Source: Novosphingobium sp. JCM 18896 (lineage in GTDB: Bacteria; Pseudomonadota; Alphaproteobacteria; Sphingomonadales; Sphingomonadaceae). Taken from it: a DNA stretch of 64,000 nt. Positions 1 through 64,000 of this stretch are shown piece by piece; the first letter of the stretch is position 1; every line of letters begins with the position of its first letter. The position numbers were made by a program, and so were the translations under genes. The DNA lies in contig NZ_JAPCZF010000002.1 in assembly GCF_025938095.1 (NCBI RefSeq), positions 310,001-374,000 on the forward strand, given 5' to 3'. The notes below the pieces were generated by a model. It saw nothing but the letters and a program-made list of their open reading frames with translations, did not search any database and was not told the DNA's origin.

Positions 1-332
1 ACGTCACCACCCCGTTCCGCCAGATCGAGGGCGAACTGCTCGACGAGCCCGAGGACGAGGTCCTCGCCGCGATCGAACGCGCCGGCTTCGAACGCGAGGC
101 GCGCCGCTTCGCCGACGCGCAAGGCTATCGCGTCGACTGGGATTCGGTTTCGCGGCTCGACGACGTCTCGCTGATCAACGGCGTCTGCCAGATCGCCCCT
201 TTCGACGCCGCCGCCAAGCAGGCGCTGCTCGAAGCCAACGGGATCAACGAACGCTGCGAACTGCTGATCCAGCTCATGCAGTTCTTCGCCCGCCGCGACA
301 GCGACGACGAGGACGGCGAGACGCTGCAGTAG
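1..332 (+). CDS. LON peptidase substrate-binding (LonSB) domain protein, C-terminal part
   Basis: The gene enters from the left edge; codons start at position 3 and it stops with TAG at 330-332, leaving about 109 residues. The segment matches the C-terminal helical half of stand-alone LonSB (Lon N-terminal-like) proteins: an acidic 'LLDEPEDEV' stretch, then 'INGVCQIAPFD', a run of short helices ending 'LLIQLMQFF', and an acidic tail. Such proteins lack the ATPase and protease domains of Lon, and their role is not well defined. It converges with marC across 28 bp. The family call rests on the C-terminal pattern only, because the start lies outside the window. Confidence 0.7.
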   Translation, partial: VTTPFRQIEGELLDEPEDEVLAAIERAGFEREARRFADAQGYRVDWDSVSRLDDVSLINGVCQIAPFDAAAKQALLEANGINERCELLIQLMQFFARRDSDDEDGETLQ

Positions 333-350
333 CCGGCGAGCCTCCGCCGG
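333..350. terminator. GC-rich hairpin between convergent genes
   Basis: Six-base arms CCGGCG (333-338) and CGCCGG (345-350) close on a six-base loop in the 28-bp gap between the LonSB-domain gene and marC. There is no clear T-run on either strand, so this is only a possible bidirectional terminator. Confidence 0.3.
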
Positions 351-360
351 GTGCTTCGAT

Positions 361-984
361 TCAGCTCGCCATCACGGCGCGCAAACCATCGATCACATAT
401 TGCGCCGCCAGCGCGCTCAGCAGCACGCCGAGCAGCCGAGTCACCACGGCCTCGGCCTTGGCCCCGACCAGCCGCATGATCGGCCCCGCCGCGAGCAGCG
501 CGGCCAGGCACAGCACCATCACCGCGATCAGCGCCGCGAGGATCATCAGGGTCGCCTCGGTGCCCTGCGCACGCGACATCAGCAGCATGATCGTCGCGAT
601 CGAGCCCGGCCCGGCGATCATCGGGATCGCCAGCGGGAAGACCGAGACGTCGTCGACCTCGGCCGCGGTGCGCACCTCTTCGGCGCGCTTCTCGCGGCGC
701 TCGGTGCGCTTCTCGAAGACCATGTCGATCGCGATCAGGAACAGCATGATGCCGCCGGCGATGCGGAACGAGTTGAGCTCGATATGCAGCGCGCCGAGCA
801 GCTTCTCGCCAAACAGCGCGAAGACGAGCAGGATCATCGTCGCGATCAGACAGGCGCGCATCGCCATGCGCCGCGCGGCGACCGGCGGCGCGGTGCTGGT
901 AAGCCCCGCGAAGATCGGCGCGCAGCCCGGCGGGTCGATGACCACGAACAGCGTGACGAAGGCCGAGATGAACAGCTCGATCAC
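361..984 (-). CDS. MarC family integral membrane protein
   Basis: A 207-residue protein of the MarC/UPF0056 family, polytopic inner-membrane proteins of unresolved function. The sequence shows the family's amphipathic first helix with 'VVIDPPG', later hydrophobic segments, 'FRIAGGIMLFLIAIDM', and the conserved 'PLAIPMIAGPGSIATIM' loop. The length is typical of the family (about 200 residues). GTG at 982-984 was chosen because it begins the conserved first membrane helix. It follows the stop codon of the upstream exported-protein gene by one base, with GGGAG just ahead; a longer in-frame extension would be non-conserved sequence inside that gene. It is the last gene of a leftward run starting at argB or the queuosine transporter. 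Confidence 0.85.
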   Translation of the reverse strand: MIELFISAFVTLFVVIDPPGCAPIFAGLTSTAPPVAARRMAMRACLIATMILLVFALFGEKLLGALHIELNSFRIAGGIMLFLIAIDMVFEKRTERREKRAEEVRTAAEVDDVSVFPLAIPMIAGPGSIATIMLLMSRAQGTEATLMILAALIAVMVLCLAALLAAGPIMRLVGAKAEAVVTRLLGVLLSALAAQYVIDGLRAVMAS

Positions 985-985
985 G

Positions 986-1723
986 TCAGCTCCCGGTGAC
1001 GCGTTCGTTGCGGACTTCGCGAACCTCGCCATCGCTGGCCATGCGCGCGACGAAGCTGCGCGCGCCATCGGCCGCGACATCGACGCTCCAGATTAGCGAG
1101 CCGTCGTTAGAGCGGCCTTCGCGATGGGCCGGATCGAACGGCACCGGCGGCGCCTTGGGTTGCTTGGGAGGCTTGCCACGTTTGCCGGGTGGTGGTCCGC
1201 CCGGACGGGCACCCATGCGGCGCTCAGGGCACTCGGCGACACGCGCGGAGAGCATGTCGGGCGCCTCAAGCGCGTCCTTGGTCTCGTCGCCATGGTCTAG
1301 CACCCATTTGTAGCCGCCCTTGTCCTGGCGCTGCCAGACCGTGGTGAACCAGCCGTGCCTGGCACCGTTCTGCCAGGCGCCGTGGGTGACCATCAGCGAA
1401 CCGTCGCAGCTCGACCAGACTTCGTGCGGTTGCCAGTTCAGCCCCGCGGGCGGATTGGCGCGATCCTTTAGCCAGGCCTGAGCCAGCACCATGCGCGGCG
1501 TGAACATGACCGCATCCTCGGCCGCGGTCGCCTTGAAGGCGGTCCACTGGCCCTTCTCCTGCGCGAGCCGCGCAAAGGCGATCTCGGCGGCGATCGCCGC
1601 GCTGGGATTGGCCAGGCTGCCGAGCCGGACACCGCCACCGCGCGGCGGGCCGGGGGGGCCGTCCTGCGCCAGCGCCGCCGGCGCGAGCGCCAGCAACGCG
1701 AGGCAGGCGGCCAGACGCTTCAA
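986..1723 (-). CDS. Exported protein of unknown function, SnoaL/DUF4440-like
   Basis: A 245-residue protein with a clear Sec signal peptide (MKRL..., hydrophobic core, cleavage near ALAQ) followed by a Gly/Pro-rich linker. The region from about residue 40 to 150 ('[18 protein letters not shown]', '[19 protein letters not shown]') resembles NTF2/SnoaL-like folds found in DUF4440-type proteins. A second Pro/Lys-rich linker near residues 170-195 leads to a short C-terminal beta-rich part. Its start overlaps the folD stop by 4 bp (ATGA), so it is probably translationally coupled. No catalytic assignment is justified; I infer a periplasmic protein. Confidence 0.6.
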
Positions 1724-2619
1724 ATCGCGTCCTCGGCCAGCGGGATAGCGGCATTGCGGTGCGCCGCAACGATCGTGTTGCGCAGCAGGACGGCGATGGT
1801 CATCGGCCCGACGCCGCCGGGCACCGGGGTGATCGCACCGGCGACGGTGCTGGCGTCGGCATAGTCGACGTCACCGACCAGGCGGCCCTTTTCCGCGCCT
1901 TCGGCCGGCGGCAGGCGGTTGATGCCGACGTCGATCACGGTCGCACCGGGCTTGATCCAGTCGGCCTTGACCATTTCGGGCCGACCGACCGCGGCGACGA
2001 CGATGTCGGCACGGCGCACGACCTCGGGCAGGTCCTTGGTGCGGCTGTGTGCGATCGTCACCGTGCAGTTCTCACCGAGCAGCAATTGCGCCATCGGCTT
2101 GCCGACGAGGATCGAGCGGCCGATCACGACGGCGTTCAGCCCCGAGAGGCTGCCGAGCCGGTCCTTGAGCAGCATCAGCGAACCCAGCGGCGTGCAGGGC
2201 ACCAGACCCGGCAGGCCGAGCGCGAGACGGCCGGTGCTGATCGGCGTGAGGCCGTCGACATCCTTGTTCGGGCTGATCCGCTCGACCACCGCCTGCTCGT
2301 CGAGGTGCTTGGGCAGCGGCAGCTGGACGAGGATGCCATCGACCGCGGGATCGGCATTGAGCTGATCGACCAACGCCAGCAGCACGTCCTGCGTCGTATC
2401 CTCGGGCAGCTTGTGCTCGAAGCTGGCCATGCCGCAGGCGACGGTCTGCTTGCCCTTCGAGCGGACGTAGACCTGGCTCGCCGGATCCTCACCCACGAGG
2501 ACGACGGCGAGGCCCGCCTTGCGACCCGCGGCCGGTTCAAAAGTGGCGGCCAATTCGGCGACGCGGCCGCGCAGGCCTTCGGCGAAGGCTTTTCCGTCGA
2601 TGATCGAAGCTTGGGTCAT
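1720..2619 (-). CDS. folD: Bifunctional methylenetetrahydrofolate dehydrogenase / methenyltetrahydrofolate cyclohydrolase
   Basis: FolD interconverts 5,10-methylene-, 5,10-methenyl- and 10-formyl-tetrahydrofolate in the cytosol, supplying formyl groups for purine and initiator fMet synthesis. The 299-residue length is normal. Visible signatures are '[17 protein letters not shown]' with the catalytic lysine region, '[14 protein letters not shown]', the NADP-binding '[17 protein letters not shown]' and the C-terminal '[11 protein letters not shown]'. It starts 4 bp inside the yggT stop (ATGA) and its own stop overlaps the next gene in the same way, indicating one polycistronic message. Confidence 0.97.
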
Positions 2620-2909
2620 AGTGCTGCGTAGGCCAGGTTCTTGAGGATGATCTGAAGGATGGTCAGGCCGATGATCAGCACCATCGGCGAAAGGTCGACC
2701 GCGCCGGTGTTCGGCATGATCCGGCGGATCGGCGCGAGCACCGGCTCGAGGATCGCATTCACCGCCTGCCAGATGGCGGCGACGAAATTGTTGTGCAGGT
2801 TCACGACGTTGAACGAGATCAGCAGGCTCAGGACGAACTGCACGATGACGACGACGACGATGATGTTGATGAGGTAGGAAATGATTTCGTAGAGCGTGAA
2901 GAACAGCAA
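2616..2909 (-). CDS. YggT family membrane protein
   Basis: A 97-residue YggT protein with two hydrophobic helices separated by a short loop. The first spans '[19 protein letters not shown]'; the second follows the characteristic '[14 protein letters not shown]' motif. Family members are small inner-membrane proteins, often near cell-division or proC/PLP-binding genes, and their biochemical role is unclear. TTG at 2907-2909 is proposed as the start because GAAAGG lies nine bases upstream and conserved sequence begins at once; the longer in-frame reading is Arg-rich and unlike the family. The downstream folD ATG overlaps its TGA. Confidence 0.85.
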
Positions 2910-2989
2910 GGCCGTGCCTTTCAGCGATCGGGGTTTGGCCGCTGATAGCCGAGCACGGGCAGGGGGGAAAGAGCGGCTATGCGCCGCGG

Positions 2990-3532
2990 CTACTGCCCCG
3001 CGCCGATCGTGCTGCGTTCGATATGCCAGCGCAATTGTTCGGCCGTTGCGCCGTCGACGTCGTTGACCCGCCGCAGGACCAGGCTGCCGCGCTCGGGCCG
3101 GTCGTCGCCGAAGCGCAGCACCACCGGCGCTTCGTAGTAGAGCGAGCCGGCGCCGCCGTCCTGCTGGCCCTTGCCGAGTTCGAGCACGGGCGGCTCGGCG
3201 CGATCGTAGGAGGCCTTGAGCGTCGTGGCGGTCACGCCCGAGCCCCTGCCCCAGGCCTTGGCCGCTGCATCCCAATCGCGCGCATAGAGCGCGGCGGCGT
3301 AGTAGCGCAGCAGGCGGTCGGGGTCCTTGCGATCGTTGAGCGCCGCACTGTCGAGCCTGGGCGCGGCCTCGCTGGGAGTCGCACTGGGCGTCGGCCTGGC
3401 TTCGGGCAGAGGTACGGCCGTCGCCGCCGGCACCGGCGCTGCCGCGCTGGCCGACGCTTCGGGCGCAGGCTCGGACTTGCGTTCGCAGGCGACTGTGCCG
3501 AGCGCCAGGGCGATCATCAGAACACGTCTCAT
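2990..3532 (-). CDS. Putative lipoprotein of unknown function
   Basis: A 180-residue protein with a lipoprotein signal: MRRV start, short hydrophobic core and a 'GTVAC' lipobox placing the lipidated cysteine near residue 15. A long Ala/Pro/Glu-rich low-complexity linker (about residues 20-60) precedes a folded part with 'DRLLRYYAAALYARDWDAAAKAWG'. It lies between argB and yggT in the same direction, with gaps of 49 and 80 bp, so it is probably part of the same transcript. No recognised domain; a membrane-anchored periplasmic protein is inferred. Confidence 0.6.
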   Translation of the reverse strand: MRRVLMIALALGTVACERKSEPAPEASASAAAPVPAATAVPLPEARPTPSATPSEAAPRLDSAALNDRKDPDRLLRYYAAALYARDWDAAAKAWGRGSGVTATTLKASYDRAEPPVLELGKGQQDGGAGSLYYEAPVVLRFGDDRPERGSLVLRRVNDVDGATAEQLRWHIERSTIGAGQ

Positions 3533-3581
3533 GCCGGAAAAGCGCCTCCGCCGCGCGGATGTTCCCGGTAACGCGGCCGGA

Positions 3582-4493
3582 TCAACCCGCGCGGATCAGC
3601 GTGCCGGCGCCGCGCGAGGTGAAGAATTCGAGCAGCATCGCGTGCGGCACGCGGCCGTCGAGCACGACCGCCGCCTCGCAGCCCGCGAGCACCGCGTGGA
3701 CGCAGGTCTCGAGCTTGGGGATCATGCCGCCCTGGATCGTGCCGTCCGCGGCCAGCCGATCGATGTCGGCAGGGGTCAGGCTGGTCAGCAGGTTCTTGTC
3801 CTTGTCGAGCACGCCGGTGACGTCGGTCAGCAGGAACAGCCGCGCCGCGCCGATCGCGGCGGCGATCGCGCCGGCCATGGTATCGGCGTTGATGTTGTAG
3901 GTCTCGCCGTCGGCACCCGCGGCGATCGGCGCGATCACCGGGATCATGCCCGCGGCCGAAAGCGTGTCGATCACCGTCGTGTCGACCAGTTCGGGCTCGC
4001 CGACGAAGCCGAGGTCGAGCACCTGCTCGATGTTGCTTTCGGGATCCTTCTTGGTGCGGCGGACCTTGCTGGCCGTGACCATGCGGCCGTCCTTGCCCGA
4101 AATACCGATGGCCTTGCCGCCGGCACCGCTGATCCAGTTGACCAGTTCCTTGTTGATCGCACCCGACAGGACCATCTCGGCGACTTCGGCGGTGGCCTTG
4201 TCGGTCACGCGCAGGCCGTCGATGAACTGCGATTCGACGCCGAGCTTCTTGAGCATGGCGCCGATCTGCGGGCCGCCGCCGTGGACCACCACGGGATTGA
4301 TGCCGATCGCCTTGAGCAGGACGACGTCCTCGGCGAAATCGCGCGCCAGCTCGGGATCGCCCATCGCGTGGCCGCCATACTTCACCACGAAGGTGCGGCC
4401 GGCATAGCGCTGCAGATAGGGCAGCGCCTCGATCAGCGTTTCGGCCTTGGCGAGCAGCTGCGCGCTCTGTGCGGGATCGTTGGGATTCGACAT
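3582..4493 (-). CDS. argB: Acetylglutamate kinase
   Basis: ArgB phosphorylates N-acetyl-L-glutamate with ATP, the second step of arginine biosynthesis. The 303-residue sequence carries the amino-acid kinase hallmarks: '[11 protein letters not shown]' near the N terminus (nucleotide binding), '[10 protein letters not shown]' (acetylglutamate site), 'FIDGLRVTD', '[12 protein letters not shown]', and 'LLTDVTGVL' followed by '[10 protein letters not shown]'. The N-terminal extension and '[17 protein letters not shown]' region resemble arginine-sensitive hexameric enzymes, so feedback inhibition is likely. It lies 53 bp downstream of the transporter gene in the same orientation. Confidence 0.97.
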
Positions 4494-4546
4494 GAGCGCG
4501 CTTTACCGCGCTGCACGGCGATTTGAAGTGTTTTCAGACCCGGCGT

Positions 4547-5221
4547 TCAGGCCGGACGATCGAGCCGCCGCCCCAGCCGCACGAACAGGTAGATGAATGG
4601 CGGCACCATGATCGTCGAGAGCACGAGCTTCGAGATGATCTGGCCTTCCATGATCTGGACGATCGGCATGGCCTGGCCGCTCTGGTCGACCACACCGTAG
4701 AACGAGATCGTGATGAACAGCACCGTGTCGACGATCTGCGAAAGCATCGAGGCGATCCAGGCGCGCAGCAGCAGGAACTTGCCCTGTCCGCCCGCGATCC
4801 GCGAGAAGATCGCAACATTGAGCGTCTGCGAGGTGCCGTAGGAGATCAGCCCGGCGAACTGCATCCGCGCGCCTTGGCCGAGCAAACGCGCGAAGGCGTC
4901 CTGGTCGCTCCAGAACGGCGCCGGCGGCACGACGTGGATCACCAGGGTCAACAGCACCATCGAAACGATCAGAGGGATGAAGCCATAGCGCACCAGCCGG
5001 TTGGCCATGCCCTGCCCGAACAATTCGGCGACGGCGCTCGAGATGACGACGAGCAGCAGGAAGGCGAAGATCCCCGATTCCACCGCAAGGTCGCCGAGCA
5101 GCGGCCAATGACCGAGCGAGGCGAGCTTGGTGCCGAGCACGCCCGCGAGCACGGCGAGGCCGCCGTAGAGCAGCGAGAAGACGAAAAGCGACCGGGGAAT
5201 GGCCCCACCCTGTTCCTGCAT
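4547..5221 (-). CDS. Queuosine precursor transporter (VUT/YhhQ family)
   Basis: A 224-residue polytopic inner-membrane protein of the YhhQ/DUF165 family, whose E. coli member imports queuosine precursors (preQ0/preQ1). Characteristic features are the first helix 'LYGGLAVLAGVLGTKLA', the conserved 'ELFGQGMANRLVRYG', 'LNVAIFSRI', and the later 'SMLSQIVDTVLFITISFYG'. AGGG nine bases upstream supports the ATG at 5219-5221. No preQ1 riboswitch was seen in the 105 bp separating it from the divergent nucleoside transporter gene. Confidence 0.88.
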   Translation of the reverse strand: MQEQGGAIPRSLFVFSLLYGGLAVLAGVLGTKLASLGHWPLLGDLAVESGIFAFLLLVVISSAVAELFGQGMANRLVRYGFIPLIVSMVLLTLVIHVVPPAPFWSDQDAFARLLGQGARMQFAGLISYGTSQTLNVAIFSRIAGGQGKFLLLRAWIASMLSQIVDTVLFITISFYGVVDQSGQAMPIVQIMEGQIISKLVLSTIMVPPFIYLFVRLGRRLDRPA

Positions 5222-5326
5222 CGAAAGACCCTAGCGCCCCGGTGGAGCATTTGCACTATGCGCGATGACCGCGCCTCGTTACCTGTCGCGCTGTAAGTAA
5301 CCGCGCAACGGGGGGAACCGGCGCCG

Positions 5327-6562
5327 ATGCAAGTCGTCCACAGCCTGCTAGGCATTGTTCTGATTCTTGTCGTGGCAGTGCTGCTCTCGTCGAACCGCAA
5401 GGCGATCCGCCTGCGCGTGGTCGGCGCGGCTTTCGCGCTTCAGGCCGGGCTCGCCGCGCTCGTGCTCTATTTCCCGCCGGGCAACGCGCTGCTCCAGGCG
5501 GTCGCCGCCGGCGTGTCGAGCCTGCTCGGCTATGCCCATGCCGGCACGGCCTTCCTGTTCGGGCCCCTGGCCAATCCCGAAATCGGCGGCACCAGCTTCG
5601 CGATCTCGGCGCTGCCGGTGATCATCTTCTTCGCCGCGCTGATCTCGATCCTCTACTACGTCGGCATCATGCAGCTGGTGATCCGCTGGATCGGCGGCGG
5701 GCTCGAGAAGGTCACCGGGGTCAGCAAGGTCGAGAGCCTCTGCGCCGCCTCGAACATCTTCGTCGGGCAGAGCGAGAGCCCGCTGGTGATCCGGCCCTAT
5801 CTCGCCAGCCTCAAGCCCTCGCAGCTGTTCTGCGTGATGACCGTGGGCATGGCCGGCGTCGCCGGCACGATCCTCGCCGCCTATGCTTCGATGGGCATCC
5901 GCATCGACTACCTCGTCGCCGCGGCCTTCATGTCGGCGCCGGGCGGCATCCTCATGGCCAAGCTGATCATGCCCGATCCGCCGGGGATCGATCTCGACGC
6001 CCCGGTCGAGGACGTGGTCGCGCTGCACGACGAGGAAGAGCGCCCGGCCAACGTCATCATGGCCGCGAGCCAGGGTGCGCAGACCGGCGTCAAGCTGGCC
6101 GTCGCCGTGGGCGCGATGGTCCTCGCCTTCGTCGCGCTGGTCGCGCTGGCCAACGGCTTCGTCGGCTGGGTCGGCGGCATGCTCGGCGCGCCGGGCGCGA
6201 CCTTCCAGTCGCTGCTCGGCTATGTCTTCGCGCCGATCTTCTACGTGCTCGGCGCCGCCGACTGGGCCGAGGCGCTGCACGCGGGCAGCCTGTTCGGCAC
6301 CAAGATCGTGCTCAACGAATTCGTCTCGTTCATCGACCTCGGCCAGGCGACCGACCTGTCCCCACGCACGGTCGCGGTGGTGACCTTCGCGCTCTGCGGC
6401 TTCGCCAATTTCAGCTCGATCGCGATCCAGATGGCGGTAACCGGCGGCCTCGCCCCCAACCAGCGCCCGGCGATCGCGCGCCTCGGCCTCAAGGCCCTGC
6501 TCGCAGGCAGCCTGTCGAACCTGATGAGCGGCGCGCTCGCGGGACTGTTCCTCGGGCTCTAG
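5327..6562 (+). CDS. Concentrative nucleoside transporter (NupC/CNT family)
   Basis: A 411-residue inner-membrane nucleoside/cation symporter. N-terminal helices are followed by the gate domain ('PVIIFFAALISILYYVGIMQ') and the conserved CNT segment 'ESLCAASNIFVGQSESPLVI', which in the family binds nucleoside. 'GTKIVLNEFVSFIDL' and 'CGFANFSSIAIQMAVTGGL' form the C-terminal core repeat. Nucleoside specificity cannot be read with confidence. The start has a GGGGGG run 9-14 bases upstream. It is divergent from the queuosine transporter and ends at a strong hairpin terminator. Confidence 0.93.
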   Translation: MQVVHSLLGIVLILVVAVLLSSNRKAIRLRVVGAAFALQAGLAALVLYFPPGNALLQAVAAGVSSLLGYAHAGTAFLFGPLANPEIGGTSFAISALPVIIFFAALISILYYVGIMQLVIRWIGGGLEKVTGVSKVESLCAASNIFVGQSESPLVIRPYLASLKPSQLFCVMTVGMAGVAGTILAAYASMGIRIDYLVAAAFMSAPGGILMAKLIMPDPPGIDLDAPVEDVVALHDEEERPANVIMAASQGAQTGVKLAVAVGAMVLAFVALVALANGFVGWVGGMLGAPGATFQSLLGYVFAPIFYVLGAADWAEALHAGSLFGTKIVLNEFVSFIDLGQATDLSPRTVAVVTFALCGFANFSSIAIQMAVTGGLAPNQRPAIARLGLKALLAGSLSNLMSGALAGLFLGL

Positions 6563-6568
6563 AATCAG

Positions 6569-6614
6569 AAACGGCACCGGTCCCGGGGCGGAGACCGATG
6601 CCGTTTCGATTTTG
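6569..6614 (+). terminator. Rho-independent terminator after the nucleoside transporter
   Basis: Arms AAACGGCA (6569-6576) and TGCCGTTT (6599-6606) extend inward with CGGTC/GACCG, giving a 13-bp stem with one mismatch, followed by CGATTTT on the plus strand. It sits between convergent genes and could also serve the TonB receptor gene from the other side. Confidence 0.75.
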
Positions 6615-6669
6615 AGGAATCGACCGGAGCAATTGGGGAGGGGCTGTTTGCCCCGGCCGGTCCTCGTTC

Positions 6670-9156
6670 TTAGAAGTCGAACCGCAGCGAAGCGGAGACC
6701 GTACGACCATTGGCCGTGCGGGCCTGGACGATACCCGTAGCGGGGATCGTGGTGTCCTGCGCTTCGATGATCGCCAGCTTGTTGAACAGGTTGTTGGCGT
6801 TGACCGACAGCTGCACGCGGTCGCTCACACGATACTGCACGAAGCCGTTGACCAGCGTGTAGCCGGGCATCTTAAGACCGTCGTTGTCACCCACGTAGCT
6901 GTTCGTGGTGCCGAGGAAGTTCGCACCGATGGTGAAACGCTCGGTCTCGAACTGCGGCGTGACCTGGAAGATCAGATCGGCCTGGTGCTTCGGCGTGTTG
7001 CCGACCGTGGCGGCGACCAGCGCATCCTTGGTGATCTCGGCCTTGGTGAAGGTCGCGCCGGCGTTCAGGCGGAACGGACCCTTCTTGACCGAACCCTCGA
7101 GCTCGACACCATAGGCGCGGTACGAGCGGTCGAGACCGATGTTGTGCTCCTTGGTCTTGGCGAAGAAGCCCGTGACGTAGAGCTCGGCGTCCTGGCCGCG
7201 ATACTTGACGCCCGCTTCGGCCTGGGTGACCGGATCGTAGGCGGCGTCCTCGCGGGCGAGGCTGCCGTCGGTGGCGTTGATGTAGTTCGAGAACAGGATG
7301 CGGTCGGCGTTGGCTCGGCCACCACGGCTGTAGCGGGCGAAGACCGACATGTCGTCGGCGAGACGGTAGTTCACGCCCAGCGAGTACGACAGGTAGTCGT
7401 AGTTGTAGTGGACCGGAGCCGGACGCGTCAGCGGATAGATCGCCACGCGCGTTTCCGCGGCCGAGATCACGCCGTCGCCGTTGACGTCGTACGAGGTGAT
7501 GCCGGTGCGGCCACCGCCGAGATCGGCGCCGAAGACTTCACCGCGGGCGGTGCCGAAATCGTAGCGGATCGAGCCGCCGATCGCGAGATTGCCGACGTGG
7601 TAGTTCAGCGAGGCGTAGGGCGCGTTCACCGAGTAGTCGACGTCGTAGATGTTGCGACGCGTGTTACCGAAGAAGGTCGAGCCGAAGCCGTAGAAGCCGT
7701 TGAGCGTCAGCGGCACGCCGGCGGCCGAGGTCAGGTTGAGCAGCGCGGCTTCGCCGTTGCCCTTCACTTCCTGGAACACCGACGAGAAGTGCCACGTCGT
7801 GTTGACGGTCTGCGCGGCCTTGTAGAAGCCCGCCGTGGCGGTCAGCTTGCCGCCGCCGACGTTCCACACGCGGCTGGCGCGGATGTCGTTGGTGACGTTG
7901 GTCAGGTCGTTGAGGTCCGCGTCGAACAGCGTGGTCGAAGAGACCAGGCCGTTGCCGTTGAGCGTCGACGGGTTGCTGATCACCTGGCCGGCGAGCGGGC
8001 CATTGGCGTAGCTGAGGACCGCGCCCGGGCCGCCCCAGATGCCGGTGACGACCGAAGCCGGGCCGGTCAGCGAAGGGGCCAGGAAGGTGCCGCGGAACGA
8101 ACCCGAGATATCGGCATAGCGGAAGCGCTCGGTGACGGTCCAATCGCCGACCTCGAACTGCGCCTCGCCGCCGAGCGACTTGACCTTCGAGTGCATGCCG
8201 TCGGTGTAGTCGTAACGGCTGAACTGGTTGTTCTCGTTCATCGACAGGTTCGACTGCAGATAACGCGAGTACATCGTGTCCTTGCGCGGATCGAAGCCCG
8301 GAACGACCGAATACTTCGGATCGTCGTTGGTGCCGGTCACGCGCAGCGGGGCCGAGCTGTAGTTCGGCGACTTGTCGTCGAGGAACTTGCCGTAGAGGCG
8401 CACGTAACCGCCGTCGAAGGTCTTGGTCAGGTTGAACTTGAACTGGCCGCCCTTGTAGGCGTCGTAACCCGTATGGCGCTCGCCTTCACCCTGGCGGTAG
8501 AAGCCGCCGATGTTGAAGCGCAGCGTATCGGTGATCTTCGCGCCGTAGTCGAAGTCCATGCGGTAGGTTTCGTAGTCGAGACCCGTGGTCAGCTGGACCG
8601 CGCCGCCTTCTTCCTCACCCGTCTTCGAGATCAGGTTGATCACGCCGCCCGGCGAGTTCGACGAGAAGGTCGACGCCGAACCGCCGCGGATCGCCTGGAC
8701 CTGCGACAAGGTCAGGTCGGCACGAAGGAACTGATCGGCGTTGCCGAAAGCGATGTCGCCGAACTCGAGGACGGGCAGGCCGTCTTCCTGAAGCTGCAGG
8801 AACTTGGCACCGCCAAGCGCGATCGGCAGACCGCGGATCGAGATGTTCGAGTAACCCTCACCCGCATAGGCTTCGGAGCGCATGCCCGGGATGTTGCGGA
8901 AGATTTCGCTGACCGAGCGCGGCGCGAACTTCTGGATTTCGCCCTCGTCGAGCGCGCTGGTCGAGATGGCGCTGTCGAGCAGGTCGCGGCCGCGGGCGAC
9001 GCCCGTGGTGAAGGCGCGCTTGGTCGGCTGCACGGCATCGGCCGAGGTGGTCGAACCGGCTTCGACCTGCGTGTCCTTGGCGGCGCCGGCGTCCTCGGCG
9101 TAGGCCGAAGCCGGGAAGGCGACGGCTGCTGCGAGAAGAAGATATTTCAGTTTCAT
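6670..9156 (-). CDS. TonB-dependent outer-membrane receptor with EF-hand-like loop
   Basis: An 828-residue TonB-dependent receptor. The signal peptide (MKLKYLLLAAAVAF...SAYA) is followed by a TonB-box-containing N terminus and plug domain with 'SVSEIFRNIPGMRSE', 'ISIRGLPI', 'QVQAIRGGSASTF' and 'SPGGVINLISKTG', then a beta-barrel ending in the aromatic 'SASLRFDF'. An extracellular-loop region contains DVNGDGVISAAE (residues 557-568), a canonical 12-residue EF-hand calcium loop (D1, N3, D5, G6, I8, E12), flanked by short repeated-looking strands. The substrate is unknown; the neighbouring nucleoside transporter and esterase are not a clear guide. Confidence 0.92.
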   Translation of the reverse strand: MKLKYLLLAAAVAFPASAYAEDAGAAKDTQVEAGSTTSADAVQPTKRAFTTGVARGRDLLDSAISTSALDEGEIQKFAPRSVSEIFRNIPGMRSEAYAGEGYSNISIRGLPIALGGAKFLQLQEDGLPVLEFGDIAFGNADQFLRADLTLSQVQAIRGGSASTFSSNSPGGVINLISKTGEEEGGAVQLTTGLDYETYRMDFDYGAKITDTLRFNIGGFYRQGEGERHTGYDAYKGGQFKFNLTKTFDGGYVRLYGKFLDDKSPNYSSAPLRVTGTNDDPKYSVVPGFDPRKDTMYSRYLQSNLSMNENNQFSRYDYTDGMHSKVKSLGGEAQFEVGDWTVTERFRYADISGSFRGTFLAPSLTGPASVVTGIWGGPGAVLSYANGPLAGQVISNPSTLNGNGLVSSTTLFDADLNDLTNVTNDIRASRVWNVGGGKLTATAGFYKAAQTVNTTWHFSSVFQEVKGNGEAALLNLTSAAGVPLTLNGFYGFGSTFFGNTRRNIYDVDYSVNAPYASLNYHVGNLAIGGSIRYDFGTARGEVFGADLGGGRTGITSYDVNGDGVISAAETRVAIYPLTRPAPVHYNYDYLSYSLGVNYRLADDMSVFARYSRGGRANADRILFSNYINATDGSLAREDAAYDPVTQAEAGVKYRGQDAELYVTGFFAKTKEHNIGLDRSYRAYGVELEGSVKKGPFRLNAGATFTKAEITKDALVAATVGNTPKHQADLIFQVTPQFETERFTIGANFLGTTNSYVGDNDGLKMPGYTLVNGFVQYRVSDRVQLSVNANNLFNKLAIIEAQDTTIPATGIVQARTANGRTVSASLRFDF

Positions 9157-9285
9157 GTTGTCCCCGTTCGTCCCTGTTTGAACTTGGTGAACGGGGCGCT
9201 AGGCAAGACATCGTTAACACCGACATCTTCGCATATTACGGGAATTTACCAGGAAACAGCCTCGCATGTGCTTTCCATGCAACAG

Positions 9286-9308
9286 CGTCATTTACGCCCG
9301 TAATGACG
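9286..9308. promoter_or_regulatory. Inverted repeat upstream of TonB receptor, possible operator
   Basis: CGTCATT (9286-9292) and AATGACG (9302-9308) are perfect seven-base arms; one bulged T and an AC/GT pair lie inside. The repeat is about 130 bp upstream of the receptor start. A regulator-binding site is inferred from symmetry and position only. Confidence 0.35.
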
Positions 9309-9450
9309 AATACTTCCTGAATATTGCATTTCGACAAAATGAATCGAACCTGACACATTGCTAAATGCACGCCGACGGGCGGGCGTTTAGCGGGCATCGC
9401 CTCCAACCGGATCGCGACCGTCAAATCGAATTCGACATGAGGAATGGTCG

Positions 9451-9489
9451 TTCAAAAAAGGCGAGCAAGGCACCCGTCGCGCCTTTGAA
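9451..9489 (-). terminator. Probable terminator of the esterase gene
   Basis: Read on the minus strand, AAAGGCG and CGCCTTT arms (9480-9486 and 9457-9463) with a 16-base loop are followed directly by further T residues, about 70 bp after the esterase stop. The loop is long, so the call is moderate. Confidence 0.5.
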
Positions 9490-9556
9490 TGAGGCTATCT
9501 CATTTTTTTGAACTGATGTTCAGTCGCAGTGCTTTTTTGGCGGAAAAGCGTGCGAA

Positions 9557-11020
<1,464 letters not shown>

Positions 11021-11082
11021 CCCGCTTCTCCCCCTCTGCTGGTCATGGCATAGCCAGCGCCAAGACCGAAGACGAGGGACCC

Positions 11083-11874
11083 ATGACAAAAAATTCATTT
11101 CATGAACAATATGGTTCGGTCGCTCTGATCACCGGCGCCTCCTCGGGCATCGGCTGGGCCTTCGCCGAGGAACTGGCCGAACGCGGTTTCGACCTCGTGC
11201 TCGCGGCGCGGCGCACCGAGCGGCTGGAGGAACTGGCGACGAAACTGGAGGCCACGCACGGCACCCGCACCCAGGTCTGCCAGTCGGACCTGTCGCAGCC
11301 CGATGCGCCCGCGAAGCTGCTCGCAGAGACGGCTGGCAGCGACATCGGCCTCGTCGTCAGCAATGCCGGCTTCAACATCCGCGGCTATTTCGAGCAGACC
11401 GACCCCGCGCAGATGGCCGAGATGCTCACGGTCAACTGCCACGCGCCGATGCAACTCACGCATGGCTTCCTGCCGCGGCTCAAGGCGCGCGGAAAAGGCG
11501 GCCTGATCTTCACGAGTTCGGTCGAAGGCCTGATCGGCTGCCCGTTCTCGACCGCCTATTCGGCGACCAAGGCGCTCGTCGTCGGGCTCGGCGAAGGGCT
11601 GTGGGGCGAGCTTCAGGGCACCGGCGTCGACGTCCTGACGCTCTGCCCCGGCGCGACCGAGAGCGAGGCCACGGCGAAATATGCCGAGCAGTACGCGGCC
11701 GTGCCCAACATGCAGCCGGCTGCCGAAGTCGCCCGGCTCGCGCTCGACAACATCGCCGAGGGTCCGGTCTTCGTGCCCAACGCGCACTATCGCGCGCAGT
11801 TCGATCAGCTCACGGCCCTGCCCCGGCAACAGGCGCTGACGGCGATGGCGGCGGGGATCAAGGCCACGCTGTAA
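11083..11874 (+). CDS. Short-chain dehydrogenase/reductase
   Basis: A 263-residue classical-type SDR. The cofactor motif GASSGIG is at residues 18-24, 'NAG' follows in 'LVVSNAGFN', the active-site serine is in 'IFTSSVEGL', and the Tyr-Lys pair is in 'YSATKALV'. An Ala-Arg-Arg stretch after the second strand ('LAARRTERL') suggests NADP(H) preference. The substrate is unknown. It begins 62 bp from the divergent esterase start with GAGGG upstream; the shared promoter region might link their expression. Confidence 0.9.
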   Translation: MTKNSFHEQYGSVALITGASSGIGWAFAEELAERGFDLVLAARRTERLEELATKLEATHGTRTQVCQSDLSQPDAPAKLLAETAGSDIGLVVSNAGFNIRGYFEQTDPAQMAEMLTVNCHAPMQLTHGFLPRLKARGKGGLIFTSSVEGLIGCPFSTAYSATKALVVGLGEGLWGELQGTGVDVLTLCPGATESEATAKYAEQYAAVPNMQPAAEVARLALDNIAEGPVFVPNAHYRAQFDQLTALPRQQALTAMAAGIKATL

Positions 11875-11912
11875 GGCTTGCGTGGGGACGAGGCCGGCAG
11901 CACAAGGCCGCC

Positions 11913-12260
11913 ATGCCGACCCTGATCCTGCTCGTGATTTCCAACGTCTTCATGACCGCCGCCTGGTACTGGCACCTCAAGGGCGGTCCCGAAGTCGCCA
12001 ACGCCCGGCCGATCGCCATGGTCATCGCGGTAAGCTGGGGCCTGGCACTTGTCGAATACTGCTTCGCGGTACCCGCCAACCGGATCGGCTATGCCCACGG
12101 CTGGAGCGCGGGCCAGCTCAAGATAGCGCAGGAGGCGATCGCGCTGACCATCTTCGGCGTGTTCATGGTGACCGTGCTGGGCGAGGCGCTGTCGTGGCGC
12201 CATATCGCTGCCTTCGCCTGCATCATGGCCGCCGCCGGCTTCCTGTTCCTGGGGAAATGA
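11913..12260 (+). CDS. DMT family membrane protein (DUF486)
   Basis: A 115-residue small membrane protein of the DUF486 family, distantly related to DMT-superfamily transporters. It has about four hydrophobic helices, starting 'LILLVISNVFMTAAWYWHL' and ending 'AAFACIMAAAGFLFLGK', with the family motif 'VEYCFAVPANRIGY'. ATG at 11913 begins the first helix; the start is only 38 bp after the SDR stop. No substrate has been shown for this family. Its last 38 bp overlap the convergent KTSC-domain gene. Confidence 0.85.
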   Translation: MPTLILLVISNVFMTAAWYWHLKGGPEVANARPIAMVIAVSWGLALVEYCFAVPANRIGYAHGWSAGQLKIAQEAIALTIFGVFMVTVLGEALSWRHIAAFACIMAAAGFLFLGK

Positions 12261-12489
12261 CCGCCGAAGCCGCGATCGCCGCCTCGGCCGCGGTTTCAAG
12301 CTCCTCGAACGGAAACCGATCGCGAATTCGCTCGTTGAAGTAGCGCCCCATCGAAAAGGCCTCGTGGAGCCCGTCGGCGACATAGGCCGGAACGAGGAAA
12401 TAGCGATAGCGCCGCCCGCTGAAGAAGGTCACTTCCAGCGCCGCGCTGGCGCTGTCGTAGGCATAGCTATGGATGACGCTCAAGGGCAT
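12223..12489 (-). CDS. KTSC domain-containing small protein
   Basis: An 88-residue protein matching the KTSC domain: 'SVIHSYAYDSASAALEVTF', then 'GRRYRYFLVPAYVADGL' and 'AFSMGRYFNERIRDRFPF'. KTSC domains occur alone or fused to lysyl-tRNA synthetase and other enzymes; the function of the free form is not established. Its 3' end overlaps the convergent DUF486 gene by 38 bp, and the C-terminal 25 residues are low-complexity and probably disordered. Confidence 0.8.
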   Translation of the reverse strand: MPLSVIHSYAYDSASAALEVTFFSGRRYRYFLVPAYVADGLHEAFSMGRYFNERIRDRFPFEELETAAEAAIAASAVISPGTGSRRRP

Positions 12490-12563
12490 GGTCCGGTAAC
12501 CGCAAGCCGGCCAAACGGTTTCCGGGCTGGCCGCGACTGTCGATCGGTCCTAAGTCTTTCGCG

Positions 12564-13001
12564 ATGAAGCGATTCCTCCTCGGGCTCGGCCTGCTGGCGC
12601 TGTGCGGCGCGAGCGCCCCTCCACCGCCGACGCGGATCCTTGATGCCGGCGCGGCGCAAAGGCTGCGCGCGAACAAGGGCGTGACCCTGCAGTGGATCGA
12701 CTGGAACAGCCGCGGCTCGGCCCATGTCGCCGTGTCGCGCGGCGTCTGGACCCTGCGCGCGGCCCAGGCCGAGGCGGGCGGACCGGGGCGCCTGTTGCTC
12801 GACGGCCGGGTCACCGAGATCGGCCGCGACTATTTCCTGTTCGACGGCACGGTGCGCATCACCGACACCCCCGACAAGGGCCGCACCTGCGAGAAGCGCG
12901 ACGTCTGGCGCTTCGCGGTCACCCAGAACCGCCGCTACTGGCGCATCCGCACCTTCGAGTGGTGCGACGACCTGACCGACTACGTCGACATCTATTTCTG
13001 A
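12564..13001 (+). CDS. Exported protein of unknown function
   Basis: A 145-residue protein with a Sec signal peptide (MKRFLLGLGLLALCG...). The mature part is beta-rich, with alternating strands such as 'GVTLQWIDW', 'HVAVSRGVWTLRA', 'GRDYFLFDGTVRI' and 'YWRIRTFEWCDDLTDYVDI'. Two cysteines, in 'GRTCEK' and 'EWCDD', could form a disulphide. The repeated aromatic strands suggest a small beta-barrel or sandwich. I do not recognise a characterised family. Its stop overlaps the convergent acetyltransferase gene by 10 bp. Confidence 0.6.
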   Translation: MKRFLLGLGLLALCGASAPPPPTRILDAGAAQRLRANKGVTLQWIDWNSRGSAHVAVSRGVWTLRAAQAEAGGPGRLLLDGRVTEIGRDYFLFDGTVRITDTPDKGRTCEKRDVWRFAVTQNRRYWRIRTFEWCDDLTDYVDIYF

Positions 13002-13471
13002 GCCAGGCCGGCCAAGGCCAGCCCGTCGACGCGCATCACGGTCCAATCGTCCATCGGCCGCGCGCCGAGCTTGCTGTAGAAGCCGATCGCCGGTTCGTTC
13101 CAGTCGAGCACGGCCCATTCGAGCCGGGCGCAGCCGCGTTGCACAGCCAAGGCGGCGAGGTGCGCGAGTAGCGCCTTGCCGAGCCCGGCCCCGCGCGCCT
13201 CGGGCCGCACGAACAGGTCTTCGAGATAGATCCCGGGCTTGCCCTCGAAGGTCGAGAAATTGTGGAAGAACAGCGCGAAGCCCTGGGCCACGCCGTCGAC
13301 CTCGCCAATGACCACTTCGGCCATCGGCCGTTCGCCGAACAGGTGGCTGGCGAGGACCGCCGGCTCGAAACGCACCTCGTGCGCCAGCTTCTCGTAAACC
13401 GCGAGGTCGCGGATCAGCGAGGCGATCAGCGGCAGGTCGTCCGGCACCGCCGGACGGATCGACAAGGCCAT
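12992..13471 (-). CDS. GNAT family N-acetyltransferase (diamine/thialysine acetyltransferase-like)
   Basis: A 159-residue acetyl-CoA-dependent acetyltransferase. The N-terminal 'IRPAVPDDLPLIASLIRDLAVYEKL', 'FALFFHNFSTFEGKPGIYLEDLFV' and the acetyl-CoA loop 'RPEARGAGLGKALL' closely follow the SAT1/SAT2-like subgroup, which acetylates polyamines or thialysine. The C-terminal 'WNEPAIGFYSKLGA' is typical of GNATs. ATG at 13469-13471 was chosen because the family starts there; the 28-residue upstream extension is Arg/Ser-rich and lies inside the neighbouring gene. Exact substrate not determinable. Confidence 0.85.
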   Translation of the reverse strand: MALSIRPAVPDDLPLIASLIRDLAVYEKLAHEVRFEPAVLASHLFGERPMAEVVIGEVDGVAQGFALFFHNFSTFEGKPGIYLEDLFVRPEARGAGLGKALLAHLAALAVQRGCARLEWAVLDWNEPAIGFYSKLGARPMDDWTVMRVDGLALAGLAQK

Positions 13472-13472
13472 G

Positions 13473-13730
13473 CTATTCGCCGACCTCGATCGAGCCGATC
13501 CGCAGCCTATCGATCTTGGCGTCCTTGATCCGCAGCTTGCCAATCGCCAGCGCACCGATCGCGACCGCCCCCATGGCGATCGCGCCGAGCGCGAAGGAGC
13601 CCAGCGCCAGGGTTCCCGCCGACATCGCGCCGACGCCGACGGCGGGCAGCTTGGTCGGCGGCAGTTTCACGATGCCCTTCCGCGACAGCGCGTCGTCCAG
13701 CTTATTCTGCAACGTCGACTTGTCGTGCAT
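13473..13730 (-). CDS. Small five-residue-repeat protein of unknown function
   Basis: An 85-residue protein. After a 35-residue N-terminal region, the rest is a run of about nine five-residue units: [45 protein letters not shown]. The central hydrophobic/Gly positions recur every five residues, as in pentapeptide-repeat quadrilateral beta-helices, though without the usual A(D/N)LXX signature. GGAG upstream supports ATG at 13728-13730; this start lies inside the 3' end of ispG (29 bp overlap). Downstream, its stop is one base from the acetyltransferase ATG. A coiled solenoid or membrane-active glycine-zipper element are both possible. Confidence 0.55.
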
Positions 13731-14847
13731 CGTCGTTCTCCGCCCCAATCCCGGCCTCGATCTCGGCCGCCTTGGCCTCGACCAGCGACACGATGTGATC
13801 GAGCATCGCCTCGCTCGACACCGTGTGGTCGGTCACGCCCGAGAGGTAGACCATGTGCTTGCCGTTGCCGCCGCCGGTCAGGCCGATGTCGGTCTCACGC
13901 GCTTCGCCCGGTCCGTTGACCACGCAGCCGAGCACCGAGAGCGATAGCGGCGTCTTGATGTGGCTGAGCCGGCTCTCCAGCGCCTCGACCGTGCGGATCA
14001 CGTCGAATCCCTGGCGCGCACAGGAGGGGCACGAGACCACGCGCACGCCGCGCGTGCGCAGGCCGAGCGCCTTGAGCATTTCGAAGCCGACGCGGACCTC
14101 TTCCTCGGGCTCGGCCGAGAGCGAAACGCGGATCGTATCGCCGATGCCGGCCCAGAGCAGGTTGCCCATGCCGATCGACGACTTGACCGTGCCGCCGATC
14201 AACCCGCCCGCCTCGGTGATGCCCAGGTGCAGCGGGCAGTCGACCGCGTCGGCCAGGCCGGAATAGGCAGCGACCGCGAGGAATACGTCGCTGGCCTTCA
14301 CAGCCACCTTGTATTCGTGGAAATCGTGGTCCTGCAGCAGCTTGATGTGGTCGAGCGCCGATTCGACCAGCGCCTCGGGGCAGGGTTCGCCGTATTTCTC
14401 GAGCAGGTCCTTCTCGAGGCTGCCGGCATTGACCCCGATGCGGATCGCGCAGCCATTGGCCTTGGCCGCACGCACGACCTCGGCGACGCGGTCGGACGAG
14501 CCGATGTTGCCCGGGTTGATGCGCAGGCAGGCCGCGCCGGCGTCGGCCGCCTCGAGCGCACGCTTGTAGTGGAAATGGATGTCGGCGATCAGCGGCACGC
14601 GTGCGGCCTTGGCGATCTTGCGGAAGGCCGCGGTGCTCTCGACGTCGGGGCAGGAAACGCGGATCAGGTCGGCGCCGGCATCCTCGCAGCGGCGGATCTG
14701 GTCGATCGTCGCCACCGCGTCCGAGGTCAGCGTGTTGGTCATCGTCTGCACGGTGATCGGCGCATCGCCGCCGACGGGCACCGAGCCCACCATGATCTGC
14801 CGGCTCTTGCGGCGCGCGATATCGCGCCAGGGTCTGATCGAAGACAT
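13702..14847 (-). CDS. ispG: (E)-4-hydroxy-3-methylbut-2-enyl-diphosphate synthase
   Basis: IspG (GcpE) reductively opens the cyclic diphosphate MEcPP to HMBPP in the MEP isoprenoid pathway, using a [4Fe-4S] cluster. The 381-residue length fits the compact bacterial form. The N-terminal TIM barrel has '[16 protein letters not shown]' and '[16 protein letters not shown]'; the cluster ligands are Cys273 and Cys276 in 'SCPSCARQ' and Cys308 in 'CVVNGPGEA', followed by 'IGLTGG'. Upstream there is a set of tandem nine-base repeats. Electron donors are not encoded nearby. Confidence 0.97.
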
Positions 14848-14873
14848 CGATTAATTCCGCGTTTCTAATTCAA

Positions 14874-14900
14874 AAGTGACGAAGGTGACAAAAGTGACGC
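14874..14900. repeat. Three tandem nine-base repeats upstream of ispG
   Basis: AAGTGACGA, AGGTGACAA and AAGTGACGC follow one another without gaps, each built on GTGAC. They lie 27-53 bp upstream of the ispG start codon, in the 290-bp gap shared with the divergent TonB-domain-like gene. They could bind a regulator as direct repeats or be a simple tandem duplication. Nothing else recognisable was seen in the rest of the gap (14848-15137). Confidence 0.6.
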
Positions 14901-15137
14901 AGTCCTGGGATTCGAAAGGCCCGGAAAAACCCGAAAAGCGTTCGCACCACCATAGACCGCGAATGTGACGGGCGAGCTCATGGCGGCGCCATAGCAGGTG
15001 GGCAGGCTTTAGGAAAACGCCAAGCGGTTGGCGCAATCTTGCGAGCGATTCTCATTTACACGGCAATGGCGCTCGTTCATGGCTCGACCACGCGGGCGGC
15101 ATCGGTCGGCCCCGCCGGAATCGCGAGGGGATCCGTC

Positions 15138-15752
15138 ATGAGCGCCTGGTTGTCCATCGTCCTCGCCGGCGCGGCCGTGGCGCCCGCAACGCCGGTCGAA
15201 CCCAACAGCTGGTTCAACAGCAAGGACAATCCCAAGACCGCGATGCGCGTCGCCGAGCGTGGCCATGTCGTCTACACGATCGACGTCGCGGCCGACGGCA
15301 CTCCGATCCGCTGCACGCCCGAGGAAAAGACCGATCTCGACCAGGACGTCTGCGCGCTGGTGATGAAGCGCGCGCGCTTCCTGCCCGCGAAGGATGACCA
15401 GGGCCGCCCGGTCGCCGGCGCCTACGAGGCCGTCGCCAGCTTCCTGATGCCCGGCAAGCAGCGCTCGCGCCCCGATCGCTCGAAGCTGGCGGTTGCCGTC
15501 GACAGCCTGCCCGCGGGCGTGACCGGCCCGGCCTTTACGCGCGTCGCCTTCCTCGTCGACGGCGCCGGCAGGGTCAGCCAGTGCACGCCGCTGGCCGCCG
15601 AGCGCCGCCGTTTCCAGCAGACCGTCCCCGCGCTCGGCCCGGTCGCCTGCGAGAACCTGGTGCGCGATTATCACCCGGCGGCGGTAACCGACGCTTCCGG
15701 GGCAGCAGTGGCCTCGGTGCAGAGCGCGACGGTGCGCTTTGAGGTTCGGTAG
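15138..15752 (+). CDS. Exported protein with TonB C-terminal-like domains
   Basis: A 204-residue exported protein. The start at 15138 has GAGGGGATC just upstream and opens a short signal sequence (MSAWLSIVLAGAAVAPA). Two segments resemble the C-terminal domain of TonB/energy-transducer proteins: 'VVYTIDVAADGTPIRCTP...CALVMKRARFLPAKD' and 'RVAFLVDGAGRVSQCTP', each with the pattern of beta-strand, Gly-x-Val/Pro turn and a cysteine pair (C...C). Similar soluble sphingomonad proteins carry this duplicated fold. No membrane anchor or proline-rich linker is present, so it is not a classical TonB. Confidence 0.65.
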   Translation: MSAWLSIVLAGAAVAPATPVEPNSWFNSKDNPKTAMRVAERGHVVYTIDVAADGTPIRCTPEEKTDLDQDVCALVMKRARFLPAKDDQGRPVAGAYEAVASFLMPGKQRSRPDRSKLAVAVDSLPAGVTGPAFTRVAFLVDGAGRVSQCTPLAAERRRFQQTVPALGPVACENLVRDYHPAAVTDASGAAVASVQSATVRFEVR

Positions 15753-15780
15753 AGTCTAAGCCCCCTAGCCCCCTTCCCTC

Positions 15781-15869
15781 GTCACCCCGGACTTGATCCG
15801 GGGTCCCGCTATTGCGGCAAGGGATGCGCTGGCCCCCAAAGCGGGACCCCGGATCAAGTCCGGGGTGAC
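15781..15869. repeat. REP-like long inverted repeat
   Basis: A 30-base arm (15781-15810, beginning GTCACCCCGGACTTGATCC) is repeated as its exact reverse complement at 15840-15869, separated by 29 bp. Each arm also contains the short internal palindrome of CCCCGGA and TCCGGGG. It lies between the convergent TonB-domain-like and acetyltransferase genes. Elements of this sequence are frequent in sphingomonad intergenic regions, and it may act as a bidirectional terminator or mRNA stabiliser. Confidence 0.85.
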
Positions 15870-15920
15870 GGAGGAGGTAGAAGCCGGCCGAATTTGCCGC
15901 CCAGCCCGGAACGCCAGCCC

Positions 15921-16442
15921 CTACAGCCTCAACGCGAAGAGAAATTCCTCGTCGATCTGCTCGCCGACCTCGAAGGTGATGTCGGCGACCTTGGCGAAGC
16001 CGTAACGCGCATAGAAGCGCTGCGCGCCGTCGTTGCCGCTCCACACCGAGAGTTGGATCGCATCGGCGCGATGGGCGCGGGCCTCGGCCATGGCCCAGTC
16101 CATCAGCGCGGCGCCGATACCTTTGCCGGTCATGCCCGGCGCGGTGTAGAGCTGCTTGATCTCGATCGGCCGTTCGGCCGCGTGATATTCGCCGAGCGTG
16201 CTCGGCACCGCCAGCTTGCAATAGCCGGCCAGCGCGCCGTCGATCTCGACCAGGCAATAGCGGCGCTCGGAATCCGCGAGTTCGCCCGCCACGGCCTCAT
16301 GCGAATGGGTCTGCGCGAGGAAGGCGGCGAGGTCCTCGGGCCGGTACATGTAGCCGAACTTGTCGACGAAGCTGTCGCGCCCGAGCGCCGCGAGCGCGGG
16401 AATGTCGGCTTCGTTGGCAGGGCGCAGAATCGGATCGGTCAC
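15921..16442 (-). CDS. GNAT family N-acetyltransferase
   Basis: A 173-residue acetyltransferase with N-terminal 'ILRPANEADIPALAALGRDSFVDKFG', strand 'PIEIKQLYT', the acetyl-CoA pyrophosphate loop 'MTGKGIGAALMDWA' and the C-terminal 'NDGAQRFYARYGFAKV'. GTG at 16440-16442 overlaps the stop of the preceding acetyltransferase (GTGA), a choice favoured by the coupling seen throughout this operon. It is the last gene of the leftward DUF4129-to-GNAT operon. Substrate unknown; small-molecule or protein acetylation are equally possible. Confidence 0.82.
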   Translation of the reverse strand: MTDPILRPANEADIPALAALGRDSFVDKFGYMYRPEDLAAFLAQTHSHEAVAGELADSERRYCLVEIDGALAGYCKLAVPSTLGEYHAAERPIEIKQLYTAPGMTGKGIGAALMDWAMAEARAHRADAIQLSVWSGNDGAQRFYARYGFAKVADITFEVGEQIDEEFLFALRL

Positions 16443-16900
16443 AGGGTCCTCGTCATGCAGAGGCTGAAATCGTCGAGCACGTAGTCGGCGAAAGGCGGGC
16501 ATTCAACGAAGCCGTGCGATTGGTAAAGCCGCCGCGCGGGCAGGAAGGGTTCGTGGCTGCCGGTCTCAAGGCTGACCCGCGCATAGCCGCGCGCCCGCGC
16601 CTCGGCGAGCAGATGGAGCAGGATCGCCTTGCCGACGCCCTTGCCGCGATAGGCCGGCGCCGCGCGCATCGACTTGAGCTCGCCATGCCCCGCGTCGAGA
16701 TGCTTGAGCGCGCCGCAACCCGCCAGCGTCGCCCCGTCCCAGGCGGCATAGAACGTGACGTCGGGCTGACGCAGCCGTTCGAGCGGCATGGCGTGGACGC
16801 TCTCGGGCGGCGAGAAAGCGAACATCTCGTCGAGGTGCAGCCGCAGCAGGCCGGCGATCGCCTCGCCACTCAGATCATCCTCGGCGATGTGGAGCTTCAT
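16439..16900 (-). CDS. GNAT family N-acetyltransferase
   Basis: A 153-residue acetyltransferase of the YjgM/PanZ-like small GNAT type. Signatures are 'AGCGALKHLDAGHGELKSMRA', the acetyl-CoA loop 'YRGKGVGKAILLHLL' and 'RLYQSHGFVECPPFADY', where the last motif is common in putative acetyltransferases acting on amino-acid-like substrates. ATG at 16898-16900 overlaps the TGA of the RDD gene by four bases, so translation is coupled to it. The two GNAT genes differ clearly in sequence and are not a recent duplication. Confidence 0.82.
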   Translation of the reverse strand: MKLHIAEDDLSGEAIAGLLRLHLDEMFAFSPPESVHAMPLERLRQPDVTFYAAWDGATLAGCGALKHLDAGHGELKSMRAAPAYRGKGVGKAILLHLLAEARARGYARVSLETGSHEPFLPARRLYQSHGFVECPPFADYVLDDFSLCMTRTL

Positions 16901-17847
16901 GTGAACTTGTCCGCCTTGCGCTTGCCCATGCGCATGCCGGTTTCGAGCCGCTGGCGCAACGCGCGGTAATAGGCTTCGAGGAAGGCCCGCGCATCGCCGT
17001 GGCCCGCGGTCCAGCCGATCTTGGCGCAGATCGTCTCGTAGACCGCCTGCATCGCTTCTGCGCGATCGTCGCGCAGCACGCGTTCGAGCATCTGCAGCTC
17101 GTATTCGCCATAGACCGCGAGTTCGGCCTCGCCGAAGCGATAGCCGGCGGCGGGATCGGCGGGAGCCGCCCCCGCGGGCGCCACCGACAGCGCGGTTTCG
17201 AGCTTGCGCTTGGGCGCCTCGACCACCCAGGTCCCGGCAATCAGATCGCCCGCGCGCAGCCGGTCGCGGTTGAATAGCGGGAACAGCGCGAAGATCAGGA
17301 ACCACAGCACCCCGGCGATGCCGCCCGCGCTCCAGTCGCCCTCGGCGCCGACTTGCGCCAGGAACACCACGGGCATGAACAGCTCGATGTCGCGCAGCAG
17401 GTTGCGCGCGATAATCATCTCGGCCGAGAGCCGGCCGCCGCCATCGCCGCTGCCGCGCGCGGCGACGCGGATGCCAGTGATCCGCTTGCCCGGCGTCGCG
17501 CCGCGCGGGCCCAGCTCGAAGAACAGGAAATAGGCGTTGCGGAACAGGAACAGCGCGATGATCGCGACGATCTGGACGAATTGCAGCGAATAGAACAGCG
17601 AACTGCTGTCGCCCCTTTGCGCCGCGCCGACGAGAGCACCGCCAGCCATGAAGATCAGGCCGAGAAAGGTCAGGAAGACCGCCAGACCGATGAACAGCAG
17701 GTCGAGCATCAAGGCGCCCGCCCTCGCCGCGCGGCTGGCGACGGTCAACGGCAGGGCCACGCCTTCGGGCGTGACCATGATGCGACCGCGATCGCCCTGG
17801 CCCGCCGCGCGGTAGCGGACGACCTGCTCGGGCACCGCGGCGCTCAC
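16897..17847 (-). CDS. RDD domain membrane protein with cytosolic C-terminal domain
   Basis: A 316-residue membrane protein. RDD-domain features are the early 'SRAARAGALMLDLLFIGLAVFL', a second hydrophobic segment 'FVQIVAIIALFLFRNAYFLFFEL' and 'GATPGKRITGIRV', followed by 'NLLRDIELFMPVVFLAQV' and 'FNRDRLRAGDLIAGTWVV'. The last 120 residues are soluble and helical, and are not part of the RDD core. GTG at 17845-17847 overlaps the SpoIIM-like stop (GTGA). RDD proteins are often encoded with SpoIIM-like, MoxR and DUF58 genes; a transport or membrane-scaffold role is inferred in general and not established. Confidence 0.82.
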   Translation of the reverse strand: MSAAVPEQVVRYRAAGQGDRGRIMVTPEGVALPLTVASRAARAGALMLDLLFIGLAVFLTFLGLIFMAGGALVGAAQRGDSSSLFYSLQFVQIVAIIALFLFRNAYFLFFELGPRGATPGKRITGIRVAARGSGDGGGRLSAEMIIARNLLRDIELFMPVVFLAQVGAEGDWSAGGIAGVLWFLIFALFPLFNRDRLRAGDLIAGTWVVEAPKRKLETALSVAPAGAAPADPAAGYRFGEAELAVYGEYELQMLERVLRDDRAEAMQAVYETICAKIGWTAGHGDARAFLEAYYRALRQRLETGMRMGKRKADKFT

Positions 17848-18881
17848 GCCGCCTCGCTCCGATCGGCCCGGCCGCGGCCGAACAGGAAGAAGTAGCCGAG
17901 CCAGAACAGCAGCATGAAGCCACCGACGCCGAACCGGCCGGCGGTGTGGTTGATCAGCTGCCGCCCGAAACCTTCGAGCAGGGCCGCAACCACGAGCATC
18001 AGCACCACCCCGGTCATGACCTGCGAGGCGCGCCGTCCGGCCTCGGCCGCGGCGTCGAGCAGCGCGCGCTCGCCGGGAAAGGCCATGGCGCGGCCGATGT
18101 GCAGCCCCGCCGCGCCGGCCAAGAGGATGGCAAAGAGCTCGGTCGTACCGTGGATCGCGATCCAGCCGACGAAGTCCGTGGTCAGCCCCGCGCCGTGATA
18201 GAGCCACAACATCGCGCCGAAGCCGGCGGTGTTGTAGACCAGCATCATCAGCGAGGGCACGCCGAAGGCGAAACCCAGCGCGAAGGCCAGGATCGAGACC
18301 TGGGCATTGTTGCCGAACAGGCTGGCGGCAAAGGCGGCCAGCGGTTCCTTCGACTGATCGGTGAACAAGGTGCGCTCGAGCACGGCGCGGGTGGCGCCCG
18401 GCACGCGCGCATCGGCGAACTGGCCGGGCACCAGCGCGTGATACCATTCGGGATCATGCGCCACGAGCAGCCAGCCGACCAGGGTTCCCGCGACCATCAC
18501 CGCCAGCGCCATCAGCACGTCGAGCCAGATCGCCCGCACCGATGCGCTCCAGCCGCCGCCGAGGAAGCGCCGCAGCCACGAGCCGAGCGAGACGCGCGGG
18601 CCGTAGACGACGAACCAGGCGCGCTGGACCAGGGCTTCGAGATAGCCGAGCGTCGCCGCGTCAAGTGAGGTCTCGCGCGCGATCGACAGGCTCGAGGCGA
18701 CGGTGCGGTAGAGCACGGGCAGCGCCAGCACGTCCTCGTCGGACAGCTTGCGCAGCCGCCCCTTCTCCATCTGCGTGACGATCGCGTCGAGCCGCTGCCA
18801 GTCGCCCTCGCGTTCGAGCCGGAAACGGTCCGAACGCAATGCTGCGGCCTCGATCGCCGAGATCGGATCCTGCTCCGCCAT
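17844..18881 (-). CDS. SpoIIM-like (DUF95) membrane protein
   Basis: A 345-residue protein of the stage II sporulation protein M-like family. A soluble helical N terminus ('RFRLEREGDWQRLDAIVTQ') precedes about five hydrophobic segments: 'WLDVLMALAVMVAGTLVGW', 'VSILAFALGFAFGVPSLMML', 'TTDFVGWIAIHGTTELFAIL' and a C-terminal pair. The motif 'NNAQVSILAFALG' and 'HGTTELFAILLAGAAGL' are typical. The family name does not imply sporulation; in non-spore-formers it is encoded with moxR/DUF58 genes as here. Its ATG shares one base with the DUF58 stop. Confidence 0.87.
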   Translation of the reverse strand: MAEQDPISAIEAAALRSDRFRLEREGDWQRLDAIVTQMEKGRLRKLSDEDVLALPVLYRTVASSLSIARETSLDAATLGYLEALVQRAWFVVYGPRVSLGSWLRRFLGGGWSASVRAIWLDVLMALAVMVAGTLVGWLLVAHDPEWYHALVPGQFADARVPGATRAVLERTLFTDQSKEPLAAFAASLFGNNAQVSILAFALGFAFGVPSLMMLVYNTAGFGAMLWLYHGAGLTTDFVGWIAIHGTTELFAILLAGAAGLHIGRAMAFPGERALLDAAAEAGRRASQVMTGVVLMLVVAALLEGFGRQLINHTAGRFGVGGFMLLFWLGYFFLFGRGRADRSEAA

Positions 18882-20191
18882 CAGCCGATCGCTCCCGTGC
18901 GCTTGATCGCCAGATAGGCGTCGATCAGCCGCGTGCCGATCTGCGAATAGGGCGCCTCGACCACGTCGACGCCGATCTGCTTGAGCCGCCGCGTCACCAG
19001 CGCGCGCTGGCGCAGCAGCGAATCGGCGGTGACCGACATGGCGAGAGCCTGCATGTCGCCGGGCTCGGCCATGGCCAAGTCCTCGAGCTCCTCGTCGGTC
19101 ATCGTCACGAACAGCACGACATGGCGCGCGACGAGGCGGCCGATCGATTCGATCATCAGCTCGGCGCTGGTCGGATCGGTGAAGTCGCTGAAGATCACGA
19201 TCAGCGAGCGCCGCTGCAGCCGCCCGGCGAGCGTCGCCAGCGCCAGGGTGAAATTGGGCTCCTGCGCGTGGTAGTCGAGCCCGGCGGCGGCGCTCTGCAG
19301 GCGGTGGAACTCACGGCTGTCGGTGACGAAGGGGGTCGAGACCTCGGGCCTTGCGGCGAAGCCGAACAGCGCGACGCGGTCGCCGCCCTTGAGCGCGACG
19401 TAGGACGTCGCCAGCGCCGCCGAGACTGCGCGGTCGATCCTGGGGACACCACCGATCGGCTCGCACATCGTCTGGCCGCAGTCGAAGGCGAAGACGATCT
19501 GGTTGTTGCGCTCGGTCTCGAACTCCTTGGCATAGAGATGGACGTGGCGCGCCGAGCTCTTCCAGTCGATGCGGCGGCGATCCATGCCGGGTTCGTATTC
19601 GGTCAGAGCCTCGAACTGGGTGCCCTCGCCGCGGATGCGCCGCGCGATCAGGCCGTATTGCGCGTCCTTGAGGAAGGTCTGCAGCGCCGGCGAGCGGACG
19701 AAGCCGATGTTCGGCCAGACCCGCACCGTCTGGTCGAGCGGATGCGACACCTGCCGCGCGCCGAGCCCGAGCGGCCCGGCCCAGCGCAGCCAGAGCCGAT
19801 CGACCGCGCCGGTCCCGCGCCGGCTCGGCGTGAAGGCGAATGTGCCGCGCCAGGCGCCATCGGCACGCGTCAGCGGGAATGCCGCACGGCCGCCGGGCGC
19901 GAGCCGCGGATCGAGCGCCAGGGCCAGATCGACCCGGCTGCGCTGGCCGCCCGAGAACTGCGCATGGCCGAGCAAGGTGGCCTCGTCGCCGACCTCGACG
20001 TCGCGCGGCGCGGTCAGGGTCACGTCGCGCAGGGCCCCCGCCACCAGCGCGTCGGCCAGTACGAGCAGCAGCAGCGCCCCGCCCAGCGCCGGCGCCGCGA
20101 TCCAGGCCCCGGGCGCCGCCGCGGCGATCACCAGCGCGACCGGCGCCGCGAGGGCGACCAGCACCGCAGCTCGGAGCGTGGGGACGATCAT
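18881..20191 (-). CDS. DUF58 domain protein with vWA-like fold
   Basis: A 436-residue protein. Two N-terminal hydrophobic helices (about residues 8-50) anchor it in the membrane, followed by a beta-rich region and the DUF58 core 'YEPGMDRRRIDWKSSARHVHLYAKEFE', which is the most conserved family segment. The later 'VFAFDCGQTMCEP' occupies the position of a vWA MIDAS motif but is degenerate. DUF58 proteins accompany MoxR ATPases; by analogy the ATPase may remodel or activate this partner. Unlike the other genes of the operon, it is separated from moxR by 94 bp containing an inverted repeat. Confidence 0.87.
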   Translation of the reverse strand: MIVPTLRAAVLVALAAPVALVIAAAAPGAWIAAPALGGALLLLVLADALVAGALRDVTLTAPRDVEVGDEATLLGHAQFSGGQRSRVDLALALDPRLAPGGRAAFPLTRADGAWRGTFAFTPSRRGTGAVDRLWLRWAGPLGLGARQVSHPLDQTVRVWPNIGFVRSPALQTFLKDAQYGLIARRIRGEGTQFEALTEYEPGMDRRRIDWKSSARHVHLYAKEFETERNNQIVFAFDCGQTMCEPIGGVPRIDRAVSAALATSYVALKGGDRVALFGFAARPEVSTPFVTDSREFHRLQSAAAGLDYHAQEPNFTLALATLAGRLQRRSLIVIFSDFTDPTSAELMIESIGRLVARHVVLFVTMTDEELEDLAMAEPGDMQALAMSVTADSLLRQRALVTRRLKQIGVDVVEAPYSQIGTRLIDAYLAIKRTGAIG

Positions 20192-20212
20192 GACGCGAGG
20201 TAGCGCCTGAGC

Positions 20213-20284
20213 CCTTCGACAGGCTCAGGGCGAGCGGGCTTTGTCACAAAGCCGCCCCCCCGCTCATGCTGAGCTTGTCGAAGC
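20213..20284. repeat. REP-like inverted repeat inside the moxR-DUF58 junction
   Basis: The left arm begins CTTCGACAGGCTCAGG (from 20214) and continues GAGCGGGCTTTGT. The right arm, ending near 20282, is its imperfect reverse complement with a small insertion, closing with GAGCTTGTCGAAG. The element fills the only non-overlapping junction in the operon, ending two bases before the moxR stop. The same family occurs at 53048-53125. Confidence 0.8.
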
Positions 20285-20285
20285 A

Positions 20286-21250
<965 letters not shown>

Positions 21251-21254
<4 letters not shown>

Positions 21255-22540
21255 TGGGTAAGCGTCCTTTCGAGCGCGTGCAGGTCCTGCGCCGCCTTCA
21301 TGATCTCGTGGGAGGAACGGGCCGCGCGCAGACGCGTGGCGATGTCGGAAAAGGGCGTGGCCTCGGGCGCGCGGGCGGCGACGGCGCGATCGATCGCCGC
21401 CTCGGTCGCGGCGACGTCGGCCAGCCGCGGCAGCGCCAGCACCCGCACCAGCCTTTCGCGAGCGCGCGTGGCATAGGGCGCGGTGACCAGATGCAGCCGG
21501 CGACTGCGGCGGATCAGTCCGGCGGCGTTGGAGACGAGCGCGCGCTTGCCGAAGGCGATCGCCCGCGCGCCCGCACGCGGCGGCCCGAAGCGCAGGAACG
21601 CACGCCAGCCCACCGCGAGCGCCGCGAGCAGCAGGCACAGGGTCGCCGCCAGGAACGGCGGGGTGAAGGCCAGGGTCAGCAGGTTGGGTCGGCGCCCGAA
21701 ACCGTTGAGCGTGAGATCGAACTGGACCTTGCCCGCGCCGCCGGTCGCAGCATGGACGAGCCTTTCGGCCAGGCGGGCATTGGCCAGATCGGCCATGCCG
21801 TAATTGTCGAGCAGGTCGGGCTCGAACACCAGCACGATCGGCTGCTGCGCGGCGCCGTTGCCCTCCTCCCCACCTTCCGAGACCGGCAGACCGGCCATCG
21901 CTTCGAGCGCGGGATAGGAACCGCCGTCATCGACATAGGCGGCGAGGATGCGGCGATCGGAACCCACGACCAGCGGCACGAGCCGCGGCCCGGTGCCCGC
22001 CTGGACCTGGCGCGCATCGGGCAGGCGCCCGGTGATCCCGCCGCCGCTCCAAACCGCGCGCTTCTCGCGCCCCATCGGCGTGATGCCGACGCCGACGTCA
22101 TCGAGGAAGCCGGGCCAGTTCGGCGCGGCCGTGCCGCCGATCTGCACCCAGCCGCGCTTGGCCTTGGGATTGTCGGACGACGACGCCCGCCACTTCGGCG
22201 TGATCACCAAGGTCGGCCCGGCACCGCGGCGCTCCTCCACGATCCGGTCGATCTCCGCGCCCTCGGCGCCGGCCGGCGGCGTCAGCACAAGCAACCCCGG
22301 ATCGTCGAGCGCGCCCGGATCGCGCAGCCGCCGCACGCCATAGCCGCGCCGTTCGAGATAGTCGGCGAAGGCGGCATAGCCGTTGAGCCCCTTGCCGCCG
22401 GCATGGCCGCCACCGTCGTTGGTCGAACCGCCGGTCAGCCCCGCACCGATCGTGTAGAGCAGCGCGAGGAAGACCAACGCCCCGAACACGATCAGCGCCA
22501 GCGCCGTACGCTGCGAGAACGGACTGGTGCCAGTGCTCAT
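21251..22540 (-). CDS. DUF4350 domain membrane protein
   Basis: A 429-residue protein. An N-terminal membrane helix ('ALIVFGALVFLALLYTIGAG') precedes the DUF4350 domain, with 'GLNGYAAFADYLERRGYGVRRL' and 'LLVLTPP', resembling the glutamine-amidotransferase-like fold of related GldG/ABC-accessory proteins but without visible catalytic residues. A second helix occurs near residues 275-300 ('LLTLAFTPPFLAATLCLLLA'). The C-terminal region is cytosolic and helical. It overlaps the DUF4129 stop (22537) and the moxR start by four bases each. Function is unknown; its place in the MoxR operon suggests a membrane complex. Confidence 0.82.
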
Positions 22541-23229
22541 GCAGCCTGGCCCGGCGAGAGACGCTGCAGCGCGAATTCGGCATAGGCGTCGCGCGCCGCC
22601 TGCCAGTCGACCTGGTCTAGCGCGCGCAGGGCGAAGAGGCTGAGCTCGACGCGGGTGGCGATCGTCGCAAAGGCCTGGCGTGCGTCCCAGGGCAGCGCCG
22701 GCAGCTGCGCAATCTCACGCGCAGTGCTCGCCGGGCTCAACCAGTCGGGCCGCGCCTCGGCAATGTGGTGGACGCTGCGCTGGAGCAGCAGGTGCACGGC
22801 CTCGCCATAGCGGCCCTCGGCGGCGAGCCGATCGGCATCGCCGAGCAGGGCCACCGCGGCATCGCGATCGGGCTGCCAGCCCGGCGATTCTGCCGCGACC
22901 TTGGGCCGGCGTTGCAGCCCGAGCAGCGGACGGATCACCACGAACCAGAGCACGGCGATCAGTGCCACGCCGGCGACGGCGATCGCCACCTTCTGCATCA
23001 CCGGCCACGACAGTCCGAACAGATCGCCGAGCGGCCGGAACACCGCCTCGAGCGCCTCGCCCAGCCAGCGCATGAAACGCAGCAACCATTCGGGCAGTTG
23101 GGGCTCGGGCCGCTTGTAGGGCGGCAGCGGCGCGTATTGGATGTCGCTGTCGGCGCGGACGACCTGCCAATCGCGGGCCGCGTCCTGCGCGGCCGTCGAT
23201 CCCGCGATCTGTGCCCCAGCCCTCGTCAC
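22537..23229 (-). CDS. DUF4129 domain membrane protein
   Basis: A 230-residue protein and the first gene of the leftward operon. One membrane helix is visible ('VAIAVAGVALIAVLWFVVI'), with a preceding amphipathic stretch, then the DUF4129 C-terminal domain: 'YGEAVHLLLQRSVHHIAEARPDWLSPASTAREI' and 'LSLFALRALDQVDWQAARDAYAEF'. DUF4129 domains are found alone or fused to transglutaminase domains, near MoxR and DUF58. GTG at 23227-23229 is the best available start, but no convincing ribosome binding site was seen, so the N terminus is uncertain. About 64 bp separate it from the co-oriented pheA stop. Confidence 0.72.
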   Translation of the reverse strand: MTRAGAQIAGSTAAQDAARDWQVVRADSDIQYAPLPPYKRPEPQLPEWLLRFMRWLGEALEAVFRPLGDLFGLSWPVMQKVAIAVAGVALIAVLWFVVIRPLLGLQRRPKVAAESPGWQPDRDAAVALLGDADRLAAEGRYGEAVHLLLQRSVHHIAEARPDWLSPASTAREIAQLPALPWDARQAFATIATRVELSLFALRALDQVDWQAARDAYAEFALQRLSPGQAA

Positions 23230-23293
23230 GCGCGATTGGTGACACGGGGCCGGGCGAAGGGCAACTGCCGATCCGCGCCGAAAGCGACGGAAA

Positions 23294-24187
23294 TCAGCCG
23301 CGCTTGCGCGCCTGGCGATAGGTGCCGAGAATGCGCAGTTCCTTGCAGTGGAACGCCAGCTCCTCGAGCGCGCGATCGACCGCGGCGTCGCCGGGCGCGC
23401 CCTCGATATCGGCGAAGAACCGCGTCGCCGCGAAGCTCGCACCCTTCTGGTAGGACTCGAGCTTGGTCATGTTGACGCCGTTCGTGGCGAAACCGCCGAG
23501 CGCCTTGTAGAGCGCCGCGGGAATGTTCTTCACCTCGAAGACGAAGGTCGTCATCGCGGTCGCATCACCGATCGCTGCCGGATCGAGCGGCGCCTGCGAC
23601 AGCATGACGAAGCGCGTCGTGTTGTCGGCCGCGTCCTCGACGTTCTGCTCGATGATCTTGAGACCGTAGAGCTCGGCCGCGAGCGCGGGTGCGATCGCGC
23701 AAGCCTCGGTATCGCCCTGCTCCTTGACGAAAGCGGCGGCGCCGGCGGTGTCGGCATAGGACATCGGCACGATGCCACGTTCGCGCAGATAATGGCGCGA
23801 CTGCCCCAAGGCCTGCGGGTGGCTGTAGGCTGCGGCGAAGGGGCCCTCGGTCAGACCCATCAGCGCGTGCTCGATCGACAGGAAATGCTCGCCGACGATG
23901 GCGAGGCCACTCTCGGGCAGCAGGAAATGGATGTCGGCGACGCGGCCGTGCTGCGAATTCTCGATCGGGATGATCGCGCGCGCGGCACGGCCGTCCTTCA
24001 CCGCATCGAGCGCGTCCTCGAAGGCGAAGCACGGCAGCGGCAGGCAGTTCGCATCGTATTCGAGCGCGGCGCGGTGACCGTTGCAGCCCGGCGCGCCCTG
24101 GAACGACACGGCCCGCGCAGGATCGGCGGCAGCGGCGCGGGTCATTTCCTCGACGAGGGCGACGGCGGGTTCGGGAAAGCTGTGCAT
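23294..24187 (-). CDS. pheA: Prephenate dehydratase
   Basis: A 297-residue monofunctional prephenate dehydratase, converting prephenate to phenylpyruvate in phenylalanine synthesis. The catalytic domain shows 'FQGAPGCNGHRAAL', 'AIIPIENSQHGRVADIHFLL', 'YSHPQALGQ' and the essential threonine region 'DNTTRFVML'. A C-terminal ACT domain ('FVFEVKNIPAALYKALGGFA', 'NMTKLESYQKG') is where phenylalanine binds as feedback inhibitor; ESYQ replaces the more widespread ESRP. No chorismate mutase domain is fused. ATG at 24185-24187 begins the conserved part; a much longer open extension is not coding-like. Confidence 0.95.
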   Translation of the reverse strand: MHSFPEPAVALVEEMTRAAAADPARAVSFQGAPGCNGHRAALEYDANCLPLPCFAFEDALDAVKDGRAARAIIPIENSQHGRVADIHFLLPESGLAIVGEHFLSIEHALMGLTEGPFAAAYSHPQALGQSRHYLRERGIVPMSYADTAGAAAFVKEQGDTEACAIAPALAAELYGLKIIEQNVEDAADNTTRFVMLSQAPLDPAAIGDATAMTTFVFEVKNIPAALYKALGGFATNGVNMTKLESYQKGASFAATRFFADIEGAPGDAAVDRALEELAFHCKELRILGTYRQARKRG

Positions 24188-24319
24188 GATGCACGGCCGC
24201 TTACGCAGGCTCGCAAAATCGTGCAATGGGCGAATCCCGCAATGGCTCTTGCGCTCGCCCATCGGCCTGACTAGAGCGGCGCGCAAACCGCTATAGGCAC
24301 TTCCTACGGGGCATTTTCG

Positions 24320-24964
24320 ATGGACGATCGTTTCAACACCTTTGCCGGCTGGGCGCTTTTCGCAGGCATCGTCGCCTTCGGCGCATCGAGCGTGAGCAGC
24401 CACTACTTCCAGGCCGACAAGGCTCATCGTCCCGAGAAGATGGGCTATGAGATCGAGGGCGTGGTCTCGAGCGAAGGCGGCGCCAGCGCCGAGGAACCGA
24501 TCGAAGCGCTGCTCGCCAAGGCCGATCCGGCCAAGGGTGAAGCCGTCTTCAAGAAGTGCACCTCGTGCCACACCGCCAATGCGGGCGGCGCCAACGGCAT
24601 CGGTCCGAATCTCCACGGCGTCGTCGGCGAGACCATCGGCACCGGCCACGGCTTCGCTTTCTCCGACGCGCTCAAGGGCCATGGCGGCTCCTGGGACTGG
24701 AAGAACCTGAACGACTGGCTGCACAACCCCAAGAAGTTCGCGCCCGGCACCAAGATGACCTTCGCCGGTCTGTCGAAGGGTGAAGACCGCGCCAACGTGA
24801 TCGCCTGGCTCAACACCCAGGGTCCGAACCTGCCGCTGCCGACCGCTCCGGCCGCTGGCGCCGCCCCGGCCGCCGACGCTCCCAAGGACGCAGCCGCAGC
24901 TCCGGCCGCCGGCGCCGCGCCTGCTGCAGCGGAAGCCCCGGCCGCGGACGCCGCCAAGAAGTAA
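24320..24964 (+). CDS. Membrane-anchored c-type cytochrome (cytochrome c552/CycM-like)
   Basis: A 214-residue class I cytochrome c. An uncleaved N-terminal helix ('FAGWALFAGIVAFGASSV') anchors it in the inner membrane, with the heme domain in the periplasm. Heme attachment is CTSCH in 'FKKCTSCHTANAGGANGIGPNL'; the axial methionine is in 'PGTKMTFAGL'. In alphaproteobacteria such anchored cytochromes carry electrons between the bc1 complex and terminal oxidase. The last 40 residues are an Ala/Pro-rich disordered tail of AAP-type repeats, unusual for CycM. It is divergent from pheA and is followed by a strong terminator. Confidence 0.93.
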   Translation: MDDRFNTFAGWALFAGIVAFGASSVSSHYFQADKAHRPEKMGYEIEGVVSSEGGASAEEPIEALLAKADPAKGEAVFKKCTSCHTANAGGANGIGPNLHGVVGETIGTGHGFAFSDALKGHGGSWDWKNLNDWLHNPKKFAPGTKMTFAGLSKGEDRANVIAWLNTQGPNLPLPTAPAAGAAPAADAPKDAAAAPAAGAAPAAAEAPAADAAKK

Positions 24965-24979
24965 GCTTCGGCTTCGCAA

Positions 24980-25023
24980 AAACGAAAAGGGCGTCCCGTA
25001 CCAGCGGGGCGCCCTTTTCGTTT
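24980..25023 (+). terminator. Rho-independent terminator of the cytochrome c gene
   Basis: The 14-base arms AAACGAAAAGGGCG (from 24980) and CGCCCTTTTCGTTT pair perfectly, with a further TCCCG/CGGGG step towards the loop. A-rich and T-rich flanks make it effective in either direction. It begins 15 bp after the stop codon. Confidence 0.85.
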
Positions 25024-25037
25024 GATCAACTTGGACT

Positions 25038-25164
25038 GATCCTCCCCTGCAAGGGGAGGTGGCAGCGCGTAGCGCTGACGGAGGGGTGTCCCCATCTCCG
25101 AAAGCGTTACACCCCTCCACCACGACCTACGGTCGCGGTCCCCCTCCCCTTACAGGGGGGGATC
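25038..25164. repeat. Large imperfect inverted repeat between cytochrome c and rlmE
   Basis: The left half starts GATCCTCCCCTGCAAGG (25038) and runs to GGAGGGGTGT (25089). The right half runs from ACACCCCTCC (25109) to a GGGGGGGATC end (25164). Both halves carry a CTCCCCT...AGGGGAG mini-hairpin. It reads as a REP-like element with four nested hairpins, filling the gap between convergent genes and stopping three bases short of rlmE. Confidence 0.75.
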
Positions 25165-25167
25165 TTG

Positions 25168-25827
25168 TTACCCCTTGAAGCCCTGCGCGATCACGTACCA
25201 CTCCGACGAATCCTTGCGGCTCGCGGGCGGCTTGGCGTGCTTGACTGTGGTGAAGTGCTTCTTGAGCAGGGCCAGCAGCTGCGTGTCGGTGCCGCCGGCC
25301 AGGACCTTGGCGACGAAAGCGCCGCCCGGCGCCAGGGTCGAGATGGCGAAGTCGGCGGCGGTCTCGACCAGGCCCATCGTGCGCAAGTGATCGGTCTGCT
25401 TGTGGCCGACGGTATTCGCGGCCATGTCGGACAGCACGAGATCGGGCGCGCCTTCCAGGGCCTCTTCCAGCGCCGCGGGCGCCTCGTCGGCCATGAAGTC
25501 CATCTGGAACAAGGTCACGCCCTCCAGCGGCTCGGTGGGCAGCAGGTCGATGCCCACGACCTTGGCCTTGGGACAGCGCTGGCGGACGATCTGGCTCCAG
25601 CCGCCCGGTGCCACGCCGAGGTCGACCGCGCGGGTCACGCCCTTGAGCAGGCCGAACTTCTCGTCGAGCTCGGCCAGCTTGTAGGCGGCGCGGCTGCGAT
25701 AGCCGTCGGCCTTGGCCTTCTTGACGTAAGGATCGTTGAGCTGGCGCGACAGCCAGCGCGCCGAGCTGGCCGTACGCTTCTTGGCGGTGCGCAAACGCTC
25801 ACCCGGGTCCTTGCCCGATCGGCTCAT
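25168..25827 (-). CDS. rlmE: 23S rRNA 2'-O-methyltransferase (RlmE/FtsJ)
   Basis: A 219-residue SAM-dependent methyltransferase that modifies the 2'-OH of U2552 in the 23S rRNA A-loop during 50S maturation. It has a basic N terminus, 'YRSRAAYKLAELDEKF' with the first catalytic lysine, SAM motif 'AVDLGVAPGGWSQIV', catalytic aspartate in 'LVLSDMAANTVGH', second lysine in 'FVAKVLAGG' and 'SSEWYVIAQGF' with the glutamate, completing the K-D-K-E tetrad. The ATG at 25825-25827 lies 23 bp after the ppx stop, implying co-transcription. Confidence 0.95.
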   Translation of the reverse strand: MSRSGKDPGERLRTAKKRTASSARWLSRQLNDPYVKKAKADGYRSRAAYKLAELDEKFGLLKGVTRAVDLGVAPGGWSQIVRQRCPKAKVVGIDLLPTEPLEGVTLFQMDFMADEAPAALEEALEGAPDLVLSDMAANTVGHKQTDHLRTMGLVETAADFAISTLAPGGAFVAKVLAGGTDTQLLALLKKHFTTVKHAKPPASRKDSSEWYVIAQGFKG

Positions 25828-25850
25828 GTCGAAATACTCATGTTCCGGCC

Positions 25851-27080
25851 CTAGCCCAGATCCCGCATGCGGCGAAGCTCGGCGCGCATCTTTTCGCCCT
25901 GGCCGTTGGCGGCGATCAGGCTGCGCAGGATGCCCTCGCGTATCCCGCGGTCGGCGACGCCGAGCCGGTCGGCCGGCCAGACGTCGAGAATCGCTTCGAG
26001 AATCGCGCAACCCGCAACGACGAGATCGGCGCGCTCGCGGCCGATGCAGGGCAGTTCGCGACGCTCGAAGATCGACATCGACGACAGCCGCGTCGAGATC
26101 GCGCGCATCGAATCGGCCGGAACGATCAGCCCGTCGACCGCGCGGCGATCGTATTGCGGCAGATCGAGATGCAGGCTGGCGAGCGTCGTCACCGTGCCGC
26201 TGGTGCCGAGCAGGCGCATCGGCCCCTTGCCCGGATCCTGCGCGCGGAACCGCGTGGCGCGATCGGCGAAGGGCGCGAAACTGTCGCTCACGAGCTCGCG
26301 CATGCGCACGTAGCGTGCCGTGCGCGCGGCCTGGCTGTCGCCCTCGGGGCCACAGGTCTCGGACAGCGAGACCACGCCCCAGGGCACCGACTGCCAGTCG
26401 AGAATGCGCGGCACCGGCGCGGTGCTGTCGATCAGCACGAGTTCGGTCGAGCCGCCGCCGATGTCGAAGATCATCGCCGGGCCTTCGCCCGGTTCGAGCA
26501 GGATGTGGCAGCCGAGCACGGCCAGCCGCGCTTCCTCTCGCGCGCTGATGATGTCGAGCGCGATGCCCGTCTCCTGGCGCACGCGCTCGATGAAGGCCTC
26601 GCCATTGCTGGCGCGGCGGCAAGCCTCGGTGGCGACCGAACGCGCGAGCTGGACCGAACGGCGGCAGAGCTTGTCGGCACAGACGTGGAGCGCCGCCAGT
26701 GCGCGGTCCATCGCCGCCTGGCTGAGCAGGCCGGTCTGCGCCAGCCCCTCGCCCAGCCGCACGACGCGGCTGAAGGCATCGATGACGACGAAATTCTCGC
26801 CCGAAGGCCGTGCGATCAGCAGGCGACAGTTGTTGGTGCCGAGGTCGATGGCCGCATAGGCTTGCCTGGGGCCCGTGCCCTGCCTTTGATCAGGGAGCCG
26901 TGGAATGGGAAGCTGCGGCCCGCCTGGCGGACCATTCCCGTACGGTCCATCGCCGGCGCGCTGCCCGGGTAAAGGCGTCGAGGACGCGCAATTGCGAACG
27001 TCGGCATTGCGCTCGTTCGTCGTCGCGTCCCTGTCGCCCTTAGCCCCTGTGCGTCTTACCGGCGGAAACTGTTCCGCCAT
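25851..27080 (-). CDS. Exopolyphosphatase / guanosine pentaphosphate phosphohydrolase (Ppx/GppA)
   Basis: A 409-residue member of the Ppx/GppA branch of the ASKHA superfamily, hydrolysing polyphosphate or pppGpp. The phosphate-binding motifs are 'AAIDLGTNNCRLLIA' (near residue 75), 'VATEACRRASNG' and 'MIFDIGGGSTEL', plus 'LLGTSGTVTTLA' and 'ADLVVAGCAILEAIL' towards the C terminus. It is shorter than E. coli Ppx and has no HD domain. About 70 residues at the N terminus are Pro/Gly/Arg-rich and not conserved; the ATG at 27078-27080 has no clear ribosome binding site, so the start could lie further in. Confidence 0.88.
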   Translation of the reverse strand: MAEQFPPVRRTGAKGDRDATTNERNADVRNCASSTPLPGQRAGDGPYGNGPPGGPQLPIPRLPDQRQGTGPRQAYAAIDLGTNNCRLLIARPSGENFVVIDAFSRVVRLGEGLAQTGLLSQAAMDRALAALHVCADKLCRRSVQLARSVATEACRRASNGEAFIERVRQETGIALDIISAREEARLAVLGCHILLEPGEGPAMIFDIGGGSTELVLIDSTAPVPRILDWQSVPWGVVSLSETCGPEGDSQAARTARYVRMRELVSDSFAPFADRATRFRAQDPGKGPMRLLGTSGTVTTLASLHLDLPQYDRRAVDGLIVPADSMRAISTRLSSMSIFERRELPCIGRERADLVVAGCAILEAILDVWPADRLGVADRGIREGILRSLIAANGQGEKMRAELRRMRDLG

Positions 27081-27172
27081 AGTCTAAGCACTCGTTATCG
27101 TTTTTCCCGCCGATTGCGACGGGTACCTGACACGATGCTAGCCGCAGTGTGAGAAAGGGGCAAGAGGACCGC

Positions 27173-27200
27173 TTGACGCGGCTGCCCGACACGCTTAGAG
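27173..27200 (+). promoter_or_regulatory. Sigma70-type promoter of tRNA-Gln
   Basis: TTGACG (27173-27178) and TTAGAG (27195-27200), with a 16-bp spacer, are placed so that transcription would begin about five bases before the mature tRNA 5' end at 27213. Confidence 0.6.
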
Positions 27201-27212
27201 GCACCCGCCTGT

Positions 27213-27286
27213 TGCCCCGTCGTCTAATGGTAAGACTACGGATTCTGATTCCGTCTATCGAGGTTCGAATCCTCGCGGGGCATCCA
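27213..27286 (+). tRNA. tRNA-Gln (anticodon CTG)
   Basis: The 74-base cloverleaf has acceptor arms TGCCCCG (27213-27219) and CGGGGCA (27276-27282), a D-arm with TAATGGTAAGA, anticodon stem ACGGA/TCCGT around loop TTCTGAT (anticodon CTG at 27245-27247), T-arm with GGTTCGAATCC, and an encoded CCA end (27284-27286). It reads CAG codons. A distinct promoter precedes it. The downstream 128 bp up to the TetR gene show no clear terminator or other feature. Confidence 0.95.
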
Positions 27287-27414
27287 GTTTCTCCTACATT
27301 CTCAGCAGGGTAGCAGACACCGGGCAGGCTTGCGCCGGCCATCGCTCCCAGGCGATTTTCGTTGTTCCTCGTGACGAGCCAGGTTCGATCGCTGCCCGTC
27401 TGCTTCGACGCCGA

Positions 27415-28077
27415 CTAGCCCACCCCGTTCAGGAAAAGCCCGGTCCGGTAGGCGGTCTGCCGTTCGATCTCAGCATCGTCCGAGCCATGCCAGACCCGCG
27501 CCTGGAAGGCCCCATCCACCACCAACAGCATGAACGCCTTCGCCGCGTCTTCGGGATCGGCCAGAGCCAGTCGCCGCCGGAACAGGTCGACCAGATAGGC
27601 CATGGCCCGTCGCTCGGTCCGCTCGGCTAGGTATGCGCCGATCTCGGGCATGCGGATGACCTCTGCGTGCGCGATCCGGGTCAGGCGCATGCCCGACGGG
27701 CTCGTCGCATGGCCTACCATCAATCGCGCGACGCCGAGCATCGTCTGCTGGAAATCTTCGCTCTCGGCGGCGCGCAATTGCTCTTCGGGCACGACCCAGT
27801 CGTCAATCGCCCGCTGTAGCGCGGCCTTGAACAGCGTGATCTTGTCGCCGTAGCGCGCATAGACCGTGCGCCGCGCCATGCCGAGATCGTCGATGATCGC
27901 CTCGATCGTCGTTCCGGCGAAGCCGCGCTCGAGAAACAGGTCGAGCGCATGGTCGAGCAATTCGCGATTGCGCGCCTCGATCTGCTCGCGCGAGGGCCGA
28001 CCCGGTCCACGAGCGCCTTCACGGGAGGCTTTCGCCGGCTTGCCAGTGAACAGCAGCGTCTCGCTTTCGGCCTTCAT
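27415..28077 (-). CDS. TetR/AcrR family regulator (divergent from Rieske oxygenase)
   Basis: A 220-residue TetR-type repressor. A basic 'GPGRPSREQIEARNRELLDHALDLFLERGFAGTTIEAI' region leads into the helix-turn-helix 'DDLGMARRTVYARYGDKITLFKAAL'. The C-terminal helical ligand domain ('MGHATSPSGMRLTR', 'DLFRRRLALADPEDAAKAF') resembles AefR-like groups with a TetR_C_33-type fold. ATG at 28075-28077 was preferred because AGGACGG precedes it; an upstream ATG at 28116 would fall in the AT-rich palindrome. Its position suggests it controls the divergent oxygenase gene and itself. Confidence 0.87.
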   Translation of the reverse strand: MKAESETLLFTGKPAKASREGARGPGRPSREQIEARNRELLDHALDLFLERGFAGTTIEAIIDDLGMARRTVYARYGDKITLFKAALQRAIDDWVVPEEQLRAAESEDFQQTMLGVARLMVGHATSPSGMRLTRIAHAEVIRMPEIGAYLAERTERRAMAYLVDLFRRRLALADPEDAAKAFMLLVVDGAFQARVWHGSDDAEIERQTAYRTGLFLNGVG

Positions 28078-28114
28078 GACACCGTCCTGCTGCGGCGGCG
28101 CCAAAGGGTCAAGC

Positions 28115-28142
28115 ATAAATAAGAATGACTCATGACATTTAT
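28115..28142. promoter_or_regulatory. AT-rich palindrome between TetR and Rieske genes, candidate operator
   Basis: Outer arms ATAAAT (28115-28120) and ATTTAT (28137-28142) are perfect, with further partial symmetry (ATG...CAT) towards the centre. It lies 38 bp from the TetR start and 52 bp from the oxygenase start, where a repressor would block both promoters. Assignment to this TetR protein is inferred. Confidence 0.45.
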
Positions 28143-28194
28143 TATTGAATCGTTTCCATCGCCGCGATAGCCATGGCGTCGAGAGGAGCGCGCG

Positions 28195-29583
28195 ATGACG
28201 ACGAGACCGGGCGAGGCGATCGACCATGGCCCCCTGATCGCGGAGATCGATTTCGCCACGTTCGAAATGCGCGTCTCGACCGCGCGCTATCATGCAGACG
28301 ACCATCATCGCCGCGAACGCGAGCGACTGTGGATGCACGTCTGGCAAGCGGCAGGCCGCGCCGACGACATCCCCGAGGTGGGCGACTGGACGGAGTACAG
28401 GCTGTTCGACCAGTCGTTCCTGATCGTCCGCGGGCGCGACGGCCGGATCCGCGGCTTCGTCAACGCCTGTCGCCACCGCGGCAATGCCCTGTGCGAAGGG
28501 AAAGGACGGTCCGCCCGCTTCACCTGCCCTTATCACAACTGGTCCTATGGGCTCGACGGCAAGCTGCTCGCAGTTGCCAAGCCCGATTTCGCCGGCAGCC
28601 TCGAAGACTTCGTCGGCCGCAAGGACGAACTCGGTCTCGTCGAAGTGCCGACCGAATGCTTCGCCGGCTTCGTCTTTCTCAATCCCGATCGCCAGGCCGC
28701 ACCGCTACGCGAATTCCTCGGCGAGATCGCCGGCCTTCTCGCGCCCTATCGGCTCGATGAGATGATCCCCGTCGGCCTCAACGTGCGCGAGGCGCTCGAA
28801 TGCAACTGGAAGGTGGTGATGGACGCCTTCCAGGAGGGCTATCACATCCAGGCGGTCCATCCCGAACTGATCGCGGCGATGGACGAATCGCAGGAGCGCT
28901 ATGGCTTCTTCGGCGATCACAGCGTCGCCACGGGGCCCTTCGGCGCGGCGAACCTCGAATCCTTCGGCCCCGAAAGCCAGGCGGAATCGATCCGCGGCCT
29001 GCCCGCGACCTTTCCCGGCGTCGCCGAAGTGCTGCCGCGGTTCGAAACCCTGCTCGACGCCCATCGCGACGACGCGGGCCTATTGGCCTTTCCCGAAGGC
29101 GTCACCGGCCGGCTCTTGCTCCAGCAGGCGACACGCGCGACGCTGGAGGCCAAGGGGCTGGACGTGTCGGGCCTCACCGACACGCAGATGAGCGACAACC
29201 ACTTCCACCTCGTCTTCCCCAACCTGTTCATGACGATCCGCGCGGGCGAGGCGACCGTGATCCTGTCCACCCCACACCCCGACGGCGATCCCGGTCGCTG
29301 CCACTGGCTCGTGCAGAACCTGATGTGGCTACCGCCCGAAGAACGCCCTGCGAAGCGCGAGCCTCTGCGCGAAGTCCCGGAAGGCGAGCACTTTCCCTAC
29401 TTCCTCGCGCTCGAGCAGGATTGGGAGATGATGCAGCGCCAGCAACGCGGCCTCCGCAATTCGGGCCTCGATCACATGGCACTGACCCGCCAGGAAGTGC
29501 GCCTCGCCCATTATCATTCGATGCTCGACGGCTGGGTCGGCGCAACCGAACGCACGTCGAAACACAGAGAGGAGCAACCATGA
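28195..29583 (+). CDS. Rieske aromatic-ring-hydroxylating oxygenase, alpha subunit
   Basis: A 462-residue oxygenase subunit. The Rieske [2Fe-2S] domain has CxH in 'VNACRHRGNALC' and CxxH in 'FTCPYHNWSYGLDGKLLA'. The catalytic domain has the bridging aspartate and two histidine ligands in 'VVMDAFQEGYHIQAVHPEL'; the third (carboxylate) ligand is probably in the C-terminal 'ALEQDWEMMQRQQRG'. These enzymes use electrons from a ferredoxin/reductase pair to hydroxylate or demethylate substrates; neither partner is encoded nearby. A SnoaL-like gene overlaps its stop by four bases. The substrate is unknown; aromatic, terpenoid and quaternary-ammonium types cannot be told apart. Confidence 0.92.
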   Translation: MTTRPGEAIDHGPLIAEIDFATFEMRVSTARYHADDHHRRERERLWMHVWQAAGRADDIPEVGDWTEYRLFDQSFLIVRGRDGRIRGFVNACRHRGNALCEGKGRSARFTCPYHNWSYGLDGKLLAVAKPDFAGSLEDFVGRKDELGLVEVPTECFAGFVFLNPDRQAAPLREFLGEIAGLLAPYRLDEMIPVGLNVREALECNWKVVMDAFQEGYHIQAVHPELIAAMDESQERYGFFGDHSVATGPFGAANLESFGPESQAESIRGLPATFPGVAEVLPRFETLLDAHRDDAGLLAFPEGVTGRLLLQQATRATLEAKGLDVSGLTDTQMSDNHFHLVFPNLFMTIRAGEATVILSTPHPDGDPGRCHWLVQNLMWLPPEERPAKREPLREVPEGEHFPYFLALEQDWEMMQRQQRGLRNSGLDHMALTRQEVRLAHYHSMLDGWVGATERTSKHREEQP

Positions 29584-30041
29584 CGCAGATCGTAACCGCC
29601 ACCGCGACCAACAACGCGCTCGGCCCGCTGACCCAGGTCGTCAACCGCTTCACTGCGGCGCAGGGCGCGGTGCTCGCCGCAGGGGTCACCTCACCCGCGG
29701 ACTATGCGCCCGTCGCGGAATTCGTCGCGGTCGACGAATTCAAACGCGTTGGCGCCTATCTCGAAGAGCTCGACTGGCCGGCCTATACCGAATTCCTCAC
29801 CGGCTGGGCCCGCGGCGGTACGCAGTTCGAATTCACCCAGTTCCACATCACCGAAGTGGGCGACGCGGTGTTTCAAGAGATCGAGGAACGCCACCAGCGC
29901 GGCGACCAGTTCATCAAGAAGAACGTGATCGCGGTCTATCGCTTCACCCCGGAAGACAAGATCCGCCACCTCGACATCTACGAGCAGGCGAAGGACAGCG
30001 GCGACTGGATCAAGGATGCCGCCAAGGCGGCCACGGCCTAG
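29580..30041 (+). CDS. SnoaL/NTF2-like protein coupled to the Rieske oxygenase
   Basis: A 153-residue protein with an NTF2/cystatin-like pattern: N-terminal helices ('YLEELDWPAYTEFLTGWA'), then strands 'QFEFTQFHITEVGDAVFQEIEERHQ', 'NVIAVYRFTPEDKIRHLDIYEQ' ending in the curved-sheet motif typical of SnoaL-like and limonene-epoxide-hydrolase-like folds. ATG at 29580-29582 overlaps the oxygenase TGA, so the two are made together. True small (beta) subunits of ring-hydroxylating oxygenases share this fold, but the sequence is closer to stand-alone SnoaL proteins, so a dehydratase/isomerase role or a divergent beta subunit are both possible. Confidence 0.72.
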   Translation: MTQIVTATATNNALGPLTQVVNRFTAAQGAVLAAGVTSPADYAPVAEFVAVDEFKRVGAYLEELDWPAYTEFLTGWARGGTQFEFTQFHITEVGDAVFQEIEERHQRGDQFIKKNVIAVYRFTPEDKIRHLDIYEQAKDSGDWIKDAAKAATA

Positions 30042-31000
30042 CGGAAGGTCCAGCGCTGCCCCTGGCTCGGAATGATGAGGTTCACGCCGAGACGGTTGGC
30101 GGCGCTCAGTTGCCGGGCGATCAGCGCGCGCGGATCCTCGCCCGAACCAGCCGGCTTGATGTGGCTCACCACGATCGGCAGGCCTTTCAGCGATCCCTTG
30201 CCGCCCGCCGCGGTCTCGAGCTGCGCGAGTTCGTCGAACAACAGCGCCGGCGTCAGATGGCCAAACAGCAGGTTGCGCGGGCGCTCGCTGGGATAGGACA
30301 CCTCGATGATGATCGCCTTGAGCCGCCGCGCCGCGATCAGCGGGCCGACCGCGCGCCACAGTTCGGCCAGGCGGGGCTGGCCTTCGACCACGTCGGCACC
30401 GGTATCACCCAGACATAGGATCGCATCCTGCTGCGCCTCGACGAGGAAGGCGGTCGATTCCATGCCGCCGTGCGCGAGCGGGTAAGCGGTGACCTGCATC
30501 GCCATGCCGGCGAGCGGCAGCGCCTTACCCGGCACGAGATCGACGAGCTTGTACTTGCCGATCGGCGCCTGGCCGCGATCGGTGAAGTTCGCCCAGGCCT
30601 TGCCGTTGAAATAGCTGTCGAGCAGGACGCGGCCGACCGAGGGTAGCGCGTAGACCGGCTTGGCGCTGTCCTCGGGCGAGGCAATCAGCATGCCGGCGAC
30701 ATGGTCGAGATGCGGATGGCTGATCAGATAACCGGCGATGTCGTCGTGCAGGATGGTCTCGCGTGAGCGCTTGAGCGTGCCGCGGCGTCGCGCGACCTCG
30801 ATCCCGTTCACCAGGCTGCCGGCGTCGCACATCACCGCTTTGGACTGGCCCTGCGGGGCGATCATCCAGGCCGAGAGATTGCCGTCGTCGAGCCCGCCGC
30901 GCACGCCGATCGCGGTCACGTCGAAACCCGCGCCATGGGCCGGCGCCGTCGCCAGGGCCGCCATGCCGAGCGCCGCCATCATTTTCGAGAACATCGCCAT
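30038..31000 (-). CDS. Exported class II cyclic-nucleotide phosphodiesterase-like metallo-beta-lactamase-fold protein
   Basis: A 320-residue protein resembling class II cAMP phosphodiesterases (PF02112, as in Vibrio CpdP and yeast Pde1). The metal-binding HPHLDH occurs in 'GYLISHPHLDHVAGMLIA', further ligands in 'AYPLAHGGMESTAFLV' and 'LGDTGAD', and the C-terminal 'SYPSERPRNLLFGHLTP' is diagnostic for the class. A signal peptide (MAMFSKMMAALGMAALATAPAHG) predicts periplasmic export. The ATG at 30998-31000 follows GGAACGCGG. Its 3' end overlaps the convergent SnoaL-like gene by four bases. Substrate is inferred from family only. Confidence 0.82.
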   Translation of the reverse strand: MAMFSKMMAALGMAALATAPAHGAGFDVTAIGVRGGLDDGNLSAWMIAPQGQSKAVMCDAGSLVNGIEVARRRGTLKRSRETILHDDIAGYLISHPHLDHVAGMLIASPEDSAKPVYALPSVGRVLLDSYFNGKAWANFTDRGQAPIGKYKLVDLVPGKALPLAGMAMQVTAYPLAHGGMESTAFLVEAQQDAILCLGDTGADVVEGQPRLAELWRAVGPLIAARRLKAIIIEVSYPSERPRNLLFGHLTPALLFDELAQLETAAGGKGSLKGLPIVVSHIKPAGSGEDPRALIARQLSAANRLGVNLIIPSQGQRWTFR

Positions 31001-31153
31001 CCGCGTTCCGCTCCAATCAGAAGTCAGCCTCACCTACCGCCGGTGACGCGGGCCGTTAAGCGCCAATGCCGATCGCCCTTGCTTTTGCCGTCACATAGTA
31101 TAATGAAACGCATAAGTTGCCATTATCCGAATGGCGGCATTGGGAGCGGAAGC

Positions 31154-32518
31154 ATGGCGACGACGATGGAAATTGGGGCAATCGAGCGACTGACCAGCCT
31201 GGTCGAATCCCCCGATCGGTACGACTACGCTGCGGCCGACCTGCGCGAGGCGCAGATCGCGGCGATGAACGCGCGCTTCCAGGACCGCGTGGGCAAGATC
31301 AAGCTGCTCCGGCATCGCGCCGAAGAGGCCGGGATCACCGAGATTCGCAGCCTCGAGGAAGCCGTGCCGCTGCTGCTGCCGCACACGGCCTACAAGTCCT
31401 ATCCCGAAAGCTTCCTGATGGAAGGCAAGTGGGACAAGCTCTCGAAGTGGCTCGATTCGGTATCGACGCATCGCGTGCCGGCAATCGCCAAGGACGCCGT
31501 GCGCGACGTCGATCACTGGGTCGAAACGCTGCAAGCCGGCGGTCACAACGTGTCGTGCTCTTCGGGCACCACGGGCAAGTCGGCGATGCTCGTCGCCTCG
31601 AACGCCGACATGGAATGGTGCAAGCGCGAGGCGCCGCAGGCCTACACCTGGGGCTCGGGCGTGCCGCTCGATCGCAGCCGCCGCATCTTCGGCCTGGCCC
31701 CGGTCGCCAGCGTGCCGCGCAACGCCGCCACCGGCGAGGCCTATGTCTCGACCTTGCAGGATCCGAACTCCGAACGGTTCAACTATCCGGTGCCGCCGAT
31801 CACCGTCGGCAGCCTCACGCAGATGGTCGTCGCGCGCAAGAAGATCGCCGATGGCACGATCCGGCCCGAAGAACTGGCTGAGTTCGAACGCATCTCGGCC
31901 GAACGCGCCAAGGCGGTCGAGGACGCGGTCGGCATCACCGCCGAGGCGCTCGTCGCGGCGCGCGGCGACAAACTGCATCTGACCGGCCTGTGGTCGGGCC
32001 TCTACAACGTCGCCAAGGCCGTGCGCGACAGCGGCTACAGCGCCAAGGACTTCAATCCCAAGAACTCGATCTACGTCGGCGGCGGCCTCAAGCGCGCCAA
32101 TCTGCCGGCCGACTATCGCGAATTCGTCTACGAGACCTTCAACATCCAGCCCGAGCGCAATTACCAGAACTACTCGATGCAGGAGCTCCACTCGGGCATG
32201 CCGCGGTGCCAGAAGGGCGGGCGCTATCACCTCCCCGCCTGGCTCGTGCCGCTGATTCTCGACAAGAGCGGCGACAATCTGCTGCCGATCGCAGAAGGCG
32301 AGTACGAGGGCCGCGCGGCCTTCTTCGACCTGTCGATCGACGGGCGCTGGGGCGGCGTGATCTCGGGCGACAAGGTCTCGATCGACTTCAGCCCCTGCGC
32401 CTGCGGCGCCAAGAGCCCGTCGATCCGCGACTCGATCGTGCGCTACGCCGATCTCGAAGGCGACGACAAGATCGGCTGCGCCGGCACGGTCGACGCCTAC
32501 GTGCGCGGGCTTTCCTGA
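31154..32518 (+). CDS. LuxE/PaaK-like adenylate-forming protein, orphan
   Basis: A 454-residue protein related to LuxE acyl-protein synthetases and PaaK phenylacetate-CoA ligases, which adenylate carboxylates. The phosphate-binding loop is 'SCSSGTTGKSAM'; the later 'NYSMQELHSGMPRC' sits where family members have the YxxTE-type motif; and the C-terminal part has 'GVISGDKVSIDFSPCACGAKSPS' with a Cys-x-Cys-Gly cluster, then 'IGCAGTVDAYVRG'. LuxE normally works with LuxC/LuxD reductase and transferase, none of which are seen here. GGGAGCGGA supports the ATG at 31154. It is divergent from the phosphodiesterase-like gene. Confidence 0.72.
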   Translation: MATTMEIGAIERLTSLVESPDRYDYAAADLREAQIAAMNARFQDRVGKIKLLRHRAEEAGITEIRSLEEAVPLLLPHTAYKSYPESFLMEGKWDKLSKWLDSVSTHRVPAIAKDAVRDVDHWVETLQAGGHNVSCSSGTTGKSAMLVASNADMEWCKREAPQAYTWGSGVPLDRSRRIFGLAPVASVPRNAATGEAYVSTLQDPNSERFNYPVPPITVGSLTQMVVARKKIADGTIRPEELAEFERISAERAKAVEDAVGITAEALVAARGDKLHLTGLWSGLYNVAKAVRDSGYSAKDFNPKNSIYVGGGLKRANLPADYREFVYETFNIQPERNYQNYSMQELHSGMPRCQKGGRYHLPAWLVPLILDKSGDNLLPIAEGEYEGRAAFFDLSIDGRWGGVISGDKVSIDFSPCACGAKSPSIRDSIVRYADLEGDDKIGCAGTVDAYVRGLS

Positions 32519-32520
32519 GC

Positions 32521-32560
32521 CGAAACGCAAAACGCCCGCCGACCGCGAGGCCGGCGGGCG
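32521..32560 (-). terminator. Terminator of the DUF3649-to-DUF4198 operon
   Basis: Arms CGCCCGCCG (32533-32541) and CGGCGGGCG (32552-32560) form a perfect nine-base stem. On the minus strand the stem is followed by TTTTGCGTTTCG, so it terminates the leftward iron operon; on the plus strand no T-run follows. Confidence 0.7.
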
Positions 32561-32590
32561 CCGTCGTCGACGCGATTGGGCAAAAAGGCG

Positions 32591-33223
32591 TCAGTCGAGC
32601 ACGAAAGTCGTCGTCGTGGTGCGATGCAGGACCGTGACCGGGCCGTGCGGCGTCTCGAAGCTGCCCTCGTCCTTCTGCGAGGCCGAGAGCAGATAACGGC
32701 CCTTGCCGAGCAGCGGCACGGTGACGCCGCCCTGGGCGTCGGTCTTGAGCGAGCGCGTCCACTTGTCGGGCGAGATGACGGTGACCGCGGCGTCGGCGAC
32801 GGGCTTTCCGTCGCGGGTCAGCACGAAGCGATCGCCGCCGGCGCTCGCGGGTGCCAGTTCGAGCGGCAGGACCGCACGCGCCTCGCCGCGACCGGCGCGG
32901 GCGTAATAGACGATGCTCTGCTTCTTGCCCTCGGGCCCCCAGGGCTTGAACACGTTGTCGTCGTGGACGCGCACGTCGCCGGCGGGCACCGCCACTTCGA
33001 TATACCCCGCCTTGCGCGCCTGCGCCGCACTGCTCGCCGGCAGCAGCTTGGGCGCCTGGAGATGATCGAATTCGGGATCGCCGCCTTCGGGCAGCGGCGC
33101 TTCGGGCTCGCCCAGATAGATCCGCGCCGGGCCGGCACCGTCGCGCTCGACCCAGACCTCGTGCGCCTGGGCCGGGACCGTGACGAGCAGGGCGAGCGGC
33201 AGGGCGATGTGCTTGGGGCTCAT
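32591..33223 (-). CDS. DUF4198 domain periplasmic protein
   Basis: A 210-residue exported protein (signal peptide MSPKHIALPLALLVTVPAQA). 'HEVWVERDG' directly after the cleavage site is the family's conserved start, where the histidine is thought to bind metal. The C-terminal 'GKPVADAAVTVISPDKWTRSLKTDAQGGVTVPL' is a Cna-B/transthyretin-like beta-sandwich. DUF4198 proteins resemble the NikM/periplasmic parts of metal-uptake systems, and a homologue (FpvJ-type) belongs to Pseudomonas siderophore-reduction operons. It is the last gene of the operon, overlapping DUF3325 by four bases. Confidence 0.8.
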   Translation of the reverse strand: MSPKHIALPLALLVTVPAQAHEVWVERDGAGPARIYLGEPEAPLPEGGDPEFDHLQAPKLLPASSAAQARKAGYIEVAVPAGDVRVHDDNVFKPWGPEGKKQSIVYYARAGRGEARAVLPLELAPASAGGDRFVLTRDGKPVADAAVTVISPDKWTRSLKTDAQGGVTVPLLGKGRYLLSASQKDEGSFETPHGPVTVLHRTTTTTFVLD

Positions 33224-33507
33224 TTCGAATTCCTTGGCTTGGCGACGGGCGCCAGATTGAAGAACAGGAAGCTGGCGGCGGCGCCGAAGCTCAACGCGCC
33301 GATCCAGAACATCGCACCGTAGATCGCGCCCTCAGCCGCGAAGGCGAACACGCAGCAGACTGCCACCGCGACCCAGGCCCCGCGCTTGAACGCGCGCTTG
33401 CGCAAGGTCCCCGGGCGCGCGCCGAGCCTGTGCTGGTGGTGGTTGTCGGTCGACAGGCCGAAGAGCGCGAAGGCGATCACCGCGCTGATGATGCAGAGCA
33501 GCGTCAT
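33220..33507 (-). CDS. DUF3325 domain small membrane protein
   Basis: A 95-residue membrane protein of the DUF3325 type: N-terminal helix ('LLCIISAVIAFALFGLS'), a basic 'NHHQHRLGARPGTLRKRAFKRGAW' loop, then two hydrophobic segments. Small proteins of this kind accompany PepSY reductases in siderophore loci. Both ends overlap neighbours by four bases (PepSY upstream, DUF4198 downstream), so it is stoichiometrically coupled to them. No enzymatic role is suggested. Confidence 0.75.
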   Translation of the reverse strand: MTLLCIISAVIAFALFGLSTDNHHQHRLGARPGTLRKRAFKRGAWVAVAVCCVFAFAAEGAIYGAMFWIGALSFGAAASFLFFNLAPVAKPRNSK

Positions 33508-35114
33508 TCGGCAGGCTCCAGTTCTCCGAAAGACTCGGTCTGGGCGGGAGCCGGCGGCGTCTCGCGCCGTCTGCGCCGCGGCTCGGCCGTCCGGTGCGAG
33601 GCGACGCGCTTTGCCGTCGCCAGGAAGCCCAGACCGAAGAGGATCAGAACCAGGTCCACACCGGCCAGCACGAAATCACCCTGGGCCAGGGTCTCGGGCA
33701 GCCCGCGCGAGGTCGCCACCACGTTGTAGAGCGGCAGCGCGGCCAGCAGCACGCCCGTTGCGCCGAGCAGCAGGGTCCAGACCTGCCGCGCCTTGAGCAG
33801 GCTGGCGAGCACCAGCGCCAGGGCCCAGGCGATGAACAGCCCGTGCACTTCCCATTCGGCGCGGCCCTTCATGCCCAGCGGCAGCAGCCGGTTGGCCCAG
33901 AGCATCGCCGCGATGCCGAAGGGGAAACCGCCGACGACGGCGACGTTGAGCCATTCGACCAGACGGAACCCGAAATGCGGCCGCGCCGGATCGGGCAGCT
34001 TCTCGCGCCGCTTGACCGTCCACAGCACGAGCCCGCTCGCCACCATCAGGCAGCCGCCCAGACCGCAGAGGAAGTAGAACCAGCGCAGGCCATAGTCGGC
34101 ATAACGCCCCGCATGCAGACCGATCATGGCACCGGCGGTCTCGTTCGCGCCGCCCGGCGGCGGCGACTGCCAGAACAGCTTGCCGCTCGCGTCATAGGCC
34201 AGCGACGGCTCGCGCGACGACAGCATCGAATTGGCCGAACGCGTGACCGTGATCAGCGCCGCGGCATCGCCGGGCTCGCGCACGCTGATGAAGCCGACGG
34301 GACCGCCGAGACGCTTCTCCGCATCGCGCACCACCCCGGTCAGATCGACCATCGGCATCGGCCGGCCCGAACGCTCGGGCTCCTCGACGTGCGGGAACAG
34401 CTTGTCGGAGATCGTCTCGCGATCGGTGTAGTTGGCGACCACGGCCCAGGGCATCAGCATCGCCATCAAGGTGACGAGCCCGGTATAGGTGATCATCAGG
34501 TGGAACGGCAGCGACAGCACGGCCGTGGCATTGTGCCCGTCGAGCCACGATCGCTGGCCCTTGCCGCGGCGCAGGGTGAAGAAGTCCTTGAAGATCTTCT
34601 TGTGCGTAACGATGCCGCTGAGGATCGCGATCAGCATGGCCATGGCCGATATGCCGACGAGCCAGCGCGCCCAGATGATCGGCATGTAGTGCAGGTCGAA
34701 ATGGAAGCGGTAGAAGAAGTCGCCGCCGCGCGTGTCGCGCGCCACGGTGGGCACGCCGTCGGCGCCGATCAGCGCCTGGTTGTCGCGACCACGACGACCG
34801 CCGCGACGGCCCTTCTCCTCGCCCTTTTTGGGCTGCGGCTGCCAGAACACCTGCGAACCCGGCGAGCGCGCGCTCGGCATCGAGATCGACCAGGACTTGG
34901 CATCGGGCACCTTGTTCTGGAGGAAGCGCTGCGCCCCCGCGAGCACGACATAGGGCTCCTCGACGCGGTCGAGCTCGGGTCGCATCCAGCGGTTGAGCCC
35001 CTCGCGCCAATAGGCGATCGTGCCCGCGACGAAGATCACGAACAGCACCCAGCCGAGGATCAGGCCCGACCAGGTGTGCAGGAACGACTGCGATTGGCGG
35101 AAGCTCTTGCTCAT
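33504..35114 (-). CDS. PepSY-associated TM domain protein, putative ferri-siderophore reductase
   Basis: A 536-residue inner-membrane protein. The N terminus has 'FLHTWSGLILGWVLFVIFVAGTIAYW' with the conserved His-Trp motif; 'RFHFDLHYMP' with paired histidines follows, then 'GIVTHKKIFKDFFTLRRGKGQRSWLDGHNATAVLSLPFHLMITYTG', all typical of PepSY_TM reductases such as FpvG and PiuB. The histidines in successive helices probably bind heme and pass electrons to periplasmic ferri-siderophore or ferric iron. The later helices ('FYFLCGLGGCLMVASGLVLW') and C-terminal four-helix part are also family-like. ATG at 35112-35114 overlaps the DUF3649 stop. Confidence 0.85.
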   Translation of the reverse strand: MSKSFRQSQSFLHTWSGLILGWVLFVIFVAGTIAYWREGLNRWMRPELDRVEEPYVVLAGAQRFLQNKVPDAKSWSISMPSARSPGSQVFWQPQPKKGEEKGRRGGRRGRDNQALIGADGVPTVARDTRGGDFFYRFHFDLHYMPIIWARWLVGISAMAMLIAILSGIVTHKKIFKDFFTLRRGKGQRSWLDGHNATAVLSLPFHLMITYTGLVTLMAMLMPWAVVANYTDRETISDKLFPHVEEPERSGRPMPMVDLTGVVRDAEKRLGGPVGFISVREPGDAAALITVTRSANSMLSSREPSLAYDASGKLFWQSPPPGGANETAGAMIGLHAGRYADYGLRWFYFLCGLGGCLMVASGLVLWTVKRREKLPDPARPHFGFRLVEWLNVAVVGGFPFGIAAMLWANRLLPLGMKGRAEWEVHGLFIAWALALVLASLLKARQVWTLLLGATGVLLAALPLYNVVATSRGLPETLAQGDFVLAGVDLVLILFGLGFLATAKRVASHRTAEPRRRRRETPPAPAQTESFGELEPAE

Positions 35115-35428
35115 AGACGCCCCGTCGATGCGATGGACAGCCAGGTGATCCCGCCGGCCAGGGCGCCGAGCAGCGCCAGAGTCCAGAAGGCGCGCCAGCC
35201 GCTGCGCGCCGCGAAGGCCCACATCGCGGCGAAAGCGCAAAGCGCGAAGGCGACGAGCGTCGCCGCGACCGTGGCCTCGGCCCGGTCACCCGGCAGCAGC
35301 CGCGCAAGCGCCATCGCCCAGAGACTGCCAACGGCATAGCCGAGCGGCACGGCGGCGATCACGCGCAGGGTCATGTCCCCGCGCCGCCGCCAGGCGAGAA
35401 TACGCGGACTCGTCATGCCCGCGCTCAT
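35111..35428 (-). CDS. DUF3649 domain membrane protein
   Basis: A 105-residue protein, first gene of the operon. Three hydrophobic segments ('VIAAVPLGYAVGSLWAMALA', 'ATLVAFALCAFAAMWAFAA', 'FWTLALLGALAGGITWL') with 'LPGDRAEATVAATL' between them match DUF3649, found next to PepSY reductases in siderophore uptake operons. Either ATG at 35426-35428 or the one four codons later could be used. A Fur-box-like site lies about 108 bp upstream. Confidence 0.78.
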   Translation of the reverse strand: MSAGMTSPRILAWRRRGDMTLRVIAAVPLGYAVGSLWAMALARLLPGDRAEATVAATLVAFALCAFAAMWAFAARSGWRAFWTLALLGALAGGITWLSIASTGRL

Positions 35429-35535
35429 CGATCGGTCGACCCGACGGACGGACCATGAACGGTCCCAACCGACATGCAGAGAATGCGCTTCACGATTTGC
35501 TCCCTAGTTGGGAGCGCCAATAGCCCTATCTCTAT

Positions 35536-35550
35536 TGCGAGTCATTCTCA
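35536..35550. promoter_or_regulatory. Fur-box-like site upstream of the DUF3649 operon
   Basis: TGCGAGTCATTCTCA is a 7-1-7 near-palindrome (five of seven arm positions symmetrical) resembling the TGATAAT-N-ATTATCA Fur core. It lies in the 182-bp gap (35429-35610), which otherwise shows no gene. Iron repression fits the operon's predicted role. Confidence 0.55.
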
Positions 35551-35610
35551 TTTTACAGCGAAACACCATTTTGTGGCGCGGGGCCGCGCGGATCGTCGCT
35601 TCCGGTTCCG

Positions 35611-36363
35611 TCAGAGCATGACCTGGCCGCCGTCGGCGTTGATCGTCTGGCCGGTGACGTAGCGGCTGTCCTCGCTCGCCAGGAACACCGCGACCGGGGC
35701 GATGTCGGCGTCGAGATCGCCGAAGCGGCGCAGCGAAATATCGTCCATGTACTTCTGTCCGCGCTCGGGGTTCTGTTCGAAGAAGCGCGCCGCCGCCGGG
35801 CTGAGCCCGGCCGGATTGATCACGTTGATGCGGATGCCGAACTGGCCCCACTCGCGCGCGGCCGAGCGCGACAGCGCGCGCACGCCTTCCTTGTTGGCGC
35901 CGTAGATGCCGTCGCCGGGCTCGCCATAGATGCCCTGGCGCGTGCCGAAATTGATCACCGAACCGCCACGTTGCTTGAGATGCGGGAAGGCCGCCTGCAT
36001 GTGATAGAGCGTGCCGAACAGCCCCGAGCCGAAAGTCAGCGCGATCGCCTCGTCGGTGATTGCCTCGACCCCGGCCTGGCGCGTGGTCTGGGCATTGTTG
36101 ACCAGCACATCGAGCCGACCGAAACGCTCGACCGCCGCGGCGATCGTGCGGCTGGCATCGTCGCGGCTGGCAACGTCGGCCGTGATGGCCAGGACCTGCG
36201 CCCCGGCATCCGTGAGCTTCTGCGCCTCGGCCTCGAGCACTTCGCCGCGCCGCGCCGACATCACCACCGCCGCGCCCTCGCGGACAAAGGCCTGGACGAT
36301 GGCGAGGCCGATGCCCTGGCTCGCGCCGGTGACCACGGCGACCTTTCCGGCCAGTCTGCTCAT
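35611..36363 (-). CDS. Short-chain dehydrogenase/reductase with altered catalytic serine
   Basis: A 250-residue classical SDR: cofactor motif 'GASQGIG', 'NNAQTTRQAG', the Tyr-Lys pair in 'GIYGANKEGV', and the C-terminal 'DSRYVTGQTINADGGQVML'. Where the catalytic serine is expected, 13 residues before the tyrosine, the sequence is 'INFGTRQG' and supplies threonine. This may alter activity or specificity but need not abolish it. GGAGAG precedes the ATG at 36361-36363. It is co-oriented with the SnoaL-like and epimerase genes upstream, with an inverted repeat between. Confidence 0.87.
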   Translation of the reverse strand: MSRLAGKVAVVTGASQGIGLAIVQAFVREGAAVVMSARRGEVLEAEAQKLTDAGAQVLAITADVASRDDASRTIAAAVERFGRLDVLVNNAQTTRQAGVEAITDEAIALTFGSGLFGTLYHMQAAFPHLKQRGGSVINFGTRQGIYGEPGDGIYGANKEGVRALSRSAAREWGQFGIRINVINPAGLSPAAARFFEQNPERGQKYMDDISLRRFGDLDADIAPVAVFLASEDSRYVTGQTINADGGQVML

Positions 36364-36399
36364 GTCATTCTCTCCGTTTCTGTCTCTGCAACATTCTCA

Positions 36400-36487
36400 T
36401 CATCCCCGCGAAAGCGGGGACCTTTGGCCGGCGTGTCTCCGCGATCTCGGGCAAGATCGATAGAGGTCCCCGCATTCGCGGGGATGA
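36400..36487. repeat. REP-like inverted repeat with nested hairpins
   Basis: The 24-base arms at 36400-36423 (TCATCCCCGCGAAAGC...) and 36464-36487 are reverse complements at 23 of 24 positions, and each arm is itself a CCCCGC-loop-GCGGGG hairpin. The element fills most of the 130-bp gap between the SnoaL-like gene and the SDR gene inside a probable operon. Confidence 0.82.
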
Positions 36488-36493
36488 CGGTGA

Positions 36494-36976
36494 TCACCCC
36501 ACCCCGACGATGAGGTTCTCGCCCGAAAAGTCCGCCGCGATCGCGCGCGCGCCGGGCGAGGTCTCGGCGTGGGTGCGTTCGAGCTTGCGATAGGTGAAGC
36601 GCCAGAGGCCGTCGGCCTCCTTGCGATAGGTCTCGTGGTAGAAGCCGAAACCGCGCAGCCACTGCTTCTCGCCGTTGCGGTACCAGAAGAGGTTGTCCTC
36701 CATCGCCCAGACGCCCGTGGCGTTGTGGCTGTCCTGGAACTCGATCACCGGCGTGTGGCAGTGGTGGACCGTGGTCACCCCGGCCATCTGCACCGCCAGC
36801 GCCGCCGCCGCCGCCTTGCCGCCGACGATCGGCACGGCACCGATCGACATCGCGACATAATCGTCGCTGTGCAGCGCGGCATAGGTGTCCCAGTCCTTGC
36901 GATCGACCGCATGGTCGCGCCGCGCCTTCATGTGGCGGATCGCCTCGAGCTCGATCAGGCGTTCGAGATCGGTCAT
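36494..36976 (-). CDS. SnoaL-like / NTF2 family protein
   Basis: A 160-residue protein of the SnoaL_4/NTF2-like family, which includes scytalone-dehydratase-like and bile-acid 7alpha-dehydratase-like enzymes. The N-terminal helix-rich 'LIELEAIRHMKARRDHAVDRKDWDTYAALHSDDYVAM' is highly typical, with 'HHCHTPVIEFQDSHNATGVWAMEDNL' providing candidate histidine residues and 'GFYHETYRKEADGLWRFTYRKLERT' the final strands. Its ATG overlaps the epimerase-like gene's TGA by four bases. A dehydratase or isomerase role in the same unknown pathway is inferred. Confidence 0.82.
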   Translation of the reverse strand: MTDLERLIELEAIRHMKARRDHAVDRKDWDTYAALHSDDYVAMSIGAVPIVGGKAAAAALAVQMAGVTTVHHCHTPVIEFQDSHNATGVWAMEDNLFWYRNGEKQWLRGFGFYHETYRKEADGLWRFTYRKLERTHAETSPGARAIAADFSGENLIVGVG

Positions 36977-37896
36977 TCCGTCGGCTCCCCGACCACGTGG
37001 TGCGCACCGGCCAGCCGCTCGCGCCGGCTCTCGATCACGCGCCGCACGCCCTCGCGCACCGAAACCTTGTTCGGCCCGAGCAGCGCGACCATCTTCGTCG
37101 TGTCGCCCCAGATCGGCCAGGCCTTGCTGTTCTCGACGAACACCGGCTCCTTGCCGAGAATCTCGCCGGCGATCGTGCAGTATTCCTGGATCGTCACCGG
37201 CTCGGTCCCGCCGACGTTGACCACTTCGGCACCGACCTTGGCGATGCCCGCGGCGGCGATCGTCTTCTCGACGTAGTCGTCCTCGTAGAGCGGGGTGTAG
37301 ACGTTGCGGACACCGGGATAGACGCTCACCGGCTGGCCCGCGGCGACCTGGTCGATCCGCTGGGTGATCGCGCCGCCGCGCGGGCCGTAGAACGAGAAGA
37401 TGCGCACGATCGTGACCGGCAGTCCGTAGTCCTCGCTCACGTGCCGAAGCAGGAATTCCGAGGCGATCTTACTCGCCGCGTAGTTCTCGATCGAGGCGTG
37501 GAGACCATAGGGATCGTCCTCGCGCAGCGCCCGCTCGCCCTGGTATTCGTAGGCCGAGCCGGTGCCGCCGTGGACGAAGGCCTCGGCATCGCGATAGCGG
37601 CGCGCGAGGCGTCCGGTCGCCGCCGTGTTCACCTCGTAGGACTGCGCATACTGCTGGGGCAGCACGGCGTAGTTGATCACCACGTCGACGTCCGGCAGCG
37701 AAGACAGATCGGGGTTCGCGAGATCGAAGGTGACCGTCCGCGCGCCCGCAGCTTCCATCTTGCGCTTCTGCTCGGGGTCGGACCAGCGCGCGAGCGCATG
37801 GACCTCGTTCGCCTTGGCCAGTTCGGTAGCCACCGGAAAGGCGACGAGGCCGCTCGCCCCGGTCACCAGCACCCTCTTGCCCGACAGTCCCGCCAT
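36973..37896 (-). CDS. NAD(P)-dependent epimerase/dehydratase-family protein
   Basis: A 307-residue extended SDR. The N-terminal 'KRVLVTGASGLVAFPVATELA' is a GxxGxxx-type Rossmann motif, 'YGLHASIENYAASKIASEFLLR' contains the YxxxK pair, and 'TIVRIFSFYGPRGG' and 'GPNKVSVREGVRRVI' are typical of NAD-dependent epimerase/dehydratases. Substrate could be a sugar nucleotide, but its setting among aromatic-type catabolic genes makes a reductase/epimerase of a cyclic intermediate more likely. GAGGAT supports the start; a 16-bp palindromic motif sits 27 bp upstream of it. Confidence 0.85.
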   Translation of the reverse strand: MAGLSGKRVLVTGASGLVAFPVATELAKANEVHALARWSDPEQKRKMEAAGARTVTFDLANPDLSSLPDVDVVINYAVLPQQYAQSYEVNTAATGRLARRYRDAEAFVHGGTGSAYEYQGERALREDDPYGLHASIENYAASKIASEFLLRHVSEDYGLPVTIVRIFSFYGPRGGAITQRIDQVAAGQPVSVYPGVRNVYTPLYEDDYVEKTIAAAGIAKVGAEVVNVGGTEPVTIQEYCTIAGEILGKEPVFVENSKAWPIWGDTTKMVALLGPNKVSVREGVRRVIESRRERLAGAHHVVGEPTE

Positions 37897-37922
37897 CGCC
37901 AGATCCTCTTCCGTTCTATTTT

Positions 37923-37938
37923 TTGTGCAGTCGCCTAA
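37923..37938. promoter_or_regulatory. Candidate TetR operator upstream of the epimerase operon
   Basis: TTGTGCAGTCGCCTAA matches the site at 38605-38620 (read on the minus strand, TTGAGCA-three bases-GCCTAA) at 12 of 16 positions, and keeps the TT..GC....GC..AA symmetry. It lies 27 bp upstream of the epimerase-like gene's start, where a repressor could block it. Confidence 0.5.
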
Positions 37939-37996
37939 ATCTGTCGAACGGGAGCGTGGCTGTCAATGGGGCAGGCTGGGGGCAGGCCGGGAGAGG

Positions 37997-38578
37997 TCAG
38001 GCGGGCAGCGGCGCGCCGTCCTCGACATGGGCGATCAGCGCCTCGATCCAGCCGAGCGTTTCTTCGTGCCCGCAATCGACGCCGAGCACCGAATCCATCG
38101 CCAGCAGCCGCGACACCGCGAGCGCGAGCACCGACAGGATGATCGGCGACAGCGGCGCGCCGTCGCTGCCCGATTCGGCGACCGCGCGCTCGATCACGGC
38201 GGACTGGAGCAGGCGCAGCCGCTTGCTCGCCCGCGCGATCTCGGCACGCAGGACCTTACGGTGCGTCGCGAGTGCATTGAGTTCGAGCACCATGGCGGTG
38301 TTGGTCGAATCCATCGACAGCCGCCACAAGGCCCGCAGCGGCTTGCGCTGCGCGAGGACCTGGGTGAGTTGGGCGAAGTGCTCGTCCTCGATGCGCTTGA
38401 ACACCGCAAGGAACAGCTCGTCCATGTTGCGAAAGTAGTAGTGGACCAGCTTCGACTTGAGCCCCGCGCGCGTGGCGATGCGGCGCGAGCTGACCGCGGC
38501 ATAGCCCTCCTCGCGCAGTAGCTCGATCGTCGCGTCGAGGATCGCCTCGCGCGGCGGGGACGATGCGTCGGTCTCCAA
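37997..38578 (-). CDS. TetR/AcrR family regulator
   Basis: About 193 residues; N-terminal 'REAILDATIELLREEGYAAVSSRRIATRAGLKSKLVHYYFRNMDELFLAVFKR' is a textbook TetR helix-turn-helix, and the all-helical C-terminal region binds the effector. The start is uncertain: TTG at 38576-38578 has CGGAG eight bases upstream; TTG at 38618-38620 has none and would sit inside the palindromic operator. It is divergent from the VOC/ABM genes, and the same operator motif lies upstream of the epimerase-like operon, so a local regulator of both is proposed. Confidence 0.83.
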   Translation of the reverse strand: METDASSPPREAILDATIELLREEGYAAVSSRRIATRAGLKSKLVHYYFRNMDELFLAVFKRIEDEHFAQLTQVLAQRKPLRALWRLSMDSTNTAMVLELNALATHRKVLRAEIARASKRLRLLQSAVIERAVAESGSDGAPLSPIILSVLALAVSRLLAMDSVLGVDCGHEETLGWIEALIAHVEDGAPLPA

Positions 38579-38604
38579 GCGTTGACTCCGTTTCTGGCCG
38601 AATG

Positions 38605-38620
38605 TTAGGCAGTTGCTCAA
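38605..38620. promoter_or_regulatory. Candidate TetR operator between TetR and VOC genes
   Basis: TTAGGCAGTTGCTCAA is symmetrical at TT..GCA..TGC..AA (ten of sixteen positions). It lies 27 bp from the TetR start and 48 bp from the VOC start and has a partner at 37923-37938. Binding by the adjacent TetR protein is inferred. Confidence 0.55.
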
Positions 38621-38667
38621 ATGTCTAGAGCGCAGTCACGCGATGCGCCAGACGGGAGAGAGCAGAC

Positions 38668-39120
38668 ATGATCCTGGCGATGCATGCAACCAAGCTCGTG
38701 GTGCGCGATCTCGACGCCGCCGATCGGTTCTACCAGGCGATCGGGCTCAAGCCCGTGGCGCGCAACCTCGGCGGCGAGGGCGACGTGCGCCAGCAGCAGT
38801 CGTGGCTCTCGGTCTCGGGCGATTCGACCACGCATATGCTGATCCTCACCCAATTCCTCGAAGTCCCCGCCCCCGCGCTGCCCGCCTATCCGCGCGAGGT
38901 CTGGCTGGCCTTCAACGTCGCCGACGTCGACGCGACGATCGCCGCGGTCGAAAGCGCCGGCGGCAGCGTGCTGCGCGCGGGCGAGGATCGCCCCGAACAT
39001 GCCGTGCGCGCCGCGGTCGTCGCCGACAACGAGGGCCATGTCATCGAGATCGTCGGCCCGATCGGCGGCGCGGGCGCGGTGGCCGATCCGCTCGCCGCGG
39101 GCCAGAGGGGCCAGGCGTGA
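38668..39120 (+). CDS. VOC (glyoxalase/bleomycin-resistance/dioxygenase) superfamily protein
   Basis: A 150-residue protein with two beta-alpha-beta-beta-beta modules: 'LAMHATKLVVRDLDAADRFYQAIGLKPVARN' and 'EVWLAFNVADVDATIAAVESAGGSVLRAGED', ending 'AAVVADNEGHVIEIVGP'. The metal site expected in VOC enzymes could be built from His6 (in MHATK) and the Glu of 'VIEIVGP'. Family members isomerise, lyse or dioxygenate small substrates; specificity is open. GGGAGAGAG precedes the ATG. The next gene's GTG overlaps its stop. Confidence 0.82.
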   Translation: MILAMHATKLVVRDLDAADRFYQAIGLKPVARNLGGEGDVRQQQSWLSVSGDSTTHMLILTQFLEVPAPALPAYPREVWLAFNVADVDATIAAVESAGGSVLRAGEDRPEHAVRAAVVADNEGHVIEIVGPIGGAGAVADPLAAGQRGQA

Positions 39121-39440
39121 TCACGATGATCGCCCACCTGCGCGTCGCGCCGGAAAATGCGGCGGCCTACGAGGCGCTGATGACCCACGTCGCGGCGATG
39201 ACGCGCGCGCACGAACCCGGCGTCGTCCACTACGGCTGGGCGAAGAGCGTCGACGAGGCCGACACCTATGTCGTCGTCGAGGTCTATGCCGATGCCGCAG
39301 TCCACGCCGCGCACATGGCCAGCGCCTGGGTGCGCGAGGCCCTGCCCAGGTCGGCAGCGCTGATCGAGGGCAAGCCGCATATCCGGCAATATGTCAGCGA
39401 GGGCAGTACGCCCGTGCGCCGGGTCATCGCGTCCGACTGA
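39117..39440 (+). CDS. Antibiotic biosynthesis monooxygenase (ABM)-like small protein
   Basis: A 107-residue protein with the ABM dimeric alpha/beta-barrel pattern: 'ITMIAHLRVAPENAAAYEALMTHVAAMTRAHEPGVVHYGWAKSV' followed by 'TYVVVEVYADAAVHAAHMAS'. Such proteins act as cofactor-free quinone-forming monooxygenases or as structural/auxiliary proteins. GTG at 39117-39119 overlaps the VOC stop (GTGA); an ATG three codons later is an alternative. The 3' end overlaps the convergent glycosidase gene by 17 bp. Confidence 0.8.
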   Translation: MITMIAHLRVAPENAAAYEALMTHVAAMTRAHEPGVVHYGWAKSVDEADTYVVVEVYADAAVHAAHMASAWVREALPRSAALIEGKPHIRQYVSEGSTPVRRVIASD

Positions 39441-41439
39441 AGGCCTTGAACTCGACCAGCCGGATCGCCCGCCCGCGCTCCGGCGTCATCCGCAGGCGGA
39501 TACGCTCGGTCGAGACCGCAGGCCAGTCGATCCGCGTGACGCCGTTCGCCAGCGGCGCTCGCACGGGCTTGGCCACCGACTGCCACTGCCCCTCGCGCCA
39601 GACCTCGATCTCGACACCACGCGGCGCGGCGAAGCGGCGGCCGTCGGCGAAGAAGGCCAGTTCGGCCTCGGCCAGCGGCACGGGCCGGCCGAAGTCGATC
39701 GCGAACCATTCGGGCTGGCCCGCGCCGGACGAATCCCAGCCGTTGGGCAGTTCGGGATAGAACCAGACCCGGCCGTCGACCGCGTCCTGCAGCTTCTCGG
39801 GATCCGGATTGCTCGATGCGCTGGGCTTGGGGAACTGTCCGCGCACGAGTTGCACCGCCTGGTTCGCCTCGCGCACGATCGCCGGCTGCGCACGCCGCGC
39901 GATCGGCAGCGTCAGCCGCCCCAGCGTGGCGCGGCGCGCGACCTCGCGGCCGTCGACCTCGATCGCGAGCCCCGCACCACGGCCGTAATGGCGGCCGTCG
40001 GCATCCCAGGTCACCGCCAGGCTATGGCCGTGATAGGGCACGTTCTCGACACGGAACCAGGCCAACGCCTGGGCATCGCCGGCCGCGGGCAGCAGCGGAT
40101 TGATCTCGAGTACGTCGTCGGCACGCGGGCGGATGCCGACCAGCCCGGTCAGGACCAGGTCGACGAAGCCCGAATGGAAATAGTGGTGGCTGCGGTCGAG
40201 CCCGACGATCGGCCTACCCGTCTCGGGATGATAGTCCTCCTCGAGATCGAGCCGGCCGTCTTGATAGTGCAGCGCGGCATATTGCCGCAGCAGCCGCATG
40301 TAGTCGCCGCGCGTGACCGGTCCGGTGCCCTCGTAGTGGTCGAGCAGATTGGCCATGGCCATGAGCACCTGCGTGGTCTGGTAGGGCCAGACCGGACCGT
40401 TCCACTGGCACTCGGGCGCCGTGCCCAGATAGCGGTACTGGCGCATGTAGTGCTCGTAGCTGGCCTCGACCGTGCGCATCCCAGCCTTGCCGGCGAGCGC
40501 CTTGGGATCGAGCAGGTGCGCCCAGGCCTGGGCATAGCGCGGATCGTCGGGCACGAGATCGAACATCCAAGGCAGATAGCCGACGAGCTCGCGCGCGCGG
40601 ATCGGCTGCCAGTATTTCACATGCTCGTTGTCGACCTGATAGCGGTCGATGAAGTGCGAAAGCTGCGGGCTCCACAGGTCGGCCAGCACGCGCTCGCGGA
40701 TGTCCGCGGCGCGCGCGTCGTATTCGCGCGCCATGGCCGCATCGCCGGCCAGCCGCGCCATGTTCGCGAGCGCGCGGGCATTGGCAAACATATAGCTGTT
40801 GACCGAGGGCCGGAAGGAATCGCCGCCGCGAAAGCCGTCCTTGCCGCCCGAGGCGTCGATCGAGGACACGGTATATTCGGTCGCGTCGAGCAGCGGCTCG
40901 ACGAAGTAGAGCCGTTTGGCGAAGTCGTACTTCTCGTCCCACAGCCGGTAGACGTGGCGCATGACCGACAGGTGCCGCAGCACGGCATCGCGGTTCCCGT
41001 CGACGAGGTAGCGGCCCCAGACCGAGTCCGCCATGTGATCGGTGAAGTGCCGGTCGTTGCCGCCCGCATACATGAAGGCGACGTAGTCGTCGGTGAAACG
41101 CCGGTCGTTCAGCCAGCGCCCTTCGGCGATGTGGAAGCCGCTGGCGTCGTTGAGGCTGGCATAGGGCTGCCGTTGCCACGAGACGTCGTCGAGGAACTCG
41201 GTGGTGATATAGCCTTCGGCGCCGAGATCGCGCTGGTGCGCGCGAAACAGCCCCCAGCGATAGTACCAGACCGCATCGAGCTTCGGGTCCGCGGATTCGA
41301 AGAAGGGGATGCGGTCGCGGTACCAGGCCGCGTCGTTGCCGAAGCGCTGCTCGGCGATGCTTTCGCGGTCGAGCGCCGAGGCATTCGCCCCGGTCAGCGA
41401 GACGGCTGCAGCCAGGAGAAATGCCAGCGCGCGACGGAT
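39424..41439 (-). CDS. Exported six-hairpin glycoside hydrolase (MGH1/GH63-like) with C-terminal discoidin-like domain; ATC start
   Basis: About 671 residues if translation begins at ATC (41437-41439). The first 22 codons then encode a classical signal peptide (RRALAFLLAAAVSLTG core, cleavage after NASA). The ribosome binding site AAAGGA is seven bases upstream. No ATG, GTG or TTG exists in frame between the upstream TAA (41500-41502) and ATG at 41071-41073; that ATG would delete the signal peptide and about 100 residues of the catalytic barrel. The (alpha/alpha)6 domain has 'GFRGGDSFRPSVNSYM', 'TAPECQWNGPVWPYQTTQVL' and 'YQDGRLDLEEDYHPETG', typical of MGH1-like glycosidases. The last 130 residues look like an F5/8 C (discoidin) sandwich. 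Substrate is probably a plant or arabinose-containing glycan, inferred from context. Confidence 0.78.
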   Translation of the reverse strand: MRRALAFLLAAAVSLTGANASALDRESIAEQRFGNDAAWYRDRIPFFESADPKLDAVWYYRWGLFRAHQRDLGAEGYITTEFLDDVSWQRQPYASLNDASGFHIAEGRWLNDRRFTDDYVAFMYAGGNDRHFTDHMADSVWGRYLVDGNRDAVLRHLSVMRHVYRLWDEKYDFAKRLYFVEPLLDATEYTVSSIDASGGKDGFRGGDSFRPSVNSYMFANARALANMARLAGDAAMAREYDARAADIRERVLADLWSPQLSHFIDRYQVDNEHVKYWQPIRARELVGYLPWMFDLVPDDPRYAQAWAHLLDPKALAGKAGMRTVEASYEHYMRQYRYLGTAPECQWNGPVWPYQTTQVLMAMANLLDHYEGTGPVTRGDYMRLLRQYAALHYQDGRLDLEEDYHPETGRPIVGLDRSHHYFHSGFVDLVLTGLVGIRPRADDVLEINPLLPAAGDAQALAWFRVENVPYHGHSLAVTWDADGRHYGRGAGLAIEVDGREVARRATLGRLTLPIARRAQPAIVREANQAVQLVRGQFPKPSASSNPDPEKLQDAVDGRVWFYPELPNGWDSSGAGQPEWFAIDFGRPVPLAEAELAFFADGRRFAAPRGVEIEVWREGQWQSVAKPVRAPLANGVTRIDWPAVSTERIRLRMTPERGRAIRLVEFKAFSRTR

Positions 41440-41578
41440 GGCCGGTCCTTTCGGGATCGCGGGAGTGCGGCGGCCGTTCCAAGTCCGGGAGGGAGGAAGT
41501 TACCAGGAACGACCGCCGCAGGAAGACGATACGGACAGCATCCGCATCGCCTCCGGGGGGCTCTATGGGCCGGGCGCG
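41440..41578. other. Intergenic region between glycosidase and TonB receptor
   Basis: 139 bp with no gene. It holds the ribosome binding site of the glycosidase and the in-frame TAA at 41500-41502, and is the 3' flank of the TonB receptor gene upstream in transcription. No convincing terminator, promoter pair or palindrome was seen, so the glycosidase may be read through from the receptor gene. Confidence 0.5.
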
Positions 41579-44386
41579 CTACTTGAACGTGTAGCGGACA
41601 CCCAGCGCGAAGGTGCGCGAAAGCAGCGTGGTACCGAGGTTGAACTGGTCGGGACCGCCGACGTCTTCGAACTTATAGTAGGTCTGCTGCTTCGACTTGG
41701 TCAGGTTCACCGCGTCGAAGGTGATGCCCAGGCGATCGTTGACGTTGAAGGTCAGCTGGAGGTCGAGGCTCTGCTCGGGGTTGCGCCAGACGCCGATCGG
41801 GTTGGCGAACAGGCGGGCTTCGTTGACCGCCAGGAACTCCTTGCGCCAGATGTACGAGAGGCGCGCGCCGATCGGACCGTTATCGTAGGCCAGGGTGGCG
41901 TTGTACGACAGGTCGGACACGCCGAAGAACGACGAGGTCGCCTGGCCGGTGATGTTACCTGCCGCATCGGACAGCGGAATGTTCTGCTTGGAATCGAGCA
42001 CCGTCACGCTGCCCACGAAGCCCAGGCCGTCCAGGAACTTGGGCAGGTAGTGCGGGAAGTAGGTGAGGCCGAGCTCGATACCCTTGAGCACGCCGTCTGA
42101 AGCATTGACCGGACGGGTGATCGCGAAGCGGTTGGTTGCACCGGCGACGATGCCGTTGTTCGGGATCGTCTCCATCACCGTCAGCGGCACGACCAGGCCG
42201 TTGATCTCGCGGCGGAAGGCCGTCGCGGTGATCGCGCTGTCGCGGTCGAAATACCATTCGAGTGCGACGTCGTAGTTCTTCGAGGTCGTCGGCTTCAGGC
42301 TCGCCGTGCCCGCCGTGCCGCTGCCGTAGCCCACGTTGGTGAGGTCACCCGTCAAGGTGTAGTTCGGGTTCACGTCGGTGAAGTTCGGACGGCGCAAGGT
42401 CTCGCCGTAGTTGAAGCGCAGGCGCAGCTTGTCGGTGATCTCGTAGCGCGCGGTGAAGGCCGGCAGCCACTTGCTCGAACCGTTCGACACGCGGGTGTGG
42501 GCACCGTTGTTGTAGCGGTCGAAGAAGTCGTAATTGGTGTCGACCGTGACGTAGCGCACGCCCGCCTGGAGCATCAGCGGACGCCCGAGGATCGAAACCT
42601 CGGCATCGGCCTGGACATAGGCGGCGATCGTGTTCTCGTTGATCGCGAAGACCTGCTGCAGCGCGAGCTGGTCCGAGGTCTTCACACCGTAGAGGCCGCG
42701 GACGGCATCGGCGTTGTCGTAGAGCCACGAGCCGTTGGGCAGGACCCAGGAGGTCGGCACGTCGGCGCGGCCCTGGTAGAAGTCCTTGTTGGTGAAGACC
42801 GATTCCGCGCCGAACCGCGAGACGAAGCTGGCGAGGTTGAGCCCGCCGACGGGTGCGCCGGCGTCCTGGGTGCGCACGAAGGACGAACCCTTGCGGTCGT
42901 CGATGCGCACGCCCGCCTTGATCTTGCGGAGGAAGCCCTCGTCCCAGGTGTAGTAACCGTCGAGCGTGCCGGTGATGGCGCTGCCCTTGTCGCGGTTGGC
43001 GTTGTCGTAGAGCTGGGCGAGGTTCCACACCGCCGGATTGGTCAGCAGGCTGTCGTCGCTGAAGTGGTACGACGGAATGCCGCCGCCGGCGTTGAACACC
43101 GTGCTGATCGAGCTCGCGACGCGATCGGTGCGCATGGCCAGGAACGAGCTGTCGACCTTGCTGGTCTGATAGGCGAGGTCGGCGACGATCTTGCCGCGAT
43201 CGCCCAGGTCCCACTTGCCGTTCAGCGCATAGACGAAGCTGTCGGTCTTCGACTTGGTGAAATCGCCGCTGTTGAAGCCGTAGACGTCGGCGACGTTGGT
43301 GCGCGACTTAATGATGTTGGTGCCGTCATAGAGCCCGACCGTGCCCGGGTTGCCCCACCAGTCGACGAAGCTGAACTGCAGGCTGTTGAAGGTCTCGCCG
43401 CGGAAGCCGGCGTAGTAGACTTCGGCGGTGTAGACCGAGCTGGTGTTCGGCGCCCACTGCAGCGCGACGTTGAACGAGGGACGCTCGCGCTTGCCGTAGA
43501 GGTCCGAGCTGAACACGGCATCGCGCGACAGGTAGTACGGCACGTTCACGCCGTTGATCCGCAGGGTCGAGCCCGGCGCGGTCGAGAGGCCGCGGTCGAG
43601 GCCGGGCGTCCAGTTGACGTTGTCGGCGCCGGGGAAGATGCGCTCGAGCGGGGCCAGGCCCGAACCAGCCGGCGGGGTCTGGGTTGCGAAGGGCACGAGC
43701 GCGCCCGCGGTCACGGTCTGGTCGCGGAACTTGGTGCGGCTGTAGGAGCCGTTCACCAGCAGGCCGATCTCGCCCACGCCCGTGTCCCAGCGGTTGCTGA
43801 TCAGCAGCGCGGCGTTGGGGTTATAGGTGTCGGCCTGCTCGTTGTAGATGCCGCGGACGAGGCCCGAGATGGCGAAGCCGTCGAAGTCGAACGGGCGGCG
43901 CGTCTCGACGTTGATCTGGCCGGCGAGGCCGGTCTCGATCTGGTCGGCGGCGCGGGTCTTGAACACGTCGACGCGGTTGACGAGGTTGGCCGAGATGTCC
44001 TGCAGCGCGAAGGACTGGCCGGTCGTGGTGAAGATGTTGCGGCCGTTGAGCGTGGTCAGCGCGTCGGGCAGGCCGCGGATCGACAGCGCCGCGGCTTCGC
44101 CGCCCGTGCGGTTGGTGACCTGCACGCCGGTGACGCGCTGGAGCGCCTCGACGACGTTGTTGTCGGGCAGCTTGCCGACGTCTTCGGAAACGATCGAATC
44201 GACGATCTGCACCGATTCCTTGCGGACGTTGATCGCGCCGACGATCGAGGCGCGGACGCCGGTGACGACGATCGCTTCGCCGTCACCCTCGGCGCTGTCG
44301 GGAGCGACATCCTGTGCCTGGGCGGCGCCGGCGATGGTCAGCGCAAGAACGGATGCGGCACAGTATGCGAATGGCTTGAACGCCAT
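41579..44386 (-). CDS. TonB-dependent outer-membrane receptor of the arabinan locus
   Basis: A 935-residue TonB-dependent receptor of the long type common in sphingomonads and Caulobacter for carbohydrate import. It has a signal peptide (MAFKPFAYCAASVLALTIAGAAQAQ), a TonB box in 'GEAIVVTGVRASI', plug motifs 'SVQIVDSIVSEDVGKLPDNNVVEALQRVTGVQV', 'AALSIRGLPDALTTLNGRN', 'NLVNRVDVFKT' and 'LAGQINVETRRPF', and a barrel ending in the aromatic 'FALGVRYTFK'. GAGGG supports ATG at 44384-44386. Its own promoter region carries two copies of the locus operator motif, so it is predicted to be induced with the arabinose genes and to import arabino-oligosaccharides. Confidence 0.92.
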   Translation of the reverse strand: MAFKPFAYCAASVLALTIAGAAQAQDVAPDSAEGDGEAIVVTGVRASIVGAINVRKESVQIVDSIVSEDVGKLPDNNVVEALQRVTGVQVTNRTGGEAAALSIRGLPDALTTLNGRNIFTTTGQSFALQDISANLVNRVDVFKTRAADQIETGLAGQINVETRRPFDFDGFAISGLVRGIYNEQADTYNPNAALLISNRWDTGVGEIGLLVNGSYSRTKFRDQTVTAGALVPFATQTPPAGSGLAPLERIFPGADNVNWTPGLDRGLSTAPGSTLRINGVNVPYYLSRDAVFSSDLYGKRERPSFNVALQWAPNTSSVYTAEVYYAGFRGETFNSLQFSFVDWWGNPGTVGLYDGTNIIKSRTNVADVYGFNSGDFTKSKTDSFVYALNGKWDLGDRGKIVADLAYQTSKVDSSFLAMRTDRVASSISTVFNAGGGIPSYHFSDDSLLTNPAVWNLAQLYDNANRDKGSAITGTLDGYYTWDEGFLRKIKAGVRIDDRKGSSFVRTQDAGAPVGGLNLASFVSRFGAESVFTNKDFYQGRADVPTSWVLPNGSWLYDNADAVRGLYGVKTSDQLALQQVFAINENTIAAYVQADAEVSILGRPLMLQAGVRYVTVDTNYDFFDRYNNGAHTRVSNGSSKWLPAFTARYEITDKLRLRFNYGETLRRPNFTDVNPNYTLTGDLTNVGYGSGTAGTASLKPTTSKNYDVALEWYFDRDSAITATAFRREINGLVVPLTVMETIPNNGIVAGATNRFAITRPVNASDGVLKGIELGLTYFPHYLPKFLDGLGFVGSVTVLDSKQNIPLSDAAGNITGQATSSFFGVSDLSYNATLAYDNGPIGARLSYIWRKEFLAVNEARLFANPIGVWRNPEQSLDLQLTFNVNDRLGITFDAVNLTKSKQQTYYKFEDVGGPDQFNLGTTLLSRTFALGVRYTFK

Positions 44387-44432
44387 GATTGAATTCCCTC
44401 CCATATAGGCCGGCCCTGTGGCTCGGTGCCCT

Positions 44433-44467
44433 GGATTACTCGGACTAATTATTTGTCCGAGTAATCC
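44433..44467. promoter_or_regulatory. Perfect inverted repeat with two operator motifs upstream of the TonB receptor
   Basis: GGATTACTCGGAC (44433-44445) and GTCCGAGTAATCC (44455-44467) are exact reverse complements around a nine-base AT-rich spacer. Each arm contains the 11-base motif TA-S-TC-S-GA-S-TA (44437-44447, and TTGTCCGAGTA at 44453-44463), also found at 52167 and 54559. It is 47 bp upstream of the receptor start. Confidence 0.7.
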
Positions 44468-44498
44468 GATGCAAGGGAAAATGCATGGCGGGCGTCAG

Positions 44499-44520
44499 AT
44501 TTCATTCATATACATGAAAT
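44499..44520. promoter_or_regulatory. Second inverted repeat upstream of the TonB receptor
   Basis: ATTTCAT (44499-44505) and ATGAAAT (44514-44520) are perfect seven-base arms with an eight-base spacer, in an AT-rich stretch. A second regulator site, or part of the promoter, is possible. No copy was noticed at the other promoters of the locus. Confidence 0.35.
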
Positions 44521-44544
44521 ATAGTAATTTAATGGGGAGTATCA

Positions 44545-44559
44545 GGCCGATTTTCGGCC
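44545..44559 (-). terminator. Short hairpin after the GH43/AbfB gene
   Basis: GGCCGA (44545-44550) and TCGGCC (44554-44559) with a three-base loop lie 24 bp past the stop of the last operon gene. No T-run follows on the minus strand, so termination would be weak. Confidence 0.35.
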
Positions 44560-44583
44560 GATCTTGTCCTACCTGAATGCGAC

Positions 44584-46002
44584 TCAGTCGGCTTTCCAGA
44601 CCGAGGCCGGATCGCCGCGCGAGGTCAGGTGCAGAGCACCCTCCGCCGACGACAGCACCTTTCCGCGCTGCAGGCTGGACTCGAACTGAACCGTGCCGCG
44701 CGCGGAACCCGGCAGACGCCGGAAGCGATCGGCGCCGGGCGCGAAGCCGCTCTCGCCCTGACGCGCCAGTCGCACCGAACCGTCGCTGGCGACGGCGAGG
44801 CTATGGTCGGGCAGAAGGATCGGCGAAAGGCGGACGAGGCCGCCCGGCTCCACCACCGCGCGGAACTGCGTCGCCGGCAACGCCGCCGCGCCGACGAAAG
44901 CGTGCGGACCGTCGTGCGCAAGCTGGAGCCCGGGCTTCCTCGCCGACGCGAAGCGCTCGGGCAGCACGCCGTTGCCCACGGGCACGCCGAAATCGGGGCT
45001 GCCATCGGGCTTGTAGTAGAGCCGCTGCATGCGCGTGTGGCGGTTGGGATCGAAAAGCGGATCGCCGGTAATCGCCTCGTAATCGCGGCCGTGGTAGACC
45101 AGCACGTCGCGGCCCTGCTCGTCCACGGTGAAGCTGTTGTGCCCGGGGCCAAAGACCGAAGTCTCGCGGCAGGTGACGAAGACCGGCTCCTGCGACTTGC
45201 TCCAGGCGCGCGCGTCCATCAGGTCGGCATCGGCGTCGATCGTCAGCAGGCCCAGGCAATAGCGCGCATCGGTGGCGCTGGCCGAATAGGTCATGAACAG
45301 CCGGCCATTGCGCTCGATCACGGCGGGTGCCTCGGCGACCTTGTAGCCGCGGATCTCCCAGTCGAGCGTCGGCACGGTCAGCCGCGTCGCCTTGGCCGCC
45401 AGGGTCAACGGCGTCGCCAGCGGCGCGATGTAGAGGTTCGAATTGGTCTCGATCCCCGGTTCGCGCTGCGCCCAGGCGAAATAGCGCTTGCCGCGGTGCA
45501 CGAAGCTCGTGGAATCGAGATTGAAGCTGTCCCACGGCGCCTTGAACTCGCCGAGAACGGACCATTTACCCCGCATCGGATCGGGTCCGTCGCAGACCAC
45601 CGCATAGGTGCGGATGCGGAACACGTCCTCGCCGCCGCCGCTCGGCCCGGCGGCGAAATACATGATCCAGCGGCCGTCGATCCAATGCAGTTCGGGCGCC
45701 CAGAGGAAACCCGACATCGGCCCGCTGGCCTCGTGGCGCCAAAGCACCGCTTCCTCCGCCGTGGCCAGGCCGGCCAGGGTCCGCGAGCGGCGCAGCACCA
45801 ACCGGTCGTACTCGGGCACCGAGCCCGTCATGTAGTAGAAGCCGTCGTCGTGACGGAACACCTGCGCGTCGGCGCGCTGGCGGACCAAGGGATTGACCGG
45901 TGCTGCCACAGGTCGCCGCGTGGTGGCATCGAGGCGGGCATTCGCCAGCGGCAATAGCGCGGCGCCGGCGACGAAAGTGCGGCGCGAAAGGGGGAACTGC
46001 AT
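44584..46002 (-). CDS. Tat-exported GH43 family glycosidase with AbfB-like C-terminal domain
   Basis: A 472-residue glycoside hydrolase family 43 protein, a five-bladed beta-propeller enzyme releasing L-arabinofuranose or xylose. The N terminus has a twin-arginine signal (SRRTFVAGAALL). Likely catalytic residues are Asp45 in 'RADAQVF', Asp163 in 'FNLDSTSF' and Glu224 in 'KVAEAPAVIE'; 'FGPGHNSFTVDEQGRDVLVYHGRDY' is typical of the propeller's last blade. From about residue 370 the sequence ('FVGAAALPATQFRAVVEPGG...VRLARQGESGFAPGADRFRRLPG') resembles an arabinose-binding AbfB (CBM42) trefoil. GGAGAGG precedes the ATG. It is the last gene of the leftward arabinose operon. Confidence 0.87.
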   Translation of the reverse strand: MQFPLSRRTFVAGAALLPLANARLDATTRRPVAAPVNPLVRQRADAQVFRHDDGFYYMTGSVPEYDRLVLRRSRTLAGLATAEEAVLWRHEASGPMSGFLWAPELHWIDGRWIMYFAAGPSGGGEDVFRIRTYAVVCDGPDPMRGKWSVLGEFKAPWDSFNLDSTSFVHRGKRYFAWAQREPGIETNSNLYIAPLATPLTLAAKATRLTVPTLDWEIRGYKVAEAPAVIERNGRLFMTYSASATDARYCLGLLTIDADADLMDARAWSKSQEPVFVTCRETSVFGPGHNSFTVDEQGRDVLVYHGRDYEAITGDPLFDPNRHTRMQRLYYKPDGSPDFGVPVGNGVLPERFASARKPGLQLAHDGPHAFVGAAALPATQFRAVVEPGGLVRLSPILLPDHSLAVASDGSVRLARQGESGFAPGADRFRRLPGSARGTVQFESSLQRGKVLSSAEGALHLTSRGDPASVWKAD

Positions 46003-46027
46003 CGGGGCCTCTCCAGAGCTTGTGGTG

Positions 46028-47038
46028 TCAGTTTTGCGCGACGGGCCAGCCGTCTGCGCCCCAGCGGATCGGCGCGATCCGCATCGTCGGGACGCCGTTA
46101 TTCTCGCGATCATAGGCGTGGTAGACGACGTAGGTGGTGCCGTCCCTGTCGGTGAAAGCGCCGGCGTGGCCGGGACCGCGGAAGCGCTGCTGCTCCTGCA
46201 GATCGGCGCGCAGGAAGATCGAGCCCCCGCCCTGCATCATCGCGCTGCCGTCCTTGCCGAGATAGGGCCCGGTGACCGAGCGCGACCGCGCGACGACCGT
46301 GTAATAGGTGCTGTTCACGCCCTTGCAGCAGTAGTCGTAGGACGCGAGCAGGTAATACCAGCCGCCGTGCGGAATGATGAAAGGTGCTTCGACCGGCGCC
46401 GGCCCGCCCGCGGGGGCGGGGCGGCGCGCGATCGAAAGCGGTTTGGTGCCGGGCGCGGGCTTGCCCGTCGCCGGATCGAGCGCGAAGAGCTTGAGCCCGG
46501 TCCAGAACGAGCCCAACGCGAGCCATTGCTTACCCTCGGCATCGACCACCAGGTTGGGATCGATCGCGTTGAAATCGCTTTCCGGGACCGACTGCACGAC
46601 CAGACCGCGATCGGTCCAGCCGTAGTTCGCCGCCTTGGGGTTCAGGGTCGGGCTGGTGGCGAGGCCGATCGCCGAGCGGTTCGAGCCGAAGGTCGAGACC
46701 GAATAGTAGAGCCGGTATTCGCCGTTCACGAAGGATATGTCGGGCGCCCACAGATCCCCGGCGCCGGGCACCGCCCGGGTCGCCCAGGCGGGCAGTTCCT
46801 TGAGCAGGGTGTCACCCGCGGTCCAGTGCTTGAGATCCTTGGAACTGCGCGAGACGATGTATTTTCCGCCCGTGCTGAACACGTAATAGGTGTCGCCCTC
46901 GCGGATGATCACCGGGTCGTGAACATGGGTGATGTCGCCCGAGAGCTGCGCGTTGAGCGAGGCCGGTGCCGGCTCCGCGCCGGCGGCACTGGCGGCGACG
47001 AGCGCCGCCAGGCCGATGATATTGCGTAAGGCCCTCAC
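46028..47038 (-). CDS. Exported GH43 arabinan endo-1,5-alpha-L-arabinosidase
   Basis: A 336-residue GH43 enzyme of the endo-arabinanase type (GH43 subfamilies 4/5-like), which cleaves the alpha-1,5-arabinan backbone. The signal peptide is short (VRALRNIIGLAALVAASAAGAE). Catalytic residues are Asp41 in 'THVHDPVII', Asp160 in 'NAIDPNLVV' and Glu217 in 'APVEAPFIIPHGGWYYLLASYDYCC'. 'GDLWAPDISFVNGEYRLYYSVST' is strongly characteristic of arabinanases. GTG at 47036-47038 overlaps the GH51 stop, coupling the two. Confidence 0.93.
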   Translation of the reverse strand: MRALRNIIGLAALVAASAAGAEPAPASLNAQLSGDITHVHDPVIIREGDTYYVFSTGGKYIVSRSSKDLKHWTAGDTLLKELPAWATRAVPGAGDLWAPDISFVNGEYRLYYSVSTFGSNRSAIGLATSPTLNPKAANYGWTDRGLVVQSVPESDFNAIDPNLVVDAEGKQWLALGSFWTGLKLFALDPATGKPAPGTKPLSIARRPAPAGGPAPVEAPFIIPHGGWYYLLASYDYCCKGVNSTYYTVVARSRSVTGPYLGKDGSAMMQGGGSIFLRADLQEQQRFRGPGHAGAFTDRDGTTYVVYHAYDRENNGVPTMRIAPIRWGADGWPVAQN

Positions 47039-48600
47039 CGCAGCTGCAGCACGACGACCGACTTCGCCGGCAGCGTCACCACCAGCTTGCCGCCCTGCAC
47101 CTGCGCGCCGTTGAAGGCGGCCGGCTTGACCACTTCGGGGGCGGCGAAGGTGTTGTGCGCGTTGATCGCATTCGCGGTGAGGATGCGGCCCGAAGCCTCG
47201 CTCACGGCAATGCCGTCGAGGCCGATCGTCACCGTGTTGGTCTGGTTCGGATCGAGGTTCGACAGGCCCAGATAGACCTTGCCGTCCTTGGCGCGCACGG
47301 CCGAGCCGCTGACCGCCGGTACCGCGAAGTCGCCCTTCTTGTACTGCGGGGTCTTGAGCTCGATCGGCAGCACGGTCGCATCCTGCCACGGCTTGTACAT
47401 CTCGAAGACGTGGTAGGTCGGCGTCAGCACCATCTTGGGGCCGTCGGTCAGGATCATTGCCTGGAGCACGTTGACCATCTGCGCGATCGCCGACATCCGC
47501 ACGCGGTCGGCATGCTTGGCGAAGATGTCGAGGTGGACCGAGGCGATCAGCGCGTCGCGCAAGGTGTTCTGCTGGCGCAGGAAGCCCGGGTGGGTGCCCG
47601 GATCCTGGGCATACCAGGCGCCCCATTCGTCGACCGCCAGGAAGACGCGCTTCTGCGGATCGTACTTGTCCATGATCGCGCTGTGCTTGGTGATCAGCTC
47701 GTCCATGCGCATCGCGCCGGCGAGCGCATCGGCCCAGCCGGTCTCGTCGAAATCGACCGCCGGCGCGCGCGGCGGCCAGCCGCCGGCGGGGTGGACGTAG
47801 TAGTGCAGCGACACCGCATCGAGCTGGCCCGCCGCGATCTTCATCATCGCCTCGGTCCAGTCGTAGTCGGCGACATTGGCGCCGGCGGCGATCTTCGTGA
47901 TCTTGGTGCCCGCGGGCGCCTTGACGAACGTCGCGTAGCGGCGCGTGACGTCGGCCGCATATTCGGCGCGCATGTTGCCACCGCAGCCCCACAGTTCGTT
48001 GCCGACGCCGAAATAGGGGACCTTCCACGGCTCCTTGTGGCCGTTGCGCGCGCGCTCTTCGGCGAGGCTGCCCGCGGGGGCGGTCATGTATTCGACCCAT
48101 TCGGCCATTTCCTGCGGGGTGCCGTTGCCGACGTTGCCCGCGATATAGGCCTCGGCGCCGACCTGACGCAGCAGTTCGAAGAACTCGTGCGTGCCGACGG
48201 TGTTGGGCTCGGTCACGCCGCCCCAATGGGTGTTGACCTTGACCGGGCGCTTGGCCTTGGGGCCGATGCCCTCACGCCAGTGGTATTCGTCGGCGAAGCA
48301 GCCGCCCGGCCAGCGGATCACCGGCACCGACAGGTTGCGCAGCGCCGCGACGACGTCGTTGCGGAAGCCGTTGGTGTTGGGGATCGTCTTGTCGTTGCCG
48401 ACCCAGAGCCCGCCGTAGATGCCGTTGCCGAGATGCTCGGCGAACTGGGTGAAGATCAGCTTGTCGTAGACCGGGCCGGGCTTGTCGGCGCGGATCGTCG
48501 CGGTGCTGAGCTGGCCGGCCGTGTCGGCCTGGGCGGCGCCAACGATGGCGACGGTGGAAAGCAGCAGCGCAGCGGCGGCGCGGCGCAGGGTCTTGAACAT
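47035..48600 (-). CDS. Exported GH51 alpha-L-arabinofuranosidase
   Basis: A 521-residue retaining exo-enzyme removing terminal L-arabinofuranose from arabinan and arabino-oligosaccharides. The family markers are 'IRWPGGCFADEYHWREGIGP', acid/base Glu202 in 'FGVGNELWGCGGN' and nucleophile Glu325 in 'AVDEWGAWY', with the C-terminal beta-sandwich after about residue 400. An N-terminal signal (MFKTLRRAAAALLLSTVAIVG) predicts export, whereas many GH51 enzymes are cytoplasmic. It has the same GGAGAGGCCCCG leader before its ATG as the terminal GH43 gene. It lies 37 bp downstream of the dehydrogenase gene. Confidence 0.95.
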   Translation of the reverse strand: MFKTLRRAAAALLLSTVAIVGAAQADTAGQLSTATIRADKPGPVYDKLIFTQFAEHLGNGIYGGLWVGNDKTIPNTNGFRNDVVAALRNLSVPVIRWPGGCFADEYHWREGIGPKAKRPVKVNTHWGGVTEPNTVGTHEFFELLRQVGAEAYIAGNVGNGTPQEMAEWVEYMTAPAGSLAEERARNGHKEPWKVPYFGVGNELWGCGGNMRAEYAADVTRRYATFVKAPAGTKITKIAAGANVADYDWTEAMMKIAAGQLDAVSLHYYVHPAGGWPPRAPAVDFDETGWADALAGAMRMDELITKHSAIMDKYDPQKRVFLAVDEWGAWYAQDPGTHPGFLRQQNTLRDALIASVHLDIFAKHADRVRMSAIAQMVNVLQAMILTDGPKMVLTPTYHVFEMYKPWQDATVLPIELKTPQYKKGDFAVPAVSGSAVRAKDGKVYLGLSNLDPNQTNTVTIGLDGIAVSEASGRILTANAINAHNTFAAPEVVKPAAFNGAQVQGGKLVVTLPAKSVVVLQLR

Positions 48601-48637
48601 CGGGGCCTCTCCTGAAGGTCGATCTTGGGTCGGATTG

Positions 48638-49564
48638 TCAGTCGTGAAACGCGGCGACGGTCTCGCGCCGGCCGCGCAGGAAGGCGTCGGCCACCAGGCG
48701 CAGCGGATCGATGTCGACGTCGCTGCGGCCACCACGGATCAGGTTTGCGAAGCGCGCGTAGAGCCCCGCATATTCGAGATCGTCGGCGTGCTCGGTGCCC
48801 GTCGGCAGGGTCAGCACGGCGCCGCCGCTCGACAGCTTGAGCGTGCCCGCATCGGTCTCGACCTCGATGTCCCAGCTCTGCGGGCCGGTCTGGCGCCAGT
48901 CGAGATCCATGTGGATGTCGGCGCCGGCCGTGTCGCAGAACTGGAGATCGGCGGCGATCGGCGCGGCGCGGTTCTCTGGGATGCTCAGGGTCGCGGTCTT
49001 GAGGAAGACCGGCCGCGGCAGGATATGGGTGAGGATCGACAGCGCGTTGATGCCCGGATCGAACACGCCGAGCCCGCCCGGTTCCCAGATCCAGGCCTGG
49101 CCCGGATGCCAGACCCGCACGTCCTCGCGCCAGACCACCGAGACGCGCTCGACCTTGCGATCGGACAGCCAGGCGCGCGCCGGCGCGACACCCGCGGCGA
49201 AGCGCGAGTGCCAGGCCGCGAACAGGGTAGCGTCGACCTTGGCCGCGCGATCGCGCAGCGCCGCGACTTCGGACAGCGTCGCGCCCGGCGGCTTCTCGAG
49301 GAAGACGTGGACGCCGCGCTTGAGTGCCATGGCCGCGAGGCCGTAACGCACCTGCGGTGGTGTGCAAAGCGCGACCGCGTCGACCGCCGGACCGTCGTTC
49401 AGCAGGTCCTCGAGCCGCGCCAGGTGCGGCACGCCGACCGGGCCCGGATCGTCGGGGCTGACCGTTGCCGCCAGGCTGAAGGCCGGGTTGCCCTGGATCG
49501 CCGGCAGGTGCTGGTCGCGCGCGATCTTGCCGAGGCCGACGACCGCGATGCGAATCGGGTCCAT
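48638..49564 (-). CDS. L-arabinose 1-dehydrogenase (Gfo/Idh/MocA family)
   Basis: A 308-residue NAD(P)-dependent dehydrogenase predicted to oxidise L-arabinose to L-arabino-1,4-lactone, the first step of the oxidative pathway. The Rossmann motif is 'VVGLGKIARDQHLPAI', the conserved Lys91 is in 'EKPPGAT', and the substrate-site stretch 'WHPGQAWIWEPGGLGVFDPGI' is nearly as in the characterised Azospirillum brasilense L-arabinose dehydrogenase and related D-galactose 1-dehydrogenases. Galactose activity is therefore possible too. There is only a four-base gap from the AraD1 gene. Confidence 0.9.
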   Translation of the reverse strand: MDPIRIAVVGLGKIARDQHLPAIQGNPAFSLAATVSPDDPGPVGVPHLARLEDLLNDGPAVDAVALCTPPQVRYGLAAMALKRGVHVFLEKPPGATLSEVAALRDRAAKVDATLFAAWHSRFAAGVAPARAWLSDRKVERVSVVWREDVRVWHPGQAWIWEPGGLGVFDPGINALSILTHILPRPVFLKTATLSIPENRAAPIAADLQFCDTAGADIHMDLDWRQTGPQSWDIEVETDAGTLKLSSGGAVLTLPTGTEHADDLEYAGLYARFANLIRGGRSDVDIDPLRLVADAFLRGRRETVAAFHD

Positions 49565-49568
49565 CGGC

Positions 49569-50567
49569 TCAGAGCGCCTTGACCGCGACCGCGGCGTCTT
49601 CGGCGCGGGTCAGCGGATTGGCCAGCGGCAGCGCGAAAGGCGCGGCCGAGATCTCGAACACGTCACCTTCCTGCGTCTGCACGCCGTCGGCGAAGGACAG
49701 GGTCGCAGTGCCGAAGAAGTGGACGTGAATGTCGCCCGGGCGGCGGAACTGCGCATACTTGAAGTGGTGATGCTCGAGATTGGCGATCGTGTGCGACATG
49801 TTGCCCTCGCCCGAAAGGAAAGGCTTTTCCCAGATCACCGCGCCGCCGCGCAACAGGCGGCTGGTGCCCTCGACGTGCTCGGGCGGCGTGCCCAGCAGCA
49901 GCTCGGCGCCGAGCGCGGCCTGGCGCAGCTTCGAGTGCGCGAGCCACAGGTAGTTGTGCCGCTCGGTGACGTGGTCGCTGAACTCGTTGGCCAGCGCCAG
50001 GCCGAGACGATAGGGCGTGCCATCCTCGTCGATGATGTAGATGCCGGCGAGCTCGGGCTCCTCGCCGCCGTCCTGCGCGAAGGCCGGCATGGCCAGCGGA
50101 TCGGTCGCCGAGACGAGCTGCGAGCCATCGCCCTTGTAGAACCATTCGGGCTGCTGGCCGACCGTGCCGGGCGCCGGCTTGCCGCCTTCGAGCCCTTCGA
50201 GGAACATGCGCATCGAGTCCGTCTGCTTTTCGGTCTCGGCCGCGGCGCGGTGCATCTTGTCGCGCCCCTCGGCCGAGCCGAGGTGGGTCAGCCCCGTTCC
50301 CGCGAGCACGAGATGCGCGGGATCCTCATGATCGATCGGCGGCAGCAGGTTGCCCGCGGCGAACTCCGCAGCGATGTCGACCGCCGCGCCGCGCGGGCAG
50401 GCCTTGGCCGCGTCGAGCAGCGAGGTTCCCGCGGTCAGCGCCTTGAGCGCGAGCGCGCGCGTGCTGGTCACGCCGCCGAGGATGAAATGGGCGCTGTCGC
50501 CCTCAGCCAGGATGACCGAGCGGGTACCGTCGGACGCGCGATGTTGGAGCAGGCGAATGGCAGTCAT
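49569..50567 (-). CDS. AraD1/GguC-type 2-keto-3-deoxy-L-arabonate dehydratase
   Basis: A 332-residue member of the fumarylacetoacetate-hydrolase superfamily in the AraD1/GguC group, dehydrating 2-keto-3-deoxy-L-arabonate to 2,5-dioxopentanoate (alpha-ketoglutarate semialdehyde). Typical parts are 'GTGLTHLGSAEGRDKMH', 'EPELAGIYIIDEDGTPYRLGLALANEFSDHVTE' with metal-binding carboxylates, 'AHSKLRQAALGAELLLG', and the C-terminal 'RPGDIHVHFFGTATLSFADGV'. ATG at 50565-50567 was chosen for the GGGAGAG five bases upstream; a TTG directly before it is the alternative. Confidence 0.9.
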   Translation of the reverse strand: MTAIRLLQHRASDGTRSVILAEGDSAHFILGGVTSTRALALKALTAGTSLLDAAKACPRGAAVDIAAEFAAGNLLPPIDHEDPAHLVLAGTGLTHLGSAEGRDKMHRAAAETEKQTDSMRMFLEGLEGGKPAPGTVGQQPEWFYKGDGSQLVSATDPLAMPAFAQDGGEEPELAGIYIIDEDGTPYRLGLALANEFSDHVTERHNYLWLAHSKLRQAALGAELLLGTPPEHVEGTSRLLRGGAVIWEKPFLSGEGNMSHTIANLEHHHFKYAQFRRPGDIHVHFFGTATLSFADGVQTQEGDVFEISAAPFALPLANPLTRAEDAAVAVKAL

Positions 50568-50620
50568 CAAATCTCTCCCTGCCGCGGCGCCGCTGCGGAC
50601 GCCGCGGGTGCATATGTGGA

Positions 50621-52150
50621 TCAGCCGAGCGTGAGCGCGCCGTCGATCAGGCGCGGCGCGCCATCGGTCTTGGCGTCATCGCGCAGTTCGGCGGGCAGGA
50701 TCGCCTGCGCGAGGTTCTGGTAGGACACCGGCCGCAGGAAGCGGTCGATCGCGAGGCTGCCGACCGAGGTCGTCCGCGCGTCGGAGGTCGCGGGGAACGG
50801 GCCGCCGTGGACCATGGCGTGGCAGACCTCGACACCGGTCGGCCAGCCGTTGGCGAGAATGCGGCCGGCCTTGCGTTCGAGCAACGGCAGCAGGCGGCCG
50901 GCGAGCGGCTCGTCGGCACCGTCCATCTGCAGGGTCGCGGTGAGCTGGCCCTCGAGACCGGCGACCACAGCGGCGAGCTCGGCCTCGTCCTGGCAGCGCA
51001 CGACGATCGACGAGGCGCCGAACACCTCGTGCTGGAGCGCCTTGTCGGCGAGGAACTGGGCTCCCGTGGTCTGGAACAGCACCGCACCGCCGCAGGTCGT
51101 GTTGCCGGCATCGCCCTGGGCCAGGGTCTCCACCGCGGCATGACCCGCCAGCGCCCCGGTACCGCTGCCGAAGGCGGCGCGGATGCCGGTGGTGAGCATG
51201 GTCTGCGGCGCCGCCTCGGCCACGGCGCCGCTCGCCGCGGCGACGAAGGCGTCGAGCCCTTCGCCCGCGATGGCGATCACGAGACCGGGGTTCGTGCAGA
51301 ACTGGCCCGCGCCCATGGTCAGCGAGCCGACGAAGGCCTTGCCCAGCGCTTCGCCGCGCGCCTTCAGCGCTTCGGGCAGCAGCAGGACGGGATTGATGCT
51401 CGACATCTCGGCATAGACCGGGATCGGCACCTCGCGCGCCTGGGCCAGCTTGACCAGCGCGAGGCCGCCGCCGCGCGAGCCGGTGAAGCCGACCGCGGTG
51501 ATGCGCGGATCCTGGACCAGCGCGGCGCCGAGTTCGTTCGACGGGCCGGCGACGTGGCCGAACACGCCGGCCGGAAGCCCGCTGGCCTCGACCGCGCGGG
51601 CGATCGCACCGGCAACGAGCGCGCCGGTCTGCGGATGGGCGGGGTGGCCCTTGACCACGACCGGGCAACCGGCGGCGAGCGCCGAGGCGGTGTCACCGCC
51701 CGCGGTCGAGAAGGCGAGCGGGAAGTTCGAGGCGCCGAACACCGCGACCGGGCCGAGCGGAATCATACGCAGGCGCAGATCGGGGCGCGGCAGCGGCTGG
51801 CGCTCGGGCAGCGCCGGATCGATGCGAAGCTGCTGCCACAGGCCCTTGCGCACGACGTCGGCGAACATCTGCAGCTGGCCGATCGTGCGGCCGCGCTCGT
51901 TCTCGATGCGCCCGCGCGGCAGGCCGCTCTCGGCGACGGCGGCTTCGACCAGCGAATCGCCGAGCGCGAGGATCTCGGCGGCGATTCGCTCGAGGAAGCG
52001 CGCACGATCCTCGCGGCTGGTGGCGCGGTAGACGTCGAAGGCCGCCTCGGCGGCGGCGCAGGCCGCGGCGACTTCGGCCGGTCCGTCGACCTGGAAGGGC
52101 TCGCCGAAAGGCTCGCCGGTCGCTGCGGCCACGGAACGGAATTCGGTCAT
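50621..52150 (-). CDS. 2,5-dioxopentanoate (alpha-ketoglutarate semialdehyde) dehydrogenase
   Basis: A 509-residue aldehyde dehydrogenase of the NADP-type subgroup that oxidises 2,5-dioxovalerate to 2-oxoglutarate, the last step of the oxidative arabinose pathway. Catalytic Cys285 lies in '[12 protein letters not shown]', Glu248 in '[12 protein letters not shown]', and Asn142 in '[11 protein letters not shown]'; '[16 protein letters not shown]' and '[11 protein letters not shown]' form the cofactor region. A strong AAGGAG precedes the ATG. It is the first gene of the leftward operon ALDH-AraD1-dehydrogenase-GH51-GH43-GH43 and carries the locus operator motif 17 bp upstream. Confidence 0.93.
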
Positions 52151-52166
52151 ATCGGTGCTCCTTATT

Positions 52167-52177
52167 TACTCCGACAT
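52167..52177. promoter_or_regulatory. Locus operator motif between ALDH and GntR genes
   Basis: TACTCCGACAT is one copy of the TA-S-TC-S-GA-S-TA motif (two end mismatches), in the 113-bp divergent region, 17 bp upstream of the ALDH start and 87 bp from the GntR start. Confidence 0.5.
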
Positions 52178-52263
52178 ATTATTCCTGCGCAGGAAACGCA
52201 ATCTTTGTCGTTCCCTGTCGGCAAGATGGCTGTTAGGCTTTGATCGAAGGGGAATATCGTATC

Positions 52264-53019
52264 GTGACCGAGCCTAAATCCGCCAATGACGAAGACGGAG
52301 CAGAGCGCCTGAAGGAGACGCGCGGTCCTGGGCGGAGGCTGCACGGAGCGATTGCGCACAAATTGGGTACGGCGATATTGTCCGGCCAATATGCCCCGGG
52401 CGACGTGCTCTCGGGCGAAGTCGCCTTCGCCGAGGAGCTCAAGGTATCGCGCAGCGCCTATCGCGAAGCGATCCAGGTGCTCACCGCCAAGGGCCTCGTT
52501 GCGAGCCGCCCCAAAGCGGGCACGCGCGTGCTGCCGCGCGACCGCTGGAACCTGCTCGATCCCGAAGTGCTCGCCTGGGCCTTCGCCGGCGAACCCGACG
52601 TCGAATTCGTCCGCGACCTGTTCGAACTGCGCGCGATCATCGAGCCCGCCGCCGCGCGGCTCGCCGCCCAGCGTCGCGACAAGGCCGACCTCAAGGTGAT
52701 GAAGGATGCACTGGCCGGCATGCGCCGCCACACCTTGACCACCGACGCGGGCCGCGCCGCCGACCGCGACTTCCACAACGCCATTCTCCAGGCGACGCGC
52801 AACCACGCACTCGTCGTGCTCAGCGCCTCGATCGGCGCGGCGGTGCACTGGACCACACAGTTCAAGCAGCGCTCGCGCGAGTTGCCACGCAACCCGATCC
52901 CCGACCACGTGCGCGTCTATGACGCCATCGCCGCCGGCGAGGCGGAAGCCGCGGCGGAGGCGATGGGCGTCCTCGTCGATCTCGCGCTGGAGGACACCCG
53001 CAGTTCGATGGAGAACTGA
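52264..53019 (+). CDS. FadR-family GntR transcriptional regulator, probable arabinose regulon controller
   Basis: A 251-residue GntR protein of the FadR subfamily. The winged helix-turn-helix covers 'LHGAIAHKLGTAILSGQYAPGDVLSGEVAFAEELKVSRSAYREAIQVLTAKGLVASRPKAGTRV'. The C-terminal FCD-type all-helical domain has 'DLFELRAIIEPAAARLAA', 'RDFHNAILQATRNHAL' and 'IPDHVRVYDAIAAGEAEAA', where the aspartate and histidines usually bind a metal next to the effector. GTG at 52264 follows AAGGGG by ten bases. It is divergent from ALDH and flanked on both sides by arabinose genes, so it is the best candidate for binding the shared operator motif. Confidence 0.88.
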   Translation: MTEPKSANDEDGAERLKETRGPGRRLHGAIAHKLGTAILSGQYAPGDVLSGEVAFAEELKVSRSAYREAIQVLTAKGLVASRPKAGTRVLPRDRWNLLDPEVLAWAFAGEPDVEFVRDLFELRAIIEPAAARLAAQRRDKADLKVMKDALAGMRRHTLTTDAGRAADRDFHNAILQATRNHALVVLSASIGAAVHWTTQFKQRSRELPRNPIPDHVRVYDAIAAGEAEAAAEAMGVLVDLALEDTRSSMEN

Positions 53020-53047
53020 AGGGCGAGATCCCAGGACCTAGACAAAC

Positions 53048-53125
53048 CCCGCTCACCCTGAGCTTGTCGAAGGGTGCCGGCGCGAACGTTGCGACCGGTG
53101 CTTCGACAAGCTCAGCACGAGCGGG
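53048..53125. repeat. REP-like inverted repeat between GntR and MFS genes
   Basis: CCCGCTCACCCTGAGCTTG... (53048-53072) and its near-exact reverse complement (53101-53125) have 25-base arms with two mismatches and a 28-base spacer. It is the same family as 20213-20284 and occupies the gap between convergent genes, where it may terminate both. Confidence 0.82.
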
Positions 53126-53145
53126 ATTTGGTATAGCCGGCAGGC

Positions 53146-54495
53146 TCAAGCCGTTGGCGCTTCGACCTCGGTATCGGCCAGCGCCGCGGTCGGGCGCGAA
53201 CCCCACAGCGCATAGAACAGGATGTAGAGCTCGCAGGCCGCGGTCAGCAGGAACGAGGTCTGCAGCCCGACGTGGTCAGCGATGTAGCCCTGGACCACGA
53301 CGAGCGCGCCGCCGGCGATCGCCATGACGAGCAGGCCCGAGGCCTCCTCGGTCAACGGCCCCAGGCCCTTGATCCCGAGCGTGAAGATCGTCGGGAACAT
53401 GATCGAGTGGAACAGGCCGACGAGGATCAGCGACCACATAGCGGCGGGGCCATGTGCGAAGACCGTGACCAGCATCACCACGAAGGCACCGACCGAGAAC
53501 AGCGCGAGCACCTTGGCCGCGTCGAAGCGTTGCATGATCGCCGAACCGGCGAAGCGGCCGACCATCATGCCGCCCCACAGGAACGACAGATACTTGCCCG
53601 CCTGCTCGTGGGTCAGGTTGGCGATCTCGGGCTGGCTGACGAAGTTGATGAACAGGTTGGCCACGCCGATCTCGGCGATCAGGTAGATGAAGATCGCCGG
53701 AACGCCGAGCACGAGATTGCGGTGCTGCCACAGCGGATGGTGCCAGAAGCGCTGCCAGGCGCCCTGGCCCGCACCTTCGAGCAGGGCCTCGCGCCGTGAC
53801 GCGGTCGAGACCATCGCCGGTAGCGGGAACTTGGCGATCACCACCGCGAGGACCAGCAGCACCGCAGCAACCAGGCCATAGGGCAGGATCACCGACTGCG
53901 CGTCGGCCAGGCGCTCGGCATGGGTCAGGACGACGCCGGCCTCGGCCGTGCCACCCTTGGAGCGACCGAGGATCAGGTAGGCGCCGAACATCGGCGCGAG
54001 CATGGTCCCCGCGGAGTTGAGCGCCTGCACTAGGTTGAGCCGCGACGAGGCCGTCTCGGGCTTGCCGACCACGGCGACGTAGGGATTGGCCGCGACCTGG
54101 AGCAGGGTGATGCCGCAGGCGATCACGAAGAGCATCGTCAGGGTCACGCCGTAGGACGGGATCGAGGCCGCGAGCATCATGCCGAGCGAACCGCCCGCCA
54201 TGATCAGCAGGCCGATCACCAGCGACTTCTGGTAGCCGAGGCGCTCGATCAGCTTGGCAGAGGGAATCGACGCCACGAAATAGGCGATAAACCAGACGGA
54301 TTCGATCAGGGTTGTCTGCGTATAATTGAGCTCGAACACGCTGCGCAGGTGCGGCAGCAGCGTGTTGTTGATGACCGTGATGAAGCCCCACATGAAGAAC
54401 AGGCTGGCGAGCAGCGTCAGCGCGGGACCGTAGCGAACCGCGCCATCCTGCCGGTTCGTCAAAGGCTTGGCGCTCGAAGGGACCGCAGGGGGCAT
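53146..54495 (-). CDS. FHS-family (FucP-like) sugar MFS transporter
   Basis: A 449-residue permease with 12 predicted membrane helices. It fits the fucose/glucose/galactose:proton symporter family: 'FFMWGFITVINNTLLPHLRSVFELNYTQTTLIESVWF', 'FVASIPSAKLIERLGYQKSLVIGLLIMAGG', 'LLQVAANPYVAVVG' with the family's ANPY motif, and 'RLNLVQALNSAGTMLAP'. It would carry L-arabinose across the inner membrane. GAGAGG precedes the ATG, and an operator motif lies 64 bp upstream, shared with the divergent mutarotase operon. Confidence 0.92.
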   Translation of the reverse strand: MPPAVPSSAKPLTNRQDGAVRYGPALTLLASLFFMWGFITVINNTLLPHLRSVFELNYTQTTLIESVWFIAYFVASIPSAKLIERLGYQKSLVIGLLIMAGGSLGMMLAASIPSYGVTLTMLFVIACGITLLQVAANPYVAVVGKPETASSRLNLVQALNSAGTMLAPMFGAYLILGRSKGGTAEAGVVLTHAERLADAQSVILPYGLVAAVLLVLAVVIAKFPLPAMVSTASRREALLEGAGQGAWQRFWHHPLWQHRNLVLGVPAIFIYLIAEIGVANLFINFVSQPEIANLTHEQAGKYLSFLWGGMMVGRFAGSAIMQRFDAAKVLALFSVGAFVVMLVTVFAHGPAAMWSLILVGLFHSIMFPTIFTLGIKGLGPLTEEASGLLVMAIAGGALVVVQGYIADHVGLQTSFLLTAACELYILFYALWGSRPTAALADTEVEAPTA

Positions 54496-54558
54496 ATCGT
54501 TCCTCTCAGATCACGAAGCCGAAACACCGAGCGGCAAAGCGGCTTGCACATTTTCTAT

Positions 54559-54569
54559 TTGTCGGACTA
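54559..54569. promoter_or_regulatory. Locus operator motif between MFS and mutarotase genes
   Basis: TTGTCGGACTA, a near-perfect 5-1-5 palindrome, is the same motif as at 44433-44467 and 52167-52177. It lies midway in the divergent region, 64 bp from the MFS start and 60 bp from the mutarotase start. Confidence 0.6.
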
Positions 54570-54629
54570 TATAGATTGCAACGCTGCGTCAATGGAGCAG
54601 CGAATGCCATAGATATGGGAGCTTCGGGA

Positions 54630-55778
54630 ATGCGGAAACTGGGCAAGAGACTGGCGACTTCGGCGGTTCTCGCCTTGGCTTCCACGTTCGCGGGCACGGC
54701 TATGGCCGCCGATGCGACCCAGGCTCCGGCCGGCACGCTCGCCGATGGCACGCCGATCACCGCGATCACGCTCAAGGCCGGCAACGGCGTCTCGGCGGTG
54801 GTGCTCAGCTACGGCGCGACCCTGCAGAAGCTGTTCGCGCCCGATCGCGCGGGCAAGGTCGCGGACGTCGTGCTCGGCTACGATGATCTCGCGTCCTATG
54901 TCGATCACCCCAACTATTTCGGCGTCACCGTCGGACGCTATGCCAACCGCATCGCCGACGGCAAGTTCGCGCTCGACGGCAAGACCTACCAGCTGCCCCA
55001 GAACGACGGCGGCAACAGCCTCCACGGCGGCGGCAAGGGCTTCGACAAGGCGGCCTGGCAGGTCGTCTCGGTCAAGTCCGGCCCCACGGCCAGCGTCGTC
55101 CTGCGCCACGTCAGCCCCGACGGCGATTCGGGCTATCCGGGCAAGCTGACCGCGACGGTCACCTACACGCTCGACGAGGCCGGCAACCTCGGCATCCTGT
55201 TCGAGGCGAGCACCGACAAGCCGACCGTGGTCAATATGACCAACCACGCGATCTTCGACATGGGCGGCGAAGGTTCGCCCGAAGGCGCGACCGGCCATCG
55301 CCTGACGATCCCGGCCGCCCGCTATACCCCGGTCAACGCCAAGCTGATCCCGACGGGCGAGCTCAAGCCGGTCGCCGGTTCGGTCTTCGATTTCCGCGCG
55401 GCGCGGCGCGTCGCCGACGGCCTGCGCGACGGCACCGATCCGCAGATCGTCTTCGGCCGCGGCTACGATCACAACTTCGCGCTCGACAAAGGCCTGACCG
55501 CCAAGCCCGAACTGGCCGCACGGCTCGAGGATCCGGCTTCGGGCCGCGTGCTCGAAGTGCTGACCACCGAGCCCGGCGTGCAGTTCTACGCGGGCAACTT
55601 CCTCGACGGGACGCTGATCGGCAAGCACGGCCACGTCTACCGCATGGGCGACGGCATCGCGCTCGAGCCGCAGAAGTTCCCCGATGCGCCCAACCAGGCC
55701 GCCTTCACCTCTCCGCGCGTCGATCCCGGCAAGCCTTACCGGCACGCCATGATCTACCGCCTGTCCACTTCACGCTGA
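54630..55778 (+). CDS. Exported aldose 1-epimerase (mutarotase)
   Basis: A 382-residue GalM-type mutarotase interconverting alpha and beta anomers of aldoses. Catalytic His206 lies in '[14 protein letters not shown]', conserved His132 in '[11 protein letters not shown]', and general base Glu346 in '[14 protein letters not shown]'; '[15 protein letters not shown]' is typical. ATG at 54630 was chosen because it opens a signal peptide ([20 protein letters not shown], cleavage near AMAA), so the enzyme acts in the periplasm on L-arabinose freed by the exported hydrolases before transport. The upstream in-frame extension is not signal-like. It heads the rightward operon, 10 bp before the dehydratase gene. 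Confidence 0.92.
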
Positions 55779-55788
55779 TCGAGACCCC

Positions 55789-57585
55789 ATGACCCAGCAA
55801 GCCAAACCCAAGCTGCGTTCGCGCGCCTGGTTCGACAACCCCGACAATATCGACATGACCTCGCTCTATCTCGAGCGGTACCTGAACTTCGGCCTCAGCC
55901 TGGAAGAGCTGCGCTCGGGCAAGCCGATCATCGGCATCGCCCAGACCGGCAGCGACCTATCGCCCTGCAACCGCCACCACATCGTCCTGGCCGAGCGCAT
56001 CCGTGAAGGCATCCGCGAGGCCGGCGGCATCGCGCTCGAATTCCCGGTCCATCCGATCCAGGAAACCGGCAAGCGCCCGACCGCGGGCCTCGATCGCAAC
56101 CTGGCCTATCTCGGCCTGGTCGAAGCGCTCTACGGCTATCCGCTCGACGGCGTGGTGCTGACCACGGGCTGCGACAAGACCACGCCGGCGCTGCTGATGG
56201 CCGCGGCGACGGTCAACCTGCCGGCGATCGCGCTGTCGGTCGGGCCGATGCTCAACGGCTGGCACAAGGGTGAGCGCACGGGTTCGGGCACGATCGTCTG
56301 GAAGGGCCGCGAGATGCTGGCCAAGGGCGAGCTCGACAACGATGGCTTCATCAAGCTCGTCGCCTCGTCGGCCCCCTCGACCGGCTATTGCAACACGATG
56401 GGCACGGCGACGACGATGAACTCGCTGGCCGAGGCGCTGGGCATGATGCTGCCCGGCTCGGCGGCGATCCCCGCGCCCTACCGCGACCGCCAGGAATGCG
56501 CCTATCACACGGGCAAGCGCATCGTCGCGATGGTGGACGAGGATCTCAAGCCTTCGGACATCCTGACGCTCGACGCGTTCCACAACGCCATCGTCGTCAA
56601 TTCGGCGATCGGCGGCTCGACCAACGCGCCGATCCACCTCGCCGCGATCGCGCGCCACATCGGCGTCGACCTGCCGCTGACCGACTGGGAACGCGTCGGC
56701 CACAAGGTGCCGCTGCTGGTCAACCTGCAGCCCGCCGGCGAATATCTGGGCGAGGACTATTACCACGCCGGCGGCGTGCCCGCGGTGGTGGCCCAGCTCA
56801 TGGGCCAGGGCCTGATCCGCGAAGGCGCGATGACGGTCAACGGCCGCACCATGGGCGACAACTGCCGCGACGCCACGATCGAGGACGAGAAGGTCATCCG
56901 CCCGTTCGACCAGCCGCTCAAAACCGACGCCGGCTTCCTCGTGCTGTCGGGCAACCTGTTCGACGCGGCGGTGATGAAGACCAGCGTCATCAGCGAAGAG
57001 TTCCGTCAGCGCTATCTGTCGAACCCCGCCGATCCCGAGGCCTTCGAAGGTCCGGCGATCGTGTTCGACGGCCCCGAGGACTATCACCACCGCATCGACG
57101 ATCCCGCGCTCGGCATCACCTCGCAGACGCTGATGTTCATGCGCGGCGCCGGCCCGATCGGCTATCCGGGCGCGGCCGAGGTGGTGAACATGCGGCCGCC
57201 GGCTTATCTGATCACCGAGGGCGTCAGCGCGCTGCCCTGCATCGGCGACGGGCGCCAGTCGGGCACCAGCGGCAGCCCCTCGATCCTCAACGCCTCGCCC
57301 GAGGCGGCGGCGATGGGTGGTCTCGCGCTGCTGCGCACCGGCGATCGCGTGCGCATGGACCTCGGCAAGGGCCGGGTCGACGTGCTGATCCCCGACGCGG
57401 AACTCGCCGAGCGGCGCGCCGCGCTGGTCGCGCAGGGTGGTTACCCCTATCCCGCCTCGCAGACGCCGTGGCAGGAGATCCAGCGTGCCGTCGTCGGCCA
57501 GCTCGACACCGGCGCGATCCTCGAGGGTGCGGAGAAGTACCAGCGGATCGCGCAGACCCAGGGCCTGCCGCGCGACAACCATTGA
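55789..57585 (+). CDS. L-arabonate dehydratase (IlvD/Edd family)
   Basis: A 598-residue [Fe-S]-dependent dehydratase predicted to convert L-arabonate to 2-keto-3-deoxy-L-arabonate. Cluster-ligand cysteines are Cys60 in '[11 protein letters not shown]', Cys128 in '[10 protein letters not shown]' and Cys201 in '[11 protein letters not shown]'. The N-terminal '[26 protein letters not shown]' and '[39 protein letters not shown]' are close to the sugar-acid dehydratase branch (pentonate dehydratases) and unlike dihydroxy-acid dehydratase proper. It is flanked by the mutarotase and lactonase genes in one transcript. Confidence 0.93.
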
Positions 57586-57608
57586 GCGGCACTAAGCGGG
57601 ACAGACCG

Positions 57609-58478
57609 ATGGCGCAGTGGCAGATGATCGAGCGCGAGCAGCGCGACACGCTGGGCGAGGGCACGGCCTGGTCGGCGCGCGAGCAGGCGCTCTACTGGGT
57701 CGACATCCTCGACCCCGCGCTCAATCGCCTGTCGCTGGTCGATGGCAAGATCGAACGCTGGGCCATGCCCGAACCGCTCGGCTGGGTGGTCGAGCGCAGC
57801 CAGGGCGGCATGATCGGCGGCTTCCGGAGCGGCTTTGCCGAAATCGATCTCGATCCTTTCGCGATCCGCCCAATCGGCGATCCCGAGTCGCATTTGCCGG
57901 GTAACCGGATGAACGACGGCAAGGCCGATCGCCACGGCGCGATCTGGTGCGGCACGATGGAGATCGCCGAGGAGAACGCCCAGGGCTCGCTCTATCGGCT
58001 CGATCCCAATGGCGAATGGGCGCCGATGGACACCGGCTACCTCGTGCCCAACGGTCCGGCCTTCTCCGCCTGCGGTCGCTGGCTCTATCATTCGGACACC
58101 GGCCTGCGGACGATCTACCGCTTTGCGCTGACCGAGGACGGGCCCGGCAACTGGAATTTGGTGGATCGTGAGGTCTTCGCCCGCTTCGACGAGGCCGACG
58201 GCTATCCCGACGGCATGACGGTCGACGCCGAGGGTTGCCTCTGGGTCGCGCACTGGGACGGCGGCAAGGTCAGCCGCTTCGACCCGCAAGGCAAGGTCGA
58301 ACGCTCGATCGCCCTGCCCGCCCGCCGCACGACCAACATCGCCTTCGCCGGGCCGAACCTCGACCGCATGTTCGTGACCTCGGCCACGGTGGGTCTCGAG
58401 CCCACGGTCTACGACGGCGCGCTGTTCGAGGTGGACGCGGGCGTCAAGGGACTGCCGACCCACACCTACGCCGGCTAG
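57609..58478 (+). CDS. L-arabinolactonase (SMP-30/gluconolactonase family)
   Basis: A 289-residue six-bladed beta-propeller lactonase hydrolysing L-arabino-1,4-lactone to L-arabonate. The metal ligands expected from SMP-30/regucalcin are Glu17 in 'TLGEGTAW', Asn148 in 'LVPNGPAFS' and Asp201 in 'GYPDGMTVD'; 'NRMNDGKADRHGAIWCGTM' supplies the conserved substrate loop. The short gap from the dehydratase gene (23 bp) and position complete the pathway between the dehydrogenase and the dehydratase. ATG at 57609 is favoured by homology. Confidence 0.92.
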   Translation: MAQWQMIEREQRDTLGEGTAWSAREQALYWVDILDPALNRLSLVDGKIERWAMPEPLGWVVERSQGGMIGGFRSGFAEIDLDPFAIRPIGDPESHLPGNRMNDGKADRHGAIWCGTMEIAEENAQGSLYRLDPNGEWAPMDTGYLVPNGPAFSACGRWLYHSDTGLRTIYRFALTEDGPGNWNLVDREVFARFDEADGYPDGMTVDAEGCLWVAHWDGGKVSRFDPQGKVERSIALPARRTTNIAFAGPNLDRMFVTSATVGLEPTVYDGALFEVDAGVKGLPTHTYAG

Positions 58479-58547
58479 CGGATAGGCCCATCGGCCCAGG
58501 TCCAATCGGCATTGCAAATGGGCCGCGAAGGCCCGACAGGGCTTCCT

Positions 58548-60815
58548 ATGGACGATACGCTTCGCCGCGCGGCACTCGATTATCATCGCTATCCCCAGCC
58601 GGGTAAGATGCGGATCGAGCCGACCAAACGCATGGTCAACCAGCGCGACCTCGCGCTAGCCTATTCGCCCGGCGTCGCCGCGCCCTGCGAGGAGATCGCC
58701 GCCGATCCCGACAAGGCCTTCGACTATACCGCGCGCGGCAACCTCGTCGCGGTGATCTCGAACGGCACGGCCGTGCTCGGGCTCGGCGCGATCGGCCCGC
58801 TGGCGTCGAAGCCGGTGATGGAGGGCAAGGCCGTGCTCTTCAAGAAGTTCGCCGACATCGACGTGTTCGACCTCGAAGTCGACACGACCGATCCGGAGAA
58901 GTTCGTCGAGGCCGTGGCCCTGCTCGAACCGACCTTCGGCGGCATCAACCTCGAAGACATCAAGGCGCCCGAGTGCTTCGCGATCGAAGCGGCGCTCAAG
59001 GCCCGGATGAACATCCCGGTCTTCCACGACGACCAGCACGGCACGGCGATCGTGGTTGCCGCGGCGGTGCGCAACGCGCTGGTGCTCCAGGGCAAGACCC
59101 TGGCCGAAGCGCGGCTCGTGACTTCGGGCGCCGGCGCCGCCGCGCTGGCCTGTGTCGATCTGCTCGTCTCGATGGGCCTGGCGATCGAGAACGTGACGCT
59201 GACCGACAAGGACGGCGTCGTCCATGCCGGACGCGAGGGCATGGAGCCCAACATGGCGCGCTATGCCCGCCAGACCGACGCGCGCAGCCTGCCCGAAGTG
59301 CTCCCCGGCGCCAACGTGTTCCTGGGCCTGTCGGCGCCCGGCGTGCTCAAGCCCGAATGGCTGCCGCTGCTGGCCGAGCGCCCGCTGATCTTCGCCCTGG
59401 CCAATCCCGAGCCCGAAATTCTGCCCGACGTCGCGCGCGCCGAGCGCCCCGATGCGATCGTCGCCACCGGCCGTTCGGACTATCCGAACCAGGTCAACAA
59501 CGTCCTCTGCTTCCCCTACATCTTCCGCGGCGCGCTCGACGTCGGCGCGACGACGATCAACGAGGCGATGAAGGTCGCCGCGGCCGAAGCCATCGCCTCG
59601 CTCGCGCGCCTGCCCGCGCACGAAAGCGTCGCCCAGGCCTATGGCGGCCAGAAGCTGACCTTCGGCCCCGACTACATCATCCCGACGCCGTTCGATCCGC
59701 GCCTGATCGCCGAGATCGCGCCCGCCGTCGCCCAGGCGGCGATCGACAGCGGCATTGCCCGTCGCAGCCTCGACATCGATGCCTACCGCCAGTCGCTGAG
59801 CCGCCAGAACACGCGCTCGGCGCAGCTGATGATGCCCGTGTTCGAAGCGGCGCGGCACAGCCTGACGCGCGTGGCCTATGGCGAGGGCGAGGACGAACGT
59901 GTGCTGCGCGCGATCCAGGACGCACTCGACGATTCGATCGTACGCCCGGTGATCGTCGCGCGGCGGCGCATCCTCGAACAGCGGCTGCCCGCGCTCGGTC
60001 TGCGCTTCGAGCTCGATCGCGACGTCGAGGTGATCGACCCCGAGACCGACCACGACAAGCTGCGTCCGCTGGTCGAGGCCTATCAGGCGGTCGCCGGCCG
60101 CAAGGGCGTGCCCTCGGCCGAGATCATCCGCCACGTCTATCGCCGGCCGACCGTGACCGCGGCGATGCTGCTGCGCACCGGCTATGTCGACGCGGCTCTG
60201 GTCGGCGGCAATTCCGAATACTGGGGCCAGATCGAATATGTCCTGCGCATCATCGATCGCGCGCCGGGCAAGAGCCGCGTCTATGCGCTGTCGGGCCTGA
60301 TCCTCGAAGCCGGCGCTCTGTTCATCACCGATACCCACATGGTGCCCGAACCGACACCGGCGCAGGTAGCCGAAATGGCGATCCTCGCCGCCGCGGAAGT
60401 GCGCCAGTTCGGCCTCGAGCCGCGCGTCGCGCTGCTCTCGCACTCGAACTTCGGCGCTTCGCACAGCCCCAGCGCGCGCAAGATGCGCACCGCGCTCGGT
60501 CTGCTTCGCGAGACCGCACCCGGCCTGCTGGTCGACGGCGAGATGCACGCCGATGCTGCGCTGTCGCAGCACGTACGCGAGCGGCTGGTGCCCGACAGCG
60601 CTTTCGCGGGCGCCGCCAACGTGCTCGTCATGCCCAACCTCGACGCCGCCAACATCACCCTGACCGCGCTCTCGGCCTCGTCGAGCTCGCCCACGGTCGG
60701 GCCGATGCTGATGGGCCTGTCGAAGCCGATCCACGTGCTGACGCCCGGGGTGACCGCGCGCGGCATCCTCAACCTGACGACGATCGCCGCCGCCGAAGTC
60801 GCGCAGCGGCGCTAG
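58548..60815 (+). CDS. maeB: NADP-dependent malic enzyme with phosphotransacetylase-like domain
   Basis: A 755-residue MaeB-type malic enzyme, decarboxylating malate to pyruvate with NADP. The malic domain shows '[20 protein letters not shown]', '[31 protein letters not shown]', '[14 protein letters not shown]', '[13 protein letters not shown]', and '[21 protein letters not shown]'. From about residue 430 it continues as a phosphate acetyltransferase-like domain ('[20 protein letters not shown]', '[28 protein letters not shown]'), which is regulatory in this class and not catalytic. AGGG supports ATG at 58548. It could channel malate derived from arabinose-fed 2-oxoglutarate to pyruvate. Confidence 0.95.
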
Positions 60816-60857
60816 CCGCGGTTGATCCTTCGCACGGGACTTCTATGAGGGAGGGCG

Positions 60858-62012
60858 ATGACCGATCGTTCGCCTGAGGGTCCCGGAAATTCGAGCACCG
60901 TGGTGCTGGCGCGCGAAGCCTATCTGCGCTCGCTGCTCGAAACCGTTCCCGATGCGATGATCGTCATCGACGCGCGCGGCACGATCCTCTCGTTCAGCGC
61001 CGCGGCCGAACGGATGTTCGGCTATGCCGAAGACGAAGTGCTCGGCGAGAACGTCTCGATGCTGATGCCCTCGCCCGACCGCGAGCGGCACGACGGCTAT
61101 ATCGGCCACTACCTCGGCACCGGCGAACGCAAGATCATCGGCATTGGGCGCGTGACCACAGCGCGCCATCGCAATGGCGGCACCTTTCCGATCGACCTGC
61201 ACATCGGCGAAGCGACGGTCGACAACGAGCGCGTGTTCACCGGCTTCATTCGCGACCTGACCGAGCGCCAGGAAACCGAGCTTCGCCTCCACGACCTGCA
61301 GTCCGAGCTCGCCCACGTCTCGCGCGTGACCGCGATGGGTACGCTCGCCACCTCGATCGCGCACGAGCTCAACCAACCGCTGACCGCGATCGCCAACTAT
61401 GTCGAGACCGCACGCGACCTGCTCGTGGAACCCGATCCGGCGACCCTGGAGATCGTGCGCGAGGCGCTCGACGAATGCGCGACGCAGTCGGTGCGCGCGG
61501 GCCAGATCGTCCGCCGACTGCGCGACTTCATCTCGCGCGGCGAGACCGAGCGACGCGTCGAGAGCCTGGCGCGCGTGGTCAACGAGGCGATCGCGCTGGC
61601 GCTGGTCTCCGCGGGCGAACGCGCGGTCGAGGTCGAGCTCTCGCTCGATCCGCAGGCCGACCGGGTGTTGATCGACCGCATCCAGATTCAGCAGGTGATC
61701 CTCAACCTCGTGCGCAACGCGCTCGAGGCGATGACCGACAGCCCGGTGCGACAGTTGCGGATTTCGTCGGGCCGCGAGGCCGGTCTTGTCACGGTGACGG
61801 TCGAGGACAGCGGGCCGGGCCTGGCCGAGGACGTCGCGGCGCAACTGTTCCAGCCCTTCGTCAGCACCAAGACCGCGGGCATGGGCCTCGGCCTGTCGAT
61901 CTGCCACACGATCGTCAACGGCCACGGCGGGCGCATCTGGGCCGAAGCCTCGGCGCTTGGCGGCACCGCCTTCCATTTCACCCTGATCGATGCCGGAGAA
62001 AGCGATGGCTGA
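60858..62012 (+). CDS. FixL-like PAS sensor histidine kinase lacking the heme-ligand histidine
   Basis: A 384-residue sensor kinase. One PAS domain (residues about 20-140) with 'VPDAMIVIDARGTILSFSAAAERMFGY' and 'FTGFIRDLTERQETELRLHDLQSEL' leads to the dimerisation/phosphoacceptor region with His169 in 'TSIAHELNQPLTAI', then ATP boxes 'NLVRNALEAM', 'VEDSGPGL' and 'GMGLGLSICHTIV'. It aligns well with rhizobial FixL, but where FixL has its proximal heme-binding histidine before IIGIGR, this protein has Lys92 (RKIIGIGR). No membrane segment is seen. Its stop overlaps the next gene's start by eight bases. Heme sensing is doubtful. Confidence 0.9.
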   Translation: MTDRSPEGPGNSSTVVLAREAYLRSLLETVPDAMIVIDARGTILSFSAAAERMFGYAEDEVLGENVSMLMPSPDRERHDGYIGHYLGTGERKIIGIGRVTTARHRNGGTFPIDLHIGEATVDNERVFTGFIRDLTERQETELRLHDLQSELAHVSRVTAMGTLATSIAHELNQPLTAIANYVETARDLLVEPDPATLEIVREALDECATQSVRAGQIVRRLRDFISRGETERRVESLARVVNEAIALALVSAGERAVEVELSLDPQADRVLIDRIQIQQVILNLVRNALEAMTDSPVRQLRISSGREAGLVTVTVEDSGPGLAEDVAAQLFQPFVSTKTAGMGLGLSICHTIVNGHGGRIWAEASALGGTAFHFTLIDAGESDG

Positions 62013-62640
62013 GGCAAACGGCCGCCTGGTCCACCTGGTCGACGACGACGAGGCGATCCGCCGTTCGGCCAGTTTCATGCTGCGCACGTCGGGCCTAGTG
62101 GTGAAGACCTATGCCTCGGGCGTCGAACTGCTCGACCAGGCCAAGGACCTGATGGCAGGCTGTGTTCTGCTCGACGTGCGCATGCCCGAGATGAGCGGGC
62201 TCGAAGTCCAGCAGGCGCTGCGGACGCGCGGCGTGCATCTGCCGGTGATCGTCATGACCGGGCACGGCGACGTCACCGTCGCGGTCCAGGCGATGAAGGC
62301 CGGCGCGGTCGATTTCATCGAGAAGCCGTTCGAGAAGGCGGTCATGCTCGCCGCGCTCGAAGAGGGCTTCGCCCGGCTCGAACGCAGCGGCCGCGTCGCC
62401 GCGCGCGCCGAGGAGGCGAACGCCCGGCTCGAGATCCTGACCCCGCGCGAGCGCGAGGTGCTCGAAGGCCTGGTCCGCGGTCATCCGAACAAGACGATCG
62501 CCTACGATCTCGAGATCAGTCCGCGCACGGTCGAGATCCACCGCGCCAACGTGATGACCAAGCTCGGCGTGTCGAGCCTGTCCGAAGCGCTGCGCGTGGC
62601 TTTTGCCGCAGGCCTCGGCGAAAGCGATCCGGCTAGTTGA
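62005..62640 (+). CDS. FixJ-like response regulator (receiver + LuxR-type HTH)
   Basis: A 211-residue response regulator. The receiver has Asp57 in 'VLLDVRMPEMSG' with supporting Thr85 ('VMTGHGD') and Lys107 ('FIEKPFE'); the DNA-binding domain is LuxR/FixJ-like with 'LTPREREVLEGLVRGHPNKTIAYDLEISPRTVEIHRANVMTKLG'. The start at 62005 has GGAGAAAG upstream and overlaps the kinase stop, so the two form a coupled pair. In rhizobia FixJ activates fixK/nifA; here the adjacent Fnr gene on the opposite strand is a plausible target. The last eight bp overlap the next gene. Confidence 0.93.
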   Translation: MAEANGRLVHLVDDDEAIRRSASFMLRTSGLVVKTYASGVELLDQAKDLMAGCVLLDVRMPEMSGLEVQQALRTRGVHLPVIVMTGHGDVTVAVQAMKAGAVDFIEKPFEKAVMLAALEEGFARLERSGRVAARAEEANARLEILTPREREVLEGLVRGHPNKTIAYDLEISPRTVEIHRANVMTKLGVSSLSEALRVAFAAGLGESDPAS

Positions 62641-62986
62641 GCCGTTCGAGCCGCGCCACGCGGAACGGCAGCGGCGTTCCGTCGGGCTCGGCCAGCAACA
62701 CGTCGGCGCCGCTGTGGAAGGCCGGCAGGCCCGGCTGGATCACCGGATCGCCGCCGGCATAGGCGAAGGCCCAGCCCTGCGCGGTCTTGACCACGCGGCC
62801 CGAGAGATCGGCCTGGCTCGGCCAGAAACGACGCACCGTGGCACGCGCCGGCAGGCGGGTCAGTGCGCCCTCGTCGATCGCGCCCGCGGCATCGAGCGGC
62901 AGCCTCAGCAGATAGACGCGGCTGGCCGAACCGCGCGGAAAATCGCGGGTTTCGGCCAGTTCCAGACGTATCGACTGCCAGGTCAT
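62633..62986 (-). CDS. Small protein of unknown function in the fnr operon
   Basis: A 117-residue protein of unknown function. It reads 'MTWQSIRLELAETRDFPRGSASRVYLLRLPLD', then 'GALTRLPARATVRRFWPSQADLSGRVV' and 'WAFAYAGGDPVIQPG', with alternating strands and no membrane segment. It begins two bases after the fnr stop and is likely co-translated with it; its 3' end overlaps fixJ by eight bases, tail to tail. I do not recognise a named domain; its position beside fnr is seen in several sphingomonads by my general recollection. Confidence 0.6.
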   Translation of the reverse strand: MTWQSIRLELAETRDFPRGSASRVYLLRLPLDAAGAIDEGALTRLPARATVRRFWPSQADLSGRVVKTAQGWAFAYAGGDPVIQPGLPAFHSGADVLLAEPDGTPLPFRVARLERLN

Positions 62987-62988
62987 GC

Positions 62989-63684
62989 TCAGCCGGCACA
63001 GGCTTCGAGCGCGTCGCGATCGAGCACGACGATCGAGCGGCGATCGGGCGTGTCGATCACGCCCTCTTCGCGCAGCCGGGTGATCTGGCGGCTGACGGTC
63101 TCGATCGTCAGGCCCAGCAGTTCGCCGATCTCCTGACGGCCGAAAGGCAGCGCGAAGCGCAAGGGTGCGGCGTCGTTATCGTTGTCCGCGAGGCGATCGG
63201 CCATTTCGAGCAGGAAGGCCGAGACCCGCTCGGTCGCGCTCTTGCGGCCGAGCAGCATCATCCACTGCCGCGTGCGGTCGAGCTCGGTCAGCGTCCGCTG
63301 CAGCAGGCGGTGCTCGAGATCGGGGTGGTCGCGCGCGAAATCGTCGAAAGCCGCGCGCGGAAAAGTGCATATCTTTGCGTCGGTTAGTGCGACGATCGAG
63401 TGATCGGTGGTCTTGCCGAAAGGCCGGCCGATGAAGTCGCTGGCGAACATGATTCCCAAGGTCTGGTCACGGCCGTCGACGCTCGACGAGGAGAGCTTGA
63501 GCACGCCGTCGATGACATTGCCGACCAGCAGGGAATCGTCACCCTGCCACTGCAGGGTCTGGCCGCGCTGGATCGTCTGATGCCGGCCGAGGCGGTTGAG
63601 CCGGTCGAGATCGGCTTCGCAGAGCGATTGGCAGATGGCGCGTTCGCGCACACCGCAGTCGGCACAGGTCGTCATCGTTTTCAT
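62989..63684 (-). CDS. Crp/Fnr family regulator with [4Fe-4S]-type cysteine pattern (FnrN-like)
   Basis: A 231-residue oxygen-responsive activator. N-terminal cysteines Cys7, Cys10, Cys18 (C-x2-C-x7-C) and Cys22, with Cys106 in 'AKICTFPRAAF', fit the FNR/FnrN cluster pattern. The cyclic-nucleotide-like beta-roll is present ('TLGIMFASDFIGRPFG'), and the HTH is 'FGRQEIGELLGLTIETVSRQITRLREEGVI' with the FNR-type ETVSR contacts. Homologues switch on microaerobic genes such as hemN and cytochrome oxidase. Here it lies just downstream of hemN in the same direction and opposite to the fixLJ-like pair. Confidence 0.93.
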   Translation of the reverse strand: MKTMTTCADCGVRERAICQSLCEADLDRLNRLGRHQTIQRGQTLQWQGDDSLLVGNVIDGVLKLSSSSVDGRDQTLGIMFASDFIGRPFGKTTDHSIVALTDAKICTFPRAAFDDFARDHPDLEHRLLQRTLTELDRTRQWMMLLGRKSATERVSAFLLEMADRLADNDNDAAPLRFALPFGRQEIGELLGLTIETVSRQITRLREEGVIDTPDRRSIVVLDRDALEACAG

Positions 63685-63791
63685 CCGGAAAATGCTGATA
63701 AATCAGTCTATCGGGCAATCGCGTCGGCGTCGGTATACGTAAATGACCGGAGAACTTGACGGCTGCCTTTGCTGCCGCATTCGCGCCGCTG

Positions 63792-64000
63792 TCAGACCGC
63801 GGAGCTGAAACGGCGCGCGTCTTGCCGGCGATAGGGATCGAACAGCGCGGCGATCGTGCGCGCATAGGGCAGACCGGCGGGCGCGATGACCAGTTCGCCG
63901 TCGCGGATCGCCGCCAGCCCGGCCCTGACGAAGCGATCGAGATCGCGCTCGCTCTCGTGCAACAACTGCGCGTCGAGCCGCGCCCGACCCTGGCACAGCA
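63792..64000 (-). CDS. hemN: Oxygen-independent coproporphyrinogen III oxidase, C-terminal part
   Basis: The end of a leftward gene that continues beyond the right edge; the stop TGA is at 63792-63794. The visible 68 residues read 'LCQGRARLDAQLLHESERDLDRFVRAGLAAIRDGELVIAPAGLPYARTIAALFDPYRR', matching the C-terminal domain of radical-SAM HemN, which makes protoporphyrinogen precursors without oxygen. The FNR gene follows 107 bp downstream; HemN is a classic FNR target. Only the C terminus is present, so catalytic residues cannot be inspected. Confidence 0.82.
   Translation of the reverse strand, partial: LCQGRARLDAQLLHESERDLDRFVRAGLAAIRDGELVIAPAGLPYARTIAALFDPYRRQDARRFSSAV

What the first reader, a model, noticed from the sequence alone, without database searches (positions are those of the whole stretch)
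44433..54569. One near-palindromic motif at three divergent or separate arabinose promoters
The motif TA-S-TC-S-GA-S-TA occurs twice in a perfect 13-base inverted repeat at 44433-44467 (receptor), at 52167-52177 (ALDH/GntR) and at 54559-54569 (MFS/mutarotase). The copies sit within 17-90 bp of start codons and were not noticed elsewhere in the window. The FadR-type GntR protein at 52264 is the nearest regulator, so this is its likely operator.
Basis: partly seen in the sequence, partly recalled or inferred. Interest (0 to 1): 0.7.

Follow-up and report, generated by a model that had tools for sequence, protein, structure and literature searches.

The report
GntR operator set controlling arabinose cluster
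Four copies of one 15-letter DNA sign lie just before the leading genes of a likely arabinose gene cluster and nowhere else in the held genome, and because related genomes have the sign almost only together with the cluster's own GntR-type protein, that protein is the likely repressor of the whole pathway, predicted to let go when an arabinose-derived acid appears.

Summary
The better form, WWWWGTC-S-GASTAWW, has exactly four perfect matches in the held 5.33-Mb genome, all here. In 80 related gntR loci the strict site lies upstream of gntR in 79, of MFS in 61 of 68, of galM in 62 of 68, and upstream of three usually inner genes in 0 of 161. The 'inverted repeat' at the receptor is two sites 16 bp apart: the spacing recurs in 33 related promoters, the hairpin mostly does not. 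Attribution to the FadR-type GntR protein rests on co-occurrence (motif in 60 of 64 genomes with the close orthologue, 3 of 107 without a match), a DgoR-like operator layout, and residue 64 of the recognition helix: the four orthologue-bearing genomes without the motif have Gly or Thr instead of Ser. The recognition-code part is suggestive only: the tree-based test was underpowered. Binding, repression and inducer are untested. A well-supported regulon of a familiar kind, not described in the papers listed by my searches.

The parts
44450..44466 (+). predicted operator O1 of the TonB-dependent receptor (17-mer, centre 44458), between a possible -35 (44469-44474, TTGCAT on the - strand) and a possible -10 (44446-44451)
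   Evidence: matrix score 22.0; a pair of sites 16 bp apart also in 33 related receptor promoters
44434..44450 (-). predicted operator O2 of the receptor (centre 44442), over the possible -10; O1+O2 make up the reported inverted repeat 44433-44467
   Evidence: matrix score 22.8
52164..52180 (-). predicted operator in the ALDH/gntR intergenic region (centre 52172, 22 bp from the ALDH start, 92 bp from the gntR start); its left half holds a likely -10 (52173-52178, TATGTC on the - strand; -35 TTGCGT at 52196-52201)
   Evidence: score 21.8; site upstream of gntR in 79 of 80 relatives; promoter layout read
54556..54572 (+). predicted single operator between divergent MFS and galM (centre 54564), overlapping the likely -10 of both (galM TTGCAC 54544-54549 / TATATA 54568-54573; MFS TTGACG 54587-54592 / TATAGT 54566-54571, - strand)
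   Evidence: score 23.5; 61 of 68 MFS and 62 of 68 galM upstream regions of relatives; layout read
52264..53019 (+). gntR: FadR-subfamily GntR regulator (GntR + FCD domains), predicted repressor; GTG start
   Evidence: Pfam PF00392 and PF07729; next best match in the own genome E 1.2e-7, 30% identical; best PDB match is DgoR, 7c7e
41579..44404 (-). TonB-dependent receptor
   Evidence: TIGR01782 above cut-off
44584..46113 (-). GH43 family hydrolase
   Evidence: PF04616
47035..48603 (-). alpha-L-arabinofuranosidase (C-terminal domain family)
   Evidence: PF06964
48638..49564 (-). Gfo/Idh/MocA dehydrogenase, likely arabinose 1-dehydrogenase
   Evidence: PF01408; substrate inferred
49569..50570 (-). 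AraD1/GguC family protein, likely 2-keto-3-deoxyarabonate dehydratase
   Evidence: NF040903 above cut-off; reaction inferred
50621..52150 (-). aldehyde dehydrogenase, first gene of the - strand gene row
   Evidence: PF00171
53146..54495 (-). sugar MFS transporter (GluP/FucP type)
   Evidence: TIGR01272 above cut-off
54630..55778 (+). aldose 1-epimerase (mutarotase), first gene of the + strand gene row
   Evidence: PF01263
55789..57585 (+). IlvD/Edd dehydratase, likely arabonate dehydratase
   Evidence: NF009560 above cut-off; L-arabinonate dehydratase model PRK13016 below its cut-off

Best explanation
Four copies of one conserved sequence lie upstream of the receptor, ALDH/gntR and MFS/galM genes of a likely arabinose cluster, and the cluster's own FadR-subfamily GntR protein is the likely repressor that binds them. 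Each dimer would sit over the -10 region of a promoter (of two divergent promoters at MFS/galM; two neighbouring dimers 16 bp apart at the receptor) and keep the outer-membrane receptor, the transporter, the mutarotase-dehydratase row and the long dehydrogenase-dehydratase-hydrolase row off. A sugar acid of the pathway (L-arabonate or 2-keto-3-deoxy-L-arabonate) bound at the metal site of the FCD domain would release it. Shown here: the sites, their conservation and positions, their co-occurrence with the protein, the conserved metal-site residues. Inferred: binding, repression, operons, the -35/-10 elements, the substrate and the inducer. Repression of gntR itself is uncertain, since the site lies 92 bp from its start.
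For: Only four perfect 15-letter matches in the held genome, all in the cluster. Relatives L020-L099, strict pattern within 200 bp of the start: gntR 79/80, ALDH 45/46, MFS 61/68, galM 62/68, receptor 21/39; Gfo/Idh 0/67, IlvD 0/42, SMP30 0/52, GH43b 0/60; reversed pattern 0 at each gene. Order: 13 of 147 genomes have the AraD1 protein (E<=1e-30) and all 13 have the close GntR (E<=1e-76); one further genome has the close GntR without AraD1. Genus, 195 genomes: perfect motif in 60/64 with a GntR of 72% identity or more, 10/24 with only a 53-61% relative, 3/107 with no match at E<=1e-60. Layout GTC-S-GAS against GTA-G-TAC of DgoR and GTM-N0-1-KAC of the FadR subfamily (PMC4494728). Residue 64 (= HTH position 39 of PMC4494728, reported there to correlate with site positions 9/11): Ser in 50/64 genomes, all 50 with the motif; the 4 genomes without it have Gly (1) or Thr (3). 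In L090 (Gly) the two best sites both read GTA instead of GTC. Metal-site residues R123, D167, H171, H215 (DgoR R102, D146, H150, H195) in 186/186.
Against: No binding, expression or inducer data. Three of four window sites have GAG, not GAC, in one half, so they are imperfect palindromes. Residue 64 is not the whole code: 10 of 14 non-Ser genomes keep the motif, many Gly proteins go with GTC sites (for example L217-L226, L281), the third, weaker L090 match reads GTGCGA, and only four supported tree-independent pairs exist (position 9 goes with the residue in 1.7 on average, against in 0.0; not significant; the central base does not follow it, 0.4 against 1.1). The sigma-70 scan found none of the proposed -35/-10 pairs at its thresholds; they rest on conservation, and the receptor's are weak even there. 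18 of 39 receptor upstream regions lack the strict site; tblastn receptor hits include other receptors. 16 of 43 Thr loci have no site scoring 8.
Confidence: 0.82

Rival explanations
1. Another transcription factor, encoded elsewhere, binds the motif, and the GntR protein is a bystander.
For: No binding data exist; 10 of 24 genomes with only a 53-61% GntR relative still hold a motif copy, and 3 of 107 with no match.
Against: Motif and close GntR go together (60/64 against 3/107); the sites have the FadR-subfamily layout; absence of the motif among orthologue-bearing genomes goes with a changed recognition-helix residue; in L090 the two best sites, at two promoters, carry the same changed base.
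Confidence: 0.08
2. The inverted repeat at 44433-44467 acts as RNA (hairpin in the receptor leader, or terminator of the upstream GH43 gene).
For: The window copy folds strongly (-34.4 kcal/mol, z -5.8).
Against: No terminator-like site found there. In 33 related receptor promoters the 16-bp spacing of the two sites is kept while 28 of 33 keep only 7-9 of the 13 arm pairs. The same unit occurs singly at other promoters.
Confidence: 0.04
3. The sites are conserved only as core promoter parts (-10 elements), not as operators.
For: They overlap likely -10 elements, with conserved -35-like boxes before ALDH, galM and MFS.
Against: Four perfect copies in 5.33 Mb is no general promoter; conservation covers more than a hexamer and tracks presence of gntR.
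Confidence: 0.04
4. The GntR protein binds the sites but acts as an activator or a dual regulator.
For: Some FadR-subfamily proteins activate (known for FadR; recalled, no call).
Against: Sites overlap the likely -10 region, not the region upstream of -35; DgoR, the closest solved relative, is a repressor.
Confidence: 0.1

Closest known systems
DgoR of Escherichia coli (D-galactonate repressor, PDB 7c7e)
   Same: GntR + FCD architecture, best PDB match (E 5.2e-29); odd palindrome with one central base (IR1 holds TTGTA-G-TACAA; PMC12288454, passages seen); two closely spaced repeats overlapping a promoter (same passages); metal ligands D146, H150, H195 and pocket residue R102 (PMC7674646, passages) all conserved.
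   Different: Central letters GTC/GAS instead of GTA/TAC; recognition-helix Ser where the alignment has Asn in DgoR; predicted targets are arabinose genes including a TonB-dependent receptor; the stretch around DgoR Q173-T191 aligns poorly.
AraR2 of Halomonas (GntR family, predicted arabinonate regulon; PMC5507952)
   Same: GntR-family regulator predicted to control oxidative arabinose/arabinonate genes (passages seen).
   Different: Halomonas has another gene set (ABC and TRAP transporters, a second LysR-type AraR); its motif is in a supplement not seen, so orthology was not tested.
AraR of Bacillus subtilis (AraR subfamily of GntR)
   Same: GntR-type DNA-binding domain; arabinose genes (PMC4218819, start of abstract in a listing; PMC4494728, passages).
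   Different: PMC4494728 lists AraR as a minor subfamily apart from FadR, by type of C-terminal domain; the window protein has an FCD domain.

Membership tests
FadR subfamily of GntR regulators | N-terminal GntR winged helix-turn-helix domain | tested here: met
   PF00392, 48.4 bits against cut-off 27
FadR subfamily of GntR regulators | C-terminal all-helical FCD domain | tested here: met
   PF07729, 86.5 bits against cut-off 24.3; no structure was predicted
FadR subfamily of GntR regulators | usual (not defining) operator NyGTM-N0-1-KACNy | tested here: inconclusive
   GTC-S-GA in 4 of 4 window sites; the second half is GAC in 1 and GAG in 3. PMC4494728 says that single sites can deviate from the palindrome
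DgoR | GTA-G-TAC operator and D-galactonate as effector | tested here: not met
   operator: window sites read GTC-S-GAS against GTAGTAC. Effector: not testable here. Not filed as DgoR
LldR, NanR, PdhR, GlcC, UxuR, ExuR (NCBIfam models) | score above the model's curated cut-off | tested here: not met
   best 79.1 bits against a cut-off of 311 (LldR)
metal-dependent FCD sugar-acid sensor (DgoR type) | Asp-His-His metal site | tested here: met
   D167, H171, H215 in 186 of 186 distinct homologues by alignment; metal binding itself not testable
repressor of its own cluster | binds the operators and represses without inducer | not testable with these tools
   only positions over likely -10 elements

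The most novel reading that the evidence does not exclude
This regulon is a natural evolution series of a DNA-recognition code: in Sphingomonadaceae the arabinose GntR repressor has repeatedly changed one recognition-helix residue (Ser to Gly or Thr at HTH position 39), and the operators across the regulon have followed at site position 9 (C to A), so that a regulator and its dispersed operators were rewired together while the regulon kept its function.
Probability: 0.4. Interest if true: 0.65.

Novelty: new member of a known kind. Interest (0 to 1): 0.45.

Why it matters
It gives a testable operator and regulator for oxidative arabinose catabolism in Sphingomonadaceae; the listings of my searches (most listings capped at 8-20 rows) and PMC5343134 searched by term showed no description of it. 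The predicted regulon joins an outer-membrane receptor, a transporter, hydrolases and the oxidative pathway under one switch, which could serve as an arabinose-responsive promoter set in laboratory Novosphingobium and Sphingobium strains. The residue and operator variation among 186 distinct homologues is a ready data set for testing how GntR proteins read DNA.

Tried and rejected
RNA hairpin/terminator reading of the inverted repeat: rejected. A link between residue 64 and the central operator base: raw counts lean that way for Thr (18 of 24 loci against 24 of 117 Ser loci), but independent pairs do not support it, so dropped. A significant tree-corrected link with site position 9: not reached. 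Regulon members elsewhere in the genome: one-mismatch hits are at chance level; one (C20:810766) lies 49 bp upstream of an ORF that I would read as a HAD-type phosphatase, not followed. Literature: 10 searches; no paper on this regulon among the rows listed. Sigma-70 scan: none of the proposed promoters found. No structure was predicted.
Full report
What is there. The window holds what looks like an oxidative arabinose cluster: on the - strand an aldehyde dehydrogenase, an AraD1/GguC protein, a Gfo/Idh/MocA dehydrogenase, an arabinofuranosidase, GH43 hydrolases and a TonB-dependent receptor; on the + strand gntR and, further on, a mutarotase, an IlvD/Edd dehydratase and an SMP30-like gene; and a sugar MFS transporter on the - strand (the second GH43 and the SMP30-like gene are named from reading, without a profile search). 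Substrates are inferred from families; the arabinonate dehydratase model is below its cut-off.

The observation. Oriented alike, the four copies share WWGTC-S-GASTA with A/T-rich flanks. A 17-position matrix from 52 distinct sites of relatives (191 before duplicates were removed), its three central positions replaced by a small bonus, scores them 21.8-23.5; the next place in the window scores 7.4. In the held 5.33-Mb genome WWWWGTCNGASTAWW has four perfect hits, all these. The looser WWGTCSGASTA has 13 (reversed control 48); of the nine others eight lie inside ORFs of 176 aa or more and one outside the ORFs listed.

Conservation. With the strict pattern within 200 bp of the gene start: gntR 79/80, ALDH 45/46, galM 62/68, MFS 61/68, receptor 21/39, AraD1 27/72 (loci in which no ALDH match was listed between), GH43a 6/63, GH51 5/68, and none before Gfo/Idh (67), IlvD (42), SMP30 (52) or GH43b (60). 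The reversed pattern gave 0 at each gene; letter shuffles 0.10-0.20 loci per gene. So the sites mark genes that lead a row and avoid those usually inside one.

The receptor pair. The 13-base inverted repeat is two 17-bp sites with centres at 44442 and 44458. Among 186 distinct loci, 74 have a receptor start in view, 64 have a site scoring 8 or more within 130 bp of one, and 33 have two sites (scoring 6 or more) exactly 16 bp apart there; 16 bp accounts for 33 of the 46 neighbouring pairs within 60 bp at receptors, while at other genes no pair had this spacing. The arms of the repeat are mostly not kept: 7-9 of 13 pairs in 28 of 33, 10-12 in the other five. The spacing, about one and a half helical turns, is thus what is conserved, fitting two neighbouring dimers (inference). 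DgoR also uses two closely spaced repeats over its promoter (PMC12288454, passages), and PMC4494728 describes double sites with constant spacing in the FadR subfamily (section 16 read).

Promoter layout. Alignments anchored on the sites show conserved -35-like boxes: before ALDH TTGCGT, 17 bp, then TATGTC, which is the left half of the site; before MFS TTGACG and before galM TTGCGC, with the site's TATAT end as likely -10 of galM and, read backwards, of MFS. At the receptor a TTGC-type box is seen in listed relatives but is weak in the consensus; in the window one site would lie between -35 and -10 and the other over the -10 (coordinates read). A standard sigma-70 scan does not find these at its thresholds, so the elements are inferred. 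The position of gntR's own promoter is unclear.

Which protein. (1) Of the ten cluster proteins scanned, gntR is the only regulator. (2) In 147 genomes of the order, 13 have the AraD1 protein and all 13 have the close GntR (E<=1e-76); one has the close GntR alone; 19 others have only distant relatives. (3) In 195 genomes of the genus the perfect motif (WWWWGTCSGASTAWW) occurs in 60 of 64 with a GntR of 72% identity or more, 10 of 24 with only a 53-61% relative, and 3 of 107 with no match at E<=1e-60 (Fisher p 3e-32 for the first class against the rest, relatedness not removed). (4) PMC4494728 (abstract, sections 10 and 16, passages) gives the FadR-subfamily operator as GTM-N0-1-KAC, links HTH position 28 Arg with G/C at site positions 6/14, and HTH position 39 with site positions 9/11. 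The window protein has Val at position 28 (residue 53; Val 78 and Ile 2 of 80) and the sites have A or T at that place (52 of 52 distinct training sites); it has Ser at position 39 (residue 64) where DgoR has Asn, and C/G where DgoR's operator has A/T. (5) Residue 64 was read in all 64 close orthologues: Ser 50, Gly 11, Thr 3. All 50 Ser genomes hold the motif; the four without it are one Gly and all three Thr (Fisher p 0.0016, relatedness not removed). The Gly one is L090, the only one of 80 without the motif; its two best sites, at gntR and at MFS/IlvD, read AATATGTAGGAGTAAAT and CATTTGTAGGAGTATAT, the same C-to-A change in both; a third, weaker match there reads GTGCGA.

How far the code goes. 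With the three central positions masked, sites scoring 8 or more near cluster genes (coding background 1 of 69,600 positions; 181,127 positions scanned) were found in 118/122 Ser, 18/20 Gly, 27/43 Thr and 1/1 Cys loci. Position 9 is A in 8 of 360 Ser sites, 11 of 48 Gly sites and 16 of 47 Thr sites. By locus, A is at least half in 5 of 117 Ser and 18 of 42 non-Ser loci, but only four supported independent pairs exist (same way 1.7, other way 0.0 on average), so common descent is not excluded. Many Gly proteins keep GTC sites. The residue cannot be the only determinant.

Inducer. The DgoR residues R102, D146, H150 and H195 (PMC7674646, passages) align with R123, D167, H171 and H215, present in 186 of 186 homologues. 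The stretch holding other DgoR pocket residues aligns poorly. A sugar acid bound with a metal ion is therefore likelier than free arabinose; which acid is open.

Novelty. The listings showed no description of this regulon (one search found no paper at all); the closest is a predicted Halomonas AraR2 (PMC5507952, passages), whose supplement was not available. RegPrecise itself could not be searched. The kind of system is well known, so the finding is a sound new member rather than a surprise.

Noticed in passing
L228 (G297): A 73%-identical GntR with Thr at residue 64 in a locus where no site reached the matrix threshold of 8; its operator, if any, must differ more.
   Followed up: no
L151-L161 and genomes G005, G125, G039, G056: These genomes carry three or four GntR relatives each, some beside other arabinose or hydrolase genes; sites there often read GTC-T-GA or GTA-T-GA, suggesting paralogues with shifted specificity.
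   Followed up: partly
window 52194-52214: A block GGAACGACAAA-G-ATTGCGTTT (on the - strand) between the site and gntR is conserved in many relatives; part is the likely -35 of ALDH, the rest may belong to the gntR promoter.
   Followed up: no
window 52375-52391: A weak site-like stretch (ATATTGTCCGGCCAATA, score 6.2) inside the gntR coding region.
   Followed up: no
G000:C20:810766-810780 (L303): A one-mismatch site 49 bp upstream of an ORF that reads like a HAD-type phosphatase; chance level as a class.
   Followed up: no
L038, L042, L043, L074, L086, L091; L053, L066, L073, L076, L077: Six Sphingobium loci carry an extra, nearly palindromic site about 22 bp before the GH43 gene; in five Sphingomonas loci GH51 takes the place of ALDH as divergent neighbour of gntR, with the site about 60 bp before it: the regulon's reach varies by genus.
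   Followed up: partly
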